Positions 1 through 64,000 of a stretch of 64,000 nucleotides of DNA are shown piece after piece; position 1 is the first letter of the stretch, and each line of letters opens with the position of its first letter. Both the position numbers and the translations under genes were made by a program. Below the pieces are notes generated by a model. That model saw only the letters and a list, made by a program, of their open reading frames with translations, was not told where the DNA came from and ran no database searches. This DNA comes from Pseudomonadota bacterium (lineage in GTDB: Bacteria; Pseudomonadota; Gammaproteobacteria; Pseudomonadales; Moraxellaceae), in NCBI GenBank assembly GCA_021833365.1, contig JAKBFV010000002.1, forward strand, positions 1 through 64,000, given 5' to 3'.

Positions 1-1
1 T

Positions 2-712
2 GAGTATGCCGAGCGCCTGGCGCGCGCCGAGGCCCCCGACTCGCCCGCCCTGCAGGCGCTGGCGGAAAAGATCGCGGCCTTGCGCGCCGAACTGGAGCGC
101 ATCCCCTTCATCGACACCTACGACCTGCGCTACAACCATCACGTCCAGGTGGCGAAGCCGACGGCACAGGCGGTGATGTTCTGCCTCATGGACGTCTCCG
201 GCTCGATGACCCAGGCGATGAAGGATCTCGCCAAACGCTTCTTCATCCTGCTCTACCTGTTTCTGCAGCGCAATTATCGCCGCATCGAGATCGTCTTCAT
301 CCGCCACCACACCAGCGCCAAGGAGGTCGACGAACAGGACTTCTTCTACTCGCGCGAGACCGGCGGCACCATCGTCTCGAGCGCCCTGCAGCTGATGCAG
401 GAGATCATCGAGCGCCGTTATCCGGTCGCCGACTGGAACATCTATGCCGCCCAGGCCTCGGACGGCGACAACTGGAATGACGACTCCCCGCTCTGCCAGG
501 AACTGCTGCGCGAGAAGATTCTGCCGCATCTGCAGTACTACGCCTATATCGAGATCACACCGCACGAGCATCAGGCACTGTGGGCGGCCTACGCCCCCCT
601 GTGCGATGAGTTCAAAGGCCGTTTCGCCATGCAGCAGATCGTCGGCGCCGAGGACATCTATCCGGTTTTCCGCGAGCTCTTCGCGCGCAAGAAGAAGGAG
701 GCGGCGGCGTGA
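2..712 (+). CDS. yeaH: YeaH/YhbH family protein (DUF444), 5'-truncated by the window
   Basis: The frame is open from base 2, so the true start lies upstream; 236 residues are visible. The family is a VWA-like protein that works with the serine protein kinase PrkA/YeaG and with SpoVR/YcgB in starvation responses of proteobacteria. A DVSGSM sequence around base 190 is a MIDAS-type metal-binding motif (DxSxS), followed by an alpha/beta fold consistent with a VWA domain. The C-terminus is basic and alanine-rich (RKKKEAAA). The SpoVR gene starts 15 bp downstream, the usual yeaG-yeaH-ycgB order. The biochemical role of the family is poorly defined. Confidence 0.93.
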
Positions 713-727
713 CGCCGCCGATCGTGC

Positions 728-2254
728 ATGACTCGCCGCAAACCCCTGTCCACGGACGCCGAATGGACCTTCGAACGACTCGCCCGCTATGACGAGGAAA
801 TCGCCCGCATCGCGCACCGGCAGCATCATCTCGACACCTATCCGAACCAGATCGAAATCATCACCTCGGAACAGATGATGGACGCCTACGCCGCCGTCGG
901 CATGCCCATCCACTATCACCATTGGTCCTTCGGCAAGCACTTCGTCGGCGTCGATCAGGCCTACAGGCGCGGCCAGATGGGGCTGGCCTATGAGATCGTC
1001 ATCAACTCCAATCCCTGCATCGCCTATCTCATGGAGGAGAACACCATGGCCATGCAGGCGCTGGTCATCGCGCACGCCTGCTACGGCCACAATGCCTTCT
1101 TCAAGGGCAATTATCTGTTTCGCACCTGGACCGATGCCGGCAGCATCATCGACTACCTGGTCTTTGCCCGCCACTATCTGCGCCGCTGCGAGGAACGCCA
1201 TGGCCTGCGCGAGGTGGAAGCCGTGCTCGATGCCTGTCACGCCCTCATGCACTACGGCGTCGACCGCTACAAACGCCCCTATCCGATCTCGGCGACGGAA
1301 GAACAGCAGCGCCAGGAAGAGCGCGAGGCCCTGCTGCAGCAGCAGGTCAATCTGCTCTGGCGCACCCTGCCGCAGCGTGCCGGAACGGACGGCCAGCATG
1401 ATCCGGCGCGCCGCTTTCCCAGCGAACCGCAGGAGAATCTGCTCTACTTCATCGAGAAGAACGCTCCCCTGCTCGAACCCTGGCAGCGCGAGGTGGTGCG
1501 CATCGTGCGCAAACTGGCGCAGTATTTCTATCCACAACGCCAGACGCAGGTGATGAACGAGGGCTGGGCCTGCTTCTGGCACTACCGCCTGCTCCATGAC
1601 CTCTACGACGAAGGCTTGGTCAGTGACGGCTTCATGCTCGAGTTTCTGCGCTCACACACGGCGGTCATCGCCCAGCCCGACTATGACAGCCCGGCCTTCA
1701 ATGGCATCAATCCCTACGCCCTCGGCTATGCCATGTACACCGACCTGCGGCGCATCTGCGAACATCCGGACGCCGAAGACCGGCAGTGGTTTCCCGACAT
1801 CGCCGGCTCGAGCTGGCGCGCCACCTTGCAGTTCGCCATGCAGAACTTCAAGGATGAGAGCTTCATCCAGCAGTTTCTCAGCCCGCGCTTGATGCGGCGC
1901 TTTCGCTTCTTCCAGCTGCTCGATCAACCGGCCGTCGACTATCGCCTGGTCGCCGCCATCCATGACGATGAGGGCTTTCGCAGTGTGCGCCAGGCTCTGT
2001 CTGATCAGTACAATCTGTCGCTGAACGAACCCAATATCCAGGTCTGGAATGTCGATCTGCGCGGCGACCGCAGCCTCACCCTGCGCCATGAGCAGCACCA
2101 CGGTCGCCCGCTCGGCGCCAGTACCGAAGACGTTCTCAAGCACCTTTATCGTCTATGGAAGTTCGATGTCCACCTCGAATCCTGCCACGCCGGACAGGTC
2201 TGCTCGCGCTGGTCGGTGGGACGCGATGGCGTCGAACGGCAGATCCAGATCTAG
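728..2254 (+). CDS. ycgB: SpoVR family protein (YcgB)
   Basis: A 508-residue protein of normal family length. It has the tryptophan- and histidine-rich segments typical of SpoVR/YcgB, for example HYHHWSFGKHF near residue 60 and NEGWACFWHYRLLHDL near residue 278. SpoVR is named after a Bacillus spore-cortex gene; in proteobacteria it belongs to the PrkA-YeaH-YcgB stress set and has no established enzymatic activity. It follows yeaH by 15 bp and is probably co-transcribed with it. The clustered conserved His, Glu and Trp residues suggest metal or ligand binding, but that is inference. Confidence 0.93.
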   Translation: MTRRKPLSTDAEWTFERLARYDEEIARIAHRQHHLDTYPNQIEIITSEQMMDAYAAVGMPIHYHHWSFGKHFVGVDQAYRRGQMGLAYEIVINSNPCIAYLMEENTMAMQALVIAHACYGHNAFFKGNYLFRTWTDAGSIIDYLVFARHYLRRCEERHGLREVEAVLDACHALMHYGVDRYKRPYPISATEEQQRQEEREALLQQQVNLLWRTLPQRAGTDGQHDPARRFPSEPQENLLYFIEKNAPLLEPWQREVVRIVRKLAQYFYPQRQTQVMNEGWACFWHYRLLHDLYDEGLVSDGFMLEFLRSHTAVIAQPDYDSPAFNGINPYALGYAMYTDLRRICEHPDAEDRQWFPDIAGSSWRATLQFAMQNFKDESFIQQFLSPRLMRRFRFFQLLDQPAVDYRLVAAIHDDEGFRSVRQALSDQYNLSLNEPNIQVWNVDLRGDRSLTLRHEQHHGRPLGASTEDVLKHLYRLWKFDVHLESCHAGQVCSRWSVGRDGVERQIQI

Positions 2255-2266
2255 AGCTTCTGCGGC

Positions 2267-2272
2267 TATAAT
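2267..2272 (+). promoter_or_regulatory. Possible -10 element upstream of cca
   Basis: A perfect TATAAT lies 27 bp before the cca start. No convincing -35 hexamer is present at the right distance, so this is a weak promoter call. Confidence 0.3.
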
Positions 2273-2298
2273 CGTGCTGGACTTGGAGGGGCGCTCTC

Positions 2299-3528
2299 AT
2301 GCGTAGCTATCTCGTCGGTGGAGCGGTGCGTGACCGCCTCCTCGGCCTGCCGGTCAGCGAACGTGATCATGTCGTGGTCGGCTCTAGCGCCGCAGAGCTG
2401 CACGCCCTCGGCTACCGCCAGGTCGGCAAGGACTTCCCGGTGTTTTTGCATCCCGACACCGGCGAGGAGTATGCCCTGGCGCGCCAGGAGCGCAAACGCG
2501 GACCGGGGCATACCGGCTTCGACTGCGTTGCGACGCCACAGATCAGCCTGGAAGAGGATCTCGCCCGCCGAGACCTCAGCATCAACGCCATCGCCGAGGA
2601 TGAGAGCGGGCGCCTGATCGATCCCTATGGCGGCATGGCCGACCTGCAGGCGCGCCTGCTGCGTCACGTTTCACCGGCCTTCGTCGAAGATCCCCTGCGG
2701 GTGCTGCGCGTCGCTCGCTTCGCCACCCGCCTGGCACCGCTCGGATTCGACATCGCCCCTGCGACCCTCGAGCTGATGCGGCAGATCTGCGCCAGCGGCG
2801 AACTCGCCAGCTTGAGCCCGGAACGCGTCTGGCAGGAGACCTGCAAAGCCCTGCAGCAGGAACGCCCATCGCTCTATTTCCGCATACTGCGCGAGGTCGG
2901 GGCCCTGCCGGTATGGTTTCCCGAGATCGCCGATCTGTTCGGCGTCGAGCAATCCGCCGCCTGGCACCCCGAGATCGACACCGGCGAACATCTGATGCTT
3001 TGCCTCGACGTCGCCGCCACCATGCGCGCCTCTCTACCGGTGCGCATCGCCGTCCTCCTGCATGACCTCGGCAAGGCGATGACGCCGCGCGCCCTGCTGC
3101 CCTCGCATCCCGGCCATGGCGAACGCGGCCTGCCTCTGGTACGGGCCTTCGCGCAGCGCCTGCGCCTGCCACGCGAAACGACCGAACTGGCCCTGCTCGT
3201 CTGCGCCGAACACCTGCATCTGCATCGCCTGCAGGCCGACGACGCGGCGACCCTGCTGCATCTCATCGAAGTCAGCGACGGCCTGCGCCGACCACAGCGC
3301 CTGCGCGACTTCGTCCTCGCCTGCCACATCGACGTGCGTGGCCGCCTCGGCCTGCAGGACCAGGCCTACCCACAAGGTGACTGGCTGATGGCAGCGCGCG
3401 ATGTCGTACAGGAACTGCCCCTGCACGAGGTCCTCAGCCAAGGCCTGCGCAGTACGGATCTGGCATCGGCCATCCGCGCATACCGCCTCGCCCGACTTGC
3501 CGCCCGGCACCCGGACGGCGCATCATGA
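2299..3528 (+). CDS. cca: CCA tRNA nucleotidyltransferase with HD domain
   Basis: A 409-residue class II CCA-adding enzyme that builds or repairs the 3' CCA of tRNAs from CTP and ATP. Visible features are the GGAVRDRLLG motif at residues 7-16, RRDLSINAIA near residue 94, and a C-terminal HD phosphohydrolase domain with HDLGK near residue 255, as in the E. coli multifunctional enzyme. The start gives the usual MxxYLVGGAVRD opening. One oddity: the DxD metal pair reads E21-R-D23, so the first catalytic Asp is Glu. It is preceded by ycgB, as in Pseudomonas. Confidence 0.96.
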   Translation: MRSYLVGGAVRDRLLGLPVSERDHVVVGSSAAELHALGYRQVGKDFPVFLHPDTGEEYALARQERKRGPGHTGFDCVATPQISLEEDLARRDLSINAIAEDESGRLIDPYGGMADLQARLLRHVSPAFVEDPLRVLRVARFATRLAPLGFDIAPATLELMRQICASGELASLSPERVWQETCKALQQERPSLYFRILREVGALPVWFPEIADLFGVEQSAAWHPEIDTGEHLMLCLDVAATMRASLPVRIAVLLHDLGKAMTPRALLPSHPGHGERGLPLVRAFAQRLRLPRETTELALLVCAEHLHLHRLQADDAATLLHLIEVSDGLRRPQRLRDFVLACHIDVRGRLGLQDQAYPQGDWLMAARDVVQELPLHEVLSQGLRSTDLASAIRAYRLARLAARHPDGAS

Positions 3529-3555
3529 TACCCCCCATCCTGCGAGGACTCTGTC

Positions 3556-4059
3556 GTGCCCGCCACTGACCAGAACGGGCCGCTGTTGCGCGACCAGATC
3601 TGCTTTCGTCTTTACGCCGCCTCGCGCCTGGTGACCCGTCTCTATCAACCGGTGCTGGCGCCACTCGGCCTGACCTATCCGCAGTACATCATCCTGATGA
3701 TCCTCTGGGAGTTCTCGCCCTGCCGCATCGGTGTCCTCGGCGAGCAGGCGCGCCTCAACTCCAACACTCTGGCGCCTCTGCTCAAGCGCTTGCAGGAACA
3801 GGGCATGATCGAACGCCAGCGCGACCCTAGCGACGAGCGCGCCGTGCGTATCGCCCTGACCGCACAGGGCTGGGCCTTGCGCGAGACCTGTCGCGTCATT
3901 CCGGCGCGCCTGCTCGCCGAGCTCGGACTCGACGCGCCCGGTCTCGCCAGCCTGCGCGATGAACTCGATCAGCTTCTGCAGGTGCTCGATCACAGCGCCG
4001 GCACGGATGCCCTGGCGAGCGATACTGCCGAGCTTGGCGGTGGCGGTATGCTGGCATGA
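3556..4059 (+). CDS. ohrR: OhrR-type MarR family redox regulator
   Basis: A 167-residue winged-helix regulator. The segment DQICFRLYAASR places a cysteine at residue 16, matching the peroxide-sensing Cys15 of Bacillus OhrR, and LTYPQYIILMILWE plus LAPLLKRLQEQGMIERQRD match the dimerisation and DNA-recognition parts. Further cysteines (SPCR, ETCR) could support a two-cysteine mechanism. The start is GTG with a GAGGA motif just upstream. OhrR normally represses ohr; here no ohr gene is adjacent, and the next gene is a dihaem peroxidase, so the peroxidase may be the target (inference). Confidence 0.88.
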   Translation: MPATDQNGPLLRDQICFRLYAASRLVTRLYQPVLAPLGLTYPQYIILMILWEFSPCRIGVLGEQARLNSNTLAPLLKRLQEQGMIERQRDPSDERAVRIALTAQGWALRETCRVIPARLLAELGLDAPGLASLRDELDQLLQVLDHSAGTDALASDTAELGGGGMLA

Positions 4060-4159
4060 TTTTCACATGCACAGCGATACATACTGGCCGATTCGGACTA
4101 GACTGCTGACAGCCACTGTGCCTAGCTCTGCCATCTGCACTTCTGGAAAGGAGATACCG

Positions 4160-5191
4160 ATGCTCATCGTCAAATCCGCACTGCTCGTCTCATGCCTGCT
4201 CGGCCTAGGCGCCGCCGCACAAGCCCTCGAAGCCTTACCGGCGACGCCGCCCATCCCCGCCGACAACCCGATGAGCGCCGCCAAGATCGCGCTCGGCCAG
4301 CAGCTCTATTTTGATCCACGACTGTCCGTCGATGGCACCGTCTCCTGCAACTCCTGTCACAACGTCATGAGCAATGGCACCGACAATCGCCCGGTTTCCA
4401 TCGGCGTCGGCGGTCAAAAAGGCGGACGCAGCGCTCCGACCGTGTGGAATGCCGCTTTCCTCAGTGTGCAGTTCTGGGATGGCCGCGCTGCCTCCCTGGA
4501 AGAGCAGGCGAAAGGCCCCATCCTCAACCCGATCGAGATGGGTATGCCCTCGGCGGCAGCGACGGTGGCGCGTATCCAGTCCATTCCCGGCTACGCCCAT
4601 GCCTTCGCCCAGGTCTTTGCCGGCAAGACGCCGGTCACCTATGAGCACATCGCCATGGCGATCGCTGCCTATGAACGCACCCTGCTCACCCCCAACAGCG
4701 CCTTTGACCGCTATATGAAAGGTGACAAAAAGGCCCTGTCGGCGCAGGCTCTGCGCGGCATGAAACTGGTCGAGCAGACCGGTTGCACGGGCTGCCATAT
4801 GGGCCCCGACTTCGCCGGCCCTGCCCTGCCGCAGGGCAGCGGCTTCTATCAAAAATTCCCGACCTTCGAAAACAACGACTACGTGCAAAAATATCATCTC
4901 AAGGATGATATGGGCCGCTATGCGGTGACCAAGAACGTCAATGACCAGCACTTGTGGCGCGTCCCCTCCTGGCGCAATGTTGCGCTGACGGCACCCTATT
5001 TTCACAATGGCTCGGTCGCGACCTTGGAAGAAGCCGTGCGCGTGATGGCAAAGACGCAGTTGGATAAAACGCTGAGTGATGGCGACGTCGCCGACATCGT
5101 CGCTTTTCTCAACAGTCTGACCGGCGAGTTCCCGATCCAGAAAATGCCGCGCTTGCCGCAGACGCCGAACACCACGGTGACCGCCCAATAG
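4160..5191 (+). CDS. Dihaem cytochrome c peroxidase, periplasmic
   Basis: A 343-residue protein with a Sec signal peptide (about residues 1-23, cleavage after AQA) and two c-type haem motifs, CNSCH at residues 63-67 and CTGCH at 209-213. This is the bacterial CcpA/MauG superfamily, which reduces H2O2 to water in the periplasm with electrons from small cytochromes or azurin. The ATG at 4160 is chosen because it follows a strong AAAGGAG ribosome site and opens directly into the signal peptide; in-frame codons upstream have no such context. It lies downstream of an OhrR-like regulator, suggesting peroxide control. Confidence 0.92.
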   Translation: MLIVKSALLVSCLLGLGAAAQALEALPATPPIPADNPMSAAKIALGQQLYFDPRLSVDGTVSCNSCHNVMSNGTDNRPVSIGVGGQKGGRSAPTVWNAAFLSVQFWDGRAASLEEQAKGPILNPIEMGMPSAAATVARIQSIPGYAHAFAQVFAGKTPVTYEHIAMAIAAYERTLLTPNSAFDRYMKGDKKALSAQALRGMKLVEQTGCTGCHMGPDFAGPALPQGSGFYQKFPTFENNDYVQKYHLKDDMGRYAVTKNVNDQHLWRVPSWRNVALTAPYFHNGSVATLEEAVRVMAKTQLDKTLSDGDVADIVAFLNSLTGEFPIQKMPRLPQTPNTTVTAQ

Positions 5192-5205
5192 CTCCCCACC
5201 GTAAC

Positions 5206-5239
5206 GGCCGGCAGCTGACCACACCGTGGCTGCCCGGCC
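5206..5239. other. GC-rich hairpin after the peroxidase gene
   Basis: GGCCGGCAGC at 5206-5215 pairs with GCTGCCCGGCC at 5229-5239 with one bulged base. No T run follows on the plus strand, so it is a stem-loop of unknown use (mRNA 3' stabiliser or weak terminator) rather than a clear intrinsic terminator. Confidence 0.5.
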
Positions 5240-5266
5240 AGCCTATCTAAGGCGCTCTGCCCCGGC

Positions 5267-5272
5267 TATAAT
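5267..5272 (+). promoter_or_regulatory. Possible -10 element of the glyQ-glyS-gmhB operon
   Basis: TATAAT lies 39 bp upstream of the glyQ start, in the short gap after the peroxidase hairpin. The -35 region is poorly conserved. Confidence 0.4.
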
Positions 5273-5311
5273 CGACGGTCTTTCCGATCGCCAATGCCCG
5301 CAGGAGCGACC

Positions 5312-6259
5312 ATGTCACAAGCCGAGCCGCTGACTTTCCAGGAGCTGATCTTGCAGCTGCAGCACTACTGGGCGCGCCAGGGCTGCGTGGTGGTGCAGCC
5401 CTACGACATGGAGATGGGGGCCGGCACCTTCCATACCGCCACCTTCCTGCGCGCCATCGGCCCGGAGTCCTGGCGCGCCGCCTATGTGCAGCCGTCACGC
5501 CGCCCCACCGACGGCCGCTATGGCGAAAACCCCAACCGCCTGCAGCACTACTACCAGTTTCAGGTGGTGCTCAAACCCAATCCTGATCACATCCTCGAGC
5601 TCTATCTCGACTCTCTGCGTCAGATCGGCATCGACCCGGCCCGGCACGACGTGCGCTTCGTCGAGGACAACTGGAAGTCCCCCACCCTCGGCGCCTGGGG
5701 CCTCGGCTGGGAGGTCTGGCTCAATGGCATGGAAGTGACACAGTTCACCTACTTCCAGCAGGTCGGCGGCCTCGATTGCTATCCGGTCACCGGCGAGATC
5801 ACCTATGGCCTCGAGCGCATCGCCATGTATCTGCAGGGCGTCGATTCGGTCTACGATCTGGTGTGGTCGCGCAGCGAGCACGGCTGTGTACGTTACGGCG
5901 ACGTCTTCCATCAGAACGAGGTCGAAATGTCGACCTACAACTTCGAGCATGCCAACGTCGATCGCCTGTTCGACCTCTTCGAAGGCTACGAGCAGGAGGC
6001 CCTGCGCCTCATCGAGCTGGCCCTGCCGCTGCCCGCTTATGAACATATCCTCAAGGCCTCACACACCTTCAACCTGCTCGATGCGCGCCGCGCCATCTCG
6101 GTGACCGAACGCCAGCGCTACATCCTGCGTATCCGCACCCTGGCGACGCGCGTCGCCGCCGCCTACTTTGCCGCGCGTGAGCGCCTCGGCTTCCCCCTCG
6201 CCGCCCCGGAATTGCGCCAGGAACTCACCGCCGCGCAGGAGAACCATGATGCAGGCTGA
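5312..6259 (+). CDS. glyQ: Glycyl-tRNA synthetase alpha subunit
   Basis: A 315-residue class II aminoacyl-tRNA synthetase catalytic subunit of the alpha2beta2 bacterial GlyRS, which charges tRNA-Gly. The opening [18 protein letters not shown] and [18 protein letters not shown] are diagnostic. The start at 5312 is preferred over an in-frame ATG at 5294 because CAGGAG sits 6 bp before it. glyS overlaps its 3' end by 14 bp, implying translational coupling. Confidence 0.98.
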
Positions 6260-8318
6260 AGATTTCCTGTTTGAACTCGGATGCGAGGAGCTGCCGCCGA
6301 CGTCGCTCAAGACCCTCATGCACGCCCTCTATGACGGCGTCTGCCAGGGCCTGCAGGCAGCGGGGCTGGAGTGGCAGAAGGAGCACAGCCGCGCTTACGC
6401 CAGCCCGCGCCGACTCGGCTTCTTCCTGGCACAGCTGAGCCTGCTGCAGGCCGACCGTGAAGTCATCATCGAAGGTCCACCGGTACGCGCCGCCTTCGCG
6501 GCTGACGGCCAGCCGACGGCGGCAGCCCTCGGCTTCGCGCGTAAGCAGGGGGTGAGTATCGACGCCCTCGATCGCTCGCAGGACAAGCTGCGCCTGCATC
6601 GGCGCATCGCCGGGCAATCGGCGCGCGAGCTACTTCCCGCCATCATCGCCAAGGCCCTCGCTGATCTGCCCATCGCCAAGCGCATGCGCTGGGGAGCGCG
6701 CAAAGAGGAGTTCGTGCGCCCGGTGCATACCCTGGTACTGCTACTCGGCGACAGCGTCGTCGCAGCGCGCATCCTCGGCCTCGAGAGCGGTCGGCAGGTG
6801 CTCGGCCATCGTTTCATGGCGCCCGGCCCCCATACCCTGGCACACGCCCGCGACTATCTCCCAGTCCTGCGGGCGGCCTACGTCATGCCTGACTTCACCG
6901 AGCGCCGGCACCATATGGTCGAGCAGGTGCAGTCTCTGCAGACACGCCTCGGCGGACGCGCCCTGATGCCCGCCGACCTGCTGGACGAAGTCTGCGCCCT
7001 GGTGGAGTGGCCGGTCGCCCTGTGCGGTCGCTTCGAGGAGCGTTTTCTCGCCGTGCCACAGGAGGCCCTGATCTCGACCATGCAGGGCAACCAGAAGTAC
7101 TTCCCCTTACTCGACGATGCCGGCAAACTGCTGCCGCACTTCATCTTCATCAGCAACATCGACTCGCCGATCGCCGATCAGATCATCGCCGGCAATGAGC
7201 GGGTGGTGCGGCCGCGCTTGAGCGACGCCGAGTTCTTCTTTCTGCAGGACCAGAAAAAGAGCCTGGCCGAGCACGATCGCAGCAATGCCCAGGTGGTCTT
7301 CCAGAAAGATCTCGGCTCCCTCACCGACAAGGCGCAACGCGTCGCCGGCCTCGCCGCCTGGATCGCCGCGCGCAGTGGCGGCGATGCCGAACTCGCTGCT
7401 GCCGCCGGACGCCTGTGCAAGGCTGATCTCGCCACTCTGATGGTGGCGGAGTTCCCCGAACTGCAGGGCCTGATGGGGCGGCATTATGCGCAGATCGAGG
7501 GCTTGCCGGCAGAGGTCGCCCAGGCCCTGTTCGAGCAATACCTGCCACGCCACGCCGGCGACGCCCTGCCGGCGACGCGTACCGGCCTCGCCCTCGCCCT
7601 CGCCGACCGCCTCGACAGCCTCGTCGGCATCTTCGGCCTCGGTCAGGCGCCGACCGGTTCTGCCGATCCGTATGCCCTGCGCCGCGCCGCCCTCGGTGTC
7701 CTGCGCATCCTCATCGAACAGAGCCTCGATCTCGACCTCGCCGAGCTCATCGCCTGCGCCCGCCAGGGCTACACCCTGCCGCTCGCCGCCAGTACCGCCG
7801 CTGATCTGCTCGACTTCTTCATGGCGCGCTATCGCGCTTACTACGAGGAGCAGGGCATCGCCAGCGATACGCTGCAGGCCGTTCTCGCCTGTCGGCCGCA
7901 TCGTCCCTACGACGTCGAGCTGCGCATCAAAGCCCTGCACGCCTTCCGCAGCAGCAGCGACCTCGCCGCTCTCGCCGCCGCCAACAAGCGCGTCGCCAAC
8001 ATCCTCGCGGCACAGGCTGGCAGCGCACCGGCCACCTGCCTCGACGCCGGCCTGCTGCGCGATCGCGCCGAGAGCGCCCTCGCCGAAGCCCTGGCGGCGC
8101 AACAGCCACGCCTGCAAAAGGCCGGCGAACAAGGCGACTACATGAGCTTGCTCGCCCTGCTCGCCGGTCTACGCCAGCCGATCGACGACTTTTTCGCCGA
8201 AGTCATGGTGATGGTCGACGATCCGGCGCTACGCGCCAACCGTCTGGCCTTGCTCGGTGATCTGCGCCGACAGTTTCTCCAGGTCGCCGATTTCGGGCTG
8301 CTGCAGGTGCAGGCATGA
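6246..8318 (+). CDS. glyS: Glycyl-tRNA synthetase beta subunit
   Basis: A 690-residue beta subunit needed for tRNA recognition. [13 protein letters not shown] near the N-terminus and [10 protein letters not shown] are hallmarks; HD-like and anticodon-binding regions follow ([19 protein letters not shown]). Two adjacent ATGs (6246 and 6249) could start it; CAGGAG at 6237-6242 serves either. It overlaps glyQ by 14 bp and gmhB by 4 bp. Confidence 0.98.
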
Positions 8319-8869
8319 AAGCGCGCATCGTTCTCGACCGCGACGGCGTCATCAATCAGGATCGCGACGACTATGTGCGTAGCGTCGCCGACTGGCTGCC
8401 CCTGCCCGGCTCGATCGCGGCCATGGCAGCGCTGAGCCAGGCCGGCCATACCCTGTTCGTCGCCACCAATCAGTCGGGCATCGCGCGTGGCTACTATGAT
8501 CTGGCTGAACTCACCGCCATGCACGACAAGATGCGCGCCCTGGTGCGCGCTGCCGGCGGCGACATCGCCGATGTCGTTTTCTGCCCGCACGGCCCTGACG
8601 CCGACTGCTCCTGTCGCAAACCCCGCCCCGGCCTGATCGATCAGCTCGCCGAGCGCCACGGTTCCCTGCAAGGCGCCTATATGGTCGGCGACTCGCTGCG
8701 CGATCTGCAGGCTGGGCAGGCGCGCGGCCTGCGCCCCGTTCTCGTGCGCACCGGCAAGGGCAGCCTCACCGAGGCACAGCTGGCAGGGCAGGTCTGGAGC
8801 GAGCCGCCGCTCGTCTATGCCGATCTGGCGGCGTTTGCACACGCCTTGCTGACGCAGGCGCGGACATGA
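8315..8869 (+). CDS. gmhB: D-glycero-beta-D-manno-heptose-1,7-bisphosphate 7-phosphatase
   Basis: A 184-residue HAD-superfamily phosphatase of the ADP-heptose pathway for lipopolysaccharide inner core. LDRDGVIN near the N-terminus carries the nucleophile Asp (DxD), ATNQSGIARG is motif II, and CxxHxPxxxCxCRKPxxG (FCPHGPDADCSCRKPRPG) holds the zinc-binding loop and catalytic Lys. MVGDSLRD is the metal-binding motif. It overlaps glyS by 4 bp (ATGA), the same order as in Pseudomonas, and indicates a heptose-containing LPS. Confidence 0.95.
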   Translation: MKARIVLDRDGVINQDRDDYVRSVADWLPLPGSIAAMAALSQAGHTLFVATNQSGIARGYYDLAELTAMHDKMRALVRAAGGDIADVVFCPHGPDADCSCRKPRPGLIDQLAERHGSLQGAYMVGDSLRDLQAGQARGLRPVLVRTGKGSLTEAQLAGQVWSEPPLVYADLAAFAHALLTQART

Positions 8870-9282
8870 TCGTCGCCAGTCTGCTCGGTGGCCTGGCCAT
8901 CGGCGTTGCCAGCGGCCTGCTCATCGTCGGTAGCGGCCATATCGCCGGCATCAGCGGCATCTTCGGCAAAGTTCTGCGCGCCGAGTGGGGGGATCACGCC
9001 TGGCGTCTCGCCTATCTCGCCGGCCTGATGACGCCGCCGGGGGTGCTCGTTCTGTGTGCGCACCTTCCTGCCTACCATATCGCCGGCGGCCTCTGGCAGG
9101 CAGGACTCGGCGGCCTGGCGGTCGGCGTCGGCACCGCCCTCGGCAACGGCTGTACCAGCGGCCATGGCGTCTGTGGCCTGGCCAATCAGTCGCCACGTTC
9201 GCTGTTCGCCACCCTCACCTTCCTGGCCACAGGTCTGTTGAGTGTCTGGGTGATGCGCCATCTGCTGCACCTTGGAGGATGA
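8866..9282 (+). CDS. YeeE/YedE family sulfur transporter half
   Basis: A 138-residue, strongly hydrophobic protein with about four membrane segments. The conserved motif GNGCTSGHGVCGL near residue 92 carries the cysteines that relay thiosulfate or sulfur in the YeeE/YedE family. It overlaps gmhB by 4 bp, and the second half-protein follows after one base. Such half-size pairs (PmpA/PmpB type) are thought to move reduced sulfur species; the substrate here is inferred from the family only. Confidence 0.85.
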   Translation: MIVASLLGGLAIGVASGLLIVGSGHIAGISGIFGKVLRAEWGDHAWRLAYLAGLMTPPGVLVLCAHLPAYHIAGGLWQAGLGGLAVGVGTALGNGCTSGHGVCGLANQSPRSLFATLTFLATGLLSVWVMRHLLHLGG

Positions 9283-9283
9283 G

Positions 9284-9703
9284 ATGGGCAAAGTTCTGCT
9301 CGCCTACGCCGTCGCCTTTCTGTTCTCCTGCGGTCTGCTCGTGTCCGGCATGACCGATCCGCGCCGCGTCCTCGACTTTCTCGATGTGAGCGGCAGCTGG
9401 AACCCGGCCCTCGCCCTGGTCATGGGTAGCGCCGTGCTCAGCGCCTGGCCCTTCTTCCGCTATGCCCACCGCCGCCAGCACACCTGGCTCGGCGATGCCT
9501 TCCAATGGCCGGACACACGACGCATCGACACCCGCCTGATCCTCGGCGCCGCCCTCTTCGGGCTCGGCTGGGGCGTCACCGGGCTATGCCCGGCGCCGGC
9601 CCTGGTCATGCTCGCCAGCGGCAGCGCCTATATTCTGGTCTTCGTCGTCAGCCTCGCCATCGGCATGCGCCTGGTAGCGTGGCGGTCGCAGCGCTCCGGC
9701 TAG
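9284..9703 (+). CDS. DUF6691/YeeE-type transporter, second half
   Basis: A 139-residue membrane protein with about four hydrophobic helices. LLVSGMTDPRRVLDFLDV near the N-terminus and GWGVTGLCPAPALV near residue 95 are typical of the partner half of the split YeeE/YedE transporters; the GLCPxPA cysteine is the counterpart of the GNGCTSGHG site in the first half. The ATG at 9284 follows TTGGAGG. It ends in a 4-bp convergent overlap with the next gene. Confidence 0.85.
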   Translation: MGKVLLAYAVAFLFSCGLLVSGMTDPRRVLDFLDVSGSWNPALALVMGSAVLSAWPFFRYAHRRQHTWLGDAFQWPDTRRIDTRLILGAALFGLGWGVTGLCPAPALVMLASGSAYILVFVVSLAIGMRLVAWRSQRSG

Positions 9704-10707
9704 TCCTGGATCTCGGTGCTCTCGATCCACATATTGCTCTTGATCGGCAGACCGCTGAAGAAGCGGTCGGCATCGCGTGACGTCTGCATGGGCACCTCTT
9801 CCATGGTGATGTGACCACCCCAGGGATAGATCACGATGGGCACCTTGGGCAGGTCATGATGCCAGCGATCGAGGACGGCGCGCGGCAGGAAATTGTCCTT
9901 TTCTCCCCACTCGATCATGGTCGGAACCTTGATCAAGGGCACCATGCGCGCATACTTTTCGGTGTGCGCGATGTGGCGCAGCTGCACCAGGGTCTTGAGC
10001 ATGGCGACGCGATTGCCCTCGCGCTGTTCGAGGTCGAAGTAACGATCGATGATGCGGTCATTGAGTCGATCGGGATCGCCATAGACCTGCCGCGCGATCG
10101 TCGTCACCAGAAACTTCGGCGCCATCACATAACCGACGTCGCGGATCACCGGCATGGTGATGAAGTCGATGATCGGCGGCAGCTTCTGCGGATAGGCGAT
10201 GGGCTGGATCAGAACCATCTTGTCGACGTGGTCGGGATGCTTGATGGCATACATCCAGGCGACCATGGCGCCCTGCGAGTTGCCGGCGAGATCGAAGTGA
10301 TCGAGGCCGATCTTGTCGATGAACTGCGCCAGGAAATGCTCCAAGGCCTCCGGCGAATAGTCATCGCTGTTGACGAAAGGTCCGGTCAGGCCGCAACCCG
10401 GCATGTCGAGGCGGACGATGCGGTAATTGTCCTTGAGGTTGTCGACCCAGCCGTCCCAGGTCTGCAGGGAGGCGGTGACGGCGTGGATGAGCAGCAGGGT
10501 CGGACCATCGAGATTGCCTTCGATGCGATAGTGCACCTCGGTGCCATCGATATCGACGTAACGCGAATCCTTGGTCTCATAGCGTGCTTTGAGCTCGTTC
10601 AGCGGCTTATGTCCAAAACCGAGCGTGCTGCAGCCGCCGAGAGACGCGAGCACAACCATCATGAGCGCCAGCGCGCCGCCTATCCTGTAGCCGCCTACCT
10701 GCCCCAC
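9700..10707 (-). CDS. Alpha/beta hydrolase lipoprotein
   Basis: A 335-residue protein starting at GTG (10707) behind a GGGAGG ribosome site. It has an N-terminal lipoprotein signal with lipobox L23-G-G-C26, so the mature protein should be membrane anchored. The alpha/beta-hydrolase fold is shown by the oxyanion segment LLLIHAVTASLQTWDGW, the nucleophile elbow GNSQG, the acid region EWGEKDNFLP and the histidine in WGGHITMEE. HAVTAS replaces the more usual HGxxGS. The substrate is unknown; an esterase or lipase role is plausible given neighbouring lipid genes. Confidence 0.85.
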   Translation of the reverse strand: MGQVGGYRIGGALALMMVVLASLGGCSTLGFGHKPLNELKARYETKDSRYVDIDGTEVHYRIEGNLDGPTLLLIHAVTASLQTWDGWVDNLKDNYRIVRLDMPGCGLTGPFVNSDDYSPEALEHFLAQFIDKIGLDHFDLAGNSQGAMVAWMYAIKHPDHVDKMVLIQPIAYPQKLPPIIDFITMPVIRDVGYVMAPKFLVTTIARQVYGDPDRLNDRIIDRYFDLEQREGNRVAMLKTLVQLRHIAHTEKYARMVPLIKVPTMIEWGEKDNFLPRAVLDRWHHDLPKVPIVIYPWGGHITMEEVPMQTSRDADRFFSGLPIKSNMWIESTEIQD

Positions 10708-10877
10708 CTTCGCCTCCCTGGCCCTAGCGGCCTTGTTGTTATTGTCGGCACAGCGCAGTCTAACACACTAACACAGCGACCCTGGTGACGCATAAAGTTG
10801 GCAGTACAGTCATTCACTGAAAGCCGACTTGCTCTTATCATGCTGCCATCCTGAATCATCTGTCACGGGGTCGCACC

Positions 10878-12695
10878 ATGCCGAACTATCAAGCTCCCTT
10901 GCGCGATATGCGCTTTCTCATGAACGAAGTTCTCGACTTTCCCGGGCACTACGCCCAGCTCGTCAATGGCAAGGATGCCACACCCGACATGGTCGAGGCG
11001 ATCCTCATCGAAGCGGCGAAGTTCTGTGAGGAAGTGCTGGCTCCGCTCAACGCCAGTGGCGACGCCGAAGGCTGCCACTTCGACCAGGGCGAGGTGCGCA
11101 CCCCGACCGGCTTCAAGGATGCTTACGCGCAATACATCGCCGGTGGCTGGCAGGGCCTGTCGCACCCGGAAGAGTTTGGTGGCCAGGGCCTGCCGATGTC
11201 TCTCGGCCTGATCAAGTCCGAGATGATGGGTACCGCCAACTGGTCGTTCACCATGTATCCCGGCCTCTCTCTCGGCTGTATGAACACCCTCATGCAACAC
11301 GGCGATGAAGCGCTCAAGGCCCTCTACATGCCGCGCCTGGTGAGCGGCGAATGGACCGGCACCATGTGTCTGACCGAGCCGCAGTGCGGCACCGACCTCG
11401 GTCAGGTGAGCACGCGCGCCGAACCACAGGCCGACGGCAGTTTCCGGATCAGCGGCACCAAGATCTTCATCTCCGCCGGTGAACATGATCTCGCCGACAA
11501 CATCATCCATATCGTCCTCGCCCGCCTGCCCGATGCGCCTCCCGGCACACGCGGCATCTCGCTCTTTCTGGTACCCAAGCATCAGGTCGACGCACAGGGC
11601 CGCATCGGCGCCCGCAACGGCGTCTCCTGCGGCGCCCTCGAGCACAAGATGGGGATCAAGGCTTCCGCCACCGCCGTGCTCAATTTCGACGGCGCCCAGG
11701 GCTGGATGCTGGGGCAGGCGCATCGTGGTCTCGAGGCCATGTTCACCTTCATGAACACCGCCCGCATCGGCACCGCCGTGCAGGGCGTAGCGCACGCCGA
11801 ACTGAGCTATCAGGGCGCCCTCGCCTACGCCAAGGAGCGTCGGTCGATGCGCGCTCTGTCAGGCAAGAAGGAGCCCAGTCAGAAAGCTGATGCGCTGATC
11901 TGGCACGCCGATGTGCGACGCATGCTGCTGACCCAGAAGTGTGTCGCCGAAGGTGGGCGGGCGATGATCTATTTCGCTGCCCAGTACGCCGACCACATGG
12001 TCAACGGCATGCTCGCAGGCGACGACAAGGCCTATGCCCACTGGGATGACAAGCTCGGCTTCCTGACCCCGATCCTGAAAGGTTTCCTCACCGAACTCGG
12101 CCTCGAGGCGAGCAGCCTCGGCATGCAGGTCTTCGGCGGCCACGGCTACATTCGCGAACACGGCATGGAACAGGTCATGCGCGATGCGCGCATCAGCACC
12201 CTCTATGAGGGCACGACCGGCATCCAGGCCCTCGACCTGCTCGGGCGCAAGGTGCTGCTGCTCACCCGCGGCGCCTGCGTGCGCGAGTTCACCGCCGACA
12301 TCGCCCGCTTCGCCTTGCGCCATGCCCGTCATCGCCGTCTGCGCTCCTATTGCTGGACACTGAGCAAGCTGGCGGCGGAATGGAACTATCTGACCACGCG
12401 CATCCTGCTGGCGGCACGCAAGGATCGCGAACTGGTGAGCGCCGCCTCCGTCGATTTCCTGATGTACTCAGGCTATGTCAGCATGGCCTATTTCTGGGCC
12501 ATGCAGGCCGCCGTCGCCGCCGAGAAGCTCGCCAAAGGTGGCGCCGAGGCGCGTGAATTCTACGAAGCCAAGCTATTGACGGCCGACTTCTATTTCGACA
12601 AGCTGCTGCCGCGTACGCGCGGTCACGCCGAAGCCATGCTCAACCCGCATGCGGCGATGATGAAACTGAGCCCGGAACAGTTCGCTTTCTTCTAG
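10878..12695 (+). CDS. Acyl-CoA dehydrogenase, DmdC-like long form
   Basis: A 605-residue flavoprotein of the long acyl-CoA dehydrogenase group that carries a C-terminal extension. The N-terminal signature MPNYQAPLRDMRFLMNEV is typical of the family containing methylmercaptopropionyl-CoA dehydrogenase DmdC and many FadE-like enzymes. CLTEPQCGTDLG is the FAD/substrate region and TLYEGTTGIQALDLLGRK holds the probable catalytic Glu. It introduces the C2-C3 double bond of an acyl-CoA. Chain-length specificity cannot be read from sequence. It is followed by SDR and WS/DGAT genes on the same strand. Confidence 0.92.
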   Translation: MPNYQAPLRDMRFLMNEVLDFPGHYAQLVNGKDATPDMVEAILIEAAKFCEEVLAPLNASGDAEGCHFDQGEVRTPTGFKDAYAQYIAGGWQGLSHPEEFGGQGLPMSLGLIKSEMMGTANWSFTMYPGLSLGCMNTLMQHGDEALKALYMPRLVSGEWTGTMCLTEPQCGTDLGQVSTRAEPQADGSFRISGTKIFISAGEHDLADNIIHIVLARLPDAPPGTRGISLFLVPKHQVDAQGRIGARNGVSCGALEHKMGIKASATAVLNFDGAQGWMLGQAHRGLEAMFTFMNTARIGTAVQGVAHAELSYQGALAYAKERRSMRALSGKKEPSQKADALIWHADVRRMLLTQKCVAEGGRAMIYFAAQYADHMVNGMLAGDDKAYAHWDDKLGFLTPILKGFLTELGLEASSLGMQVFGGHGYIREHGMEQVMRDARISTLYEGTTGIQALDLLGRKVLLLTRGACVREFTADIARFALRHARHRRLRSYCWTLSKLAAEWNYLTTRILLAARKDRELVSAASVDFLMYSGYVSMAYFWAMQAAVAAEKLAKGGAEAREFYEAKLLTADFYFDKLLPRTRGHAEAMLNPHAAMMKLSPEQFAFF

Positions 12696-12742
12696 GCGGA
12701 CAGGCTTGCGACGGACGAGCGGCATAGCGCCAGGAGGGAACC

Positions 12743-13483
12743 ATGCAGCGCAGCATCCTGATCACCGGTGCCTCCAGTGGCATCGGCGCCGCTCTGGCGC
12801 GGGAACTGGCCAGGCGCGGCCATCGCCTGGCGCTCACCGCCCGCCGCCTCGACCACCTGCATAGTCTGGCCGAGGAATTGCGTGCTGCACACGGCGTGCA
12901 GGTCGAAGTGGCGGCGCTCGATGTCCGCCAGCTCGATCAAGTGGCCGTGACCCTGACGGCACTCGCCGCCAGGCTCGCTGGCCTCGACATCGTCGTCGCC
13001 AACGCCGGCATCGCCGGCAGTCACCGGACCGGCAACGGCGACATCGCCCTCGACCGTCGCATCTTGGAAACCAACTATCTCGGTGCCGTCGCCACCCTCG
13101 ACGCCGCCACCGCGCTCTTCCGCCAGAACGGCCATGGTCGTCTCGTCGGCATGTCCTCGATCGCTGCCTGGCTGCCCCTGCCGGGTAGTGGCAGCTACTG
13201 TGCTTCCAAGGCGGCGCTCACCGCCTATCTCGATTGCGCCCGCATCGAACTGGCCAAGCATGGCATCAGCGTACTCGCCATCCATCCCGGCTTCATCGCC
13301 ACCGAGATCGCCGCCGATATGGAACGCTATCCTTTCGTCATCAGCGCCGACAAAGCCGCCGTCAGCATGGCCGACGCCATCCTCGCCTCGGCCACCCAGC
13401 TGATCGTCCCAGCCTGGCCCTGGCGCTGGCTGGTGCCGGTCGCCGGCCGCTTGCCAGCGGCTTGGCTAGCACGCTGGTTCTAA
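12743..13483 (+). CDS. SDR family NAD(P)-dependent oxidoreductase
   Basis: A 246-residue classical short-chain dehydrogenase. TGASSGIGAALA is the glycine-rich cofactor motif, VANAGIAGS the NAG motif, and MSSIAAWL...SGSYCASKAAL gives the Ser-Tyr-Lys catalytic set (YxxxK). ARR after the second beta strand suggests NADP(H) preference. A hydrophobic C-terminus (WPWRWLVPVAGRLPAAWL) may associate with membrane. It lies between an acyl-CoA dehydrogenase and a WS/DGAT, so a role in lipid or aldehyde metabolism is possible but not shown. Confidence 0.88.
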   Translation: MQRSILITGASSGIGAALARELARRGHRLALTARRLDHLHSLAEELRAAHGVQVEVAALDVRQLDQVAVTLTALAARLAGLDIVVANAGIAGSHRTGNGDIALDRRILETNYLGAVATLDAATALFRQNGHGRLVGMSSIAAWLPLPGSGSYCASKAALTAYLDCARIELAKHGISVLAIHPGFIATEIAADMERYPFVISADKAAVSMADAILASATQLIVPAWPWRWLVPVAGRLPAAWLARWF

Positions 13484-13517
13484 GTTAATCTCTACGCCAA
13501 GCATCAGCAGGAAGCGA

Positions 13518-14897
13518 ATGATGAAACCCTTGAGCCCCGTGGATCAGCTTTTTCTATGGATGGAACGCCGACAGCAACCCATGCACGTGGCAGGCTTGCA
13601 GCTGTTCAGCTATCCCGAGGGCGCCGGCCCGAAATACGTCAGTGAACTCGCCGAGCAGATGCGCTCCTATATCGAGCCGGTGGCGCCTTTCAATCAGCGT
13701 CTGTTCTCCCGCCTCGGCCAGTCTTTCTGGGTCGAAGACCAGCAGTTCGATCTCGACCACCACTTCCGCCACGAAGCCCTGCCCAAGCCGGGACGTATTC
13801 GTGAGCTGCTGGCCCTGGTCTCGGCTGAACACTCCAACCTGCTCGACCGCGCCCGGCCCCTCTGGGAAGTGCACCTCATCGAGGGCATACAGAACCGCCG
13901 CTTCGCCCTCTACAGCAAGATCCACCACAGCGTCACCGACGGCGTCTCGGCCATGCGCCTCGGCGCCCGCGCCCTGTCCAACGACCCCGACGAGCGTCAC
14001 CTCCCCCCGGTCTGGGCACGACCGCAGGCGCGCCGCGAAGGTGGTCTGCCCAACGTCGCTGACGTCGCCAGCGGTCTCGCCCGGCTCAGCCGCAGCCTGG
14101 GCGAGCAGTTCAGCACGGTGCCGACGGTGACGCGCGCGATCATGCAATCGATCAAGGCGGCACGCCAGGACGAGACCTACGTCTCGGCCTTTCAGGCGCC
14201 CAACTGCATCCTCAACACCCGCATCACCGGTTCACGCCGCTTCGCCGCGCAGTCCTACGCCCTGCCGCGTTTCAAACAGCTGGCACGCGTCTTCGGCTGC
14301 ACCATCAATGACGTCGTCCTCGCCATCTGCGGCAGCGCCTTGCGCGAATATCTGATCACCCAGCGCGCTCTGCCCGATCAGCCGCTGATCGCCATGGTGC
14401 CGATGAACCTGCGCAGCGATGACAGCATCGGCGGCAACCAGATCGCCATGATCCTGGCCAACCTCGGCACCCATATCGCTGATCCGGCGCATCGCCTGCA
14501 GGTGGTGCATGAGTCAGTGCTCAACATCAAGCAGCGCCTGAGCGCGATGACGGCGGCCGAGATCCTCAATTACAGTGCCCTCACCCTGGCCCCGGGCGGG
14601 CTGCAGATGCTCACCGGCCTGGCGCCGGGCTGGCAGGCCTTCAACGTCATCATCTCCAATGTCCCCGGACCGCGCGAACCCCTGTACTGGAACGGCGCGC
14701 GCCTGCAGGGCATCTATCCGGTCTCCATCGTACTCGACCGCATGGCGCTCAACATCACCCTGACCAGCTATGCCGACTCGCTCGAGTTCGGCATCATCGC
14801 CTGCCGCCGCACCCTGCCCTCCGTGCAGCGCCTGCTCGACTACCTCGAGCAGGGACTACGCGATCTCGAAAATGCCGCCGGCATCACAGCCGGCTAA
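13518..14897 (+). CDS. Wax ester synthase / diacylglycerol acyltransferase (WS/DGAT)
   Basis: A 459-residue bifunctional acyltransferase that esterifies fatty alcohols or diacylglycerol with acyl-CoA, forming storage wax esters or triacylglycerol. The catalytic HHxxxDG motif is present as KIHHSVTDGVSAMRL near residue 137, preceded by the PLW motif (RPLWEVHLIEG). The C-terminal NVIISNVPGPREPLYWNG matches the conserved ND/NVPGP block. MMKPLSPVDQLFLWME is a typical start; either of two adjacent ATGs may be used. Its 3' end overlaps the lipase foldase gene by 4 bp, convergently. Confidence 0.94.
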   Translation: MMKPLSPVDQLFLWMERRQQPMHVAGLQLFSYPEGAGPKYVSELAEQMRSYIEPVAPFNQRLFSRLGQSFWVEDQQFDLDHHFRHEALPKPGRIRELLALVSAEHSNLLDRARPLWEVHLIEGIQNRRFALYSKIHHSVTDGVSAMRLGARALSNDPDERHLPPVWARPQARREGGLPNVADVASGLARLSRSLGEQFSTVPTVTRAIMQSIKAARQDETYVSAFQAPNCILNTRITGSRRFAAQSYALPRFKQLARVFGCTINDVVLAICGSALREYLITQRALPDQPLIAMVPMNLRSDDSIGGNQIAMILANLGTHIADPAHRLQVVHESVLNIKQRLSAMTAAEILNYSALTLAPGGLQMLTGLAPGWQAFNVIISNVPGPREPLYWNGARLQGIYPVSIVLDRMALNITLTSYADSLEFGIIACRRTLPSVQRLLDYLEQGLRDLENAAGITAG

Positions 14898-15907
14898 CCC
14901 GCCGGCAGCGCCGCTGGATCCTGCTGCAGCGCCTGCACACGCGGGCGCTCGGCGGCACTGAAACTGCTGCTCAGCAGGTTGTCGATGGCGCTCTGGCGAT
15001 CATCCGCCGACAGATTGGCATTGGCGAGAATGCTCGCTCGCTGTTGCAGATAGGACTGCAGACGACTGGCGAAAGCAGCGCGCTGCTGATCGAGAGCTTC
15101 GAGGCGATCTGCCGCCGCTGCGCCGACGAGATTTTCCCGGATCTGCCGCAATTGCGCGGCGCTGCCCTGGGCCTGGCGCCATTGTGCGGTCAGTGCTTGC
15201 AGATTTTGCACCTGTTCGGCGGTACGCTGGCTTGCCTGCAGCGCTGGCGGTAGCTGCTCTTCAGCGGCTGCCAGCTCGCTGGCCTTGGCAGCGGCGCTCA
15301 GGCTGGCATCCTGCAGGATGCGTACACGCGCCAGTGAGTACTCGGCATAAGCGTCATCCTCACCAAAAAAAGCTTGTATCGCCAGCAGCGGCAGATACTG
15401 CCGACGCAAGCCCTGCAGCAGGCTCAAGCGCTGCTCCATGGCGCTGACATCGACCTGGCCGCCAGTGCTCTGGGCCGGCGCCGGCAACTGCGCCAAGGCC
15501 TGGCGATAGGCGATGTACTGGTCGAGCAGAGCGATCGCCTCGGCCGCCGCCGGTGCCGGCAACTGCTGGTGAATATAGGCATGCAGACGAGCCAGGATGA
15601 CCGGCAGGCTCTCTTCGCCGAGGGCAGAGAGAAAGTAGTCGAAGACGGCACGCACCTGGCGATCGACGAGGAGATGCCCGGTGCTATCGACACGCAAGGC
15701 ACCGTCGACCTGGCTGCCGCGCAAGCTGCGCGGCAAGGCCTCGAGGCCGCTGTGAAAATGCGGGATCGTCGCCTGCGTCGCCCCGGCCAGAGCGAGTCCA
15801 TGCACCGGGCGCAACCGTGTCGCATCTTCGCTGCCCCAGAGCACGGCCAGCGCCGCGGCCACGGTGATCAGGCAGACCAGCAGCATCGTCCACCCACGTC
15901 TTTTCAT
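14894..15907 (-). CDS. lifO: Lipase secretion chaperone (lipase-specific foldase)
   Basis: A 337-residue membrane-anchored steric chaperone. An N-terminal helix (TMLLVCLITVAAALAVLW) anchors it in the inner membrane, and the motif RVDSTGHLLVDRQVRAVFDYFL near residue 77 is the signature RxxFDY(F/C)LSA of the Lif family. The rest is alpha-helical and rich in Gln and Ala. The start at 15907 follows GGAGGAGGG; the frame is open further upstream but lacks signals there. Lif proteins fold secreted family I lipases and are usually encoded just after the lipase; no such lipase is adjacent here. Confidence 0.9.
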   Translation of the reverse strand: MKRRGWTMLLVCLITVAAALAVLWGSEDATRLRPVHGLALAGATQATIPHFHSGLEALPRSLRGSQVDGALRVDSTGHLLVDRQVRAVFDYFLSALGEESLPVILARLHAYIHQQLPAPAAAEAIALLDQYIAYRQALAQLPAPAQSTGGQVDVSAMEQRLSLLQGLRRQYLPLLAIQAFFGEDDAYAEYSLARVRILQDASLSAAAKASELAAAEEQLPPALQASQRTAEQVQNLQALTAQWRQAQGSAAQLRQIRENLVGAAAADRLEALDQQRAAFASRLQSYLQQRASILANANLSADDRQSAIDNLLSSSFSAAERPRVQALQQDPAALPAG

Positions 15908-16352
15908 CGCACCCTCCTCCCGCACAGGGATGATCTTCTTATTTTTCAGGCAGGGGGCCGCAACGCGTCGCGATCGCCCTGAAACGTGCCGACAGAAGGG
16001 GCGTGACAGCGACATGCCTGTCTTCCGTGCGCCGGCCAGCACTGAACGCTGATGCCGCGCGCTGGGCCTCCTGCCCACCGATACATCTGACAAGCAATTC
16101 GTATGCCGTGTATCAGGATAGCGCACTGACGCCATGGCGCGCCGACGGTCATCGGCGCATCGGGTACTCTGGTAACTTCCATGACAAGCATCCTGTTTCT
16201 ATGGGTAACATCCGCTGTCGCTGCTCCTTACGCGTGCCGTCTGACTTTATTTGCCCTAAAATCTTGCCACGCCCCCCTGCTTTCTGGTATAACATGCCCC
16301 CTTGCCGTCGCCCCACTTGCTTTGGCGACCTTTAGTTTGGTGGAGAGGAATC
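15908..16352. other. Intergenic region between lifO and rpmB
   Basis: A 445-bp gap between divergent genes. It holds the lifO ribosome site at its left edge, a GCGCCGA/TCGGCGC hairpin with a 6-base loop (16139-16158, no T run), and the rpmB promoter near the right edge. I see no gene in the remainder. Confidence 0.6.
16264..16293 (+). promoter_or_regulatory. Sigma-70 type promoter of rpmB-rpmG
   Basis: TTGCCA at 16264-16269 and TATAAC at 16288-16293 with an 18-bp spacer, about 60 bp upstream of rpmB. Strong for a ribosomal protein operon. Confidence 0.75.
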
Positions 16353-16589
16353 ATGTCCAAAGTTTGCCAGGTGACCGGCAAGCGGCCGATCGTCGGCCAC
16401 AACGTGTCGCACTCGAATATCAAGACCAAGCGTCGTTTTGAGCCGAATCTGCACTACCATCGTTTCTGGATGGAGAGCGAGAAGCGCTTCGTGCGCCTGC
16501 GTCTGACCCCGAAGGGCATGCGCATCATCGACAAGCTGGGCATCGAAGCGGTGGTCGCTGACCTGCGCGCCCGTGGCGAGAAAATCTAA
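16353..16589 (+). CDS. rpmB: 50S ribosomal protein L28
   Basis: A 78-residue basic protein opening [20 protein letters not shown], the standard L28 sequence. The start at 16353 follows GGAGAGGAA. rpmG follows after 11 bp and is in the same transcript, ending at an intrinsic terminator. Confidence 0.98.
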
Positions 16590-16600
16590 GGAGAAGCATC

Positions 16601-16768
16601 ATGGCGAAAGGCGCACGCGAAAAGATTCGTCTGGTGTCCTCGGCGGGCACGGGCTATTTCTACACCACCACCAAGAACAAGCGCACCATGCCGGAAAAGA
16701 TGGAGATCAAGAAGTTTGATCCCAAGATCCGTCAGCATGTCGTGTTCAAGGAAGCCAAGATCAAGTAA
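16601..16768 (+). CDS. rpmG: 50S ribosomal protein L33
   Basis: A 55-residue protein, [20 protein letters not shown] at the N-terminus, typical of the zinc-free gammaproteobacterial L33 (no CxxC pairs). It is preceded by AAGGAGAAG. Only 11 bp separate it from rpmB. Confidence 0.98.
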
Positions 16769-16795
16769 GCCGCACGACGTGCTGCCGATGATCGC

Positions 16796-16823
16796 AAAAA
16801 GGATGCCGTGTGCATCCTTTTTT
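16796..16823 (+). terminator. Intrinsic terminator of rpmB-rpmG
   Basis: AAAAAGGATGC (16796-16806) pairs with GCATCCTTTTT (16812-16822) across a 5-base loop, followed by T. A clear Rho-independent terminator, 28 bp after the rpmG stop and just before mutM. Confidence 0.9.
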
Positions 16824-16839
16824 GTCTTCTGTGCTGCCC

Positions 16840-17652
16840 ATGCCTGAACTGCCGGAAGTCGAAACAACGCGCCGCGGCCTCGCTCCCGCTCTGTGCGGAC
16901 AGCGCATCGTCGCCGTCACGATACGTCGCCGCGACCTGCGCCAGCCCATCCCCGCCGACATCGACAAGCTCGCTGGATACACCTTCGTCGCCTTGCGCCG
17001 GCGCGGCAAATACCTGATCGCCGATCTTGATCATGGCCATCTGCTCATCCATCTCGGTATGTCGGGCAGCCTCGCCCTGGTCAGCACGGCGCAGGCGTGG
17101 CGGACGCACGAGCACTGGGGCATGCGCTTAGCCGCTGGGGGCGAGCTGCGCTACCATGATCCACGCCGTTTTGGCTGTCTGTTGTGGGTAGACGCCGACC
17201 CGGAACGGCATCCCCTGCTCGCCGACCTCGGCCCCGAGCCGCTCAGCCCAGACTTTGACGCCGACCACCTCTACCGCGCCAGCCGCGGACGCAAGATGGC
17301 GATCAAATCCTTGCTCATGGACGCTCACTGCGTCGTCGGCATCGGCAACATCTATGCGCAGGAGGCCCTGTTCGCCGCCGGCCTGCGACCGCAGCGACCG
17401 GCGGGCAGCCTGCGCCGCACGGATTGCCAGCGCCTGCACGCCGCCGTGCTCGCGCAGCTCGAAGCCGCCTTGCGCGCCGGTGGCAGCAGCCTGCGCGACT
17501 ACGTCAATGCACAAGGGGAGCTCGGCTATTTTCAGACGACCCTGAAGGTCTATGGGCGCGCCGGCCTGCCCTGTCAGCGCTGCCTGGCGCCGCTGCAACA
17601 AGTCCGCCTGTCCGGCCGCAGCAGCGCCTACTGCCAGCACTGCCAGCGCTAA
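16840..17652 (+). CDS. mutM: Formamidopyrimidine-DNA glycosylase (Fpg/MutM)
   Basis: A 270-residue base-excision repair enzyme that removes 8-oxoguanine and cleaves the abasic site. The start at 16840 is required because Pro2 in MPELPEVE is the catalytic nucleophile; Glu3 and Lys near residue 57 (RRGKYL) are also present. A helix-two-turn-helix (GIGNIYAQEALF) precedes a C-terminal zinc finger with C-x2-C ... C-x2-C (CQRC, CQHC). Full family length. Confidence 0.97.
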   Translation: MPELPEVETTRRGLAPALCGQRIVAVTIRRRDLRQPIPADIDKLAGYTFVALRRRGKYLIADLDHGHLLIHLGMSGSLALVSTAQAWRTHEHWGMRLAAGGELRYHDPRRFGCLLWVDADPERHPLLADLGPEPLSPDFDADHLYRASRGRKMAIKSLLMDAHCVVGIGNIYAQEALFAAGLRPQRPAGSLRRTDCQRLHAAVLAQLEAALRAGGSSLRDYVNAQGELGYFQTTLKVYGRAGLPCQRCLAPLQQVRLSGRSSAYCQHCQR

Positions 17653-17795
17653 GTCCGGCTTGCGCTCGCGGTCATAGTCGTCTACATTTCGCTAAAACCA
17701 TGCTGCAATAGGCACTTGTCCGCACTTCTTCAGACAAGACACGAACACATCCGGTTGATCCCGGATACCTTGACCTCACGACATAAGGACCGATC

Positions 17796-18938
<1,143 letters not shown>

Positions 18939-19060
18939 CTATGGCGCCGAGCGGCGCACGGCGCGGCCAGTTTAGTGCAAGCGCCCTGACCTTGACTAGT
19001 CGCTGCGGCAACCGCCGCCTTTTACGCTATCCTGCTGCCACACCATTTAGGAGACCCACC

Positions 19061-19615
19061 ATGGCCTTGACCACCCTCGATCGCCAAAGTGCCCTCATCG
19101 TCATCGACCTGCAAAAAGGCGTGCTCGCCCTGCCCGCCGCCGACGCAGCGGCGCGTGTCCTGCAACAGACCTGCCTCTTGCTGGCGGCCTTTCGTCAACG
19201 CCAGCTGCCGGTCGTCCTGGTGCGGGTGGAAGGCGGTGCGCCAGGACGGGTGGAGCAGAAGCGAGCGCTGACGAATCTGCCCGCCGACTGGAGTGAGCTG
19301 GCGCCGGAACTGCAGGTGCAGGCCAGCGATCATCTCATCTGCAAGCATCGCTGGGGGGCTTTCACCGACACCGGCCTCGACGCCCTGCTGCGCCAACTCG
19401 GCGTCACCCAGGTCGTCCTCGCCGGCATCTCGACCAGCATCGGCGTCGAGTCGACGGCGCGTTTTGCGCATGAGCTGGGCTATAACGTCACCCTCGCCGT
19501 CGATGCCATGACCGACGTCATCCCCGAGGCACACACACACAGCGTCACGCGCATCTTTCCGCGCCTCGGTGAAACGGCGAGCTGCGCCGAGATCATCGCC
19601 ATGCTCGCCTCTTAA
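19061..19615 (+). CDS. Isochorismatase-family hydrolase lacking the cysteine nucleophile
   Basis: A 184-residue alpha/beta protein. ALIVIDLQKGV holds the conserved Asp, and CKHRWGAFTDTGLD the conserved Lys and the substrate loop. In cysteine hydrolases of this superfamily the next motif is GxxTxxCV; here it reads GISTSIGVESTAR, with Gly where the nucleophilic Cys would be. It is therefore closer to true isochorismatases or to an uncharacterised branch than to nicotinamidases. It starts after a TTTAGGAGA site and converges with rdgB by a 4-bp overlap. Substrate unknown. Confidence 0.82.
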   Translation: MALTTLDRQSALIVIDLQKGVLALPAADAAARVLQQTCLLLAAFRQRQLPVVLVRVEGGAPGRVEQKRALTNLPADWSELAPELQVQASDHLICKHRWGAFTDTGLDALLRQLGVTQVVLAGISTSIGVESTARFAHELGYNVTLAVDAMTDVIPEAHTHSVTRIFPRLGETASCAEIIAMLAS

Positions 19616-20205
19616 AGGCGCGGCCAGCGCTGCAACAGTGACTGCAGGGCGAGGGCGCGGTGACTGCAGCGATTCTTTTGCGCACCCGGCATCTGCGCTG
19701 CCGTCATCTGCAGCGCCGGCAGATAGAAATGCGGGTCATAACCGAAGCCGCCCGCACCGGCGGCATTGGCCTGGATCTCGCCTTCCCAGTCGGCCTCGGC
19801 GATCAGCGGGCAGGGGTCCTCGGCATGACGCAGGAGGACGATGCAGGCGTGATAGCGCGCCGTCCACGGCTTGGGTAGGTCGTGCAAGGCGGCGATGAGC
19901 CGGCGGTTGTTGTCGGCATCGCTGGCGTTCGGCCCGGCGTAGCGCGCCGAATAGAGGCCAGGGGCGCCGTGCAGGGCATCGACGACGAGACCGGAGTCAT
20001 CGGCCAGCGCCGGCAGACCGCTGCGGCGACTGGCGTGCCGAGCCTTGAGCAGGGCATTCTCGATGAAAGTGGCGCCGGTCTCCTCGACGCCGTCGATGGC
20101 GAAGGCATCCTGCCCGACAACGTCCACCGCCTGCGCCGCCAGGAGCTCGCGCAACTCACGCAGCTTGCCGGCATTGCTGCTCGCCAGGACGATGCGCTCA
20201 AGCAT
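19612..20205 (-). CDS. rdgB: XTP/dITP diphosphatase (RdgB/HAM1)
   Basis: A 197-residue housecleaning pyrophosphatase that removes ITP and XTP from the nucleotide pool. VLASSNAGKLRELRELL is the N-terminal SxNxxK motif, ADDSGLVVDAL carries the catalytic Asp, and GGFGYDPHFYLP and SHRALAL complete the family set. It overlaps metW by 8 bp at its start; rdgB-metW-metX is one operon. Confidence 0.96.
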   Translation of the reverse strand: MLERIVLASSNAGKLRELRELLAAQAVDVVGQDAFAIDGVEETGATFIENALLKARHASRRSGLPALADDSGLVVDALHGAPGLYSARYAGPNASDADNNRRLIAALHDLPKPWTARYHACIVLLRHAEDPCPLIAEADWEGEIQANAAGAGGFGYDPHFYLPALQMTAAQMPGAQKNRCSHRALALQSLLQRWPRL

Positions 20206-20794
20206 GGCGCGTCACCCGATAGATGGCGACTTCACCGAAGAGATTCGGCCAGGCGCGCATCAGCGGACTGCTCGCCTGCTCGCCATTGACTGCGTGGCGG
20301 TCGAGGATGTGCAGGTGATGCTCGGCGCACAGCGTATCGAAGTCGGCAAAAGTGCAGAGATGGATGTTGGGGGTGTCGTACCAGTGATAGGGCAAGGCCT
20401 CGGACATCGGCATACGGCCGCGCAGGGCCAGATAGAGGCGCGTCTTCCAGTAGGCGAAATTGGGGAAAGTGATGATCGCCTCGCGCCCCACCCGCAGCAT
20501 ATCGAGGAGCAGGCGATCGGGCGCCGCCACCACCTGCAGGGCCATGGTCATCACCACGGTGTCGAAGCGGTCGTCGCCAAAGAGGGCGAGTCCGGCGTCG
20601 AGGTCATGTTCGATGACATTGACGCCACGCGCGACGCAGCGCCGGATACGCTCGGCGTCGATCTCGACACCATAGCCGCGCACCCCCTGCCGCTGAGCGA
20701 GATGGGCGAGCAGATCACCCTCGCCGCAACCGAGGTCGAGAACACGCGCGTCCGGGGCGATCCAGCGCTCTGCCAGCATCAGGTCGAGCCGCAT
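20198..20794 (-). CDS. metW: Methionine biosynthesis protein MetW
   Basis: A 198-residue SAM-methyltransferase-like protein. VLDLGCGEGDLLAHL is motif I, and EAIITFPNFAYWKTRLYL and PYHWYDTPNIHLCTFADF are MetW signatures. MetW partners MetX in proteobacteria and is reported to affect homoserine acyltransferase activity. The start at 20794 lies one base past the metX stop, behind GGAGGTG. Confidence 0.95.
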   Translation of the reverse strand: MRLDLMLAERWIAPDARVLDLGCGEGDLLAHLAQRQGVRGYGVEIDAERIRRCVARGVNVIEHDLDAGLALFGDDRFDTVVMTMALQVVAAPDRLLLDMLRVGREAIITFPNFAYWKTRLYLALRGRMPMSEALPYHWYDTPNIHLCTFADFDTLCAEHHLHILDRHAVNGEQASSPLMRAWPNLFGEVAIYRVTRHA

Positions 20795-20795
20795 C

Positions 20796-21932
20796 TCACA
20801 CCTCCACGCGCTGCAAAAAAGCCGCGAGCACGGCGAGATAACGCGGCACCGGCAACAAAAACGAGTCATGGCCCTGCGGCGCATCGATCTCGGCATAGCT
20901 GACCGGCTTGTCGGTGGCGACGAGGGCAGCGACGATCTCGCGCGAGCGCGCCGGCGAAAAGCGCCAGTCGGTGCTGAAGGCGATGACCAGAAACCGGCAA
21001 CGCGCGCGCGCCAGCGCCTGCTCGAGGCTGTCACCATGGTCACGCGCCGGATCGAAATAGTCGAGCGCGCGCGTCATCAGCAGATAGGTGTTGGCGTCGA
21101 AATAGCGTGAGAAGGCCTCACCCTGATAGCGCAGATAGCTCTCCACCTGAAACTCGGCGTCGAAACCGTAGTGAAAGTGCCCGGACTTGAGATCGCGACC
21201 GAACTTCGCTTTCATCGCGTCATCGGAGAGGTAGGTGATGTGTCCGACCATGCGCGCCAGAATGAGGCCGCGGCGCGGATAGGTGTCGTGGTCGTAGAAG
21301 CGGCCGGCATGAAAGTCGGGGTCGGAGAGGATGGCCTGACGCGCGACCTCGTTGAACGCGATGTTCTGCGCCGACAGCTTGGGCGCGCAGGCGATGAGCA
21401 CAGTGTGCGCGACCCGTTCCGGAAAATCGATGGCCCACTGCAGGGCCTGCATGCCGCCGAGACTGCCGCCGATGACCGCCGCCCAGCGCGCGATGCCGAG
21501 GCGATCGGCGAGGCGCGCCTGCGCCTTGACCCAGTCCTTGACCGTCATCATCGGAAAAGACGGGCCGTAGACCTGGCCGGTCTCGGGATTGAAGGAGGCC
21601 GGTCCGGTCGAACCATGACAGCCACCGAGATTGTTGAGCGCAACGACGAAGAAGCGGCGCGTGTCGATAGGCTTGCCCGGTCCGATGCAGACGTCCCACC
21701 AACCTGCTTTGTTGTCCTCGGCGCTGTGAAAACCGGCGGCGTGGTGATGCCCGGACAAGGCATGGCAGACGAGTATGGCATTGCTGGCGGTGGCGTTGAG
21801 CTCGCCATAGGTCTCGTAGACGAGATCATAGGCACTGAGCACACGCTGACACTCGAGCGCCAGAGGCTCGACGAAGTGCGCCGTCTGCGGCACCACCAGG
21901 CCCACCGAGTCCGCCGCGAAACTCCGCGTCAT
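20796..21932 (-). CDS. metX: Homoserine O-acyltransferase (MetX; succinyl type likely)
   Basis: A 378-residue alpha/beta-hydrolase-fold enzyme for the first committed step of methionine synthesis. [22 protein letters not shown] and the nucleophile motif [12 protein letters not shown] are present; Asp and His follow in the C-terminal part (GHDSFLLP). In-frame starts also exist at 21941 (ATG) and 21953 (TTG), but 21932 has GAAGGGA at proper spacing and matches the Pseudomonas start. Next to metW the enzyme usually uses succinyl-CoA (MetXS); donor choice is inferred. Confidence 0.94.
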
Positions 21933-22004
21933 GGAACCCATCCCTTCAGCCAAAGCCAGCAGTCTAACCTGTGCGTCCGTCCATCGCTAGCCTGAATAGC
22001 GCGC

Positions 22005-23183
22005 TCACTCAGCCGCTGCAAGACCGAGCAGATCGATCGCCGCCTGCACCAGAACCTGCTCCTCATCGGTGGGAATGACCCAGACGGCGACACGACTGTC
22101 GGTCGCGCTGATCAACCCGGTTCCGTGCAGACGGCCATGTGCCGCTTCATCTTCGCGCACACCGAGATAGGCGAGCTGGCGCATCACCTCATGACGCAGC
22201 GCGGCATCATGCTCACCGATGCCGGCGCTGAAGACGATGGCATCGACGCCGCCGAGCAGAGCGATGAGCCCGCCCATCTCCTTGATCAGGCGATGCGTGA
22301 AGACTGCGATGGCGAAGGCGGCCTCCGCCGCTGGCGAAGCGCGCAAAGCGCGCATATCAGCGCTGATCCCCGACAAACCGAGCAGACCGCTCTGCCGGTA
22401 GAGCAGATCCTGGATGGCGTCATGGCTCAGGCCCTGCTCGAGCAGATAAAGCAGGATCCCGGCGTCGATACTGCCGGTGCGCGTCCCCATGACCAGTCCT
22501 TCCAGGGCGGAGAAGCCCATGCTGGTGGCGACGCTGCGACCGCCGCGCACGGCGCAACAGCTGGCACCATTGCCGAGATGCACGAACAGGGCGCGCTCGC
22601 TGTGGACCGGATCGAGCTCGCCAAGACGACGGCTGAGATAGGTGTAGGACAGGCCATGAAAGCCATAGCGCGTCACGCCCTGATCACGCCAGTGCGCCGG
22701 CAGGGCATAAGCACGCTCGACTTCGGGCAGGTCGGCATGGAAAGCGGTGTCAAACACGGCGATCTGCGGCAGTCCGGGAAACACCTGCCGGGCGCGCTCG
22801 ATGGCGAGCAGGTTGTGCGGCTGGTGCAGGGGGGCGAGGGGAATGAGCTGGCGCAGATCGGCCAGAACAGCAGCATCGACGCGCACCGGCTGGCGATAGT
22901 GCCGACCGCCATGCACGACGCGATGCGCCACCGCCTGCAGCGGCGTACCCCGCCCCTGTGCCCAGCGCGCCAGATGGGTGAGGGCAGCGGCAAAGGCGGC
23001 ATCGGCGTCACCGTCGAGATCGCGCTCTTCATCGAGCCCCTCGCCGTGCACGAGGAGGCGTGGCCGCCCCTGCGGCTGCAAGCCTTCGAGCACGCCTTGC
23101 AGGCGCGGATGCTGGCGATCCGTGACTTCGTAGAGGCAGAACTTGAGACTGGAAGAGCCGGCATTGAGGGCGAGTAAGGTCAT
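22005..23183 (-). CDS. ackA: Acetate kinase
   Basis: A 392-residue ASKHA-fold kinase interconverting acetate + ATP and acetyl phosphate + ADP. LALNAGSSSLKF (phosphate 1), FDTAFHADLP, HLGNGASCCAVRGGRSVATSMG and FSAGIGEHD are all present. It is preceded after 6 bp by the MaoC-Pta gene on the same strand, forming an acyl-CoA to acid pathway. Confidence 0.97.
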   Translation of the reverse strand: MTLLALNAGSSSLKFCLYEVTDRQHPRLQGVLEGLQPQGRPRLLVHGEGLDEERDLDGDADAAFAAALTHLARWAQGRGTPLQAVAHRVVHGGRHYRQPVRVDAAVLADLRQLIPLAPLHQPHNLLAIERARQVFPGLPQIAVFDTAFHADLPEVERAYALPAHWRDQGVTRYGFHGLSYTYLSRRLGELDPVHSERALFVHLGNGASCCAVRGGRSVATSMGFSALEGLVMGTRTGSIDAGILLYLLEQGLSHDAIQDLLYRQSGLLGLSGISADMRALRASPAAEAAFAIAVFTHRLIKEMGGLIALLGGVDAIVFSAGIGEHDAALRHEVMRQLAYLGVREDEAAHGRLHGTGLISATDSRVAVWVIPTDEEQVLVQAAIDLLGLAAAE

Positions 23184-23189
23184 GGCCGC

Positions 23190-24581
23190 TCACCCGCGCG
23201 AAGCCCAGCTGAGGCCGGCAGCGGCGACCAGACGCGCCAGGGCGGCTGAAGCCAGTCGCTCGTTGCTGCCGTCGGAACGACTGGTCAGGATGATCGGGAT
23301 ACGCGCCCCCAGGACGAGGCCCGAGGCGCTGGCGCCGGCGAGATACTCGAGCTGCTTGGCCAGCATATTGCCGGCTTCGAGATCGGGCACGAGCAGGATG
23401 TCGGCGCGTCCGGCCACCTGCGAATCGATGTGCTTGATCGCCACCGCCTTCGGCGAGATGGCGTTGTCAAAAGCCAGCGGCCCATCGAGGAGCCCCCCCT
23501 GGATCTGCCGCCGATCGGCCATCTTGCACAGGGCAGCGGCATCCAGCGTCGCCTGCATGATCGGATTGATGGTTTCGACGGCGGCGAGAATGGCTACCTT
23601 GGGCTGCTCGACGCCGAGGACATGCGCGAAATCGATGGCGTTCTGCACGATGTCGGCCTTTTCCAGCAGGGAGGGCCGGATGTTGAGGGCAGCATCGGTG
23701 ATCAGCAGCGGCTTGCCATACATCGGCACATCGAAATGAAAGACGTGCGACATGCGTCGTCCGGTGCGCAGACGCGGTTCGGCGAGGATGGCGTGCATGA
23801 GCTCGTCGGTATGCAGGCTGCCTTTCATGATCGCCGCCACCTCACCGGCGGCAGCCATCTGCGCCGCCTTCTCGGCAGCGGCGTGACTGTGTGCGACCGC
23901 GATCACCTCGACATCGCTGAGATCGAGCCCCTGCTCGGCGGCGACGGCGCGGATGCGCGCCTCGGGACCGATGAGCACAGCCTGCAGGATGCCGGCGCGC
24001 GCCGCTTCGAGAGCGCCTTGCAAGGACTCGCTGTCGCAGGGTTGCACGACGGCACAGCGCAGTACCGGCTGTCCGGCACCGCGTGCGATCAGCTCGCGCA
24101 GGCGCGCCTCCGGATCAAAGACCGTCAGTTGCGGCGTTTCGACCTGGCCGCTGATGAATTTTTTCTCCGGCGCCAGAATCACCGCCTCGCCGCCGAGTAC
24201 CAGCTGCCCTTTTTGATTGTATACCTCGGTGCTCAAGGTCAGACGCCGCGTCTCCTCATCGCGCGCCGTCACCGTCGCATGCGCGGTCAAGGTGTCGCCG
24301 ATGCGCACCGGCTTGGTGAACTTGAAGGACTGCTGCAGATAGATCGTCCCCGGCCCCGGAAAGCGCGTACCGAGCAGGGCCGAAATCATCGATCCGGCCC
24401 ACATGCCGTGTCCGATGACGGTGCGGAATTGCGTCGTGCGCGCGTACTCGGGATCGAGATGCGCAGGATTGGTGTCACCGGTCACCGCCGCGAAAGCCTC
24501 GACGTCCTCACGCTGCAAGGTGCGCACGAGGCTGGCGGTGTCGCCGATCTTGATCTCATCGAAGGTCCTGTTCTGGCTCAT
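23190..24581 (-). CDS. Bifunctional MaoC enoyl-CoA hydratase / phosphate acetyl(butyryl)transferase
   Basis: A 463-residue fusion. Residues 1-140 are a MaoC hot-dog domain (AAVTGDTNPAHLDPEYAR, GHGMWAGSMISALLGT, hydratase 2 motif). Residues 150-460 are a PTA_PTB domain (AAIMKGSLHTDELMHA, LLITDAALNIRPS, FAHVLGVEQPKVAIL). The fusion is known in proteobacteria, with the acyl specificity of the transferase often unclear. Its place between ackA and the PHA genes suggests a link between (R)-hydroxyacyl-CoA/acyl-CoA turnover and acyl phosphate formation. Confidence 0.93.
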   Translation of the reverse strand: MSQNRTFDEIKIGDTASLVRTLQREDVEAFAAVTGDTNPAHLDPEYARTTQFRTVIGHGMWAGSMISALLGTRFPGPGTIYLQQSFKFTKPVRIGDTLTAHATVTARDEETRRLTLSTEVYNQKGQLVLGGEAVILAPEKKFISGQVETPQLTVFDPEARLRELIARGAGQPVLRCAVVQPCDSESLQGALEAARAGILQAVLIGPEARIRAVAAEQGLDLSDVEVIAVAHSHAAAEKAAQMAAAGEVAAIMKGSLHTDELMHAILAEPRLRTGRRMSHVFHFDVPMYGKPLLITDAALNIRPSLLEKADIVQNAIDFAHVLGVEQPKVAILAAVETINPIMQATLDAAALCKMADRRQIQGGLLDGPLAFDNAISPKAVAIKHIDSQVAGRADILLVPDLEAGNMLAKQLEYLAGASASGLVLGARIPIILTSRSDGSNERLASAALARLVAAAGLSWASRG

Positions 24582-25071
24582 GGCCCTGTCCTCTTGTTGA
24601 ATCTCTTGCCATCCATTAGGCGCCCGGCAAGATGGCGCTTTGATGACTCAGGTCAAGACCCGGCGCCAGCACCCTGTCCTTTTGACGCATTCTTCACAAT
24701 CGGCGGACACCGCTACACTCAGCGGCCAACAGCACCGCCAGGGTTGGGCTGCTGATCCTTGTTGCGCAAGGGCTTGCTCTATTTCCAAAGCCACGACCGC
24801 CAGGCAAGGCGAGGCTCCCAGCCATGCCTGCGCAGCTTCCTCACCCAAGACCTGCATCATACCCGGGGGATATGATCGAGCCTGCTCATGCAGGCACGGC
24901 TCTGAGCATCCCGCCCGTTTCATGAATTTATCATGGTGCATGCGCAAAATCTGACGCATGTCAAGTTCCTGCAATATGCGAGGCAGAAGATAAAAGCACG
25001 GATCAGCGCGACGAACGCGACCCGCAAACTCCAGGATGGACACCATCCAGATTAAGGATAAGGAGACGATC
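24582..25071. other. Intergenic control region of the phasin-phaC operon
   Basis: A 490-bp gap between divergent transcription units. It contains a GCCTGC/GCAGGC stem-loop (24880-24895) and a candidate promoter for the phasin gene (24966-24994). No coding frame is convincing. The length suggests regulated divergent promoters. Confidence 0.5.
24966..24994 (+). promoter_or_regulatory. Candidate promoter of the phasin-phaC operon
   Basis: TTCCTG (24966-24971) and GATAAA (24989-24994) with a 17-bp spacer, about 78 bp before the phasin start. Both boxes deviate from consensus. Confidence 0.3.
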
Positions 25072-25464
25072 ATGAACACTCTGTTTAGCGACACCTTCAA
25101 GGAACAGGCGAAAAAGTTCACCGATCCGCTGCAGGCGATCAACCGCGCCTGGGTGAGCAATCTCGAACGCGTCACCGAATACTCGCTGACCACGGCGCGC
25201 AACTACGCCGAACTCGGCCTCAAGCAGCTGCACGCCGCCAGTTCGGTCAAGGATCCGGAGACTTTGTCCTCCTTCCAGAGCCAGCAGACACAGCTGCTCA
25301 GCGAGCTCAGCCAGATGCTGCTCAAGGATGCCGAGCGTCTGACCGAGATCGGCAACCAGCTGCGCTCCGATCTGAGCTCGGTCATGGGCCAGGCCTACCA
25401 GCAGGCGGCGCAGCCGGCTTCAGCGGCCGAAGCCAAGGCCAGCAAGGCGACGGCGAAGGCCTGA
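25072..25464 (+). CDS. Phasin family protein
   Basis: A 130-residue, mostly alpha-helical protein with a phasin domain (DPLQAINRAWVSNLERVTEY...LLSELSQMLLKDAERLTEIG) and an Ala/Lys/Gln-rich tail (AKASKATAKA). Phasins coat polyhydroxyalkanoate granules and influence their size and number. The start at 25072 follows AAGGAGACG; longer in-frame versions lack such a site. The PHA synthase begins 4 bp after its stop. Confidence 0.92.
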   Translation: MNTLFSDTFKEQAKKFTDPLQAINRAWVSNLERVTEYSLTTARNYAELGLKQLHAASSVKDPETLSSFQSQQTQLLSELSQMLLKDAERLTEIGNQLRSDLSSVMGQAYQQAAQPASAAEAKASKATAKA

Positions 25465-25468
25465 AGTC

Positions 25469-27244
25469 ATGAACGAGCCGACGAACCAGGCCCAGGCCAC
25501 CGCCAGCGGTAGTCTGTGGGCAGAGATGATGAGCACGCTGGCGGGCGGGGTACTCGGCATGCAGGATCATCCGGTACGTTGGCCCCTGCTGTTCGAGACC
25601 CTCGATGGTTACCGGCAGTTGTTCGAAAAGAACTACAGCCAGCAGCCGGGGACGCTGCTCGACCAGCAGATGGCTTTCTGGCAGCAGCATCAGGCCCTGT
25701 GGCAGAACCTGATGCTGCGCATGGCCGGCAAGGACGTTCCCGAGCTGGTGCAGGCGAGCAAGGGGGACCGGCGTTTCGAGGCCAGCGACTGGCACGAGAA
25801 TCCCTGGTTCAGCTATCTGCAGCAGACCTATCTGCTCATCAGCCGCAGCGTCATGCAGGCGGTCGATGCCGCCTCCGGCCTCGACGATAAAGCCCTGCAG
25901 CGTTTGCGCTTCATGACGCGGCAATGGTTGAGCGCGATGGCGCCGAGCAACTTTCTCTGGAGCAATCCGGAGATGTTGCGGCTGACCGCCGAGAGCGGTG
26001 GCCAGAACCTCCTGCGCGGCCTGCAACAGCTCGTCGAAGATCTGCAGAACAGCGCCGAGTCGCTGAACATCACCATGACCGACCGCAGCGCCTTCCGGGT
26101 CGGGGAAAATCTCGCCACGACGCCCGGCAAGGTGGTCTTTCGCAATGAACTGATCGAGCTGATCCAGTACGCACCGCGTACCTCGGAGGTCTACGCCCGT
26201 CCCCTGCTCATCGTGCCGCCCTGGATCAACAAGTTCTATGTCCTCGATCTCAGCGAGAAGCAGTCGCTGGCGCGCTGGATCTGTGAGCAGGGGCATACCG
26301 TCTTCATGATCTCCTGGGTCAACCCCGGGCGGGCCCTACACGACAAGGGCATCGAGGACTATATGCAGCAGGGCCTGCTCGCCGCCCTCGACGCGATCCG
26401 CGCACAGACCGGCGTCGCCGACGCCAATGTCCTCGGCTACTGCGCCGGCGGCATCCTGCTCAGCATCACCCTGGCCTGGCTGGCGGCGCGTGGCGAGGCC
26501 GGGCGCATCGCTTCGGCGACACAGCTGGCGACCCTCGCCGACTTCAGCGACAGCGGCGACATCGGTGTCTTCATCGATGAGACCCTGCTCGGCGCGCTGG
26601 AGGGCGAACTCGATCGCCAGGGTGTGCTCGACGGACGCATGCTGGCGGTGACCTTCAGCATACTGCGCGAGAATGACCTGTACTGGAACTACTACATCCA
26701 GAACTACCTCAAGGGCGAGCGGCCGGTGCCTTTCGACATGCTGTACTGGAACACCGACAGCACCAACGTGCCGGCACGGGTGCACAAGTTCTTTTTGCGC
26801 CGGCTCTACACCGAGGACAGGTTGCGCCAGCCCGGTGCCCTGCAGATCGCCGGTCAAAGCATCGACCTGCGCCAGGTAAAGACGCCAGCGTTCATCTATG
26901 CCAGTCTGCAGGATCACATCGCCAAGTGGCCGGGTTGCTACGCCAGCACCCAGCTCTACAGCGGCCCGGTTGAGTTCGTGCTCGGCGAATCGGGACATGT
27001 CGCCGGTGTGCTCAATGCTCCTGGCGGTCGCTATGGCCACTATCGACACCATCAGTTGCCGAGTTCATCGGCTGACTGGTTCGCCGCCGCGCAGTACCAC
27101 GCCGGCGCGAGCTGGTGGCTGCCCTGGGCAGAGTGGCTGGCCGGCCATGCTGGCGACAAGGTGGCGGCGCGTGCGCCGCTGCAGGATCTCGGTGACGCTC
27201 CCGGTTCCTATGTGCGCGTCAGCGCTGCCGAGGCCCTGCGCTGA
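25469..27244 (+). CDS. phaC: Class I polyhydroxyalkanoate synthase
   Basis: A 591-residue polymerase that joins (R)-3-hydroxyacyl-CoA into PHA. The lipase-like box is GYCAGG with nucleophile Cys325; Asp482 (LQDHIAKW) and His510 (GESGHVAGVLN) complete the triad. The N-terminal PhaC domain with PPWINKFYVLDL is present. Length and phasin partner fit class I (short-chain monomers). The gene ends base-to-base with the convergent dynamin gene. No phaA, phaB or phaZ is in the window. Confidence 0.96.
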   Translation: MNEPTNQAQATASGSLWAEMMSTLAGGVLGMQDHPVRWPLLFETLDGYRQLFEKNYSQQPGTLLDQQMAFWQQHQALWQNLMLRMAGKDVPELVQASKGDRRFEASDWHENPWFSYLQQTYLLISRSVMQAVDAASGLDDKALQRLRFMTRQWLSAMAPSNFLWSNPEMLRLTAESGGQNLLRGLQQLVEDLQNSAESLNITMTDRSAFRVGENLATTPGKVVFRNELIELIQYAPRTSEVYARPLLIVPPWINKFYVLDLSEKQSLARWICEQGHTVFMISWVNPGRALHDKGIEDYMQQGLLAALDAIRAQTGVADANVLGYCAGGILLSITLAWLAARGEAGRIASATQLATLADFSDSGDIGVFIDETLLGALEGELDRQGVLDGRMLAVTFSILRENDLYWNYYIQNYLKGERPVPFDMLYWNTDSTNVPARVHKFFLRRLYTEDRLRQPGALQIAGQSIDLRQVKTPAFIYASLQDHIAKWPGCYASTQLYSGPVEFVLGESGHVAGVLNAPGGRYGHYRHHQLPSSSADWFAAAQYHAGASWWLPWAEWLAGHAGDKVAARAPLQDLGDAPGSYVRVSAAEALR

Positions 27245-29164
27245 TCAGGGCTTGAGGCTGCGACGAATGCTCGCCAGTTCTTCCGACTGGCGGGCAAGTT
27301 CGGCGATGCGCGCATCGACCGCCATCATCTTCTCGCTGTCAGCGCTCTGCGCCTTCATGCGCGTCAGCTGCTCCATCATCTGCTGGACGCGTGCGCGGTA
27401 CTGCATGGTCTGCTGCATCAATGGCCCCAGTGAGGATTTGCACCACTGCTCCGACTGTTGCGCCGCCTTCAGATAGAGTTGGCCGGCGGCGTGGGCGATG
27501 CTGGCGAAAAAGCGGTCGGCGGCCTTTTGTGCGCCGATCATGTTGCTGATGCGGGAACGATACGGCGCTGACTGCACTTCCATCTGCTGCAGTTCGAGCA
27601 GAAGGGCATCGAGGCCGAGGCGGGGATAATCGAGCAGATCCTCCTGGGCTTCCTGGGCATAGCGCTGATAGAGTTTGAACACCATGCCATCCATGCTCAC
27701 GGCATCTTCGCGCAATCGCATCAGATCGCTGCGCAAGGCGGCGAAGAACTGTCCCACCGCCTGCGCCAGGCCACTGCCGAGAACACCGCTCTGCGCTTGC
27801 TGGCGCGCCGCCGTCAGATGCTCGGCGAGCTGCTCCGCCGTCACCACCTGACGTAGTTTCGGCAACTGTGTCTCCATCAGCTTGCGTGCCGACTGCAGGA
27901 CGGCGAGGCGACGGTTGTAGGCCTGTTGCTCACCCTGCACGGTGCGCGTCAGGGCGACCAGTTCATAGTCGCGCTGGTGATCCGGCTGTGCCAGGAGCTC
28001 GCGTTCATCATGCAGCTGCTGGCGACGGTCGCTCAACGCCTGGACGCTGCTTTCGACCATCTGCACCAGCTCGAGCACCACACTTTGCTGCAGGATCTGC
28101 TGCTTGTGCGCGATCACCGACTGCGCCAGCACCTGCTCGAGTTCAGCGAGATGGCTGCGTTGCAGAAGCTCGACGTCATTCATCAGATGCGCCTTCACCG
28201 CCGTGCGCGCCGACAGCGGCAGGACGTGCTGCATCGGAATCTGCAGCTGCTGCGCCGTCAGCCGCACCTGGCGGGTGACATGCGCTTCGATATCGGCGGC
28301 ATCCTCGTCCTCATCCCAGAGCATGTCGATCTTGTTGAGTACGCCATAGAGAGCAGCGCCATGGCGCTGCACGATCTCGCGCACGTGCTCGTTCCAGATC
28401 ATGTGGTCGGTGGCGGTCAAGCCGGTGTCCGCCGACAGGACGAAGAGGACGGCGTGAGCGTCAGGCAGGAGACTCAAGGTCAGTTCCGGCTCGGAGCCGA
28501 GGGCGTTGAGGCCCGGGGTGTCGATGATCGACAGCCCCTGCCGCAACAGCGGGTGATCGATATTGATCAGGGCATGCCGCCAGGCCGGTATCTGGACCTT
28601 GCCGCTCTCCTGCCCGACTTCCAGGTATTCGACCTGAAATCCGAGATCGGCGGCCTCCTCGCGGCTGACCGCGATGGTCTTGGCGACCTCCTGAAAGGCC
28701 TTGCGCATGGCGCTGGCGTCATCGAGATTGATGCTCAGGTGCACCCAGTGCTCGAGCTGCTGCTTGTACTCGCTGAGGCTCATCGCCTCCTTGCGCGTCT
28801 GGATGGGCAACAGCTTGATATAGGCGCTGGTGACGCTGCCGTCATAGTAGAGCTCGGTCGGACACATGGTGGTGCGACCGATGCGCGTCGGCAGCAGACG
28901 CTGCTTATAATGGCGGCTGAGCAGGGCGTTGATCATCTCCGACTTGCCGCGCGAGAACTCACCGACGAAGGCGAGCAGGATGCGGTCATTCTTGACCGTA
29001 TGCAGAGCCTGACTGAGACGGCCGTCGAGCTCGATGCTGTTGAGGCCGTAAGCATTGAGCCAGCGACGATAGCGTGTCCCGTCCTGGATCACTTCATGCT
29101 TCCAGCGCGTATAAGCTTGCACGCGCTGGGAGAGATCTTCTTTAGCACTTTTAGCACTGCTCAT
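27245..29164 (-). CDS. Dynamin-like GTPase
   Basis: A 639-residue protein with an N-terminal GTPase domain: G1 GEFSRGKSEMINALL near residue 67, G3 DTPGLNALGSEPEL, and G4 NKIDMLWDEDED. The remainder is long alpha-helical and probably coiled coil (LEQVLAQSVIAHKQQILQQS and beyond), as in bacterial dynamin-family proteins that bind or remodel membranes. It lies at the end of the yggS-proC-yggT-yggU strand after a 17-bp gap, and converges on phaC. The function is not known. Confidence 0.88.
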   Translation of the reverse strand: MSSAKSAKEDLSQRVQAYTRWKHEVIQDGTRYRRWLNAYGLNSIELDGRLSQALHTVKNDRILLAFVGEFSRGKSEMINALLSRHYKQRLLPTRIGRTTMCPTELYYDGSVTSAYIKLLPIQTRKEAMSLSEYKQQLEHWVHLSINLDDASAMRKAFQEVAKTIAVSREEAADLGFQVEYLEVGQESGKVQIPAWRHALINIDHPLLRQGLSIIDTPGLNALGSEPELTLSLLPDAHAVLFVLSADTGLTATDHMIWNEHVREIVQRHGAALYGVLNKIDMLWDEDEDAADIEAHVTRQVRLTAQQLQIPMQHVLPLSARTAVKAHLMNDVELLQRSHLAELEQVLAQSVIAHKQQILQQSVVLELVQMVESSVQALSDRRQQLHDERELLAQPDHQRDYELVALTRTVQGEQQAYNRRLAVLQSARKLMETQLPKLRQVVTAEQLAEHLTAARQQAQSGVLGSGLAQAVGQFFAALRSDLMRLREDAVSMDGMVFKLYQRYAQEAQEDLLDYPRLGLDALLLELQQMEVQSAPYRSRISNMIGAQKAADRFFASIAHAAGQLYLKAAQQSEQWCKSSLGPLMQQTMQYRARVQQMMEQLTRMKAQSADSEKMMAVDARIAELARQSEELASIRRSLKP

Positions 29165-29181
29165 CTCGCCGCCTCATTCCC

Positions 29182-29484
29182 TCACTGCTCGGCCACCGGG
29201 CCGAGATCCTGTAATTCCGCCGGCCATGCGCCGATACGGTCCAGAGCGAAGCGTTTGCGCCGCGAACTGAGACCGCTGAGCAGCCTGACCTCGCTTTGAC
29301 GCACGGCAAAAGCGTTCGCCAGAAAAGCCTGACACGCCGCATTGGCACGCCCATCCACCGCCGGAGCGGCGATGCGCAGGCGCACAGCATCACCGTAAAG
29401 GCCGGCAAAAGCGCTGACCTTGGCGCCCGGCTGGACATGACAGAGCAACTCCAGCCCGTCCCCAAGTCGCCGCCAGGGCGGCAC
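29182..29484 (-). CDS. yggU: DUF167 (YggU) family protein
   Basis: A 100-residue protein with the YggU core: CHVQPGAKVSAFAGLYG, LRIAAPAVDGRANAACQAFLA and LLSGLSSRRKRFALD. The start is GTG at 29484, sharing bases with the yggT stop (TAGTG), which fits translational coupling. Function unknown; it accompanies yggT across gammaproteobacteria. Confidence 0.9.
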   Translation of the reverse strand: MPPWRRLGDGLELLCHVQPGAKVSAFAGLYGDAVRLRIAAPAVDGRANAACQAFLANAFAVRQSEVRLLSGLSSRRKRFALDRIGAWPAELQDLGPVAEQ

Positions 29485-30062
29485 TAGACCCCCACCACGG
29501 CAGCGATCACAGCGAAGCCATGCGCCAGCAGGATCTCGGCGATCTGCAGGCCGAGAAAGACCAGGATGATGGAAAAATCCAGTCCCCCCATGGGCGGCAA
29601 CAGACGCCGCGCCGGCGCACACAAAGGATCGGTGATCTCCTGAGCCAAGGCATACAGCGGGTGATAGCCCCCAGCCGCCACCACCCAGGACATGATGACC
29701 AGGAGGAAGAGCGCGCCCTTGTAAAAATAGAGCAACTGCGAGGCCAGGGCAAAGATGACGAGCACCAGAAGCTGCAGCGCATTGAGCGACTCACCCTGGA
29801 CGATGCCGAGGCTGAAGCTGACTTCGGCGAGCTGGATGAGGATGATGAGCAGCAAGGAAGCGAGGTCGACGCGCCCGGTCGCCGGCAGGATCTGACGCAG
29901 GGGCTGCAGCAGATGGTGCGTCAGGCGCTCGACCTGTTGCGCCACCGGATTGTAGAAATCGGCACGCAGAAATTGCAGCAAAAAGCGCAACCAGAGCAAG
30001 GTGAGAACGGCGAAGACCAGGCTGGAGACGAGCAGATGCATGATTTGTTGACCCGCGCTCAT
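29484..30062 (-). CDS. yggT: YggT family membrane protein
   Basis: A 192-residue inner-membrane protein made of two YggT repeats, each with paired hydrophobic helices (LLVSSLVFAVLTLLWLRFLL; ASQLLYFYKGALFLLVIM) and the motif DFYNPVAQ / ITDPLCAPARRLLPPMGGLD. Linked to osmotic or membrane homeostasis in a few bacteria. It overlaps proC by 4 bp. Confidence 0.94.
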   Translation of the reverse strand: MSAGQQIMHLLVSSLVFAVLTLLWLRFLLQFLRADFYNPVAQQVERLTHHLLQPLRQILPATGRVDLASLLLIILIQLAEVSFSLGIVQGESLNALQLLVLVIFALASQLLYFYKGALFLLVIMSWVVAAGGYHPLYALAQEITDPLCAPARRLLPPMGGLDFSIILVFLGLQIAEILLAHGFAVIAAVVGV

Positions 30063-30889
30063 CGTGCCGACTCCTGCAACTGCCGCCCCAGTTCACCGGC
30101 GCGCTGATGCGCCGCCGCCAGGGCCTGCTCGAAACAGGCCATGAGGCCGCCCTGCTCGAGAACGCTGATCGCCGCCTGCGTGGTGCCACCCGGCGAGGTG
30201 ACGCGCTGCCGCAGCTCCTCGACACCGACGTCGGCGGTCACCGCCATCTGCGCGGCGCCGAGCGCCGTCTGCAGGGTGAGGGCGCGCGCCGTACGGGCGT
30301 CGAGGCCAAGCGCCTCACCGGCGCGCTGCATGGCCTGCATGACGAGAAAAAAATAGGCCGGTCCGGAACCGGAGACGGCGGTGACGGCGTCGATCAGGGC
30401 CTCATCCTCGACGCGCAGGGCGAGGCCGACAGCGGCGAGGATCTGCTGTGCCTGCTGACGCTGTGGCGCCGTCACCGCGGCGCTGCAGTAATAGCCGGTC
30501 GCCGCCGCCTGCACCAGGGCCGGGGTATTGGGCATGGCACGCACGATCGGCCAGTCGCCACCACCGAGCAGCTGGCTGATGCCCGCGACCGTGGCCCCCG
30601 CAACGATGGAGAGGAGGAGAGGGCGGCGCGCGCGCAGCAACTCAAGCTGCGGCGCCAGCACGCTCGCCAGCATCTGCGGCTTCACCGCCAACACCACGAT
30701 ATCGGCGGTACGCAGCATCTCGGCATTGTCCGTGGTGGTCCGGCAGCCGCGCTGCGCGTGCGCAGCCAGCGCCGGCTCGAGCGGATCGGACAGAAACAGC
30801 GACGTCGGCACCTGGCCGCGCGCCAGCAGACCTCCGACCAGGGCACTGGCCATGTTACCGGCACCGAGAAATCCTATGCACTCGCTCAT
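30059..30889 (-). CDS. proC: Pyrroline-5-carboxylate reductase
   Basis: A 276-residue NAD(P)H-dependent enzyme for the last step of proline synthesis. IGFLGAGNMASALVGGLL is the Rossmann motif; VKPQMLASVL and AVSGSGPAYFFLVMQAM and TSPGGTTQAAISVLE are P5CR signatures. The start at 30889 gives MSECIGFLGAG behind GAGGGTG. It follows yggS with a 46-bp gap. Confidence 0.97.
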   Translation of the reverse strand: MSECIGFLGAGNMASALVGGLLARGQVPTSLFLSDPLEPALAAHAQRGCRTTTDNAEMLRTADIVVLAVKPQMLASVLAPQLELLRARRPLLLSIVAGATVAGISQLLGGGDWPIVRAMPNTPALVQAAATGYYCSAAVTAPQRQQAQQILAAVGLALRVEDEALIDAVTAVSGSGPAYFFLVMQAMQRAGEALGLDARTARALTLQTALGAAQMAVTADVGVEELRQRVTSPGGTTQAAISVLEQGGLMACFEQALAAAHQRAGELGRQLQESAR

Positions 30890-30935
30890 CACACCCTCGA
30901 TACTATGCCTTGCTGCCACCATCATAACAGGAAGC

Positions 30936-31616
30936 TCATGCCTTGCGCGGACCGAACAGGGCGCTGCCGATGCGTACCCAGTTGGCACCGGCGGCGATGG
31001 CCGCCTCGAGGTCGTCGGACATACCCATCGACAGGGTATCAAGAGCATGTCCGCAATGCACCAGTTCAGCCTGCGCCGCAGCGAGGCGACGAAAGGCGTC
31101 GTCATCACCGGGCGCCGGCAAGGCCATCAGGCCGCGTAACTGCAGGCGCGGCAGGGCGGCGACGGCAGCGGCGAGCTCTGGCAGCGCGGCGACACTGCAA
31201 CCCGACTTGCTCGCCTCGGCGCTGATATTGACCTGCAGGCAGACCTGCAGGGGCGGCAGATCCTCACCGCGCTGATCGGACAGACGCTGCGCCAGGATCA
31301 GGCGATCGAGCGAGTGCACCCAGCTGAAATGCTCCGCCACCCAGGCTGTCTTGTTGCGCTGCAGGGGGCCGATGAAGTGCCAGACGAGCTCACTCAGATC
31401 GCTGAGCTCCTGCTGTTTGGCGAGCGCCTCCTGAACGTAGTTCTCGCCGAAGTGGCGTTGCCCGAGGGTGTAGAGGGCGCGCAGGCTGTCGACCGGCTGA
31501 TGCTTGCTCACCGCCAGCAGGTGCACGTCCTCAGGGCGTCGGCCGGCGGCGTGCACGGCGGCGAGAATACGCTGCTGCAGGCGGGCCTGACGCTCCGCCA
31601 GCGGGGTGTCGTTCAC
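30936..31616 (-). CDS. yggS: YggS family pyridoxal phosphate homeostasis protein
   Basis: A 226-residue single-domain alanine-racemase-fold protein (PLPBP). LLAVSKHQPVDSLRALY carries the PLP Lys, HFGENYVQEA and WHFIGPLQRNK are family motifs, and LSMGMSDDLEAAIAAGANWVRIGSALFG closes the barrel. It buffers PLP rather than catalysing racemisation. Divergent from pilT, as in Pseudomonas. Confidence 0.96.
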   Translation of the reverse strand: MNDTPLAERQARLQQRILAAVHAAGRRPEDVHLLAVSKHQPVDSLRALYTLGQRHFGENYVQEALAKQQELSDLSELVWHFIGPLQRNKTAWVAEHFSWVHSLDRLILAQRLSDQRGEDLPPLQVCLQVNISAEASKSGCSVAALPELAAAVAALPRLQLRGLMALPAPGDDDAFRRLAAAQAELVHCGHALDTLSMGMSDDLEAAIAAGANWVRIGSALFGPRKA

Positions 31617-31693
31617 AATTTCATCCTCCTGCTGCCCCGGGTGGCATCGACTGCTATATTCTAGGAGCGCCCGATCATCGACAAGAGGTCCTC

Positions 31694-32728
31694 ATGGATA
31701 TCACCGAGCTGCTCGCCTTCAGTGCCAAAAATGGTGCCTCCGACCTGCATCTGTCCGCCGGGCTGCCGCCGATGATCCGCGTCGACGGCGATGTGCGGCG
31801 CATCAATCTGCCGGCGATGGAGCACAAGGAAGTCCACCGTCTGATCTATGACATCATGAACGACAAACAGCGTAAGGACTACGAGGAGTTTCTGGAAACC
31901 GACTTTTCCTTCGAAGTGCCGGGGGTGGCGCGCTTCCGTGTCAACGCCTTCAACCACAACCGCGGCGCCGGCGGCGTCTTTCGTACCATTCCCTCGAAGG
32001 TCCTGTCGATGGAGGAACTCGGCATGGGCAAGGTCTTTCAGGACATCTCCGACTATCCACGTGGCCTGGTGCTGGTCACCGGTCCGACCGGCTCGGGCAA
32101 GTCGACGACCCTGGCGGCCATGCTCGACTACATCAACAGCTCGCGCTATGAGCATATCCTGACCATCGAGGATCCGATCGAATTCGTCCACGAATCGAAA
32201 AAGTGCCTGGTCAATCAGCGCGAGGTGCATCGCGATACCCTGGGCTTCGCCGAGGCCCTGCGCTCGGCCTTGCGTGAAGACCCGGACATCGTCCTGGTCG
32301 GCGAAATGCGCGACCTCGAGACCATCCGCCTGGCCCTCACCGCCGCCGAAACCGGCCATCTCGTCTTCGGCACCCTGCACACGACCTCGGCCGCCAAGAC
32401 CATCGACCGTGTCGTCGACGTCTTTCCGGCGGAAGAAAAGGAGATGGTGCGCGCCATGCTCTCGGAATCCTTGCAGGCGGTGGTGTCACAGACCCTGCTG
32501 AAAAAGAATGGCGGCGGCCGCGTCGCCGCGCACGAGATCATGATCGGCACACCGGCCATCCGCAACCTCATCCGTGAGAACAAGGTGGCGCAGATGTACT
32601 CGGCCATCCAGACCGGCGCCGGCTATGGCATGCAGACCCTCGACCAATGCCTGCGCAACCTCGTGCAAAAAGGTCTGGTGGCGATCAATGTGGCGCGCGA
32701 CTACGCCAAAAACCCCGATTCGCTGTAA
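31694..32728 (+). CDS. pilT: Type IV pilus retraction ATPase PilT
   Basis: A 344-residue hexameric ATPase powering pilus retraction and twitching. Walker A GPTGSGKSTT near residue 136, Asp box TIEDPIEFVH, Walker B IVLVGEMRDLETI and His box GHLVFGTLHTTSA are intact, as is the C-terminal AIRNLIRENK. pilU follows after 15 bp. Confidence 0.98.
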   Translation: MDITELLAFSAKNGASDLHLSAGLPPMIRVDGDVRRINLPAMEHKEVHRLIYDIMNDKQRKDYEEFLETDFSFEVPGVARFRVNAFNHNRGAGGVFRTIPSKVLSMEELGMGKVFQDISDYPRGLVLVTGPTGSGKSTTLAAMLDYINSSRYEHILTIEDPIEFVHESKKCLVNQREVHRDTLGFAEALRSALREDPDIVLVGEMRDLETIRLALTAAETGHLVFGTLHTTSAAKTIDRVVDVFPAEEKEMVRAMLSESLQAVVSQTLLKKNGGGRVAAHEIMIGTPAIRNLIRENKVAQMYSAIQTGAGYGMQTLDQCLRNLVQKGLVAINVARDYAKNPDSL

Positions 32729-32743
32729 GGAGCGGCCGCGACG

Positions 32744-33865
32744 ATGGAATTCGAAGATTTGCTGAAGATCATGGTGCAGAAGGGTGGCTCCGACATGTTC
32801 ATCACCGCCGGTGTGCCACCCTCGATCAAGGTCAACGGCCAGGTGGTGCCGATCACCAAGTCGCCGCTGACGCCGGACATGACGCGTGAAGTCGTCCTCG
32901 GCGTCATGACCGAAGCGCAGCGCAAGGAATTCGCACAGTTCAAAGAATGCAACTTCGCCATCTCGGCACGCGGCATCGGCCGCTTCCGCGTCAGCGCCTA
33001 CTATCAGCGCAATATGGTCGGCATGGTCCTGCGCCGCATCGAGACGCGTATCCCCGGCGTCGATGAATTGAAACTGCCGGAGATCATCAAGGAACTGGCG
33101 ATGAGCAAGCGCGGCATCGTCATCTTCGTCGGCGCCACCGGCACCGGCAAATCGACCTCGCTGGCAGCGATGATCGGCCACCGCAATCAGAACTCACGCG
33201 GTCACATCATCACCATCGAGGATCCGATCGAGTTCATCCATCAGCACGCCAACTGCATCGTCACCCAGCGCGAGGTCGGCATCGACACCGACAATTTCGA
33301 AGTGGCGCTGAAGAACACCCTGCGCCAGGCGCCCGACGTCATCCTGATCGGCGAGATCCGTACGCGCGAGGTCATGGACTACGCCATCGCCTTCGCCGAG
33401 ACCGGCCATCTCGTCCTCGCCACCTTGCACGCCAACAATGCCAACCAGGCTCTCGATCGCATCATCCATTTCTTTCCTGCCGACCGCCATCAGCAGTTGT
33501 TCATGGATCTCTCCCTCAATCTGCGCGGTCTCGTCGCCCAGCAGCTGATTCCGACGCCGGATGGCAAGTCGCGGCGCGCCTGTATCGAAGTGCTGCTGAA
33601 CACACCGCTGATCGCCGATCATGTGCGCAAGGGCGAGATCCATCTGATCAAAGAGGTCATGAAGAAATCGCGTGAACTCGGCATGCAGACCTTCGACCAG
33701 GCGCTGTATACGCTCTACTCGGCCGGCGAGATCACCTACGAGGATGCGCTCAAGCACGCCGATGCGCCGAACGATCTGCGCCTGATGATCAAGCTCGGCT
33801 CGGAGACCGATGCGCGCTTTCTCGATCAGGCGACGCGCGGCCTGACCCTGCAGTCAGCCGACTGA
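32744..33865 (+). CDS. pilU: Type IV pilus accessory retraction ATPase PilU
   Basis: A 373-residue PilT paralogue. Walker A GATGTGKSTS, TIEDPIEFIHQH, VILIGEIRTREVMDYA and GHLVLATLHANN identify PilU. It acts with PilT during retraction under load. The last 30 residues are a PilU-type extension absent from PilT. Confidence 0.97.
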   Translation: MEFEDLLKIMVQKGGSDMFITAGVPPSIKVNGQVVPITKSPLTPDMTREVVLGVMTEAQRKEFAQFKECNFAISARGIGRFRVSAYYQRNMVGMVLRRIETRIPGVDELKLPEIIKELAMSKRGIVIFVGATGTGKSTSLAAMIGHRNQNSRGHIITIEDPIEFIHQHANCIVTQREVGIDTDNFEVALKNTLRQAPDVILIGEIRTREVMDYAIAFAETGHLVLATLHANNANQALDRIIHFFPADRHQQLFMDLSLNLRGLVAQQLIPTPDGKSRRACIEVLLNTPLIADHVRKGEIHLIKEVMKKSRELGMQTFDQALYTLYSAGEITYEDALKHADAPNDLRLMIKLGSETDARFLDQATRGLTLQSAD

Positions 33866-33919
33866 AATACCTGGCTGCGCGTGCTATGATGGCGCTTTCC
33901 TCATGGACGCAGCGCTACG

Positions 33920-34825
33920 ATGTCTGATGTTCCGCTTGGCTCGGCGCTACCGGTCGACGTCGTGGTGGTCAACTACAATGCCGGTGACCTGCTCACCGTC
34001 TGTGTCCGCTCGGCCCTGCAGGCGGGCGCCGCGCAGGTCATCGTCGTCGACAATGCTTCGCATGATGACAGTCTGACGACGCTCGCCCGTTGCCTGCCGG
34101 AAGCGGCGCTGGTGGTGCATCGCCAGGCCAGCAATCTCGGTTTCGCACGGGCTTGTAACGTCGGTGCCGGCGCGGCGAGCCAGCCCTATGTGCTCTTCCT
34201 CAATCCTGACTGCGTCATCGCCGCCGACGCCCTGACCGCCCTGCTCGATGTGCTGGTGACACGCCCGCAAAGTGGTATGGTGGGAGGACTGCTGCTCAAT
34301 CCCGATGGCAGTGAACAGGCCGGCGGCCGGCGCCTTTTTCCGACCCCGCGGCGTTCCTTCGCGCGCGCCTTCGGCATGTTCAGGCTGCACCGCTGGTTCC
34401 CGCACACCTTTCCCGATTTTCTTCTGCACCAGCAAGCCCTGCCGGCGCAGCCGGTCAGCGTCGAGGCCATCTCCGGTGCCTGCATGTTGGTGCGCCGGCA
34501 GCAGCTGCTCGATCTCGGCGCCTGGGATGAGGCCTATTTCCTGCACTGCGAGGATCTCGATCTGTGCATGCGCTATTGGCGCGCCCATCTCGAAGTCATC
34601 TTCGTGCCACAGGCGCGCATCCTGCACCACAAGGGCAGCTGCAGTCAGTCGCATCGTCTGCGCGTCGAGTGGTATAAGCATCGCGGCATGTTGCGCTTTT
34701 ATCGCAAGTTTTTCCGGCCGCAGCAGAATGATGGCAAGATGGCCTTGATCACCGCCGGTGTCTGGATCCGCTTCGTCCTCGTCGGTCTGCGCCTGGGATT
34801 GAGCGCACGCGGCCGGCCACGATGA
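33920..34825 (+). CDS. Glycosyltransferase family 2 protein
   Basis: A 301-residue GT-A enzyme. VVVVNYNAGDLL and VIVVDNASHDDSL bind the nucleotide sugar, FLNPDCVIAADAL contains the metal-binding region, and CEDLDLCMRYWRAHLE is the ED acceptor/catalytic motif. This resembles rhamnosyltransferase-like enzymes of cell-surface glycan synthesis. It ends with a 4-bp overlap with the next gene. The sugar and acceptor are unknown. Confidence 0.88.
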   Translation: MSDVPLGSALPVDVVVVNYNAGDLLTVCVRSALQAGAAQVIVVDNASHDDSLTTLARCLPEAALVVHRQASNLGFARACNVGAGAASQPYVLFLNPDCVIAADALTALLDVLVTRPQSGMVGGLLLNPDGSEQAGGRRLFPTPRRSFARAFGMFRLHRWFPHTFPDFLLHQQALPAQPVSVEAISGACMLVRRQQLLDLGAWDEAYFLHCEDLDLCMRYWRAHLEVIFVPQARILHHKGSCSQSHRLRVEWYKHRGMLRFYRKFFRPQQNDGKMALITAGVWIRFVLVGLRLGLSARGRPR

Positions 34826-35685
34826 ACGAGCTCCTCCTGCTCGGTGCGCGCAGCCTGGTCGCCGATGCCCTGTGCGAGCACCTGCAGGCGCAGGGTCGGC
34901 CGTTTCTGGCGGCGAGCCGCCAGGCGGCGTCCTTGTCACCGAGCTGGATCGTGCCCGGTCAGGCAGCGATCCACTGCCATACAGCGATCAGCCTGCTCTA
35001 TCTGCCGGCATTGCTGCCCTATCTCGACTGGCTGCAGGCCAGCGCCTGTCGTCGCCTGGTCGCTCTGTCTTCGACCAGCCGTTTCAGCAAGCTCGCTTCT
35101 TCGGTGCGCGAGGAGCGTGCCACCGCTCAGGCCCTGGGAGAGGCCGAGGCGGCTCTTCTCACCTGGGCAGAGAAGGCTGGCATCGACTGCGTCATCCTGC
35201 GCCCCACCCTCATCTACGGGCGTGGCCGCGATCACAATCTCTCGACCATCCTGCGCTTCGCCGCGCGCACACACTGCGTCCTGCTGCCCCTCGGTGCCGG
35301 CGGCCGGCGCCAACCCATCCACGCCGATGACGTCGCCACCGCCTGCTTACGCGCCCTCGATGCTGCGTTACCAGGACGCCACGCCTATGATCTGCCGGGC
35401 GGCGAGACCCTGAGCTACGCCGCCATGTTGACGCGTCTGCTCGATCTGCTCGACGAGCGCGTACAGCGCCTCCATCTACCCACCGGCCTCCTCGCTCTCG
35501 GCCTGCGCCTGCTCGCGCACCTGCCAGGTTTTTCGCACCTGACGCCGGCGATGGCCGAACGCCTGCGCGAGGATCTGGTCTTCGATGCGCAGGCGGCGAT
35601 CGACGCTTTCGGCTACGAACCGCGCCCCTTCACGCCGCAGGTAAGCGACCTGCCCTCAGGCCTCGGTCAGCGACGTCATCGCTGA
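34822..35685 (+). CDS. Atypical NAD(P)-dependent epimerase-like SDR
   Basis: A 287-residue extended/atypical short-chain dehydrogenase. The N-terminal LLLLGARSLVADAL replaces the canonical GxxGxxG, LVALSSTSRFSK stands at the usual Ser strand and the YxxxK pair is not evident, while ILRPTLIYGRGRD and the C-terminal substrate domain are kept. It may bind nucleotide without normal catalysis. It is translationally coupled to the GT2 gene and overlaps the convergent pyrC' gene by 30 bp. Confidence 0.82.
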   Translation: MNELLLLGARSLVADALCEHLQAQGRPFLAASRQAASLSPSWIVPGQAAIHCHTAISLLYLPALLPYLDWLQASACRRLVALSSTSRFSKLASSVREERATAQALGEAEAALLTWAEKAGIDCVILRPTLIYGRGRDHNLSTILRFAARTHCVLLPLGAGGRRQPIHADDVATACLRALDAALPGRHAYDLPGGETLSYAAMLTRLLDLLDERVQRLHLPTGLLALGLRLLAHLPGFSHLTPAMAERLREDLVFDAQAAIDAFGYEPRPFTPQVSDLPSGLGQRRHR

Positions 35686-36939
35686 CCGGCAGGCGCCGCC
35701 GTCGATCCACAGCTGCGCGACGCGTCCGCGCAGGGACTGTCCCCAGTAGAGGGTATTGCGTCCGGCCGAGTGCCAATGCCTGGCATCGACCGGCCAGTCC
35801 ACCGCCTCATCGATGGCGACGATATCGGCGACGGCGCCGACGGCGAGACCGCGCGCCTCCTGGGCGAGGATGCGGCGCGGCGCCAGGGCGAGGGCGTCGA
35901 TCAGACGCGCCCGCGTGAGATCACCGGCGGCGACCAGACGCAGACCGAGAGGCAGGACGGTCTGCAAGGTCGACATACCCGGCAAGGTGGCCGCGAAGGG
36001 CGCCTGCTTGGCACTGCTATGCAGGGGTTGATGGTCGGAACAGATGGCGTCGATGACGCCGCTTGCGACCCCTTCGAGCAGGGCGCGACGGTCGCTCTCG
36101 GCACGCAGGGGCGGGCGCACATGCGCAAAAGCATTGAACCCATCGATGGCTGCGTCGGTCAGATGCAGCTGATGCATGGCGACGTCACCACTCACCGGCA
36201 GGCCTTGTGACTTGGCCCAGCGCAACAGCTGCACGCTGCCGGCGGTCGACAGCTGGCCGAAATGAGCGCGCACCCCGGTCTGTTCGACGAGCAGCAGCTG
36301 CGTCGCCATGGCGACCGTCTCGGCGCTGTTCGGAACACCCGGCAAACCCAGACGGCTGGCCATGAAGCCATCGTGGACACAGCCTTGCGCCAGGGCCGCA
36401 TCCTCGGGGCTGAAGAAGACGGTGAGGCCGGAACCAGCGGCAAACTGCAGGCAGCGCAGCCAGGTCTCGTGACTGGCCATGGGGCGGCGCGCCTGGCTGA
36501 CGGCGATACAACCGGCGCGTTTGAGGGCCGCCATATTGGCCAGGGTACGCCCTTCCAGGCCCTGGGTGAGGGCGCCCAGGGGCAGAACACGTACCGCGCC
36601 CGCGCGTATCGCCTTTTCATGGATCAAATGGGCGATGGCGGCGCTGTCGATGACCGGCTGCGTGTCAGCGGGCAGGACCACCTGCGCGTAACCCGCTGCT
36701 GCTGCCGCCGCCGTCTCACTGGCGATATCGCCATGCTCACGCGGCCCAGGCTCGCGCAGACGCGCCGCCAGATCCGTGAAGGCCGGCCACAATGTCCAGC
36801 GACTGACGTCGATACGGGCGACGTCCGGTGCTGCGACGCCGAGCGTCGCGATGCGCCCGGCGCGCACCTCGATATCGAGCATCTGCTCTTCGCCCGCGCC
36901 GGTGAGGACGCGACCACCGCACAGCCATACACTGCTCAT
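35656..36939 (-). CDS. Dihydroorotase-like protein PyrC' (non-catalytic)
   Basis: A 427-residue amidohydrolase-fold protein. Active dihydroorotases have DxHxHLREPG after strand 1; here it reads [12 protein letters not shown], so both zinc histidines are missing. This is the inactive partner PyrC' (PyrX) that in Pseudomonas assembles with aspartate transcarbamoylase PyrB and is needed for its quaternary structure. It overlaps pyrB by 4 bp, which supports that role. A functional dihydroorotase must be elsewhere. Confidence 0.93.
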
Positions 36940-37919
36940 CCTGCCTCCTTCTGCCCCTGCAGGGTCATCGACAGCACCGCCATACGCACGGCGATGCCGT
37001 AGCTGACCTGCTGCAATAGTACCGAACGCTCACCGTCGGCGAGTTCACCGGCGATCTCGACACCACGGTTGATCGGCCCCGGATGCATGACCAGGGCACC
37101 CGGCCGCGCCAGCTGCATGCGCTCCTCGGTCAGGCCATAGAGCTGAAAGAACTCCTGCGCTGAAGGCAGGAGGGCCGAAGCCATACGCTCGTTCTGAATG
37201 CGCAGGGCGATGACCACATCGACGTCACGCAAGCCTTCTTCGAGGCGGGTGAAGACCTTGACACCGAGCTCCTCGATACCCGTCGGCATCAGGGTATGCG
37301 GCCCGATGACATGGATGGCGCGCGCCCCCAGGGTCTGCAGGGCATGGATGTTGGAACGCGCCACGCGTGAATGCCGGATATCACCGACGATGGCCACACA
37401 CAGCTCGCTGAATGGGCCGGCATGACGGCGCAAGGTGAGCATGTCGAGCATGGCCTGGGTGGGATGGGCGTGCTGGCCATCTCCGGCATTGATCACCGCG
37501 ACACGCGGCGTCACCTGCTCGGCGATGTAGTGCGCCGCCCCGGACAGGTTGTGGCGGACGACGAAGATGTCTGGATCCATCGCCTCGAGATTCCACAGCA
37601 TGTCACGCAGGGTCTCGCCCTTGCTGGTCGAGGAGGTGGAGATGTCGATATTGACGACGTCGGCGCTGAGCTTCTTGGCCGCCACCTCGAAGGTGGTGCG
37701 CGTGCGCGTGCTCGCCTCGAAAAAGAGATTCATCACCGTGCAGCCGGCCAGCCGTGGTTCGCGGCGCATACCGCCGTCGGGCAGCAAAAAGCTCTCGGCG
37801 GTGTCGAGGATCTCGGTGAGCAGTTCGCATGACAGCCCCTCGGTACTGAGAAAATGACGCAGACGGCCGGCAGCGCTGAGCTGCAAGCGGCTGGCCTGGT
37901 GGCGATGCGAGACGTGCAT
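36936..37919 (-). CDS. pyrB: Aspartate carbamoyltransferase catalytic subunit
   Basis: A 327-residue ATCase that makes carbamoyl-aspartate in pyrimidine synthesis. [19 protein letters not shown] (carbamoyl phosphate loop), [28 protein letters not shown] and [13 protein letters not shown] are complete. It has the N-terminal extension of the Pseudomonas dodecameric type, consistent with the adjacent pyrC'. pyrR, often just upstream of pyrB in Pseudomonas, is absent here. Confidence 0.97.
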
Positions 37920-38041
37920 GGAAGGCTCCTGATGCGGCGATGCCCGCCATTCTAGCAGCCTGATGCAGCCTTGGATTGGCCAGGGCGGAACTTTGCCACT
38001 ACACTGGACGCGGGCCTAGCCACCGCCACGGGAATCTGCTC

Positions 38042-38722
38042 ATGTCGTATCGCGCCGGCGTCGTCATCCTCGCCTGCCTCACCAGCTCCCTGTCAGCCTG
38101 GAGTCTGCCGGCCGGCGCCATCAGCGTCGCCCTCGAGCTCGGCCGCACCCCCGACTTCGTCAGCAACAGTGACTGGAATCAGCAAGTCCTCACCGCCGGT
38201 GCCGCACACGCCCTGAGTCAGCCGGTAACCAATACGACGCAAGACACCCTGAGCATGGGCGCTGCCGTCGGCTATGGCCTCACCCACGTCGGTCCCATCG
38301 ACCTCGCCCTTGAGCTCGGCTACCGCGACCTCGGCCAGCAGACACAGGCGACACGCTGGCAAAGCGGCACCCACGAGACCCTGAGCAATCGCCTGCGTTA
38401 CGGTCGCCTCGATCTCGGCTATGAGTGGCCACTATGGCCACAGACCATGAGCCTGCTGGCGCGTACGGGTGTCGCGGCGATCACCGATCGCAGCGAGTAC
38501 AACAGCAGCATTGCCAATGACAGCCCTTTCAGTGCCAGCGAACGCGCTACCCGCCCCTATCTCGCCGCCGGCGTCGCCTTTGGTGGCGCGATGGCGCAGC
38601 TGCAACTCCTCCTCGAGCACATCGGTCTGCCGCAGACCACCGCCACCCCCCTGGCCGGCGGCACGGTGGCGATGCGCTCGGCCGTCAACGTCATCACCTT
38701 GGCCGGCATGCTCGCTTTCTGA
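38042..38722 (+). CDS. Predicted outer-membrane beta-barrel protein, function unknown
   Basis: A 226-residue protein with a signal peptide (VVILACLTSSLSAWSLPAGA). Alternating short amphipathic strands (VGYGLTHVGPIDLALELGYRDLG; RLDLGYEWPLW; YLAAGVAFGGAMAQLQLLLEHIG) and a terminal Phe (VITLAGMLAF) are typical of small OmpA/OmpW-like barrels. It sits on the plus strand between pyrB and ruvX, where the surrounding genes are all on the minus strand. No family name is certain. Confidence 0.75.
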   Translation: MSYRAGVVILACLTSSLSAWSLPAGAISVALELGRTPDFVSNSDWNQQVLTAGAAHALSQPVTNTTQDTLSMGAAVGYGLTHVGPIDLALELGYRDLGQQTQATRWQSGTHETLSNRLRYGRLDLGYEWPLWPQTMSLLARTGVAAITDRSEYNSSIANDSPFSASERATRPYLAAGVAFGGAMAQLQLLLEHIGLPQTTATPLAGGTVAMRSAVNVITLAGMLAF

Positions 38723-38749
38723 GGGTGATCTTGATTTTGCTCTTGCTCT

Positions 38750-39172
38750 TCACAACGGTGGCGCCGCCACCAGACTGCGCAGATAACTCGCCAGCATGAT
38801 GGCCGCTGCCTCGGCGTCGAGACCGGCACGGCTGGCGCCCTGCTCACGGCGTTGCCAGAGCGCCTCCTCCGAGCTCAGCCGCTCATCCCAGGGATAGACC
38901 GGCAGGGCATAGCGGTGTGCCACCCGCCGCGCAAACTTGCGCGCCCGCTGTGTCATCGCCGACTCCTGACCATCCATGTGCACGGGAATGCCGACGACGA
39001 TGGCCTGTGGCTGCCATAGCGTCACCAGACGGTCGAGCTGCGGCCACTGCGGTATGCCTTCGCTGGCGGCGACCGTCGCGACCGGTTCGGCGCTGAGCAG
39101 GAGGCGCTGGCCGTGTGCGACGCCGATGCGGCGGGTGCCGAAGTCGAGGCCGAAAAAGGTCGTCTCAGGCAT
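38750..39172 (-). CDS. ruvX: Holliday junction resolvase-like RuvX (YqgF)
   Basis: A 140-residue RNase H-fold nuclease implicated in 16S rRNA 5' maturation. FFGLDFGTRRIGVAHG, IVVGIPVHMDG, YPWDERLSSEEA and DAEAAAIMLASYL provide the acidic active-site set. The start at 39172 lies inside the end of algH, overlapping by 8 bp, and the operon order matches Pseudomonas. Confidence 0.95.
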   Translation of the reverse strand: MPETTFFGLDFGTRRIGVAHGQRLLLSAEPVATVAASEGIPQWPQLDRLVTLWQPQAIVVGIPVHMDGQESAMTQRARKFARRVAHRYALPVYPWDERLSSEEALWQRREQGASRAGLDAEAAAIMLASYLRSLVAAPPL

Positions 39173-39737
39173 GCCCGACCTCAGGCCCGAGCAGGCGCAG
39201 GTCGATGCCCATGCTCGTCGCCGCCGCCTGCCAGCGTTCTTCCATCGGCACCTGAAACAGGATGCGCTCATCGGCCGGACAGCTCAGCCAGGCGTTGTTC
39301 GCCATCTCCTGTTCGAGCTGACCCGGTCCCCAGCCGGCATAGCCTAAGGCGACGAGATAATCATCCGGACCCTGGCCGAGGCCGATCGCCTGCAGGATGT
39401 CGCGGGAACTGGTGAGAAACAGATCGCGGCCGACGTCCTTGCTCACCGTCCAGTCTCCCGGCTGGCGATGCAGGACGAAGCCGACGTGCTGCGCCACCGG
39501 ACCGCCGAGCAGGACCTTGGCGTCGGGATGACGCAAAGGCGCGAGCAGCTGCAGCTGCACCTCGGCGAGCAGTTCCTTGAGGCTGATGGCGCTCGGCCGG
39601 TTGATGACCAGACCGATGGCGCCATCGCCGTCGTGGTGTATGAGATAGGTCAGGGACTGGGCAAAGTGCGGGTCAGCCAGGCCCGGCATGGCGATCAGGA
39701 ACTGATGACTGAAGTTGGCTTCGTCGATCATCACCAT
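39165..39737 (-). CDS. algH: YqgE/AlgH family protein
   Basis: A 190-residue UPF0301 protein. FLIAMPGLADPHFAQSLTYL, GAIGLVINRP, LLGGPVAQHVGFVLH and ALGYAGWGPGQLEQEM are diagnostic. Named AlgH in Pseudomonas for an effect on alginate; the molecular role is unknown. Part of the gshB-tonB-algH-ruvX operon. Confidence 0.95.
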   Translation of the reverse strand: MVMIDEANFSHQFLIAMPGLADPHFAQSLTYLIHHDGDGAIGLVINRPSAISLKELLAEVQLQLLAPLRHPDAKVLLGGPVAQHVGFVLHRQPGDWTVSKDVGRDLFLTSSRDILQAIGLGQGPDDYLVALGYAGWGPGQLEQEMANNAWLSCPADERILFQVPMEERWQAAATSMGIDLRLLGPEVGHA

Positions 39738-39780
39738 CCTCCGTAGACGACTCTCATCCTAGCATGTCCAGCACCGTCCA

Positions 39781-40626
39781 TCACTCGCCGCTGGAGCTGA
39801 GATGATCGCTGTACTTCCAGGTGCGGATGATCTGCAGGATGTCGGTATCGCGGCGTATGGCCGGCGGAAAGGGCAGAAAGGGCGCTGCCCGCCAGACGCT
39901 GCGCTCGGCAGCGGCATCGAGCAGGGCCGATCCGGAGCGATGCAGGAGGACGATGCGCTCGACTCGACCGTCGCGCTGCAGCGCCACCAGCAGACGCACC
40001 TCGCCCTGCAGATGGCGGGCGCGCGCGGCGGCGGGATAGTCTTCATTGCCGACCATCTCGACCTTGCGACGAAAGGCATCGATATAGAGGGCATCGCGAT
40101 CGTAACGCGTCGACACCGTCGAAACTGACCGTATGCGCGGCCGTTTCGCATAGGCCTGACGGCGTTCCGCCAGCCGCGCCTCGAGTGAGGCGATTTGCGC
40201 CGCGCTGGCGTCAGAACCCGGCGTCTCGGCGCTCGTCGTCGTCGCCGCAGCGCCGCGCTGTCCCTGCAACAACGCCTGGTCGCCACGGCTGTGCACGATG
40301 TGGCGGGCATCGTTGGCATCCTGTGGCTGCGCCGCCGCCATCGTCGTCTGGATGCTCGCCGCATGAAAGACGGCCTGCTCCGGCGTGCTCTGCAGCATGG
40401 CCTGACGGAGCGTGCCACTGCCTTGCTGATCGGCTTGGGCGAGGTAGTCGGCGTGGCGCGGCCGCGCTTCGCTGCGATGCTGCACCAGGGTCACCTCCAT
40501 GACCTGCACCGTCGGCGCATGCGGCATGGTGAAGCCGACGCCGAGGAGAATGACGGCGTGCAGGAGGGCCGCCAGCACGAGAGTGAAGGCCAAGCGATCG
40601 CCGGAGGAGACCTGCGCCGCCATCAT
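39781..40626 (-). CDS. tonB: TonB-like energy transducer
   Basis: A 281-residue protein with an N-terminal membrane anchor (FTLVLAALLHAVILLGVGF), a Gln/Ala-rich periplasmic linker and a C-terminal TonB domain (EDYPAAARARHLQGEVRLLV, LLHRSGSALLDAAAERSV). It passes proton-motive energy to outer-membrane receptors. The linker is not the usual Pro-rich one. This corresponds to the TonB3-type gene beside gshB in Pseudomonas, linked there to pili; no exbBD is nearby. Confidence 0.88.
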   Translation of the reverse strand: MMAAQVSSGDRLAFTLVLAALLHAVILLGVGFTMPHAPTVQVMEVTLVQHRSEARPRHADYLAQADQQGSGTLRQAMLQSTPEQAVFHAASIQTTMAAAQPQDANDARHIVHSRGDQALLQGQRGAAATTTSAETPGSDASAAQIASLEARLAERRQAYAKRPRIRSVSTVSTRYDRDALYIDAFRRKVEMVGNEDYPAAARARHLQGEVRLLVALQRDGRVERIVLLHRSGSALLDAAAERSVWRAAPFLPFPPAIRRDTDILQIIRTWKYSDHLSSSGE

Positions 40627-40632
40627 CGCACC

Positions 40633-41580
40633 TCAGCGAGCCGCATGCGTCGCCTCCAGGGAAGCGATGAGGCGCGCCGCGATGCCGACCGCCTGCACCG
40701 CCTCGATCTCGCGCACACAGGTCGGGCTGGTGACATTGATCTCGGTGAGATAATCGCCGATGACGTCGAGACCGACGAAACGCAGGCCGCGCTGGCGCAA
40801 GGACTCTCCGACCTGCGCGCAGATCCAGCGATCGCGCTCGCTCAGCGCCTGAACGACGCCATGGCCGCCGGCGGCGAGGTTGGCACGCGTCGCATCCTCA
40901 CCCGGCAGGCGCGCCAGGGCATAGGGAATGGGCTCGCCGTCGATCATGAGGATGCGCTTGTCGCCGGCGGCGATCGCCGCCAGGTAGCGCTGCGCCATGA
41001 TCGGCTGCGCGCCGTCAGCGCTGAGCAGCTCGAAGGCACTGGCCAGGTTCATGCCATCGCGACCGATACGCAGGATGCCCTGTCCGCCCATGCCATCGAG
41101 AGGCTTCAGGATGATGTCCTCCTGATCGCCGTGAAAAGAGCGCAGTGCCTCGAGATCGGCGGTGATCAGGGTGGGCGCGCAGCATTGCGGGAAATGCGTG
41201 ATGAAGAACTTCTCATTGCAGTCGCGCAGGGACTGCGGCCGGTTGATCACCTGCACGCCAGCGCGCTCGGCGAGCTCAAGCGCATAGGTCATGTAGATGT
41301 AGGCCATGTCGAAGGGCGGATCCTTGCGCATGAGGATGGCATCCATGCCATCGAGATCGACCAGCGTCGCCGCCTGCCGCACAAAGCCATGGGCCGCCTG
41401 ATGATCGCGGCGCAAGGGCTGGACGCGGGCGCGCACGCGCCCATCGCGCACAAAGAGGTCAGACGCCGCAAAGATGAAAAGCTCATGCCCGCGCAGATCC
41501 GCCGCCTCGAGCAGAGCGAGGCTGGTGTCTTTCTTCGGCTGCAGGCTCTCCCAGGGATCGAGCAGCATGGCGATACGCAT
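40633..41580 (-). CDS. gshB: Glutathione synthetase
   Basis: A 315-residue ATP-grasp ligase joining gamma-glutamylcysteine and glycine. RIAMLLDPWESLQPKKDTS starts it; LKPLDGMGGQGILR and LDVIGDYLTEINVTSPTC are the ATP-grasp and active-site signatures. The start at 41580 is chosen for this family-standard N-terminus. The tonB gene follows after 6 bp. Confidence 0.97.
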   Translation of the reverse strand: MRIAMLLDPWESLQPKKDTSLALLEAADLRGHELFIFAASDLFVRDGRVRARVQPLRRDHQAAHGFVRQAATLVDLDGMDAILMRKDPPFDMAYIYMTYALELAERAGVQVINRPQSLRDCNEKFFITHFPQCCAPTLITADLEALRSFHGDQEDIILKPLDGMGGQGILRIGRDGMNLASAFELLSADGAQPIMAQRYLAAIAAGDKRILMIDGEPIPYALARLPGEDATRANLAAGGHGVVQALSERDRWICAQVGESLRQRGLRFVGLDVIGDYLTEINVTSPTCVREIEAVQAVGIAARLIASLEATHAAR

Positions 41581-41590
41581 GATCGTCTCC

Positions 41591-42235
41591 TCAATCGACG
41601 CCGTAGCGTTGCCGGTAGGCGCGTATGGCGGCGAGAGGCTCATCGCTGTCCGGACGCTGCTCGAGATACTGGATGAGCTGGTCGAGGCGGACGATGGCGC
41701 GTACTGGAATGGCAAACTCGCGCTCCACCTCCTGCAGGGCTGAGAGCTCGCCCTGACCACGCTCCTGGCGGTCGAGGGCGACCAGCACCCCGGCCGGACG
41801 CGCACCGGCGGCGGCGATGAGGGCGAGAACCTCGCGCACCGCCGTCCCCGCCGTGATGACGTCATCGATGATGAGGGCGCTGCCGACGAGAGGAGCACCG
41901 ACCAGCTGGCCGCCTTCCCCATGATCCTTCGCCTCCTTGCGATTGAAGCACCAGGGCAGATCACGCCCATGGCGCTCAAACAGCTGCACCGCCGTCGCCG
42001 CTACCAGCGGGATACCCTTGTAAGCCGGTCCGAACAGGATGTCCGGCTGCAGACCGCTGTCGACCAGGGCGGCGGCATAGAAGCGCGCCAGACGGGCGAG
42101 CGCCTGACCATCGTTGAAGAGGGCGGCATTGAAGAAATAGGGGCTCTGCCGGCCCGACTTGAGGGTAAAGCTGCCGAAACGCAGGACGCCTCTTTGCAAG
42201 GCGAACTCGATAAACTCGCGCTGATACTCTTTCAT
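41591..42235 (-). CDS. pyrE: Orotate phosphoribosyltransferase
   Basis: A 214-residue PRTase converting orotate and PRPP to [45 protein letters not shown] and the PRPP motif [16 protein letters not shown] are present. The start at 42235 (MKEYQREFI) matches family length. gshB follows after 10 bp. Divergent from the exonuclease III gene. Confidence 0.97.
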
Positions 42236-42345
42236 GCTGACTCCCGGCAAGCGAGCCCCGATCATAGCCTGTTGCGTGGCGGGTGCCTATATCGTGCGAA
42301 TCGTCGATAATGAGCGCTTCCTCTCCATCGTGGATCGCCACCTTC

Positions 42346-43188
42346 ATGCTGACCGTCGTTTCGAGCAATCTCAATGGCGTGCGTTCCGCCGCCAGCAAGG
42401 GCTTTTTTGATTGGCTGCACCAGGAGGTATGCCCTGACTTCGTCGCCGTGCAGGAGCTCAAGGCGCAAGCTGCCCAGGTCGAGCCCGCCTTCGCCCGCAG
42501 CGGCGATCTGCAGGGCTACTTCCACTATGCCGAGAAAAAAGGCTACTCCGGCGTCGGCCTGTACACGCGTTTCACCCCGAGCGCGGTCATCTATGGCCTC
42601 GGCAACGACGAGTTCGACGCCGAAGGGCGCTGGGTGGAGACGCGCTTCGACCAGCCCGGCCGCAAGCTCTCGCTGATCAGCTGCTATTTCCCCAGCGGCT
42701 CGAGCGGCGCCGAGCGGCAGGCGGCAAAATACCGCTTTCTCGCGCACATCTACCCGCACCTCAGCCGCCTGCGTGAAGAGCGCGAATTCATCCTGCTCGG
42801 CGATGTCAACATCGCGCATCGCGAGATCGACCTGAAAAACTGGCGCGGCAACCTCAACAACAGCGGTTTCCTGCCCGACGAACGCGCCTGGCTGGATCGC
42901 CTGTTCGGTGAGCTGGCCCTCGTCGATGTCTATCGTCATCTCCACCCGCAGGCCGAAGGCGAAGCCTACACCTGGTGGAGTCAGCGTGGTCAGGCGCGCG
43001 CCAAGAATGTCGGCTGGCGCATCGATTATCAGATCGCCACCCCGGCACTGGCGGCGCTGGCGCGTTCGGCCAAGGTCTATCAAGAGCCACGGTTCAGCGA
43101 TCATGCGCCGCTGCTGGTGCATTATGCCCTCGATCTGGCCTTGGCCGACGCCGCTGCGCAGGGTTACACTGCGCCCCTCGATGTATGA
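42346..43188 (+). CDS. xthA: Exonuclease III family AP endonuclease at the crc locus
   Basis: A 280-residue EEP-family nuclease. Catalytic positions are kept: SSNLNGVRSA (Asn), VAVQELKAQ (metal Glu37), LLGDVNIAHREIDLKNW (Asp/Asn) and RFSDHAPLLV (Asp-His). In Pseudomonas the gene beside pyrE is crc, an ExoIII-like RNA-binding translation regulator whose active site is degraded; here the active site looks intact, so a nuclease role is more likely. The ATG at 42346 gives the usual start; the frame is open to 42283. Confidence 0.9.
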   Translation: MLTVVSSNLNGVRSAASKGFFDWLHQEVCPDFVAVQELKAQAAQVEPAFARSGDLQGYFHYAEKKGYSGVGLYTRFTPSAVIYGLGNDEFDAEGRWVETRFDQPGRKLSLISCYFPSGSSGAERQAAKYRFLAHIYPHLSRLREEREFILLGDVNIAHREIDLKNWRGNLNNSGFLPDERAWLDRLFGELALVDVYRHLHPQAEGEAYTWWSQRGQARAKNVGWRIDYQIATPALAALARSAKVYQEPRFSDHAPLLVHYALDLALADAAAQGYTAPLDV

Positions 43189-43201
43189 CCGGAAGCTGCG
43201 C

Positions 43202-43801
43202 ATGGCCCGCCCCAGTGCTGAACAGATCGCCGCCTGGCGTCAGGATATCTCCATCCACGCTCGCATCGGCGGGCAGCAGCTCGATCTGGTCAGTACCTGG
43301 GGGCTGTTCTCGCCCGAGGCGGTCGACGATGGCTCGCGCCTGCTCCTCGAACACGTCGATGCGACCTCATGCCGCGACATCCTCGATCTCGGCTGCGGCT
43401 ATGGTGTGCTCGGCCTGACCCTGGCATTACGCGCCCCGCAGGCGCAAGTGCTGCTGGTGGACAAGGATTTCGTCGCCATCGAGTACGCACGCCGCAACAT
43501 CGCGCGTTTGCAGCTGACTCAGGCAGAGGCCCTGCTCAGCAACGGCCTGCAGCACATTCCCGCCGACCGCCGTTTCGATCTCGTCGTCTGCAATCTCCCC
43601 GCCAAAGCCAGCAAGGAACAGCACTATCTGTTTCTCGTCGACGTCTTCGAACGCCTGCGTCCCGGTGGTGAGTTCGTCGTCGTCAGCATCAACGGCCTAC
43701 GCGAATTCATGGCGCGCACCTTGACCGAAGTCTTCGGTCAGGCCGAAAAGCGCAAGCAGGGCGCGACCTATACCATCAGTGCGGCGCGCAAGCCCGACTG
43801 A
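43202..43801 (+). CDS. RsmC-like class I SAM methyltransferase
   Basis: A 199-residue protein. ILDLGCGYGVLGLTLALR is motif I, VLLVDKDFVAIEYARRN motif II, and FDLVVCNLPAKASKEQHYL takes the place of NPPF, as in the small RsmC/MJ0882-like group that methylates guanine N2 in rRNA. It begins 13 bp after the xthA stop behind GGAAG. Its target is inferred. The left direct repeat of the island starts 21 bp downstream. Confidence 0.85.
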   Translation: MARPSAEQIAAWRQDISIHARIGGQQLDLVSTWGLFSPEAVDDGSRLLLEHVDATSCRDILDLGCGYGVLGLTLALRAPQAQVLLVDKDFVAIEYARRNIARLQLTQAEALLSNGLQHIPADRRFDLVVCNLPAKASKEQHYLFLVDVFERLRPGGEFVVVSINGLREFMARTLTEVFGQAEKRKQGATYTISAARKPD

Positions 43802-43822
43802 TCGCGCGCCCTCCGGCAACAG

Positions 43823-43910
43823 CACACGCAAAATAGCCCTGAAAGGCGCATGCTGTCGGGGATAGGCAGAAACAAAAACATCCAACTGAGCAGTGTTGGG
43901 CGTCGATGAA
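43823..43910. repeat. Left copy of an imperfect direct repeat bracketing the RM island
   Basis: An 88-bp segment matching 52941-53034 in the same orientation. Shared blocks include AATAGCCCTGAA, GGCGCAT, GGCAGAAACAAAA (AGCAGAAACAAAA in the right copy) and AGTGTTGGGCGTC. It contains CCAAC-N8-GTTGG followed on the minus strand by a T-rich stretch. It ends exactly where the truncated ImmA/IrrE gene begins. Confidence 0.85.
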
Positions 43911-44635
43911 GAGTGGTCTGCCAGCATCCATCGCCGACATGGCTGAGATTGAAGCAGTCGCTGAACGCCTTCGTGAGGCCTGGGACCTGGGCTCGAATCC
44001 GATTCCCGACCTGATCGACGTGCTGGAAACCAACGGGATCCGCGTGTTCATGATCGAGGCGGATGCCGAGAACAAGTTTGACGGGCTCGCAGCCTGCGTC
44101 AATGATATGCCCATCGTGGTCGTTGGCCGTCATTGGCCAGGAGATCGACAGCGCTTCACGCTGGCTCATGAACTGGGACATCTCATGCTCCAGGGCCGTC
44201 TTACGGACGGGACGGTATTGATGAAGAGAAGGCCTGCAAGCGCTTTGCTGGAGCGTTTCTGCTTCCGTCTGTTTCCGTACGACAGGAGTTGGGCGAACAT
44301 CGCAACGCCATAGAGACCCGGGAACTGAGCTTACTCAAGGATGCGTTGGGCTGTCGATGAACGCGATCTTGTACGGCGCTCGTGACCTGGGCATCATTGC
44401 ACCCAGCTACCGTGAAGAGCAGGCTAAACTGTTCCGCGACAAGGGTTGGTACTGGAAGGAACCGGGGAAGGCCTACCCCGCCGAGAAGGCACACATCTTT
44501 GAGCAACTGGTCTTTCATGCACTGGCTGAGGGCTACCTCGGCGAGCCAAAAGCTGCGGAGCTCATGAACATGTCCCTGCTGCAGTTCCGTCGTATCCGCT
44601 CGATGGAGTGCAGTGATGCTGCTGATCATCCGTGA
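43906..44635 (+). pseudogene. ImmA/IrrE family metallopeptidase, 5'-truncated and frameshifted twice
   Basis: Three consecutive frames encode one family. Frame 1 (from 43906) has VEAVAERL-like IEAVAERLREAWDLG and the zinc motif AHELGHLML. Frame 2 (from about 44220) has DEEKACKRFAGAFLLP and EHRNAIETRELSLL. Frame 3 (from about 44357) has MNAILYGARDLGIIAPSY and FEQLVFHALAEGYLGEP. The two breaks are near 44205-44220 and 44350-44357, each a -1-type shift. The N-terminal HTH domain usual in this family is missing because the left repeat replaces it. Such proteins act as proteolytic antitoxin/derepressors. Sequencing error cannot be excluded. Confidence 0.85.
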
Positions 44636-45103
44636 TGCCAACCTCGTGGAGGACATTGAAGTCGGTGAGCTGGTAGCGCCCATGCTCAGCCTGGATTACC
44701 AGTTTGCTGTCCCTGATGTTTTGTATCACGAAGAAATGGAAGATCAGTACGCACACTGGCTGGACATGGGCTTGCAGACTCGCACCTTGTCATCGAAGGG
44801 TGTTGAACGTGTGCGGTCGCTGGCTCGTACCTACGCCAGGACTGGCAGAAACACCCTGTTTGCTCTGGCATTGGCAGAGATCGACAATGTCCACTGCTCA
44901 TTGGAAACGCTGCCCTGAGACAGGCAGCCGAAGCTGAACGGCTTGTGGTCCGGGATATCATCGGACTGATTACCGAGATGGTGCGTGAGCAACGTATTAC
45001 GGTTGCAGTAGCCAGGGCAGCGCTGCAAAAGATGAATGCCCGAGACAGATGGCTGCCTTGGGATGAGGCAGATCAGGCGCTTGTGACCTTTGAATTGGCG
45101 TAA
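44616..45103 (+). pseudogene. PIN-domain (DUF3368-like) toxin remnant, frameshifted
   Basis: The first part (MLLIIRDANLVEDIEVG, SLDYQFAVPDVLYHEEMEDQ, RNTLFALALAEIDNV) is the N-terminal two thirds of a PIN-domain protein. A shift near 44904 moves the rest to another frame: LRQAAEAERLVVRDIIGLI, EMVREQRITVAVARAALQKM, ARDRWLPWDEADQAL. It ends at TAA 45101-45103, sharing its last base with the hsdM ATG. Its 5' end overlaps the ImmA remnant by 20 bp, so the two were an operon: a PIN RNase toxin with a metallopeptidase partner. Confidence 0.8.
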
Positions 45104-46683
45104 TGAACACGACACGAAGGATTGGAATCCGTATGGCGAATGGCGATAGCAGCAAAAATAGCAATGGCGGCAACCTCGGCTTTGAAGCAGAGATGTTCAA
45201 GGCAGCCGACAAGCTCCGGGGCAACATGGAGCCCTCCGATTACAAACACGTTGCCCTCGGGCTTATTTTTCTCAAATACATCTCGGATGCCTTTGAAGCC
45301 AAGCACAAAGCGTTGCTGGCAGAGGATGCACTGGCCGCTGAGGACAAGGACGACTACCTCGCGGAGAACGTGTTCTGGGTGCCCAGGGAAGCGCGCTGGT
45401 CACACCTGCAAGCCCATGCCAAGCTGCCCACCATCGGTACGTTGATCGACGATGCCATGCGAGCCATCGAGAAGGACAACGAGACACTTAAAGGTGTGCT
45501 GCCCAAAGACTATGCCCGCCCTGCCTTGAACAAGGTCATGCTGGGTGAACTGATCGATCTGATCTCCGGCATTGCGCTCAATGAGGAAGGTAGCCGCTCC
45601 AAGGACATTCTGGGGCGCGTGTACGAATACTTTCTCGGTCAGTTCGCCGGTGCTGAAGGCAAGCGCGGTGGCGAGTTCTATACCCCGCGATCCGTTGTGC
45701 GTGTACTGGTCGAGATGCTTGAGCCCTACTCTGGGCGTGTCTATGACCCCTGCTGCGGCTCGGGCGGAATGTTTGTGCAGTCAGAAAAGTTTGTGCAGGA
45801 ACACGGTGGCCGTATCGCCGACATCGCCATCTATGGACAGGAATCGAACTACACCACCTGGCGGCTGGCCAAGATGAATCTGGCTGTGCGCGGCATCGAC
45901 TCGGATATTCGCTGGAACAATGAGGGCAGTTTCCATAAGGATGAACTGCGCGACCTCAAGGCAGATTACATCCTGGCAAATCCTCCCTTCAACATCTCTG
46001 ACTGGGGCGGTGACCGTTTGCGTGAGGATGTGCGCTGGAAGTTTGGGGCGCCACCTATAGGCAATGCCAACTACGCCTGGCTGCAACACATTTTCCATCA
46101 TCTTGCTCCCAACGGCACTGCCGGCGTTGTCCTGGCCAACGGATCCATGAGTTCCAACCAGTCTGGTGAAGGTGACATCCGCAAGGCCATGATCGAAGCC
46201 GATGCGGTGGATTGCATGGTGGCTCTCCCCGGGCAGCTCTTCTACTCCACACAGATTCCTGCTTGCCTCTGGTTCCTGGCTCGCAACAAGAACCCCGGCA
46301 AGGGCCTGCGAGACCGGCGCGGCCAGATCCTGTTCATCGATGCCAGAAAACTCGGTGTGCTGGTGGATCGCACCCGACGCGAGCTCACCGATGAAGAGGT
46401 CAAGAAGATCGCCGACACCTACCATGCCTGGCGAGGCGAACCCAAGGCTGGCGAGTACGCCGATGTGGCAGGATTCTGTAAGTCTGCGTCCTTGGAAGAC
46501 ATTCGCAAGCACGGTCATGTGCTGACCCCAGGGCGCTATGTCGGTGCAGCAGCACAGGAAGATGACGGTGAACCGTTTGAAGAGAAGATGCTTAGGCTCT
46601 CAGCGCTCTGGCGGGAACAACGTACTCAAGCCGCCGAGCTGGATGTAGCGATTGAGGCAAATCTGAAGCATCTTGGCTTTTGA
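45103..46683 (+). CDS. hsdM: Type I restriction-modification DNA methyltransferase subunit HsdM
   Basis: A 526-residue N6-adenine methyltransferase. The N-terminal HsdM helical domain ([36 protein letters not shown]) is followed by [14 protein letters not shown] (SAM motif I) and the catalytic [12 protein letters not shown] (N293-P-P-F296). Start options are ATG 45103, overlapping the PIN stop (TAATG), and ATG 45133. The HEPN gene follows 9 bp after its stop. GC content is lower than in flanking housekeeping genes, consistent with horizontal acquisition. Confidence 0.96.
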
Positions 46684-46692
46684 GAAGCGACC

Positions 46693-47106
46693 ATGAGCAA
46701 AGAAAAACTCAATATCCAGAATTTTGATAAAGCCATTACCCGCCTGGAAGAAGGCCTCTCTGTCTATCAAATGGATCCGGCCAACACGCTGATACGTGAT
46801 GGCTTGATTCAGCGCTTTGAGTTCACCTATGAAATCAGCCACAAGATCTTGAAGCGTTACCTGGAGTTTGTATCCGCTACGCCAGAGCAATACGACAGCA
46901 TGTCTTTTCAGGACTTGATTCGCTCGGGCAACGAGCAAGGGCTTTTACTGGGTGATTGGTCCAACTGGAAACGCTATCGCGACATGCGCTCCAAAACCAG
47001 TCATACCTACGATGAAGAGGTTGCGCTCGAAGTCGTGTCCGCCATACCTGATTTTCTAAATGAAGCACGTTATTTTCGTGATCAACTGAATGGCCGCCTG
47101 CGATGA
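46693..47106 (+). CDS. HEPN-domain (HepT/HI0074-like) toxin candidate
   Basis: A 137-residue all-helical protein of the nucleotidyltransferase substrate-binding (HI0074) family. FDKAITRLEEGL and RFEFTYEISHKILKRYL match the family, and RDMRSKTSHTYDEE contains RX4HXY at R99, H104 and Y106, the HEPN RNase motif whose Tyr is the AMPylation site in HepT/MntA systems. Free HepT is an RNase toxin. Its start follows AGAAGCGACC, and its stop overlaps the next start by 4 bp (ATGA). The partner nucleotidyltransferase is the N-terminal domain of the next protein. Confidence 0.9.
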   Translation: MSKEKLNIQNFDKAITRLEEGLSVYQMDPANTLIRDGLIQRFEFTYEISHKILKRYLEFVSATPEQYDSMSFQDLIRSGNEQGLLLGDWSNWKRYRDMRSKTSHTYDEEVALEVVSAIPDFLNEARYFRDQLNGRLR

Positions 47107-48752
47107 CGAAAACAGCACCGCTCATCGACATCCGCGAAGATCATTGGGACATCGTGCAGGGCATCTTGCAAAAGCATGTACCTCAGTATGAGGTCTGGGC
47201 CTTTGGCTCACGTGCCAAATGGACCGCCAAACAATACTCAGACCTTGATCTGGCCATTATCACCGACAAACCCCTGTCGCTGGATATCAGCGCCAGCCTC
47301 AGTGATGACTTCTCTGAATCCGATCTACCCTACAAGGTCGACATTGTCGATTGGGCGACGACCAGTGAATCATTCAGGAAGATTATTGAGCAGGATAAGG
47401 TGGTGGTGCAAACGAGGAAACCCAGATTGGGTGTGGCGAATTGTTGGCCTATCGTTAGACTTGAAGATGTAACAACAAAGCTAGGTGACGGCATTCACGG
47501 CACTCCCGAATATGATGATTCAGGTGACTACTATTTTGTTAATGGAAACAATCTAAGAAACGGAAGGATTTGTGTCGATGACAAAACGCGAAGGGTGAAC
47601 TTCGCTGAATATGAAAAACATATGAGGATTCTCAATCAACGCACAATTCTTGTCTCAATAAATGGAACTATTGGTAATGTTGCCGTATATTCTGGCGAGA
47701 AAATAGTACTTGGTAAAAGTGCCTGCTATTTTAATGTGAGGGATAGTGTTAGTTTACATTTCGTTCGTTATGTAATCTCCGGAAACATTTTTCAAAACTA
47801 TATTCAAACACTGGCTACAGGCTCTACGATTAAGAATGTATCGTTAAAACTGATGCGAGATTTTTCCTTTTTTCTGCCACCCATCGAAGAACAACGCGCC
47901 ATCGCCCACATCCTAGGTACTCTGGACGACAAGATCGAACTCAACCGCAAGCAGAACGAAACCTTGGAGGCCATGGCGCGCGCTTTGTTCAAGGCATGGT
48001 TTGTAAACTTCGAGCCGGTAAGAGCCAAAATGGAAGGCCGCTGGCAACGAGGTCAGTCCCTGCCCGGCCTGCCCGCGCACCTCTATGATCTCTTTTCTGA
48101 CAGGCTTGTGGATTCGGAGTTGGGGGAGATTCCGGAGGGGTGGGAAAGTGTACCGGCAAGCAGACTCGTCAAGTTCAATCCTTCCGAACCCTTGCGAATG
48201 GGGACGGAAGCTCCGTACATTGAGATGGCTGCTTTGCCAACATCTGGAAGCTGGCCTGAGCCGCCGGTTTTGCGACCGTTTAGTAGTGGCATGCGTTTTC
48301 GCAACGGCGATACCTTGCTGGCTCGCATCACACCCTGTTTGGAAAATGGGAAGACGGCCTTCGTCCAGTGCTTGCCGGATAACACAGTGGGTTGGGGTTC
48401 CACAGAGTACATCGTGATGCGCCCCCATCTTCCTGTGCCGCAGGAGTTTGGGTACTTGCTGGCACGCGATGCTGTCTTTCGGGAGCAAGCCATCCGGAGC
48501 ATGACCGGCACTTCTGGTCGCCAACGTGTTCAGGCTGACTCAGTGGCCGCATTCAAGATCGCAGCCCCTTCTAACAAAGCTGTGTGGGATGCATTCTCGA
48601 GTATTGTCACGCCCGCATTCATGAGCATTAAGGCCAACGCGGAGGCAATCGCAACTCTCACCCAACTGCGTGACACCCTGCTGCCTAAACTTATCTCCGG
48701 TGAGTTACGTGTTTCGGAGGTTGAGTCTTTTATCAAGGAACGAGGTTTGTGA
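47103..48752 (+). CDS. hsdS: MntA-like nucleotidyltransferase fused to type I specificity subunit HsdS
   Basis: A 549-residue fusion. Residues 1-103 are a minimal nucleotidyltransferase: G35-S36-X10-D47-L-D49 is the GSX10DXD motif and D80 (YKVDIVDW) the third carboxylate, as in MntA. From about residue 114 (CWPIVRLEDVTTKLGDG) a complete HsdS follows: TRD1, the central conserved helix (PPIEEQRAIAHILGTLDDKIELN region, then ALFKAWFVNFEPV), TRD2 (from WESVPASRLVKF), and the distal repeat LTQLRDTLLPKLISGEL. HsdS alone is about 430-450 residues. The frame is continuous, so this is not a read error joining two genes. TRD1 is AT-rich. A GTG at 47433 could start a stand-alone HsdS. Confidence 0.92.
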   Translation: MTKTAPLIDIREDHWDIVQGILQKHVPQYEVWAFGSRAKWTAKQYSDLDLAIITDKPLSLDISASLSDDFSESDLPYKVDIVDWATTSESFRKIIEQDKVVVQTRKPRLGVANCWPIVRLEDVTTKLGDGIHGTPEYDDSGDYYFVNGNNLRNGRICVDDKTRRVNFAEYEKHMRILNQRTILVSINGTIGNVAVYSGEKIVLGKSACYFNVRDSVSLHFVRYVISGNIFQNYIQTLATGSTIKNVSLKLMRDFSFFLPPIEEQRAIAHILGTLDDKIELNRKQNETLEAMARALFKAWFVNFEPVRAKMEGRWQRGQSLPGLPAHLYDLFSDRLVDSELGEIPEGWESVPASRLVKFNPSEPLRMGTEAPYIEMAALPTSGSWPEPPVLRPFSSGMRFRNGDTLLARITPCLENGKTAFVQCLPDNTVGWGSTEYIVMRPHLPVPQEFGYLLARDAVFREQAIRSMTGTSGRQRVQADSVAAFKIAAPSNKAVWDAFSSIVTPAFMSIKANAEAIATLTQLRDTLLPKLISGELRVSEVESFIKERGL

Positions 48753-48754
48753 CT

Positions 48755-49744
48755 ATGGAAAAGTTGATTATTTTTGACTCCGATTGGGGAGGTATCGATG
48801 TACGGATTGAGGGTGAGACCGTCTGGTTATCACAAGCGCAAATGGCTGATCTGTTTGGCACCTCATCTGACAATATCAGTTTGCACCTCAAAAACATCTA
48901 CAATGACCAGGAACTTCAGGATGAGGCAACTACCGAGGATTTCTCGGTAGTTCGTCAAGAGGGGATGCGTCAGGTACAGCGCAAGCTCAAACACTATAAC
49001 CTGGATGCCATCATTTCTGTAGGCTATCGGGTCAATTCCACCCAAGCCACCCGTTTTCGCCAATGGGCAACAAGAGTTTTGCGTGAGCATTTGATTCATG
49101 GGTACTCGCTGGACCGCGTACGATTTGAGCAGAATGCAGCGGAGTTGGAAGCTGCTCTGGCACTGGTTAAAAAGGCTGCGGCGGGGCAGGCACTGACCTC
49201 TGAGCAAGGGCGGGGTCTGGTGGATGTGATTGCCCGCTATACCCAGACCTTTCTCTGGCTGCAACGCTATGACGAAGGTCTGCTGAGCGAACCCGTGGGC
49301 CATCCCGGAGGAGAATTGCCAACTCTGGGGGAGGCTCGTTGGGGAATTGCCCAGCTCAAGGCGGATCTGATGGCGCGCGGTGAAGCCACGGAGTTGTTCG
49401 GCCAGGAGCGTGGCGATGCTTTTGCCGCCCTGCTTGGCAATCTGCAACAAACAATATTTGGCGAACCTGCTTATCCCAGCGTCGAATCCAAGGCGGCGCA
49501 CCTGCTGTACTTTGTCATCAAGAATCATCCATTTTCCGATGGCAACAAGCGCAGCGGCGCATTTTTATTTGTCGATTTTCTGGCACGCAATGGACGGCTG
49601 ATACACAGAGGGACCCCCATCATCAACGATATTGGGCTTGCAGCACTTGCGCTTCTCGTCGCTGAGTCGGATCCAAACTCGAAAGACATCATGATTCGCC
49701 TGATTGAAAACATGCTGGTACTACCCACCAAGGGAGAGCCTTAA
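48755..49744 (+). CDS. RhuM/Fic-DOC family protein
   Basis: A 329-residue two-domain protein. The N-terminal part ([45 protein letters not shown]) is the RhuM domain. The C-terminal part is Fic/DOC, with [11 protein letters not shown] from His258; GNKR without the second Arg resembles DOC-type (HxFxDANKR) rather than the classic HPFxxGNGRxxR AMPylase. ATG 48755 is preferred; GTG 48749 overlapping the hsdS stop is possible. It may modify a host or phage target. It ends in TAATG with hsdR. No separate Phd-type antitoxin is visible. Confidence 0.9.
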
Positions 49745-52700
49745 TGGCATTTTTGTCAGAGGCCGAGGTCGAAGGGGCGTTGCTGGAACAGATGCGAGCG
49801 CTGGGCTACCAGATCGAACGCGAGGAAGATATCGGTCCCGATGGACACCGACCGGAGCGCGAGAGTCATGACGAGGTCATGCTCAGGAAACGGTTCGAGG
49901 ACGCCGTAGCACGCCTGAACCCGGGCCTGCCACTTGCGGCACGTCAGGATGCTGTGCGGCGCGTGATGCAATCGGAACTGCCATCGTTGCTTGAAGAGAA
50001 CCGCCGCCTCCATAAGCTGATCACGGAATGCGTGGACGTCGAGTACTACGCGGACGACGGCACGCTGACGGCGAGCAAGGTCACGCTCATCGCCTTCGAG
50101 CATCCAGAGGAAAACGATTGGTTGGCGGTGAGCCAGTTCGTAGTGATCAACGGCCAGAATAACCGGCGTCCCGATGTGGTGGTGTTCGTCAACGGCCTAC
50201 CTCTTGGTGTGATTGAGCTAAAAGCCCCGGGCAGTGCGGGTGCGCATCTGCTGGGCGCGTTCAACCAGTTACAGACCTACAAGAAGCAGATTCCGGCATT
50301 GTTCAACACCAATGCGCTGCTGGTCACCTCCGACGGTATAACTGCCCGGGTGGGTTCACTGTCAGCCAATCTTGAACGCTTCATGCCTTGGCGCACCACC
50401 GACGGCAAGGACGTTGCGCCCAAAGGTGCGCCAGAACTTTCAACATTGATCGAGGGCCTGTTCGAACACCGCCGCCTGCTGGATCTGCTCCGTCATTTCA
50501 CGGTCTTTGGTGAAACCGCTTCAGGCTTGGCGAAGATCATCGCAGGCTACCATCAATTCCATGCCGTACAACACGCGGTGGCCTCCACCATTCGTGCATC
50601 AACCCCTGTTCAGGGTATCACCGAAGATCCCATTGGCTATGGCCTGCGCAGTGTCCAGACTCAGCGTCAAGGCGACCAACGCGCAGGTGTCATCTGGCAC
50701 ACCCAGGGATCCGGCAAAAGCCTGCTGATGGCGTTCTACGCTGGGCAGCTCGTCAAACATCCCCTGATGGCCAACCCAACACTGGTGGTGCTGACAGACA
50801 GAAACGATCTCGACGATCAGCTCTTCTCGACGTTTTCCATGTGCCGCGATCTGATCCGACAGACGCCGGTGCAGGCGGAGAGCCGCGAAGATCTGCAGAA
50901 GCTCTTGAACCGGGCATCGGGCGGTGTGATTTTTACAACCTTGCAGAAGTTTGGCGAGATTGCTGAGCCACTCACCACACGACGCAACGTGGTCGTCATC
51001 GCGGATGAAGCCCATCGCAGTCAGTACGGGTTCAAGGCCAAGGTGGACGCAAAGACCGGCGAAATTTCCTATGGTTTCGCCAAGTACATGCGCGACGCCC
51101 TGCCGAACGCCTCCTTCATCGGTTTTACCGGCACGCCTATCGAAGCGGACGACGTCAACACCCCGGCCGTGTTCGGCAACTACATCGACGTCTACGACAT
51201 CAGCCGTGCCGTCGAGGACGGTGCGACCGTACCGATCTATTACGAGTCGCGACTGGCGCGCATTGAACTCGACGAGGAAGAAAAGTCAAAGATTGACGCC
51301 GAGGTTGATGATCTTACCGAAGAGGACTCTGAGGCTGACCAGGAGCGATTCAAAAAGAAATGGTCAACGGTTGAAGCCCTGGTCGGTAGCGATCACCGCT
51401 TGGCACTGGTCGCCAAGGACATGGTCACTCACTTTGAGGATCGGGTGGCAGCCCTCGATGGCAAAGCGATGGTGGTGTGCATGAGCCGTCGTATAGGCGT
51501 GAGACTCTACGACGAGATCATCAAGCTGCGTCCAGACTGGCACTGCACCGATGACAATGCAGGCTCGGTCAAGATCGTGATGACAGGGGCAGCGAGTGAT
51601 CCACAAGAATGGCAGCAACACATCGGCAATAAAGCACGGCGTGATCTGCTGGCCAAGCGCGCTCGCGACCCTCAAGACCCGCTCAAGCTGGTGATCGTGC
51701 GGGATATGTGGCTGACTGGGTTTGACGCGCCCTGCATGCACACGATGTACATTGACAAGCCCATGCAAGGTCACGGACTGATGCAGGCCATTGCTCGTGT
51801 GAACCGGGTATTCCGCGACAAACCAGCCGGGCTGATCGTTGACTACATCGGGATTGCGCAAAACCTCAAATCAGCCCTGAAGCAGTATTCGAAGAATGAC
51901 CAGGAAAACACAGGTGTCGAGGAAGCACAGGCCATTGCAGCATTAATGGAAAAATACGAGGTCGTGCGGGACATGTACCATGGCTTCGACTACACCTCTG
52001 CAATAACTGGGACACCGCAAGAGCGACTAACCATGATGGCGGGGGCCATTGAATGGATTCTCGATCTGCAACAGCGGCTGGCTGCGCAGGAGAATACCAA
52101 GGAGGGCAAAAAAAACGCCCATCGCCGATACCAGGATGCAGTCCTGGCGCTATCTGTGGCATTTGCCTTGGCGGCCGCTTCCGACGAAGCGCGCAAGATT
52201 CGTGAGGAGGTCGGCTTCTTCCAAGCCATCCGTGCCGCATTGGTCAAGAGCAGCACCGGCTCTGGAGCAACCCAGCAAGAACGTGAACTGGCCATCCAGC
52301 AGATCGTCAGCCGCGCAGTGGTCTCAACTGAAATCGTGGACATCCTGACCGCTGCAGGCATCAAGAGCCCGGACATATCCATCCTCTCCGACGAATTTCT
52401 TGCCGAAGTTCAGCAGATGGAAAGGAAGAACCTTGCCATGGAGGCCTTGCGCAAGCTGATCAACGACGGTATTCGCTCACGCAGCAAAGCCAACGTGGTG
52501 CAAACCAAAGCCTTCTCGGAACGTCTGGAAGACGCTGTGGCGCGTTACCACGCCAATGCGATCACCACGGCCGAGGTGCTGCAGGAACTGATTCAACTGG
52601 CAAAGGATATCCGTGCTGCCCGGCAACGTGGTGAAGAGTCCGGACTGTCAGACGAAGAGATCGCCTTCTACGATGCCCTGGCTGAGAACGAAAGTGCCGT

Positions 52701-52926
52701 GCAGGTGATGGGTGATGACAAGTTGCGGGTCATTGCCCATGAATTGCTGATGAGCCTGCGAGAAAATGTCACGGTGGACTGGGCGCACCGCGACTCTGCT
52801 CGGGCGCGTATGCGGGTTCTCGTGAAGCGCATTTTACGCAAGTACGGCTACCCGCCTGACCTTCAGGATGCGGCCGTACAAACGGTACTGCAGCAGGCTG
52901 AGGCATTGTCAGCAGAGTGGTCATAA
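49744..52926 (+). CDS. hsdR: Type I restriction endonuclease subunit HsdR
   Basis: A 1060-residue motor-nuclease. The nuclease PD-(D/E)xK core is D144 ... E158-L-K160 ([15 protein letters not shown]). The SF2 translocase has [12 protein letters not shown] (Lys325), [24 protein letters not shown] (DEAH), FIGFTGTPI and later [18 protein letters not shown]. The C-terminus binds the methylase core. Length is normal and no break is seen. Last gene of the operon; the right repeat starts 15 bp after its stop. Confidence 0.96.
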
Positions 52927-52940
52927 GACGGGGACGGTGG

Positions 52941-53034
52941 CACTCGCAGAATAGCCCTGAACCCTGAAGGGCGCATACTGTGGGGATTAGCAGAAACAAA
53001 ACCGCCCAACAGAGAAGTGTTGGGCGTCAATGAA
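52941..53034. repeat. Right copy of the imperfect direct repeat
   Basis: A 94-bp segment matching 43823-43910. It differs mainly by a tandem CCCTGAA duplication and by a perfect CGCCCAAC/GTTGGGCG stem where the left copy has CCAAC/GTTGG. It lies between the hsdR stop and the WYL gene. Confidence 0.85.
52992..53026 (-). terminator. Minus-strand intrinsic terminator inside the right repeat
   Basis: Read on the minus strand, CGCCCAAC (53026-53019) pairs with GTTGGGCG (53010-53003) over an 8-base loop, followed by GTTTTGTTTCTGC. It is positioned to end the rph-PaaX-WYL transcript, about 115 bp past the WYL stop. Confidence 0.6.
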
Positions 53035-53144
53035 TGGTGGTGGAATCACCACCTGAAATCCAACTCATTACCTCAACAGATGAGGAAGCCTATCACCACC
53101 TCGTCGTGGATGCCGTCAGGGGGAGAGGGCGAGCACTCCATTAG
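53034..53144 (+). other. Short possible coding remnant right of the repeat
   Basis: A 36-codon frame (MVVESPPEIQLITSTDEE at the N-terminus, ending VVDAVRGRGRALH) begins at the last base of the right repeat. Composition looks protein-like but I recognise no family and see no ribosome site. It also contains a GGTGGTG/CACCACC hairpin (53036-53053). It may be a fragment of a gene cut by the insertion. Confidence 0.2.
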
Positions 53145-54025
53145 GTGAGCTCGCTATCCTCGCTCCAGGCTTCCTTGTCAACATTCCAAATGTCATCCTT
53201 GTGACGATGCAGCCACGCCTGCGCTGCCGTCTCGTCGAGCACATAGGCGCTCACCTCCACGCCCTGATGGTGTTCGGTGACGCTGTGCGCGCGCAACTGC
53301 GGATGGTCGAGCAACTGCGCGACGATGGCCTTGCTGGTATGGAAGCGTAGCCGCGGGCGTAGTGCCTGCGTCAGATCAAAACCCGGTGGCCGCTGAAAAG
53401 TCTGCGCGGTGAGCTCGACCTGACCCATTCCGGCCAGGGGCAGATGACACAGCGCTTCCTCCGGCAACGCCAGTGCGACGAGATCGAGCTGCCCTTGACT
53501 GACGAGCAGACCGAGAGGGCGCAGGCGCCGGGGAATCTCGCCAGAAGCCTGGTGCAGGAGGACTTCGAGATCGTGATAGAGCGCCGTACAGAGAGTGCTC
53601 AACACCACTTCGCTCATGCGCGCGCCATGTCTCGGCACCGGCGCGTCGAGCACATGCAGCTTGTTCTCCCAGCCCTGCGCCGGTCTTGGCGTACCGACCG
53701 CAGGCAAGGCGAGGTGGGCGCGCGCCATGGCCACCAGCATGCTGTCCTGTGGACTCTGCAGAGCCTGCGGCCAGGAGATTTCCTGCTGCGGCCAGGCATA
53801 GCGAAAAGGCATTTTGTCCTGGCTGCAGACGACGGCGCACAAGGGCACCAGATCTTCGTGCAGGATGCGCTGCACGGTGCGCAAACTGGTGACGATGCCG
53901 GCAGTCTGCAAACGCATATGCAACTGCCTGGCGGTGAAACCCTGGCCATGCGGAATGCGGCGCAGAATCTCCAGCGCCAGATGCAGGCGCCCTCCTCGCT
54001 CATCATGCTCCCGATCTCGGCCCAC
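53141..54025 (-). CDS. WYL-domain transcriptional regulator
   Basis: A 294-residue protein with an N-terminal winged helix (FTARQLHMRLQTAGIVTSLR, TVQRILHEDL) and a WYL-like ligand-sensing domain (RRLRPLGLLVSQGQLDLVALAL, where SQGQLDLVA stands for the WYLVA strand), then a WCX-like C-terminus. The start is GTG 54025 behind GGGAG. WYL regulators often control defence islands (BrxR, CapW). It is 12 bp downstream of the PaaX-like gene and outside the direct repeats. The target is unknown. Confidence 0.85.
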   Translation of the reverse strand: MGRDREHDERGGRLHLALEILRRIPHGQGFTARQLHMRLQTAGIVTSLRTVQRILHEDLVPLCAVVCSQDKMPFRYAWPQQEISWPQALQSPQDSMLVAMARAHLALPAVGTPRPAQGWENKLHVLDAPVPRHGARMSEVVLSTLCTALYHDLEVLLHQASGEIPRRLRPLGLLVSQGQLDLVALALPEEALCHLPLAGMGQVELTAQTFQRPPGFDLTQALRPRLRFHTSKAIVAQLLDHPQLRAHSVTEHHQGVEVSAYVLDETAAQAWLHRHKDDIWNVDKEAWSEDSELT

Positions 54026-54037
54026 CCCGTGATCTCC

Positions 54038-54835
54038 CTAGCTACGGCCTGGCAAGGCCTGTTCAAAATAACGCTCCCAGATGCCGCGTCCATGCACTTC
54101 GAAGGCGCGAACTTCAGCGAAGAAATCCTGCCTTTGCTGCGCATCGACCCAGGATACCGGCAGCAAGGGGTCGAATACCACCGCCCGGATCGCCGCATCG
54201 CCGAGGCGAAAAGACGCCTCGGCCGCCGCCGCCAGGGACCCATCGGTCGCCTGCAGACGCCAGGCACGCAAGCGCTCACTCTGCTCACGATACTGACGCT
54301 GCAGATCGGCCAGGGGCCAGAGCGCCTGCACCTCCGCCGTCGCCACGCTGGCACCGTCGAGGCGCAAACACAGGGCCTCAGACGGTAGCCCAAGGGCGCA
54401 CAGGCGGGCGCGCAAGACGTCCAGCTCATCCCTGAGGTTGTCCGGACGCACATACAATCCACGCCGCCATTCACGAAATCCGGCGAGTGACAGAGCCCGT
54501 CCCATGATGCGCAGCTGTGTGCGATCGCTGCGCCCGAGATCGGCAGTGTAGACCACCCAGTAATCGCCGCCCCAGTCACGCATGCGATTTTCCGCCTGCC
54601 GCCAGGCGCCGATCTCCTGCGCCAGATTCACCGCCGCCGACCCCATGCGATAAAATCCGCGCCCGGCGCTCTGCACCAGTTGATCGCGCGCCAGGCGCGC
54701 CACGGCGACACGCATGCTGTTCTCGGTCATCGCGAACACCCGTCCGGCGACGATGAGCTCGCGTACCGAACAAGGGCGCGGATGCCGCGCCAGTATGAGG
54801 TCGAGGATGAGATTGCGGGCGATGATCACCGTCAC
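54038..54835 (-). CDS. PaaX-like transcriptional regulator
   Basis: A 265-residue protein of the PaaX family. The N-terminal winged helix (CSVRELIVAGRVFAMTENSM, RVAVARLARDQLVQS, GRGFYRMG) is followed by the PaaX central domain (RDWGGDYWVVYTADLG, REWRRGLYVRPDN) and a C-terminal alpha domain. PaaX represses phenylacetate catabolism via phenylacetyl-CoA in E. coli, but no paa genes are here. It starts at GTG 54835, 5 bp after the rph stop, so rph, this gene and the WYL gene look like one transcript. Confidence 0.85.
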   Translation of the reverse strand: MTVIIARNLILDLILARHPRPCSVRELIVAGRVFAMTENSMRVAVARLARDQLVQSAGRGFYRMGSAAVNLAQEIGAWRQAENRMRDWGGDYWVVYTADLGRSDRTQLRIMGRALSLAGFREWRRGLYVRPDNLRDELDVLRARLCALGLPSEALCLRLDGASVATAEVQALWPLADLQRQYREQSERLRAWRLQATDGSLAAAAEASFRLGDAAIRAVVFDPLLPVSWVDAQQRQDFFAEVRAFEVHGRGIWERYFEQALPGRS

Positions 54836-54840
54836 GCCAC

Positions 54841-55557
54841 CTACCAGCCAAGCGCCTGCTTTTGCCGTGCGACGAGTCCTTGAATGCCACCTTCCGCGAG
54901 CTCGAGCAGACGATCGACCTCACTGCGCTGGTAAGCCTGACCTTCCGCCGTACCTTGAATCTCGATGAAACCACCGTGCTGCGTCATGACCACGTTCATG
55001 TCGGTATCGCAGGATGAGTCCTCGGTGTAGTCGAGATCGAGGACGGCCTCGCCGTCGACGATGCCCACCGAGACGGCGGCGACCAGGGCCTTGAGCGGAT
55101 CCTGCTTGATCTGCTTGCGCTCGAGCATCAGGGTCAGCGCATCGGCCAGCGCCACGCAGGCACCGGTGATCGCGGCCGTACGCGTCCCGCCGTCGGCCTG
55201 CAGAACGTCGCAGTCGATGTGCAGGGTATGCTCGCCCAGGCGTTTGAGATCGACGGCGGCGCGCAGGGAACGGCCGATGAGACGTTGGATCTCCTGCGTG
55301 CGTCCACTCTGCTTGCCGCGTGCCGCCTCGCGTTCACTGCGCGTATGGGTGGAGCGCGGCAGCATGCCATACTCGGCGGTGATCCAGCCGGAACCACTGC
55401 CACGCAGAAACCGCGGCACACTGCTGTCGACACTGGCCGTGCACAGCACTTTTGTCTCACCGAACTCGACCAGCACCGATCCCTCGGCATGACGGGTATA
55501 GCGACGAGTCAGTGCGACTTCACGCATCTGATCGAAGGAGCGACCGGAAGGACGCAT
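54841..55557 (-). CDS. rph: Ribonuclease PH
   Basis: A 238-residue phosphorolytic 3'-5' exoribonuclease that trims tRNA 3' ends. [56 protein letters not shown] and [16 protein letters not shown] are diagnostic, with [19 protein letters not shown] at the catalytic site. Divergent from yicC. Confidence 0.97.
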
Positions 55558-55658
55558 GCGTTTTACTCCTCAATGAAAGCGCCATTATAGCCGATGTCAT
55601 GGTTCCTGCCCCGCACCGGCTATGCCATACTGCCTGGGGATTTCAGCCAGGACGCACC

Positions 55659-56513
55659 ATGATCCGCAGCATGACCGCCTTCGCCCGCCAGGACAGCTCC
55701 GTCGGCCCGCACAAACTCAGTTGTGAGCTGCGCTCGGTCAATCATCGTCATCTCGAACTGCATCTACGCCTGCCCGATGCCTTACGCGCCCTCGAGCCGA
55801 AACTGCGTGCGCAGCTGCGCCAACATCTGCAGCGCGGCAAGGTCGAGCTCTGGGTACACGAGACGCAGGAACGACCAAGCGACCTCGTCCTCGACCGTGA
55901 ACTCGCCGCCCGCATCATCCAGCTCGCCGCTGACATCGACGCCATGGCGCGCCATACTGCACCGCTGCAAGCGCTCGACGTGCTGCGTTTTCCAGGCATC
56001 CTGAACAGCAGCACCAGCACGGTGGCGAAAGAAAGCGTCCTCGCTCTCGTCGCTGCCACCTTGCCCTCTTTCATCGCCGCGCGCGAACGTGAAGGCGAAG
56101 CACTGCGGCGCGTTCTGGAAGAGCGTCTGCAAGCCCTCGCTGACCATCTCGCCGGGCTCGCGACAGCCCTGCCACAATTGCTCGCGCAGCAGAGCGAACG
56201 CCTGCGCCGCCTGCTCCTTGCAGCCGTGCCGGAAGCGAGCGGCGAGCGTCTGCACGAGGAGCTCGTCCTGCTGGCGCAGCGCAGCGATGTCGCCGAAGAG
56301 ATGGCGCGCCTGCGCACGCATGGCGACGAGTTCAGGCGCATCCTGGCGCAGGGCGGGGCGGTGGGCCGGCAACTCGATTTTCTCCTGCAGGAGATGAACC
56401 GCGAGGCCAATACCCTGGCCGCCAAGTCGGTCGCCGCCGAGCAGACCCTGGTCGCCGTCGATATCAAGCTCATCATCGAGCAACTGCGTGAACAGGTGCA
56501 GAATCTCGAGTGA
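55659..56513 (+). CDS. yicC: YicC family endoribonuclease
   Basis: A 284-residue protein. MIRSMTAFARQD, CELRSVNHRHLELHLRLPD, and the C-terminal GRQLDFLLQEMNREANTLAAKS and VDIKLIIEQLREQVQNLE are the two conserved YicC blocks. Recently characterised as an endoribonuclease affecting sRNA levels. The start at 55659 gives the standard N-terminus. gmk follows in the same direction. Confidence 0.95.
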   Translation: MIRSMTAFARQDSSVGPHKLSCELRSVNHRHLELHLRLPDALRALEPKLRAQLRQHLQRGKVELWVHETQERPSDLVLDRELAARIIQLAADIDAMARHTAPLQALDVLRFPGILNSSTSTVAKESVLALVAATLPSFIAAREREGEALRRVLEERLQALADHLAGLATALPQLLAQQSERLRRLLLAAVPEASGERLHEELVLLAQRSDVAEEMARLRTHGDEFRRILAQGGAVGRQLDFLLQEMNREANTLAAKSVAAEQTLVAVDIKLIIEQLREQVQNLE

Positions 56514-56543
56514 GGGCGCCTGCACCGCCAGCACGCCGCAGGC

Positions 56544-56549
56544 TATACT
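56544..56549 (+). promoter_or_regulatory. Possible -10 element upstream of gmk
   Basis: TATACT lies 30 bp before the gmk start in the 65-bp yicC-gmk gap; no clear -35 box is seen. Confidence 0.3.
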
Positions 56550-56578
56550 GCGGCGAACTGGCCGTCATCGAGACTCCC

Positions 56579-57199
56579 ATGCCTGGATCCTTGTTCATCA
56601 TCAGCGCCGCCTCCGGTACCGGCAAGACCTCTCTGGTCAAGGCCCTGCGCCGCGATCATCCGACTCTGACCGTGTCGATCTCGCACACGACGCGGGCGCC
56701 GCGTCCGGGTGAGCGCGATGGCCACGATTATCATTTTGTCAGTGCCAGCGCCTTCGCCGCCGCCGTCGCTGCCGGCGATTTTCTCGAGCATGCCGAGGTC
56801 TTCGGTCACCACTACGGAACAGCACGCGCCAGTGTCACCACCCTGCTCGCCGCCGACCGCGACGTCCTGCTCGAGATCGACTGGCAGGGCGCCGCGCAGA
56901 TTCGTCAGCTTTACCCACAGGCCGTCGCCATCTTCATTCTGCCACCCACCCTCGCCGCTCTCGCTGAACGTCTGCGTGCACGCGCTCAGGACAGCAGCGC
57001 GGTCATCGCCAGGCGCCTGCAGCAGGCACAAGCCGACATGGCGCATTGCACCGACTTCGACTACCTCATCATCAACGACGACTTCGACCAAGCCCTCAGC
57101 GATCTGCGCGCCATCACCGCTGCCGCGCGTCTGCGCACACCGCAGCAGAGCCAAAGGCAGGCGGGCTTGCTCCGGGACTTGCTGTCGAACGAGCTCTGA
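56579..57199 (+). CDS. gmk: Guanylate kinase
   Basis: A 206-residue P-loop kinase that phosphorylates GMP. IISAASGTGKTSLVKAL is the Walker A, VSISHTTRAPRPGERDGHDYHFV the GMP-binding region. The start at 56579 (MPGSLFIIS) is family-standard; the frame is open to 56510. gmk-rpoZ-spoT is the classic order. Confidence 0.97.
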   Translation: MPGSLFIISAASGTGKTSLVKALRRDHPTLTVSISHTTRAPRPGERDGHDYHFVSASAFAAAVAAGDFLEHAEVFGHHYGTARASVTTLLAADRDVLLEIDWQGAAQIRQLYPQAVAIFILPPTLAALAERLRARAQDSSAVIARRLQQAQADMAHCTDFDYLIINDDFDQALSDLRAITAAARLRTPQQSQRQAGLLRDLLSNEL

Positions 57200-57239
57200 A
57201 GTATGATGAAAAGTCCTATTTTTCATTGAGGTAGCCGTC

Positions 57240-57503
57240 ATGGCGCGGGTCACCGTGGAAGACTGTCTGGAAAAACTCGACAATCGCTTCGAGCTGGTGC
57301 TGGTGGCGAGTCGACGCGCACGCCAGCTGGCGACCGGCGGCAAGGAATCCCAGCTCTCTTGGGATAATGACAAACCCACCGTCATGGCCTTGCGCGAGAT
57401 CGCTGAAGGTCTGGTGACGCGCGACGTGCTCTCCGAGCCCGAGCACATCCATCTGCCAGAGCCGGCACCGGCCTTGCTGCTCGATCTCGGCGAGGCGCCC
57501 TGA
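57240..57503 (+). CDS. rpoZ: RNA polymerase omega subunit
   Basis: An 87-residue protein: [32 protein letters not shown] and [17 protein letters not shown] match omega. It helps RNA polymerase assembly and forms part of a ppGpp site; spoT lies 15 bp downstream. A short AT-rich inverted repeat (ATGAAAA/TTTTCAT) lies in the gmk-rpoZ gap. Confidence 0.97.
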
Positions 57504-57518
57504 TCCTGGGGTGATGCC

Positions 57519-59654
57519 ATGACACCGGGGGCGGCCGAGGCATGGGTCACACGCGGTATCGATGAACTTTGCTCTCGCCTCGACACCTATCTTTCGCAGG
57601 CGCAGGTCGAGTCCATCCGTGCCGCCTATTTCTACGCCGAACGCGCCCACTACGGTCAGTTCCGCCGTAACGGCGACCCTTACATCACCCATCCGCTGGC
57701 CGTCGCCAATATCCTCTGTGACATGCACATGGACCACCAGAGCATCATGGCGGCCATGCTGCACGACGTCATCGAGGATACCGCCATCGGCAAGACCGAG
57801 ATCGAAGGCGAATTCGGTCACGAGGTGGCGCAGCTGGTCGATGGTGTCACCAAGCTGACGCAGGTGCAGTTCGGCTCGAAGGCGGAAGCCAAGGCCGAGA
57901 ACTTCCGCAAGATGATGCTGGCCATGACCCAGGACATCCGGGTCATCCTGGTCAAGCTCGCCGATCGTCTGCACAATATGCGCACCCTCGACGTTCTCTC
58001 CCTCGAGAAACGCCGGCGCATCGCCGATGAAACCCTGGAGATCTATGCGCCCATCGCCAATCGCCTGGGCATGAATGAGCTGCGCATGGAGTTCGAGGAT
58101 CTCGGCTTCGCCGCCCTCTACCCGATGCGTGCGGCGCGCATCGCCAAGGCCGTGCGTTCGGCGCGTGGTCACCGCAAGGAATTGCTCGCCAGCATCAGCC
58201 AGGCCCTGAGCGATCGCCTCAGCGGCGAGGGCATCAGTGCCCGCGTCATCGGCCGCGAGAAACACCTGTTCAGCATCTATACCAAGATGCGCGAGAAGCG
58301 CAAATCCTTCTCCGAGATCATGGATGTCTACGGCTTTCGCATCGTCACCGACCAGGTCGACACCTGCTACCGCATCCTCGGCCTGGTGCACAATATGTAT
58401 AAACCGGTGCCGGGCAAGTTCAAGGACTATATCGCCATCCCCAAGGCCAACGGCTACCAGTCCCTGCACACCGTCCTCATCGGTCAGCGCGGCGTGCCCA
58501 TCGAGATCCAGGTGCGCACCGAAGCCATGGAGGCGATGGCCAAAAATGGCATCGCCGCGCACTGGCTGTACAAGTCGGAAGGCTTCACCAACACGTCGCA
58601 ATCACGCGCCCATGAGTGGATCAAGTCTCTCCTCGAGATTCAGCGCAACGCCGGCAATTCGCTGGAATTCATCGAACACGTCAAGATCGACCTCTTTCCC
58701 GATGAGGTCTACGTCTTTACCCCGAAAGGCCGCATCATGACCCTGGCGCAAGGCGCGACGCCGGTCGACTTCGCCTATTCCGTGCACTCCGACATCGGCG
58801 ACACCTGCGTCGCAGCGCGTGTCGACAACCGCCTGGCGCCCCTGTCCCTGGCCCTGCAGAGCGGCCAGACGGTGGAGATCGTGACGGCGCCGGGGGCGCG
58901 CCCCAATCCTGCCTGGCTCAACTTCGTCGTCACCAGCCGGGCGCGCGCCTGCATCCGTCATTTCCTCAAAGATCAGCAGTCCTCCGAGGCCATCGATCTC
59001 GGCCGCCGCCTGCTCGAGCGGGCGCTCTCCGGCCAGGGCGGCACCCTGGCACAGATCGACCCCGAACATCTTGCCTTGGTGCTCAAGGAGATGGCCCTCA
59101 GCGATCTCGCCCAGCTCCTGCACGAGATCGGCCTCGGCAATCGTCTGGCGCCGCTGGTGGCGCACCGCCTCACCGGCGGCGAGGATCAACGCCCGGGACC
59201 GGGTGGTCGGCGCATCGCCATCCGCGGCACGGAAGGCATGGTGGTGACCTACGCGCGTTGCTGTCGCCCCCTGCCCGGCGACGAGATCATCGGACATATG
59301 AGTTCGGGCAAGGGTTTGGTCGTGCATCGCGACAACTGCGGCAATATCGCCGCCGAGCTGCGCGAAAATCCGGAAAAATGCCTGGCTCTCGCCTGGGCAG
59401 AAGGACTGGACCGCGAGTTTCAGGTCGATCTGCGCATCGACATCGAGAACCAACGCGGCCTCATGGCCATCCTGGCGACGCAGGTCACCGAAGCCGACGC
59501 CAGCATCGAGTCCCTCGCCCTGCATGAGCGCGATGCCCGTCAGGCCGTGGTCAATATGAGCATCCACGTCAAGAATCGCATCCATCTGGCCCGCGTGCTG
59601 CGCCGCATCCGTCATCTGCCAGCGGTGAGCAAGGTCGCGCGTGTGCGCGCCTGA
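57519..59654 (+). CDS. spoT: Bifunctional (p)ppGpp synthetase/hydrolase SpoT
   Basis: A 711-residue Rel/Spo homologue. The HD hydrolase domain ([45 protein letters not shown]), the synthetase domain ([39 protein letters not shown]), TGS ([22 protein letters not shown]) and a C-terminal ACT domain are in order. Both enzymatic regions look intact. Confidence 0.97.
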
Positions 59655-59712
59655 ACGATCCAGCCCCTCCCTTTTCATCCGACAGCATCAGACCCCCGAC
59701 GAGGAGAACGAC

Positions 59713-60105
59713 ATGAGTCAACGTCAGATCATTGCCAGCGACCAAGCCCCCGCCGCCATCGGCAGTTACTCACAGGCGGTCGCCGTCGGCGACACTGTCT
59801 ATCTATCTGGCCAGATCGGTCTCGATCCGCACAGCATGAGCCTGGTGCCAGGCATCGAAGCGCAGATTCGCCAGGTCTTCGCCAATCTCAGCGCCGTCTG
59901 TGCCGCCGCGGGAGGATGTCTCGATGACATCGTCAAACTCAACGTCTATCTCACCGACCTGAGCCACTTCACCCTGGTCAATGAGATCATGGCCAGCGTC
60001 ATGCGCCAGCCCTTTCCGGCACGCGCCGCCGTCGGCGTCGCTGCTCTGCCGCGTCAGGCGCTGGTGGAGATGGATGGGATCATGGCGCGGGGGACGGCGG
60101 CCTGA
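59713..60105 (+). CDS. ridA: RidA family enamine/imine deaminase
   Basis: A 130-residue YjgF/YER057c/UK114 protein that hydrolyses reactive 2-aminoacrylate and related imines. [22 protein letters not shown] and the terminal [20 protein letters not shown] carry the active-site Arg and conserved Glu. ATG 59713 follows GACGAGGAGAACG. It lies 58 bp after spoT, as in Pseudomonas. Confidence 0.97.
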
Positions 60106-60136
60106 GGCCACCGTCCGTGGGGGGATGGCGCCTCAG
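60102..60136. other. Hairpin between convergent ridA and Sel1 genes
   Basis: CTGAGGC (60102-60108) pairs with GCCTCAG (60130-60136); an inner CCAC/GTGG stem is also possible. No T run follows on either strand, so termination is only possible, not shown. Confidence 0.4.
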
Positions 60137-60732
60137 TTGTTGCTGGCGCCACCGACCTGAACGGCGCTGGTCGCCACTTCGCTCGGCGAAGGCGGCGGCA
60201 ATTGACCGAGCATCTGCTGTGCCTCGCTGCTGCCCTGATTGGCCGCCAACTGCCACCAGTGGCGCGCCAGATCGGGATCGGCGAGCACGCCTTCACCCTG
60301 CTGATAGATCTTGGCCAGCTGCAGCTGTGCGGCGACGACATTCTGGTGCGCCGCCTTTTCCAGCCAGAGGATGCGCAGAGTCGGATTGGCGTGAATACGA
60401 CCACCACCGGTCTTGTACCAATCGGCCAAAGTCATGGCTGCAGGGCTATAATTCTCGTTCGCCGCCGCCTTGATCAAGCGGAAGGCGCTGTCATCATTGC
60501 GAGACAGGCCGCCGAGGCCCTGGCGATAGAGCTGACCGAGATAGAAATAAGCCTCGGGATCATCATGTGTCGCGGCATCCATGAGGTTGTTGGCCGCCGC
60601 CTCATAGTCGCCACGCTGATAAGCAGCGATCCCCTCATCGTGCGAACTGCCGAACAAGCCCGCCCAGGAGGACAGACTGAGCGCGGCAAAAAACAAGCCG
60701 GCCAGGGGCTTTTTCAGGGTTTTTATCATCAT
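60133..60732 (-). CDS. Sel1/TPR-repeat exported protein
   Basis: A 199-residue protein with a signal sequence (KPLAGLFFAALSLSSWAGLFG) and about four Sel1-like repeats (GIAAYQRGDYEAAANNLMDA, PEAYFYLGQLYRQG, AAMTLADWYKTGGG, QLQLAKIYQQGEGVLADPDL). Such repeats mediate protein contacts in the periplasm or envelope. A strong promoter lies about 175 bp upstream. Confidence 0.85.
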   Translation of the reverse strand: MMIKTLKKPLAGLFFAALSLSSWAGLFGSSHDEGIAAYQRGDYEAAANNLMDAATHDDPEAYFYLGQLYRQGLGGLSRNDDSAFRLIKAAANENYSPAAMTLADWYKTGGGRIHANPTLRILWLEKAAHQNVVAAQLQLAKIYQQGEGVLADPDLARHWWQLAANQGSSEAQQMLGQLPPPSPSEVATSAVQVGGASNN

Positions 60733-60906
60733 ATTATCAGTATCCCCGCGAACTCAAGCGACGCCCGCGCGTCATACACACCCAGTTCCACGAGCATCCC
60801 GCTCCAGGAGTCAAGCTGACCCCGACCATCCTTAGACCCAGACCCTGATACCGTGTACAAGCGTGCACTAAGTTGGGCACAAAGAAAGAGAGAGCGCCCG
60901 CAACTG

Positions 60907-60935
60907 ATTATATGACGGTTTTTTGTCGACAACAA
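60907..60935 (-). promoter_or_regulatory. Sigma-70 promoter toward the Sel1-repeat gene
   Basis: On the minus strand TTGTTG (60935-60930), a 17-bp spacer and a perfect TATAAT (60912-60907). Confidence 0.7.
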
Positions 60936-60983
60936 TCACCGTTCGTCGGCACAGCGACGCCTATGGTCGCCTGCCGACGAGGC

Positions 60984-61033
60984 CCGTTCTGCGTTATCCT
61001 TAATCGCGCGTCAACCCCCGTCGTGCAGAACGG
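60984..61033. repeat. Inverted repeat between the divergent promoters
   Basis: CCGTTCTGC at 60984-60992 and its exact reverse complement GCAGAACGG at 61025-61033, 32 bp apart. It lies just upstream of the oxyR promoter and could be an operator pair or a cruciform. Confidence 0.45.
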
Positions 61034-61048
61034 CGATATCCTATGCCG

Positions 61049-61077
61049 TTGCCCGTGGCCCAGGAGCTGCCTATAAT
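61049..61077 (+). promoter_or_regulatory. Sigma-70 promoter of oxyR-recG
   Basis: TTGCCC (61049-61054), a 17-bp spacer and a perfect TATAAT (61072-61077), giving a leader of about 145 nt before the oxyR GTG start. Confidence 0.75.
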
Positions 61078-61227
61078 GACAGTATTGGGCGATGAGGTGC
61101 TATGGTCGCCACGGCAACATCAAAAAATCGGGGGCGCGCCCAGCCTGCCCAAGGCCTTGGCGGCAGCCATCGGCTGAAGGCAGGGGGGGGATGTCCACCT
61201 GTCGCGAGAACCCAAGGAGGCGCCACT

Positions 61228-62133
61228 GTGACGCTCACCGATCTGCGCTATTTCGTCACCCTGGCGCGTTTGCGCCACTTTGGCCGCAGCGCCGAGGCCT
61301 GTCACGTCAGTCAGCCGACCCTCTCGGTGGCCCTGCGCAAGCTCGAAAGTGAATGGGGCGTCCGCCTGTTCGAAAGACGCCGCCAGGAACTCCTGCTGAG
61401 CGCTGCCGGGGAGCGCCTCCTGGCGGCGGCGGAACGCGTCCTCACAGCTGCCGACGAACTGCAAAGTCTGGTCCTGGAGAACGATGAGCTGGCCCTGCCC
61501 CTGCGCCTCGGCTGCATCTTCACCATCGCCCCCTTTCTTCTCCCCAGCCTCGTCGCCAGCTTGCGCACCCGTACCCCCGGCCTCACCCTGATGATCGAGG
61601 AGAACTATACGGCTGTCCTCCTCGAGCGCCTGCAGCAAGGCGAGCTCGATGCCATCATCATCGCCGATGCGCAGGAGCGACCTGGCCTGCGCACCCATAG
61701 CCTCTACCGTGAGGACTTTTATGCCCTGCTGCCGGGCCAGCACAGCGCCGCTACGCACAGCAGCCTCAGCGCTGCTGACCTCGATGCGGAAGAGATCCTG
61801 CTACTCGGCGAAGGGCACTGCCTGCGTGATCAGGTGCTGATCGCCTGCCCCGCCTGGAAAGACGCCGACGCACAACGGCATCTGCCGAGCGGCAGCTCGC
61901 TGCAGACCCTGCGCCATATGGTCGCGCTCGGCATGGGGGTCACCCTCGCTCCGGCCACCGCCCTGCCCAGCCTGCTCGCTCAGGATGACGCCCTGGTGGC
62001 GCGCCCCCTGCACCCGACGAGTGGCCGGGTGGTCAGTCTCGTCCATCGTCAGCCACCGAGCCGACCGCTCGCCTTGCACAGTCTGCTGGCGCAGTTGCGC
62101 GCCCTGCAGCTAGCCGGTACTCACGCTCCATGA
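61228..62133 (+). CDS. oxyR: Hydrogen peroxide-responsive LysR regulator OxyR
   Basis: A 301-residue LysR-type activator. The N-terminal HTH (FGRSAEACHVSQPTLSVALRKL) is followed by a regulatory domain with GEGHCLRDQVLIAC, giving Cys198 and Cys207 in the exact spacing of the E. coli C199-C208 disulfide switch. The GTG start follows AAGGAGG at 8-bp spacing; an ATG at 61102 would add an unrelated extension. It overlaps recG by 4 bp (ATGA), the Pseudomonas arrangement. Confidence 0.96.
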   Translation: MTLTDLRYFVTLARLRHFGRSAEACHVSQPTLSVALRKLESEWGVRLFERRRQELLLSAAGERLLAAAERVLTAADELQSLVLENDELALPLRLGCIFTIAPFLLPSLVASLRTRTPGLTLMIEENYTAVLLERLQQGELDAIIIADAQERPGLRTHSLYREDFYALLPGQHSAATHSSLSAADLDAEEILLLGEGHCLRDQVLIACPAWKDADAQRHLPSGSSLQTLRHMVALGMGVTLAPATALPSLLAQDDALVARPLHPTSGRVVSLVHRQPPSRPLALHSLLAQLRALQLAGTHAP

Positions 62134-64000
62134 GCGACCTGTTCGAGCTCAGCGATCAAGCGGTGCACACACTGCGTGGCGTTGGCCCCACCCTCGCCGC
62201 CCGTCTGGCGACCCTGGGTATCGCCAGTATCGCCGATCTGCTGCTGCACCTGCCGCGCACTTATGAGGACCGCCGCCTCCTGCGCAATATCGCCAGCCTC
62301 CGTGTCGGTGAGTCGGCGCAGATCGAGGGGGAGGTCGTGGCACAACGTTCCTTGTCCGGCCGTCGCCCCGGCCTCGAACTCATACTGCGCGACGAGGGCG
62401 GTGAAATACTGCTGCGTTTCTTCAATATGCGCGCCGGCCGCTCGTATGCCCCGGAACTCGGCGCACGCCTGCGCGTCTATGGTGAGGTGCGCGCCCAGGG
62501 GCAGCGACTGACCATGCTGCATCCACAGATCGAGCATGACAGTCGCCTCACCCTGCTCCCCATCTATCCTCTGGTGGAAGGGCTGCGCCAGGGGCATCTA
62601 CGTGCTCTCATCACCGCCGCCTTGCGCCAGCTCGATGGCGATGACGGACTGCGCATCGCCGACTGGTCCTTGCACGGCGCGCTGCACTATCTGCATCAGC
62701 CACCGCCGGAGGCCGACCTCGCCCTGCTCAACCGTACCCGCCATCCCGCGCAGTACCGCCTCATCGTCGAGGAGCTGGCGGCGCAGCAGCTCGCCCTGCT
62801 TCGCCACAAGCAGGCGGTGCAGAGCCAGGCCGCCTGGCGCCTGCACGCCGATGAGCCCTTACAGCAGCGTCTGCTGACGACGATGGGCTTCACCTTGACG
62901 GCGGCGCAGGCGCGTGTCGTCACCGAGATACTCCATGACCTCGGGCGCGGTCGGGCGCTGCAGAGGCTGGTGCAAGGCGATGTCGGCAGCGGCAAGACCG
63001 CTGTCGCTGCCCTCGTCGCGGCACAGGCGCTGCAGGCCGGCTGGCAGGTGGCGTTGATGGCACCCACCGATCTGCTCGCCGAACAGCTCTATGACAAGAT
63101 GCATCGCTGGCTGACGCCCTTCGGACAGTCCCCCGCCTTTCTGTCCGGGCGTATCACCGGCAAGGCACGCCGACAGCTGCTGGCCGCCCTGGCGCAGGGG
63201 GAGCAGGGTCTGGTGGTCGGTACGCACGCCCTCTTTCAGGCGGAGGTCAGCTTCCAGCGCCTCGGCCTGGTGATCATCGATGAGCAGCACCGCTTCGGCG
63301 TCGGTCAGCGGCTCGCTTTGCGCGACAAGGCTCCTGCTGGCCATGAGGCGCATCTTCTGGTGATGACCGCCACGCCCATTCCGCGCACCTTGGCGATGAG
63401 CTGCTATGGTGACCTCGACTGCAGCGTCATCGACGAACTGCCACCAGGACGGCAGCCGATCACCACCGTCGTCCTGCCACAGGGCCGCCGCGATGAGCTC
63501 ATGCAACGTTTGCGCACTTCCTGTCGCCAGGGCCGCCAGGCTTACTGGGTGTGCACCCTGATCGAGGCTTCCGACAGCCTGCAGGCGCAGGCCGCCGCAG
63601 ACTGTCACGCCGAACTGTGTCAGGCCTTGCCGGAACTGCGCATCGGACTCGTCCACGGCCGTCTCAGCGGTGAGCACAAGGCCGAAGTCATGCGCGCCTT
63701 CGCCGCTGCCGAGCTCGACCTGCTCGTCGCCACCACGGTCATCGAGGTCGGCGTCGACGTTCCCAACGCCAGCTTGATGATCATCGAAAATCCCGAGCGT
63801 CTCGGCCTCGCTCAGCTCCATCAGCTGCGTGGCCGCGTCGGCCGTGGCCAGCAGGACAGCTACTGCGTCCTGCTCTATGGCAGTGAGCTGGGTGCCACCG
63901 GACGGCAGCGACTGGCGCTGATGCGACAGAGCCAGGATGGTTTTTTTCTCGCTGAGCAGGATCTGCTTTTACGTGGCCCCGGCGAATTTCTCGGCACCCG
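62130..64000 (+). CDS. recG: ATP-dependent DNA helicase RecG, 3'-truncated by the window
   Basis: 623 codons are visible of about 690. The N-terminal wedge/OB region (LRGVGPTLAARLATLGI, LLLHLPRTYEDRR) binds branched DNA. Helicase motifs follow: GDVGSGKTAVAALVAA (Walker A), LVIIDEQHRFGVGQR (DEQH box), TATPIPRTLAMS, and TVIEVGVDVPNASLMII with QLHQLRGRVGRG (motifs V and VI). It rescues stalled forks. The frame is still open at the window end. Confidence 0.97.
   Translation, partial: MSDLFELSDQAVHTLRGVGPTLAARLATLGIASIADLLLHLPRTYEDRRLLRNIASLRVGESAQIEGEVVAQRSLSGRRPGLELILRDEGGEILLRFFNMRAGRSYAPELGARLRVYGEVRAQGQRLTMLHPQIEHDSRLTLLPIYPLVEGLRQGHLRALITAALRQLDGDDGLRIADWSLHGALHYLHQPPPEADLALLNRTRHPAQYRLIVEELAAQQLALLRHKQAVQSQAAWRLHADEPLQQRLLTTMGFTLTAAQARVVTEILHDLGRGRALQRLVQGDVGSGKTAVAALVAAQALQAGWQVALMAPTDLLAEQLYDKMHRWLTPFGQSPAFLSGRITGKARRQLLAALAQGEQGLVVGTHALFQAEVSFQRLGLVIIDEQHRFGVGQRLALRDKAPAGHEAHLLVMTATPIPRTLAMSCYGDLDCSVIDELPPGRQPITTVVLPQGRRDELMQRLRTSCRQGRQAYWVCTLIEASDSLQAQAAADCHAELCQALPELRIGLVHGRLSGEHKAEVMRAFAAAELDLLVATTVIEVGVDVPNASLMIIENPERLGLAQLHQLRGRVGRGQQDSYCVLLYGSELGATGRQRLALMRQSQDGFFLAEQDLLLRGPGEFLGT

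Follow-up and report, generated by a model that had tools for sequence, protein, structure and literature searches.

A recurrent fusion of a putative MNT antitoxin domain to HsdS, beside a HEPN gene, in type I restriction operons

HEPN/MNT pairs have been called the most abundant predicted toxin-antitoxin systems in prokaryotes (PMC7641770). At the locus described here such a pair lies inside a type I restriction-modification (R-M) operon, and the antitoxin is found as residues 1-104 of a 549-aa HsdS, not as a small stand-alone protein. This raises the questions of how the two became joined, whether the pair still works as toxin and antitoxin, and what the tether to the specificity subunit might do. 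The window, i.e., the whole stretch of DNA analyzed, comprises 64,000 nucleotides from a Pseudomonadota bacterium of the Moraxellaceae (GenBank assembly GCA_021833365.1, contig JAKBFV010000002.1, positions 1 to 64,000 of the forward strand). Its operon consists of five plus-strand genes in the order hsdM, HEPN, MNT-hsdS, RhuM-Fic and hsdR, with the following features:

45103..46683, plus strand: hsdM, methyltransferase subunit of the type I R-M system, 526 aa (PF02384, E=2.8e-109; PF12161, E=1.2e-24; PADLOC MTase_I, E=2e-220)
46693..47106, plus strand: HEPN of the HI0074/PF08780 branch, putative RNase toxin, 137 aa (matches to PF08780, 1jog and 8xdj)
47103..48752, plus strand: MNT-HsdS fusion, a single open frame of 549 aa (PF18765, PF01909 and PF01420)
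47103..47414, plus strand: MNT (minimal nucleotidyltransferase) domain, residues 1-104 (G35, S36, D47, D49, D80; match to HI0073, 1no5)
47415..47435, plus strand: flexible linker with an apparent relic of the ancestral hsdS start (low pLDDT; comparison with L188)
47433..48752, plus strand: complete HsdS with two target-recognition domains and two long helices, residues 261-301 and 492-532 (PADLOC, VIA-align)
48749..49744, plus strand: RhuM-Fic, 331 aa (PF13310, E=5.4e-25; PF02661, E=2.8e-11; PADLOC PDC-S23, E=4.7e-130)
49744..52926, plus strand: hsdR, restriction subunit, 1060 aa (PF11867, PF18766, PF04313; PADLOC REase_I, 1137 bits)

The type I set of hsdM, hsdS and hsdR is present with complete domains according to both Pfam and PADLOC. 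A gap of 9 bases separates hsdM from HEPN, while the remaining three joints overlap, and an ATGA is common to the HEPN stop and the MNT-HsdS start. Because of these overlaps, the genes from hsdM to hsdR look like one translationally coupled operon. The RhuM-Fic protein carries the Fic motif HPFSDGNKR, so that together with the MNT domain two putative nucleotide-transferring enzymes are encoded in the operon; RhuM matches were also found at L038, L137, L168 and L181. The G+C content of the first target-recognition domain (47440-47880) is 37.5%, well below the operon (54.6%) and the window (63%), which would be expected of an exchanged recognition domain.

The protein encoded between hsdM and hsdS had been described in the first-pass annotation as a HepT-like HEPN protein with an intact RX4HXY motif. 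The HEPN assignment and the motif stand, as profile searches matched PF08780 (E=1.4e-38) and TIGR01987 (HI0074; E=2.8e-26), and the residues RSKTSHTY supply R99, H104 and Y106. The comparison with HepT needs correcting: the match to the HepT family PF01934 stayed below that family's cut-off, and the protein belongs to the HI0074 (PF08780) branch. Against solved structures, it matched HI0074 (1jog, E=1.1e-22) and the Legionella HEPN (8xdj, E=3e-12). In the latter, mutations place the active site at Q44/E47, and R98/H103 are dispensable for RNase activity (PMC11586414); Q40 and E43 of the window's HEPN align with these active-site residues. The Legionella HEPN-MNT module is the characterized pair nearest to the window's HI0073/HI0074-like partners.

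The first pass had also placed the nucleotidyltransferase, with its GSX10DXD motif and third Asp, at the N-terminus of HsdS in one uninterrupted frame, and this is borne out by the domain matches. PF18765 (E=1.5e-12) and PF01909 (E=2.2e-8) fall within residues 20-103, and PF01420 (E=8.9e-20) covers residues 115-289 of the same protein. The motif is GSRAKWTAKQYSDLD, running from G35-S36 to D47/D49, and the third Asp is D80. Residues 113-547 align to positions 3-445 of the 446 positions of the PADLOC Specificity_I profile; since the alignment begins at profile position 3, the HsdS is complete and the MNT domain is an addition. An AlphaFold2 model of the fusion, built on 38 fused proteins with the plasmid-derived row left out, has a mean pLDDT of 92, and the only stretch below 50 is residues 107-109, the joint. 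In this model, residues 7-106 match HI0073 (1no5) at 0.9-1.1 A and 55-56% identity over about 100 residues, and also the Legionella MNT (8xeo; both by Foldseek and VIA-align), while residues 109-539 match the solved HsdS chains 7vru, 1ydx and 1yf2 with Z of 20-22 (VIA-align).

The fusion is not confined to the window. We found 45 distinct MNT-HsdS fusions across Pseudomonadota, Fibrobacterota and Chloroflexota, cultured strains included, with HEPN upstream in 44, and recurrence in 45 distinct loci is far beyond chance. An isolated assembly artefact, which the first pass had named as what would overturn its claim, is ruled out by the same architecture at these loci, isolates among them. That the fusion is an isolated curiosity is likewise ruled out by its recurrence. 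Pfam confirmed both domains in nine tested fusions from divergent MNT branches, in line with the architecture first proposed. Unfused MNT versions also occur inside the same kind of operons.

In the class sample of 369 genomes, several MNT matches lay in frames of about 480-760 aa, and most of these loci keep the order hsdM, HEPN, MNT-HsdS; the phylum sample added further cases. Among the 80 named GTDB loci nearest to the MNT domain, 31 are fused, 8 are unfused with hsd genes alongside, and 41 are stand-alone, nearly all of the last with a HEPN gene. All of the 31 fused loci but one, L136, have HEPN upstream (30 loci; in L143 with one intervening gene). Fused carriers include Nitrosomonas mobilis, Ferrovum myxofaciens, Simplicispira psychrophila, Pseudomonas sp. 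8Z, two Xanthomonas species, one Fibrobacterota bin and one Chloroflexota bin. The fused form is also found on the Zymomonas mobilis plasmid pZMOB01, whereas on Acetobacter plasmids hsdM is followed by individual genes for HEPN, MNT, HsdS and HsdR; one of these plasmids has an interrupted hsdM. When one class sample was surveyed starting from hsdM, HEPN lay downstream in 8 of 30 related hsdM loci, five of the eight being fused, so the arrangement is not rare. A single scan of viral contigs for relatives found none. Positions 1-100 of the PADLOC profile PDLC03138, named 'Specificity_I', match an MNT domain; the fusion is therefore already in the PADLOC collection, with the antitoxin domain absent from the name.

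Some loci depart from the common layout. L042 (G116) holds, within 19 kb, two HEPN/MNT-bearing restriction loci, one fused and one unfused. At L130:3193-6879 (Magnetococcales DC0425bin3) an MNT domain is in frame on the N-terminus of HsdM with its own HEPN ahead; next come another HEPN and an MNT-HsdS without most of its target-recognition domains. Tandem HEPN genes precede MNT-HsdS at L089:3034-3857 (Magnetococcales WMHbinv6), the first degenerate (RGKSNYTY) and the second intact. In L155 (Chloroflexi bacterium FW602_bin.22), an Asp replaces the AMP-accepting Tyr (RTSHTDD) of the HEPN upstream of 6968, beside MNT-HsdS. Finally, L036:7621-8290, from the same-genus genome G007, retains the last hsdM codons and an intact HEPN that is 91% identical, with the remaining operon gone; transposon-like sequence truncates its MNT at residue 55. 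This HEPN, lacking a whole antitoxin, probably survives unexpressed.

How the fusion arose can be read at the joint. Relatives without the cassette have overlapping hsdM and hsdS genes: in L188, whose HsdM is 83% identical, hsdM ends in TTGGGTATGGTGGGTGA, and within it ATGGTGGGTGACTGG is the start of hsdS. We compared TTGGGTGTGGCG of the window with TTGGGTATGGTG at this overlap; the window joint reads TTGGGTGTGGCGAATTGTTGG, and GTG 47433 sits where the hsdS ATG was, so that the joint is apparently the same relic hsdS start, now in frame. The linker offers TTG 47427-47429 and GTG 47433-47435 as candidate starts, with an AGGA stretch ahead at 47415-47418. At the unfused L149, L168 and L181 the MNT frame terminates in ATGGCGGGTGA, which is the start of hsdS in a different frame; the MNT of L149 and of L181 bears a copy of the HsdM tail. 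The relic at the joint together with the unfused loci points to insertion of the cassette at the ancestral hsdM/hsdS overlap. In the explanation we favor, a type VII HEPN/MNT cassette of the HI0074/HI0073 branch would have inserted there, and its antitoxin frame would have joined hsdS. The fused and unfused states differ by a small frame change.

The MNT tree speaks to how often this happened. Based on 100 columns and 72 domains, it needs 15 changes of fusion state, at least seven of them forced by well-supported branches; its 23 'fused' rows include one MNT-HsdM fusion, and L096 and L097 were called by length alone. As reconstructed, the tree requires repeated fusion or loss, and a single origin of the fusion is disfavored.

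Such frequent change would also suit a fusion without mechanical consequence, in which the cassette was captured through the clustering of defense genes, the frames were joined, and HEPN/MNT acts as an ordinary pair. The MNT stop overlaps the hsdS start, so single-base indels would fuse the frames with function unchanged; in the unfused loci the MNT stop indeed lies inside ATGGCGGGTGAGTGG, which in a different frame is where hsdS starts. About half of the fusions keep a possible internal start for hsdS with a Shine-Dalgarno-like sequence, which fits the same reading. The signal exceeds that of codon-shuffled controls (Wilcoxon p 2.5e-4 over 23 non-independent loci, only one of the 23 being individually significant). 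A simpler test, with p of about 3e-29, carries no weight because the conserved KVVVQ codons confound it. Fusions keeping this start may thus also make MNT-free HsdS. However, the internal start is absent in 16 of the 45 loci, so every HsdS made there carries MNT. Moreover, 31 of 39 embedded GTDB loci and five of eight in the hsdM-first survey are fused, versus about one third expected for a random frame, although the sampling leans to fusions, the set was partly chosen for long frames, and the loci are not independent. Taken together, we consider a neutral fusion rather unlikely.

The residues that the pair would need are strongly kept. Among 48 distinct restriction-embedded loci, G35, S36, R37, D47, D49 and D80 of MNT are invariant, as are E43, R99 and H104 of HEPN; Y106 is found in 47 and Q40 in 45, and all three RX4HXY residues are kept in 47. 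A degenerate, non-functional HEPN or MNT is ruled out by this conservation. Between two Xanthomonas fusions, the MNT domain has a dN of 0.067 and a dS of 0.57, values that point to purifying selection on the fused domain. HEPN and MNT distances correlate at 0.61, or 0.57 with HsdM removed, while HEPN and HsdM correlate at 0.27, so HEPN and MNT move together from one R-M backbone to another.

Another target for the enzyme can also be imagined, i.e., MNT modifying a restriction subunit or nucleic acid with HEPN merely as its substrate-binding subunit, as in the original idea on HI0073/HI0074. HI0074 was reportedly first described as a substrate-binding partner, and other fused nucleotidyltransferases have diverse targets. 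A mere binding subunit would, however, need neither the acceptor Tyr nor the RNase residues, which are kept in 45-48 of the 48 loci, and a toxin-antitoxin function is known for the Legionella pair, from the same branch. This reading is very improbable.

The characterized relatives instead suggest what HEPN and MNT would do. MntA puts three AMP on Tyr104 of HepT, which silences HepT (PMC7641770). The Legionella HEPN is toxic in E. coli and cleaves rRNA, and its MNT binds HEPN as a tetramer and AMPylates it, though inefficiently (PMC11586414). By analogy, HEPN would be a growth-arresting RNase, and the MNT domain would neutralize it by binding and by adding AMP to Tyr106. That HEPN and MNT-HsdS form a working toxin-antitoxin is, in our judgment, very probable.

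What the tether adds is less certain. We propose that silencing of the RNase would depend on continued production of HsdS in an unhindered state, and that loss or blocking of the restriction complex would leave newly made, unmodified HEPN to mount a second-line response, dormancy-inducing or abortive. HEPN would then back up the restriction complex as PrrC backs up EcoprrI. A guard role has been proposed for R-M-linked HEPN genes as a whole, with PrrC-EcoprrI as the precedent (Anantharaman et al. 2013, PMC3710099), and PrrC is cited in the same role elsewhere (PMC12707154). The guard idea is plausible because of the physical tether, its repeated evolution, the PrrC-EcoprrI case, the proposal for R-M-linked HEPN and the parallel of MntA on a CRISPR subunit. 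Against it, MNT sits at the N-terminus, and late hsdS frameshifts would therefore leave it intact. In addition, AMPylation is covalent, so silenced HEPN would not be revived at once when HsdS is blocked; release would depend on new HEPN synthesis or on AMP removal. Three further observations count against the explanation: the persistence of HEPN beside a truncated MNT in L036, although the upstream operon is missing there, the Asp at the acceptor position in L155, and the MNT-free HsdS that fusions with an internal start may make. We place the guard function of the tether slightly below an even chance. Its more specific form, in which HsdS itself is the antitoxin that AMPylates the RNase, and anti-restriction proteins or engagement with foreign DNA trigger the RNase by tying up HsdS, is held more tentatively. 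For the whole explanation of a captured type VII cassette, an HsdS-tethered antitoxin and a second-line RNase, we see the chances as evenly balanced.

Loss of the operon, not its inhibition, would be the trigger if HEPN/MNT were an addiction module that stabilizes the restriction operon as a selfish unit. Operon loss would then end the supply of antitoxin and poison the cell, with no sensing of phages, and the fusion would make hsdS itself hard to lose. The Shewanella HEPN/MNT stabilizes plasmids (PMC4621449), embedded versions are found on the Zymomonas and Acetobacter plasmids described above, and the cassette moves between R-M backbones. Yet an unfused antitoxin would serve equally, which leaves the repeated fusion to HsdS unexplained, and the congener L036 has lost hsdS but kept an intact HEPN reading frame, its promoter probably gone. 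We regard addiction as unlikely, though a serious alternative to the guard.

The opposite trigger is recognition itself: with HsdS on unmethylated DNA, or with the complex closing or translocating, MNT would release HEPN or stop modifying it, giving abortive infection upon recognition and not upon inhibition. In the AlphaFold2 model MNT is flexibly attached beside the first target-recognition domain. The PDB also contains MntA joined to a subunit that is named Cmr1, and type I complexes change form, as a solved intermediate of EcoR124I with Ocr illustrates (7bst). Such an alarm would, however, need rapid reactivation of AMPylated HEPN, and we find it improbable.

Collectively, MNT-HsdS is a recurrent, conserved and apparently unrecognized fusion. 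With the antitoxin in HsdS, anti-phage DNA cutting is physically tied to a likely suicide or dormancy RNase. If the guard explanation is true, one protein joins DNA restriction to a second layer of immunity, suicide or dormancy through RNA cleavage, the HEPN/MNT pair gains a concrete trigger, and a widespread, repeatedly evolved class of restriction guards uses covalent modification. The guard hypothesis is directly testable with standard anti-restriction proteins. Annotations give the fusion no other name than 'restriction endonuclease subunit S', and toxin-antitoxins may therefore go unseen in many annotated R-M systems. We found no description of the fusion in the open literature searched. 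In 2013, R-M-linked HEPN genes were described from at least 16 clades; that account limits fusions of the R-M HEPN domains to nuclease, helicase and ATPase subunits, excludes methylases and does not mention HsdS (PMC3710099).

Compared with known systems, the pair is closest to type VII HEPN/MNT (Shewanella HepT/MntA, Legionella HEPN-MNT and HI0074/HI0073), with which it shares adjacent same-strand genes, RX4HXY, GSX10DXD with a third Asp, and the HI0073 fold. The likeness to the Legionella module extends to a short MNT without the C-terminal alpha4 helix and to the Q/E active-site residues. In those systems the antitoxin is a separate protein, whereas in the window it is the N-terminal domain of HsdS within a type I R-M operon.

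Other systems share the setting. DarTG2 in the RptR island of E. coli is a toxin-antitoxin embedded among the hsd genes of a type I R-M operon (PMC12255303), but it lies between hsdS and hsdR, uses other toxin chemistry, and fusion to HsdS is not described for it. Cmr1-MntA (PDB 9z7q, 9z7v, 9z7x), known here from its PDB molecule name and a sequence match, also has an MntA-type domain on a subunit of a multi-subunit immune complex, but the subunit is of CRISPR type and the MNT is C-terminal (355-431 of 438). PrrC-EcoprrI, an anticodon nuclease in a type IC hsd operon, similarly places a HEPN-superfamily RNase inside an hsd operon. PrrC acts when restriction is defeated, which for the window's HEPN is a proposal. 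PrrC includes an ABC ATPase domain and is restrained through contact with protein, whereas the window encodes a separate HEPN, a single domain of 137 aa with no ABC-ATPase domain fused, and a putative covalently modifying antitoxin carried in HsdS.
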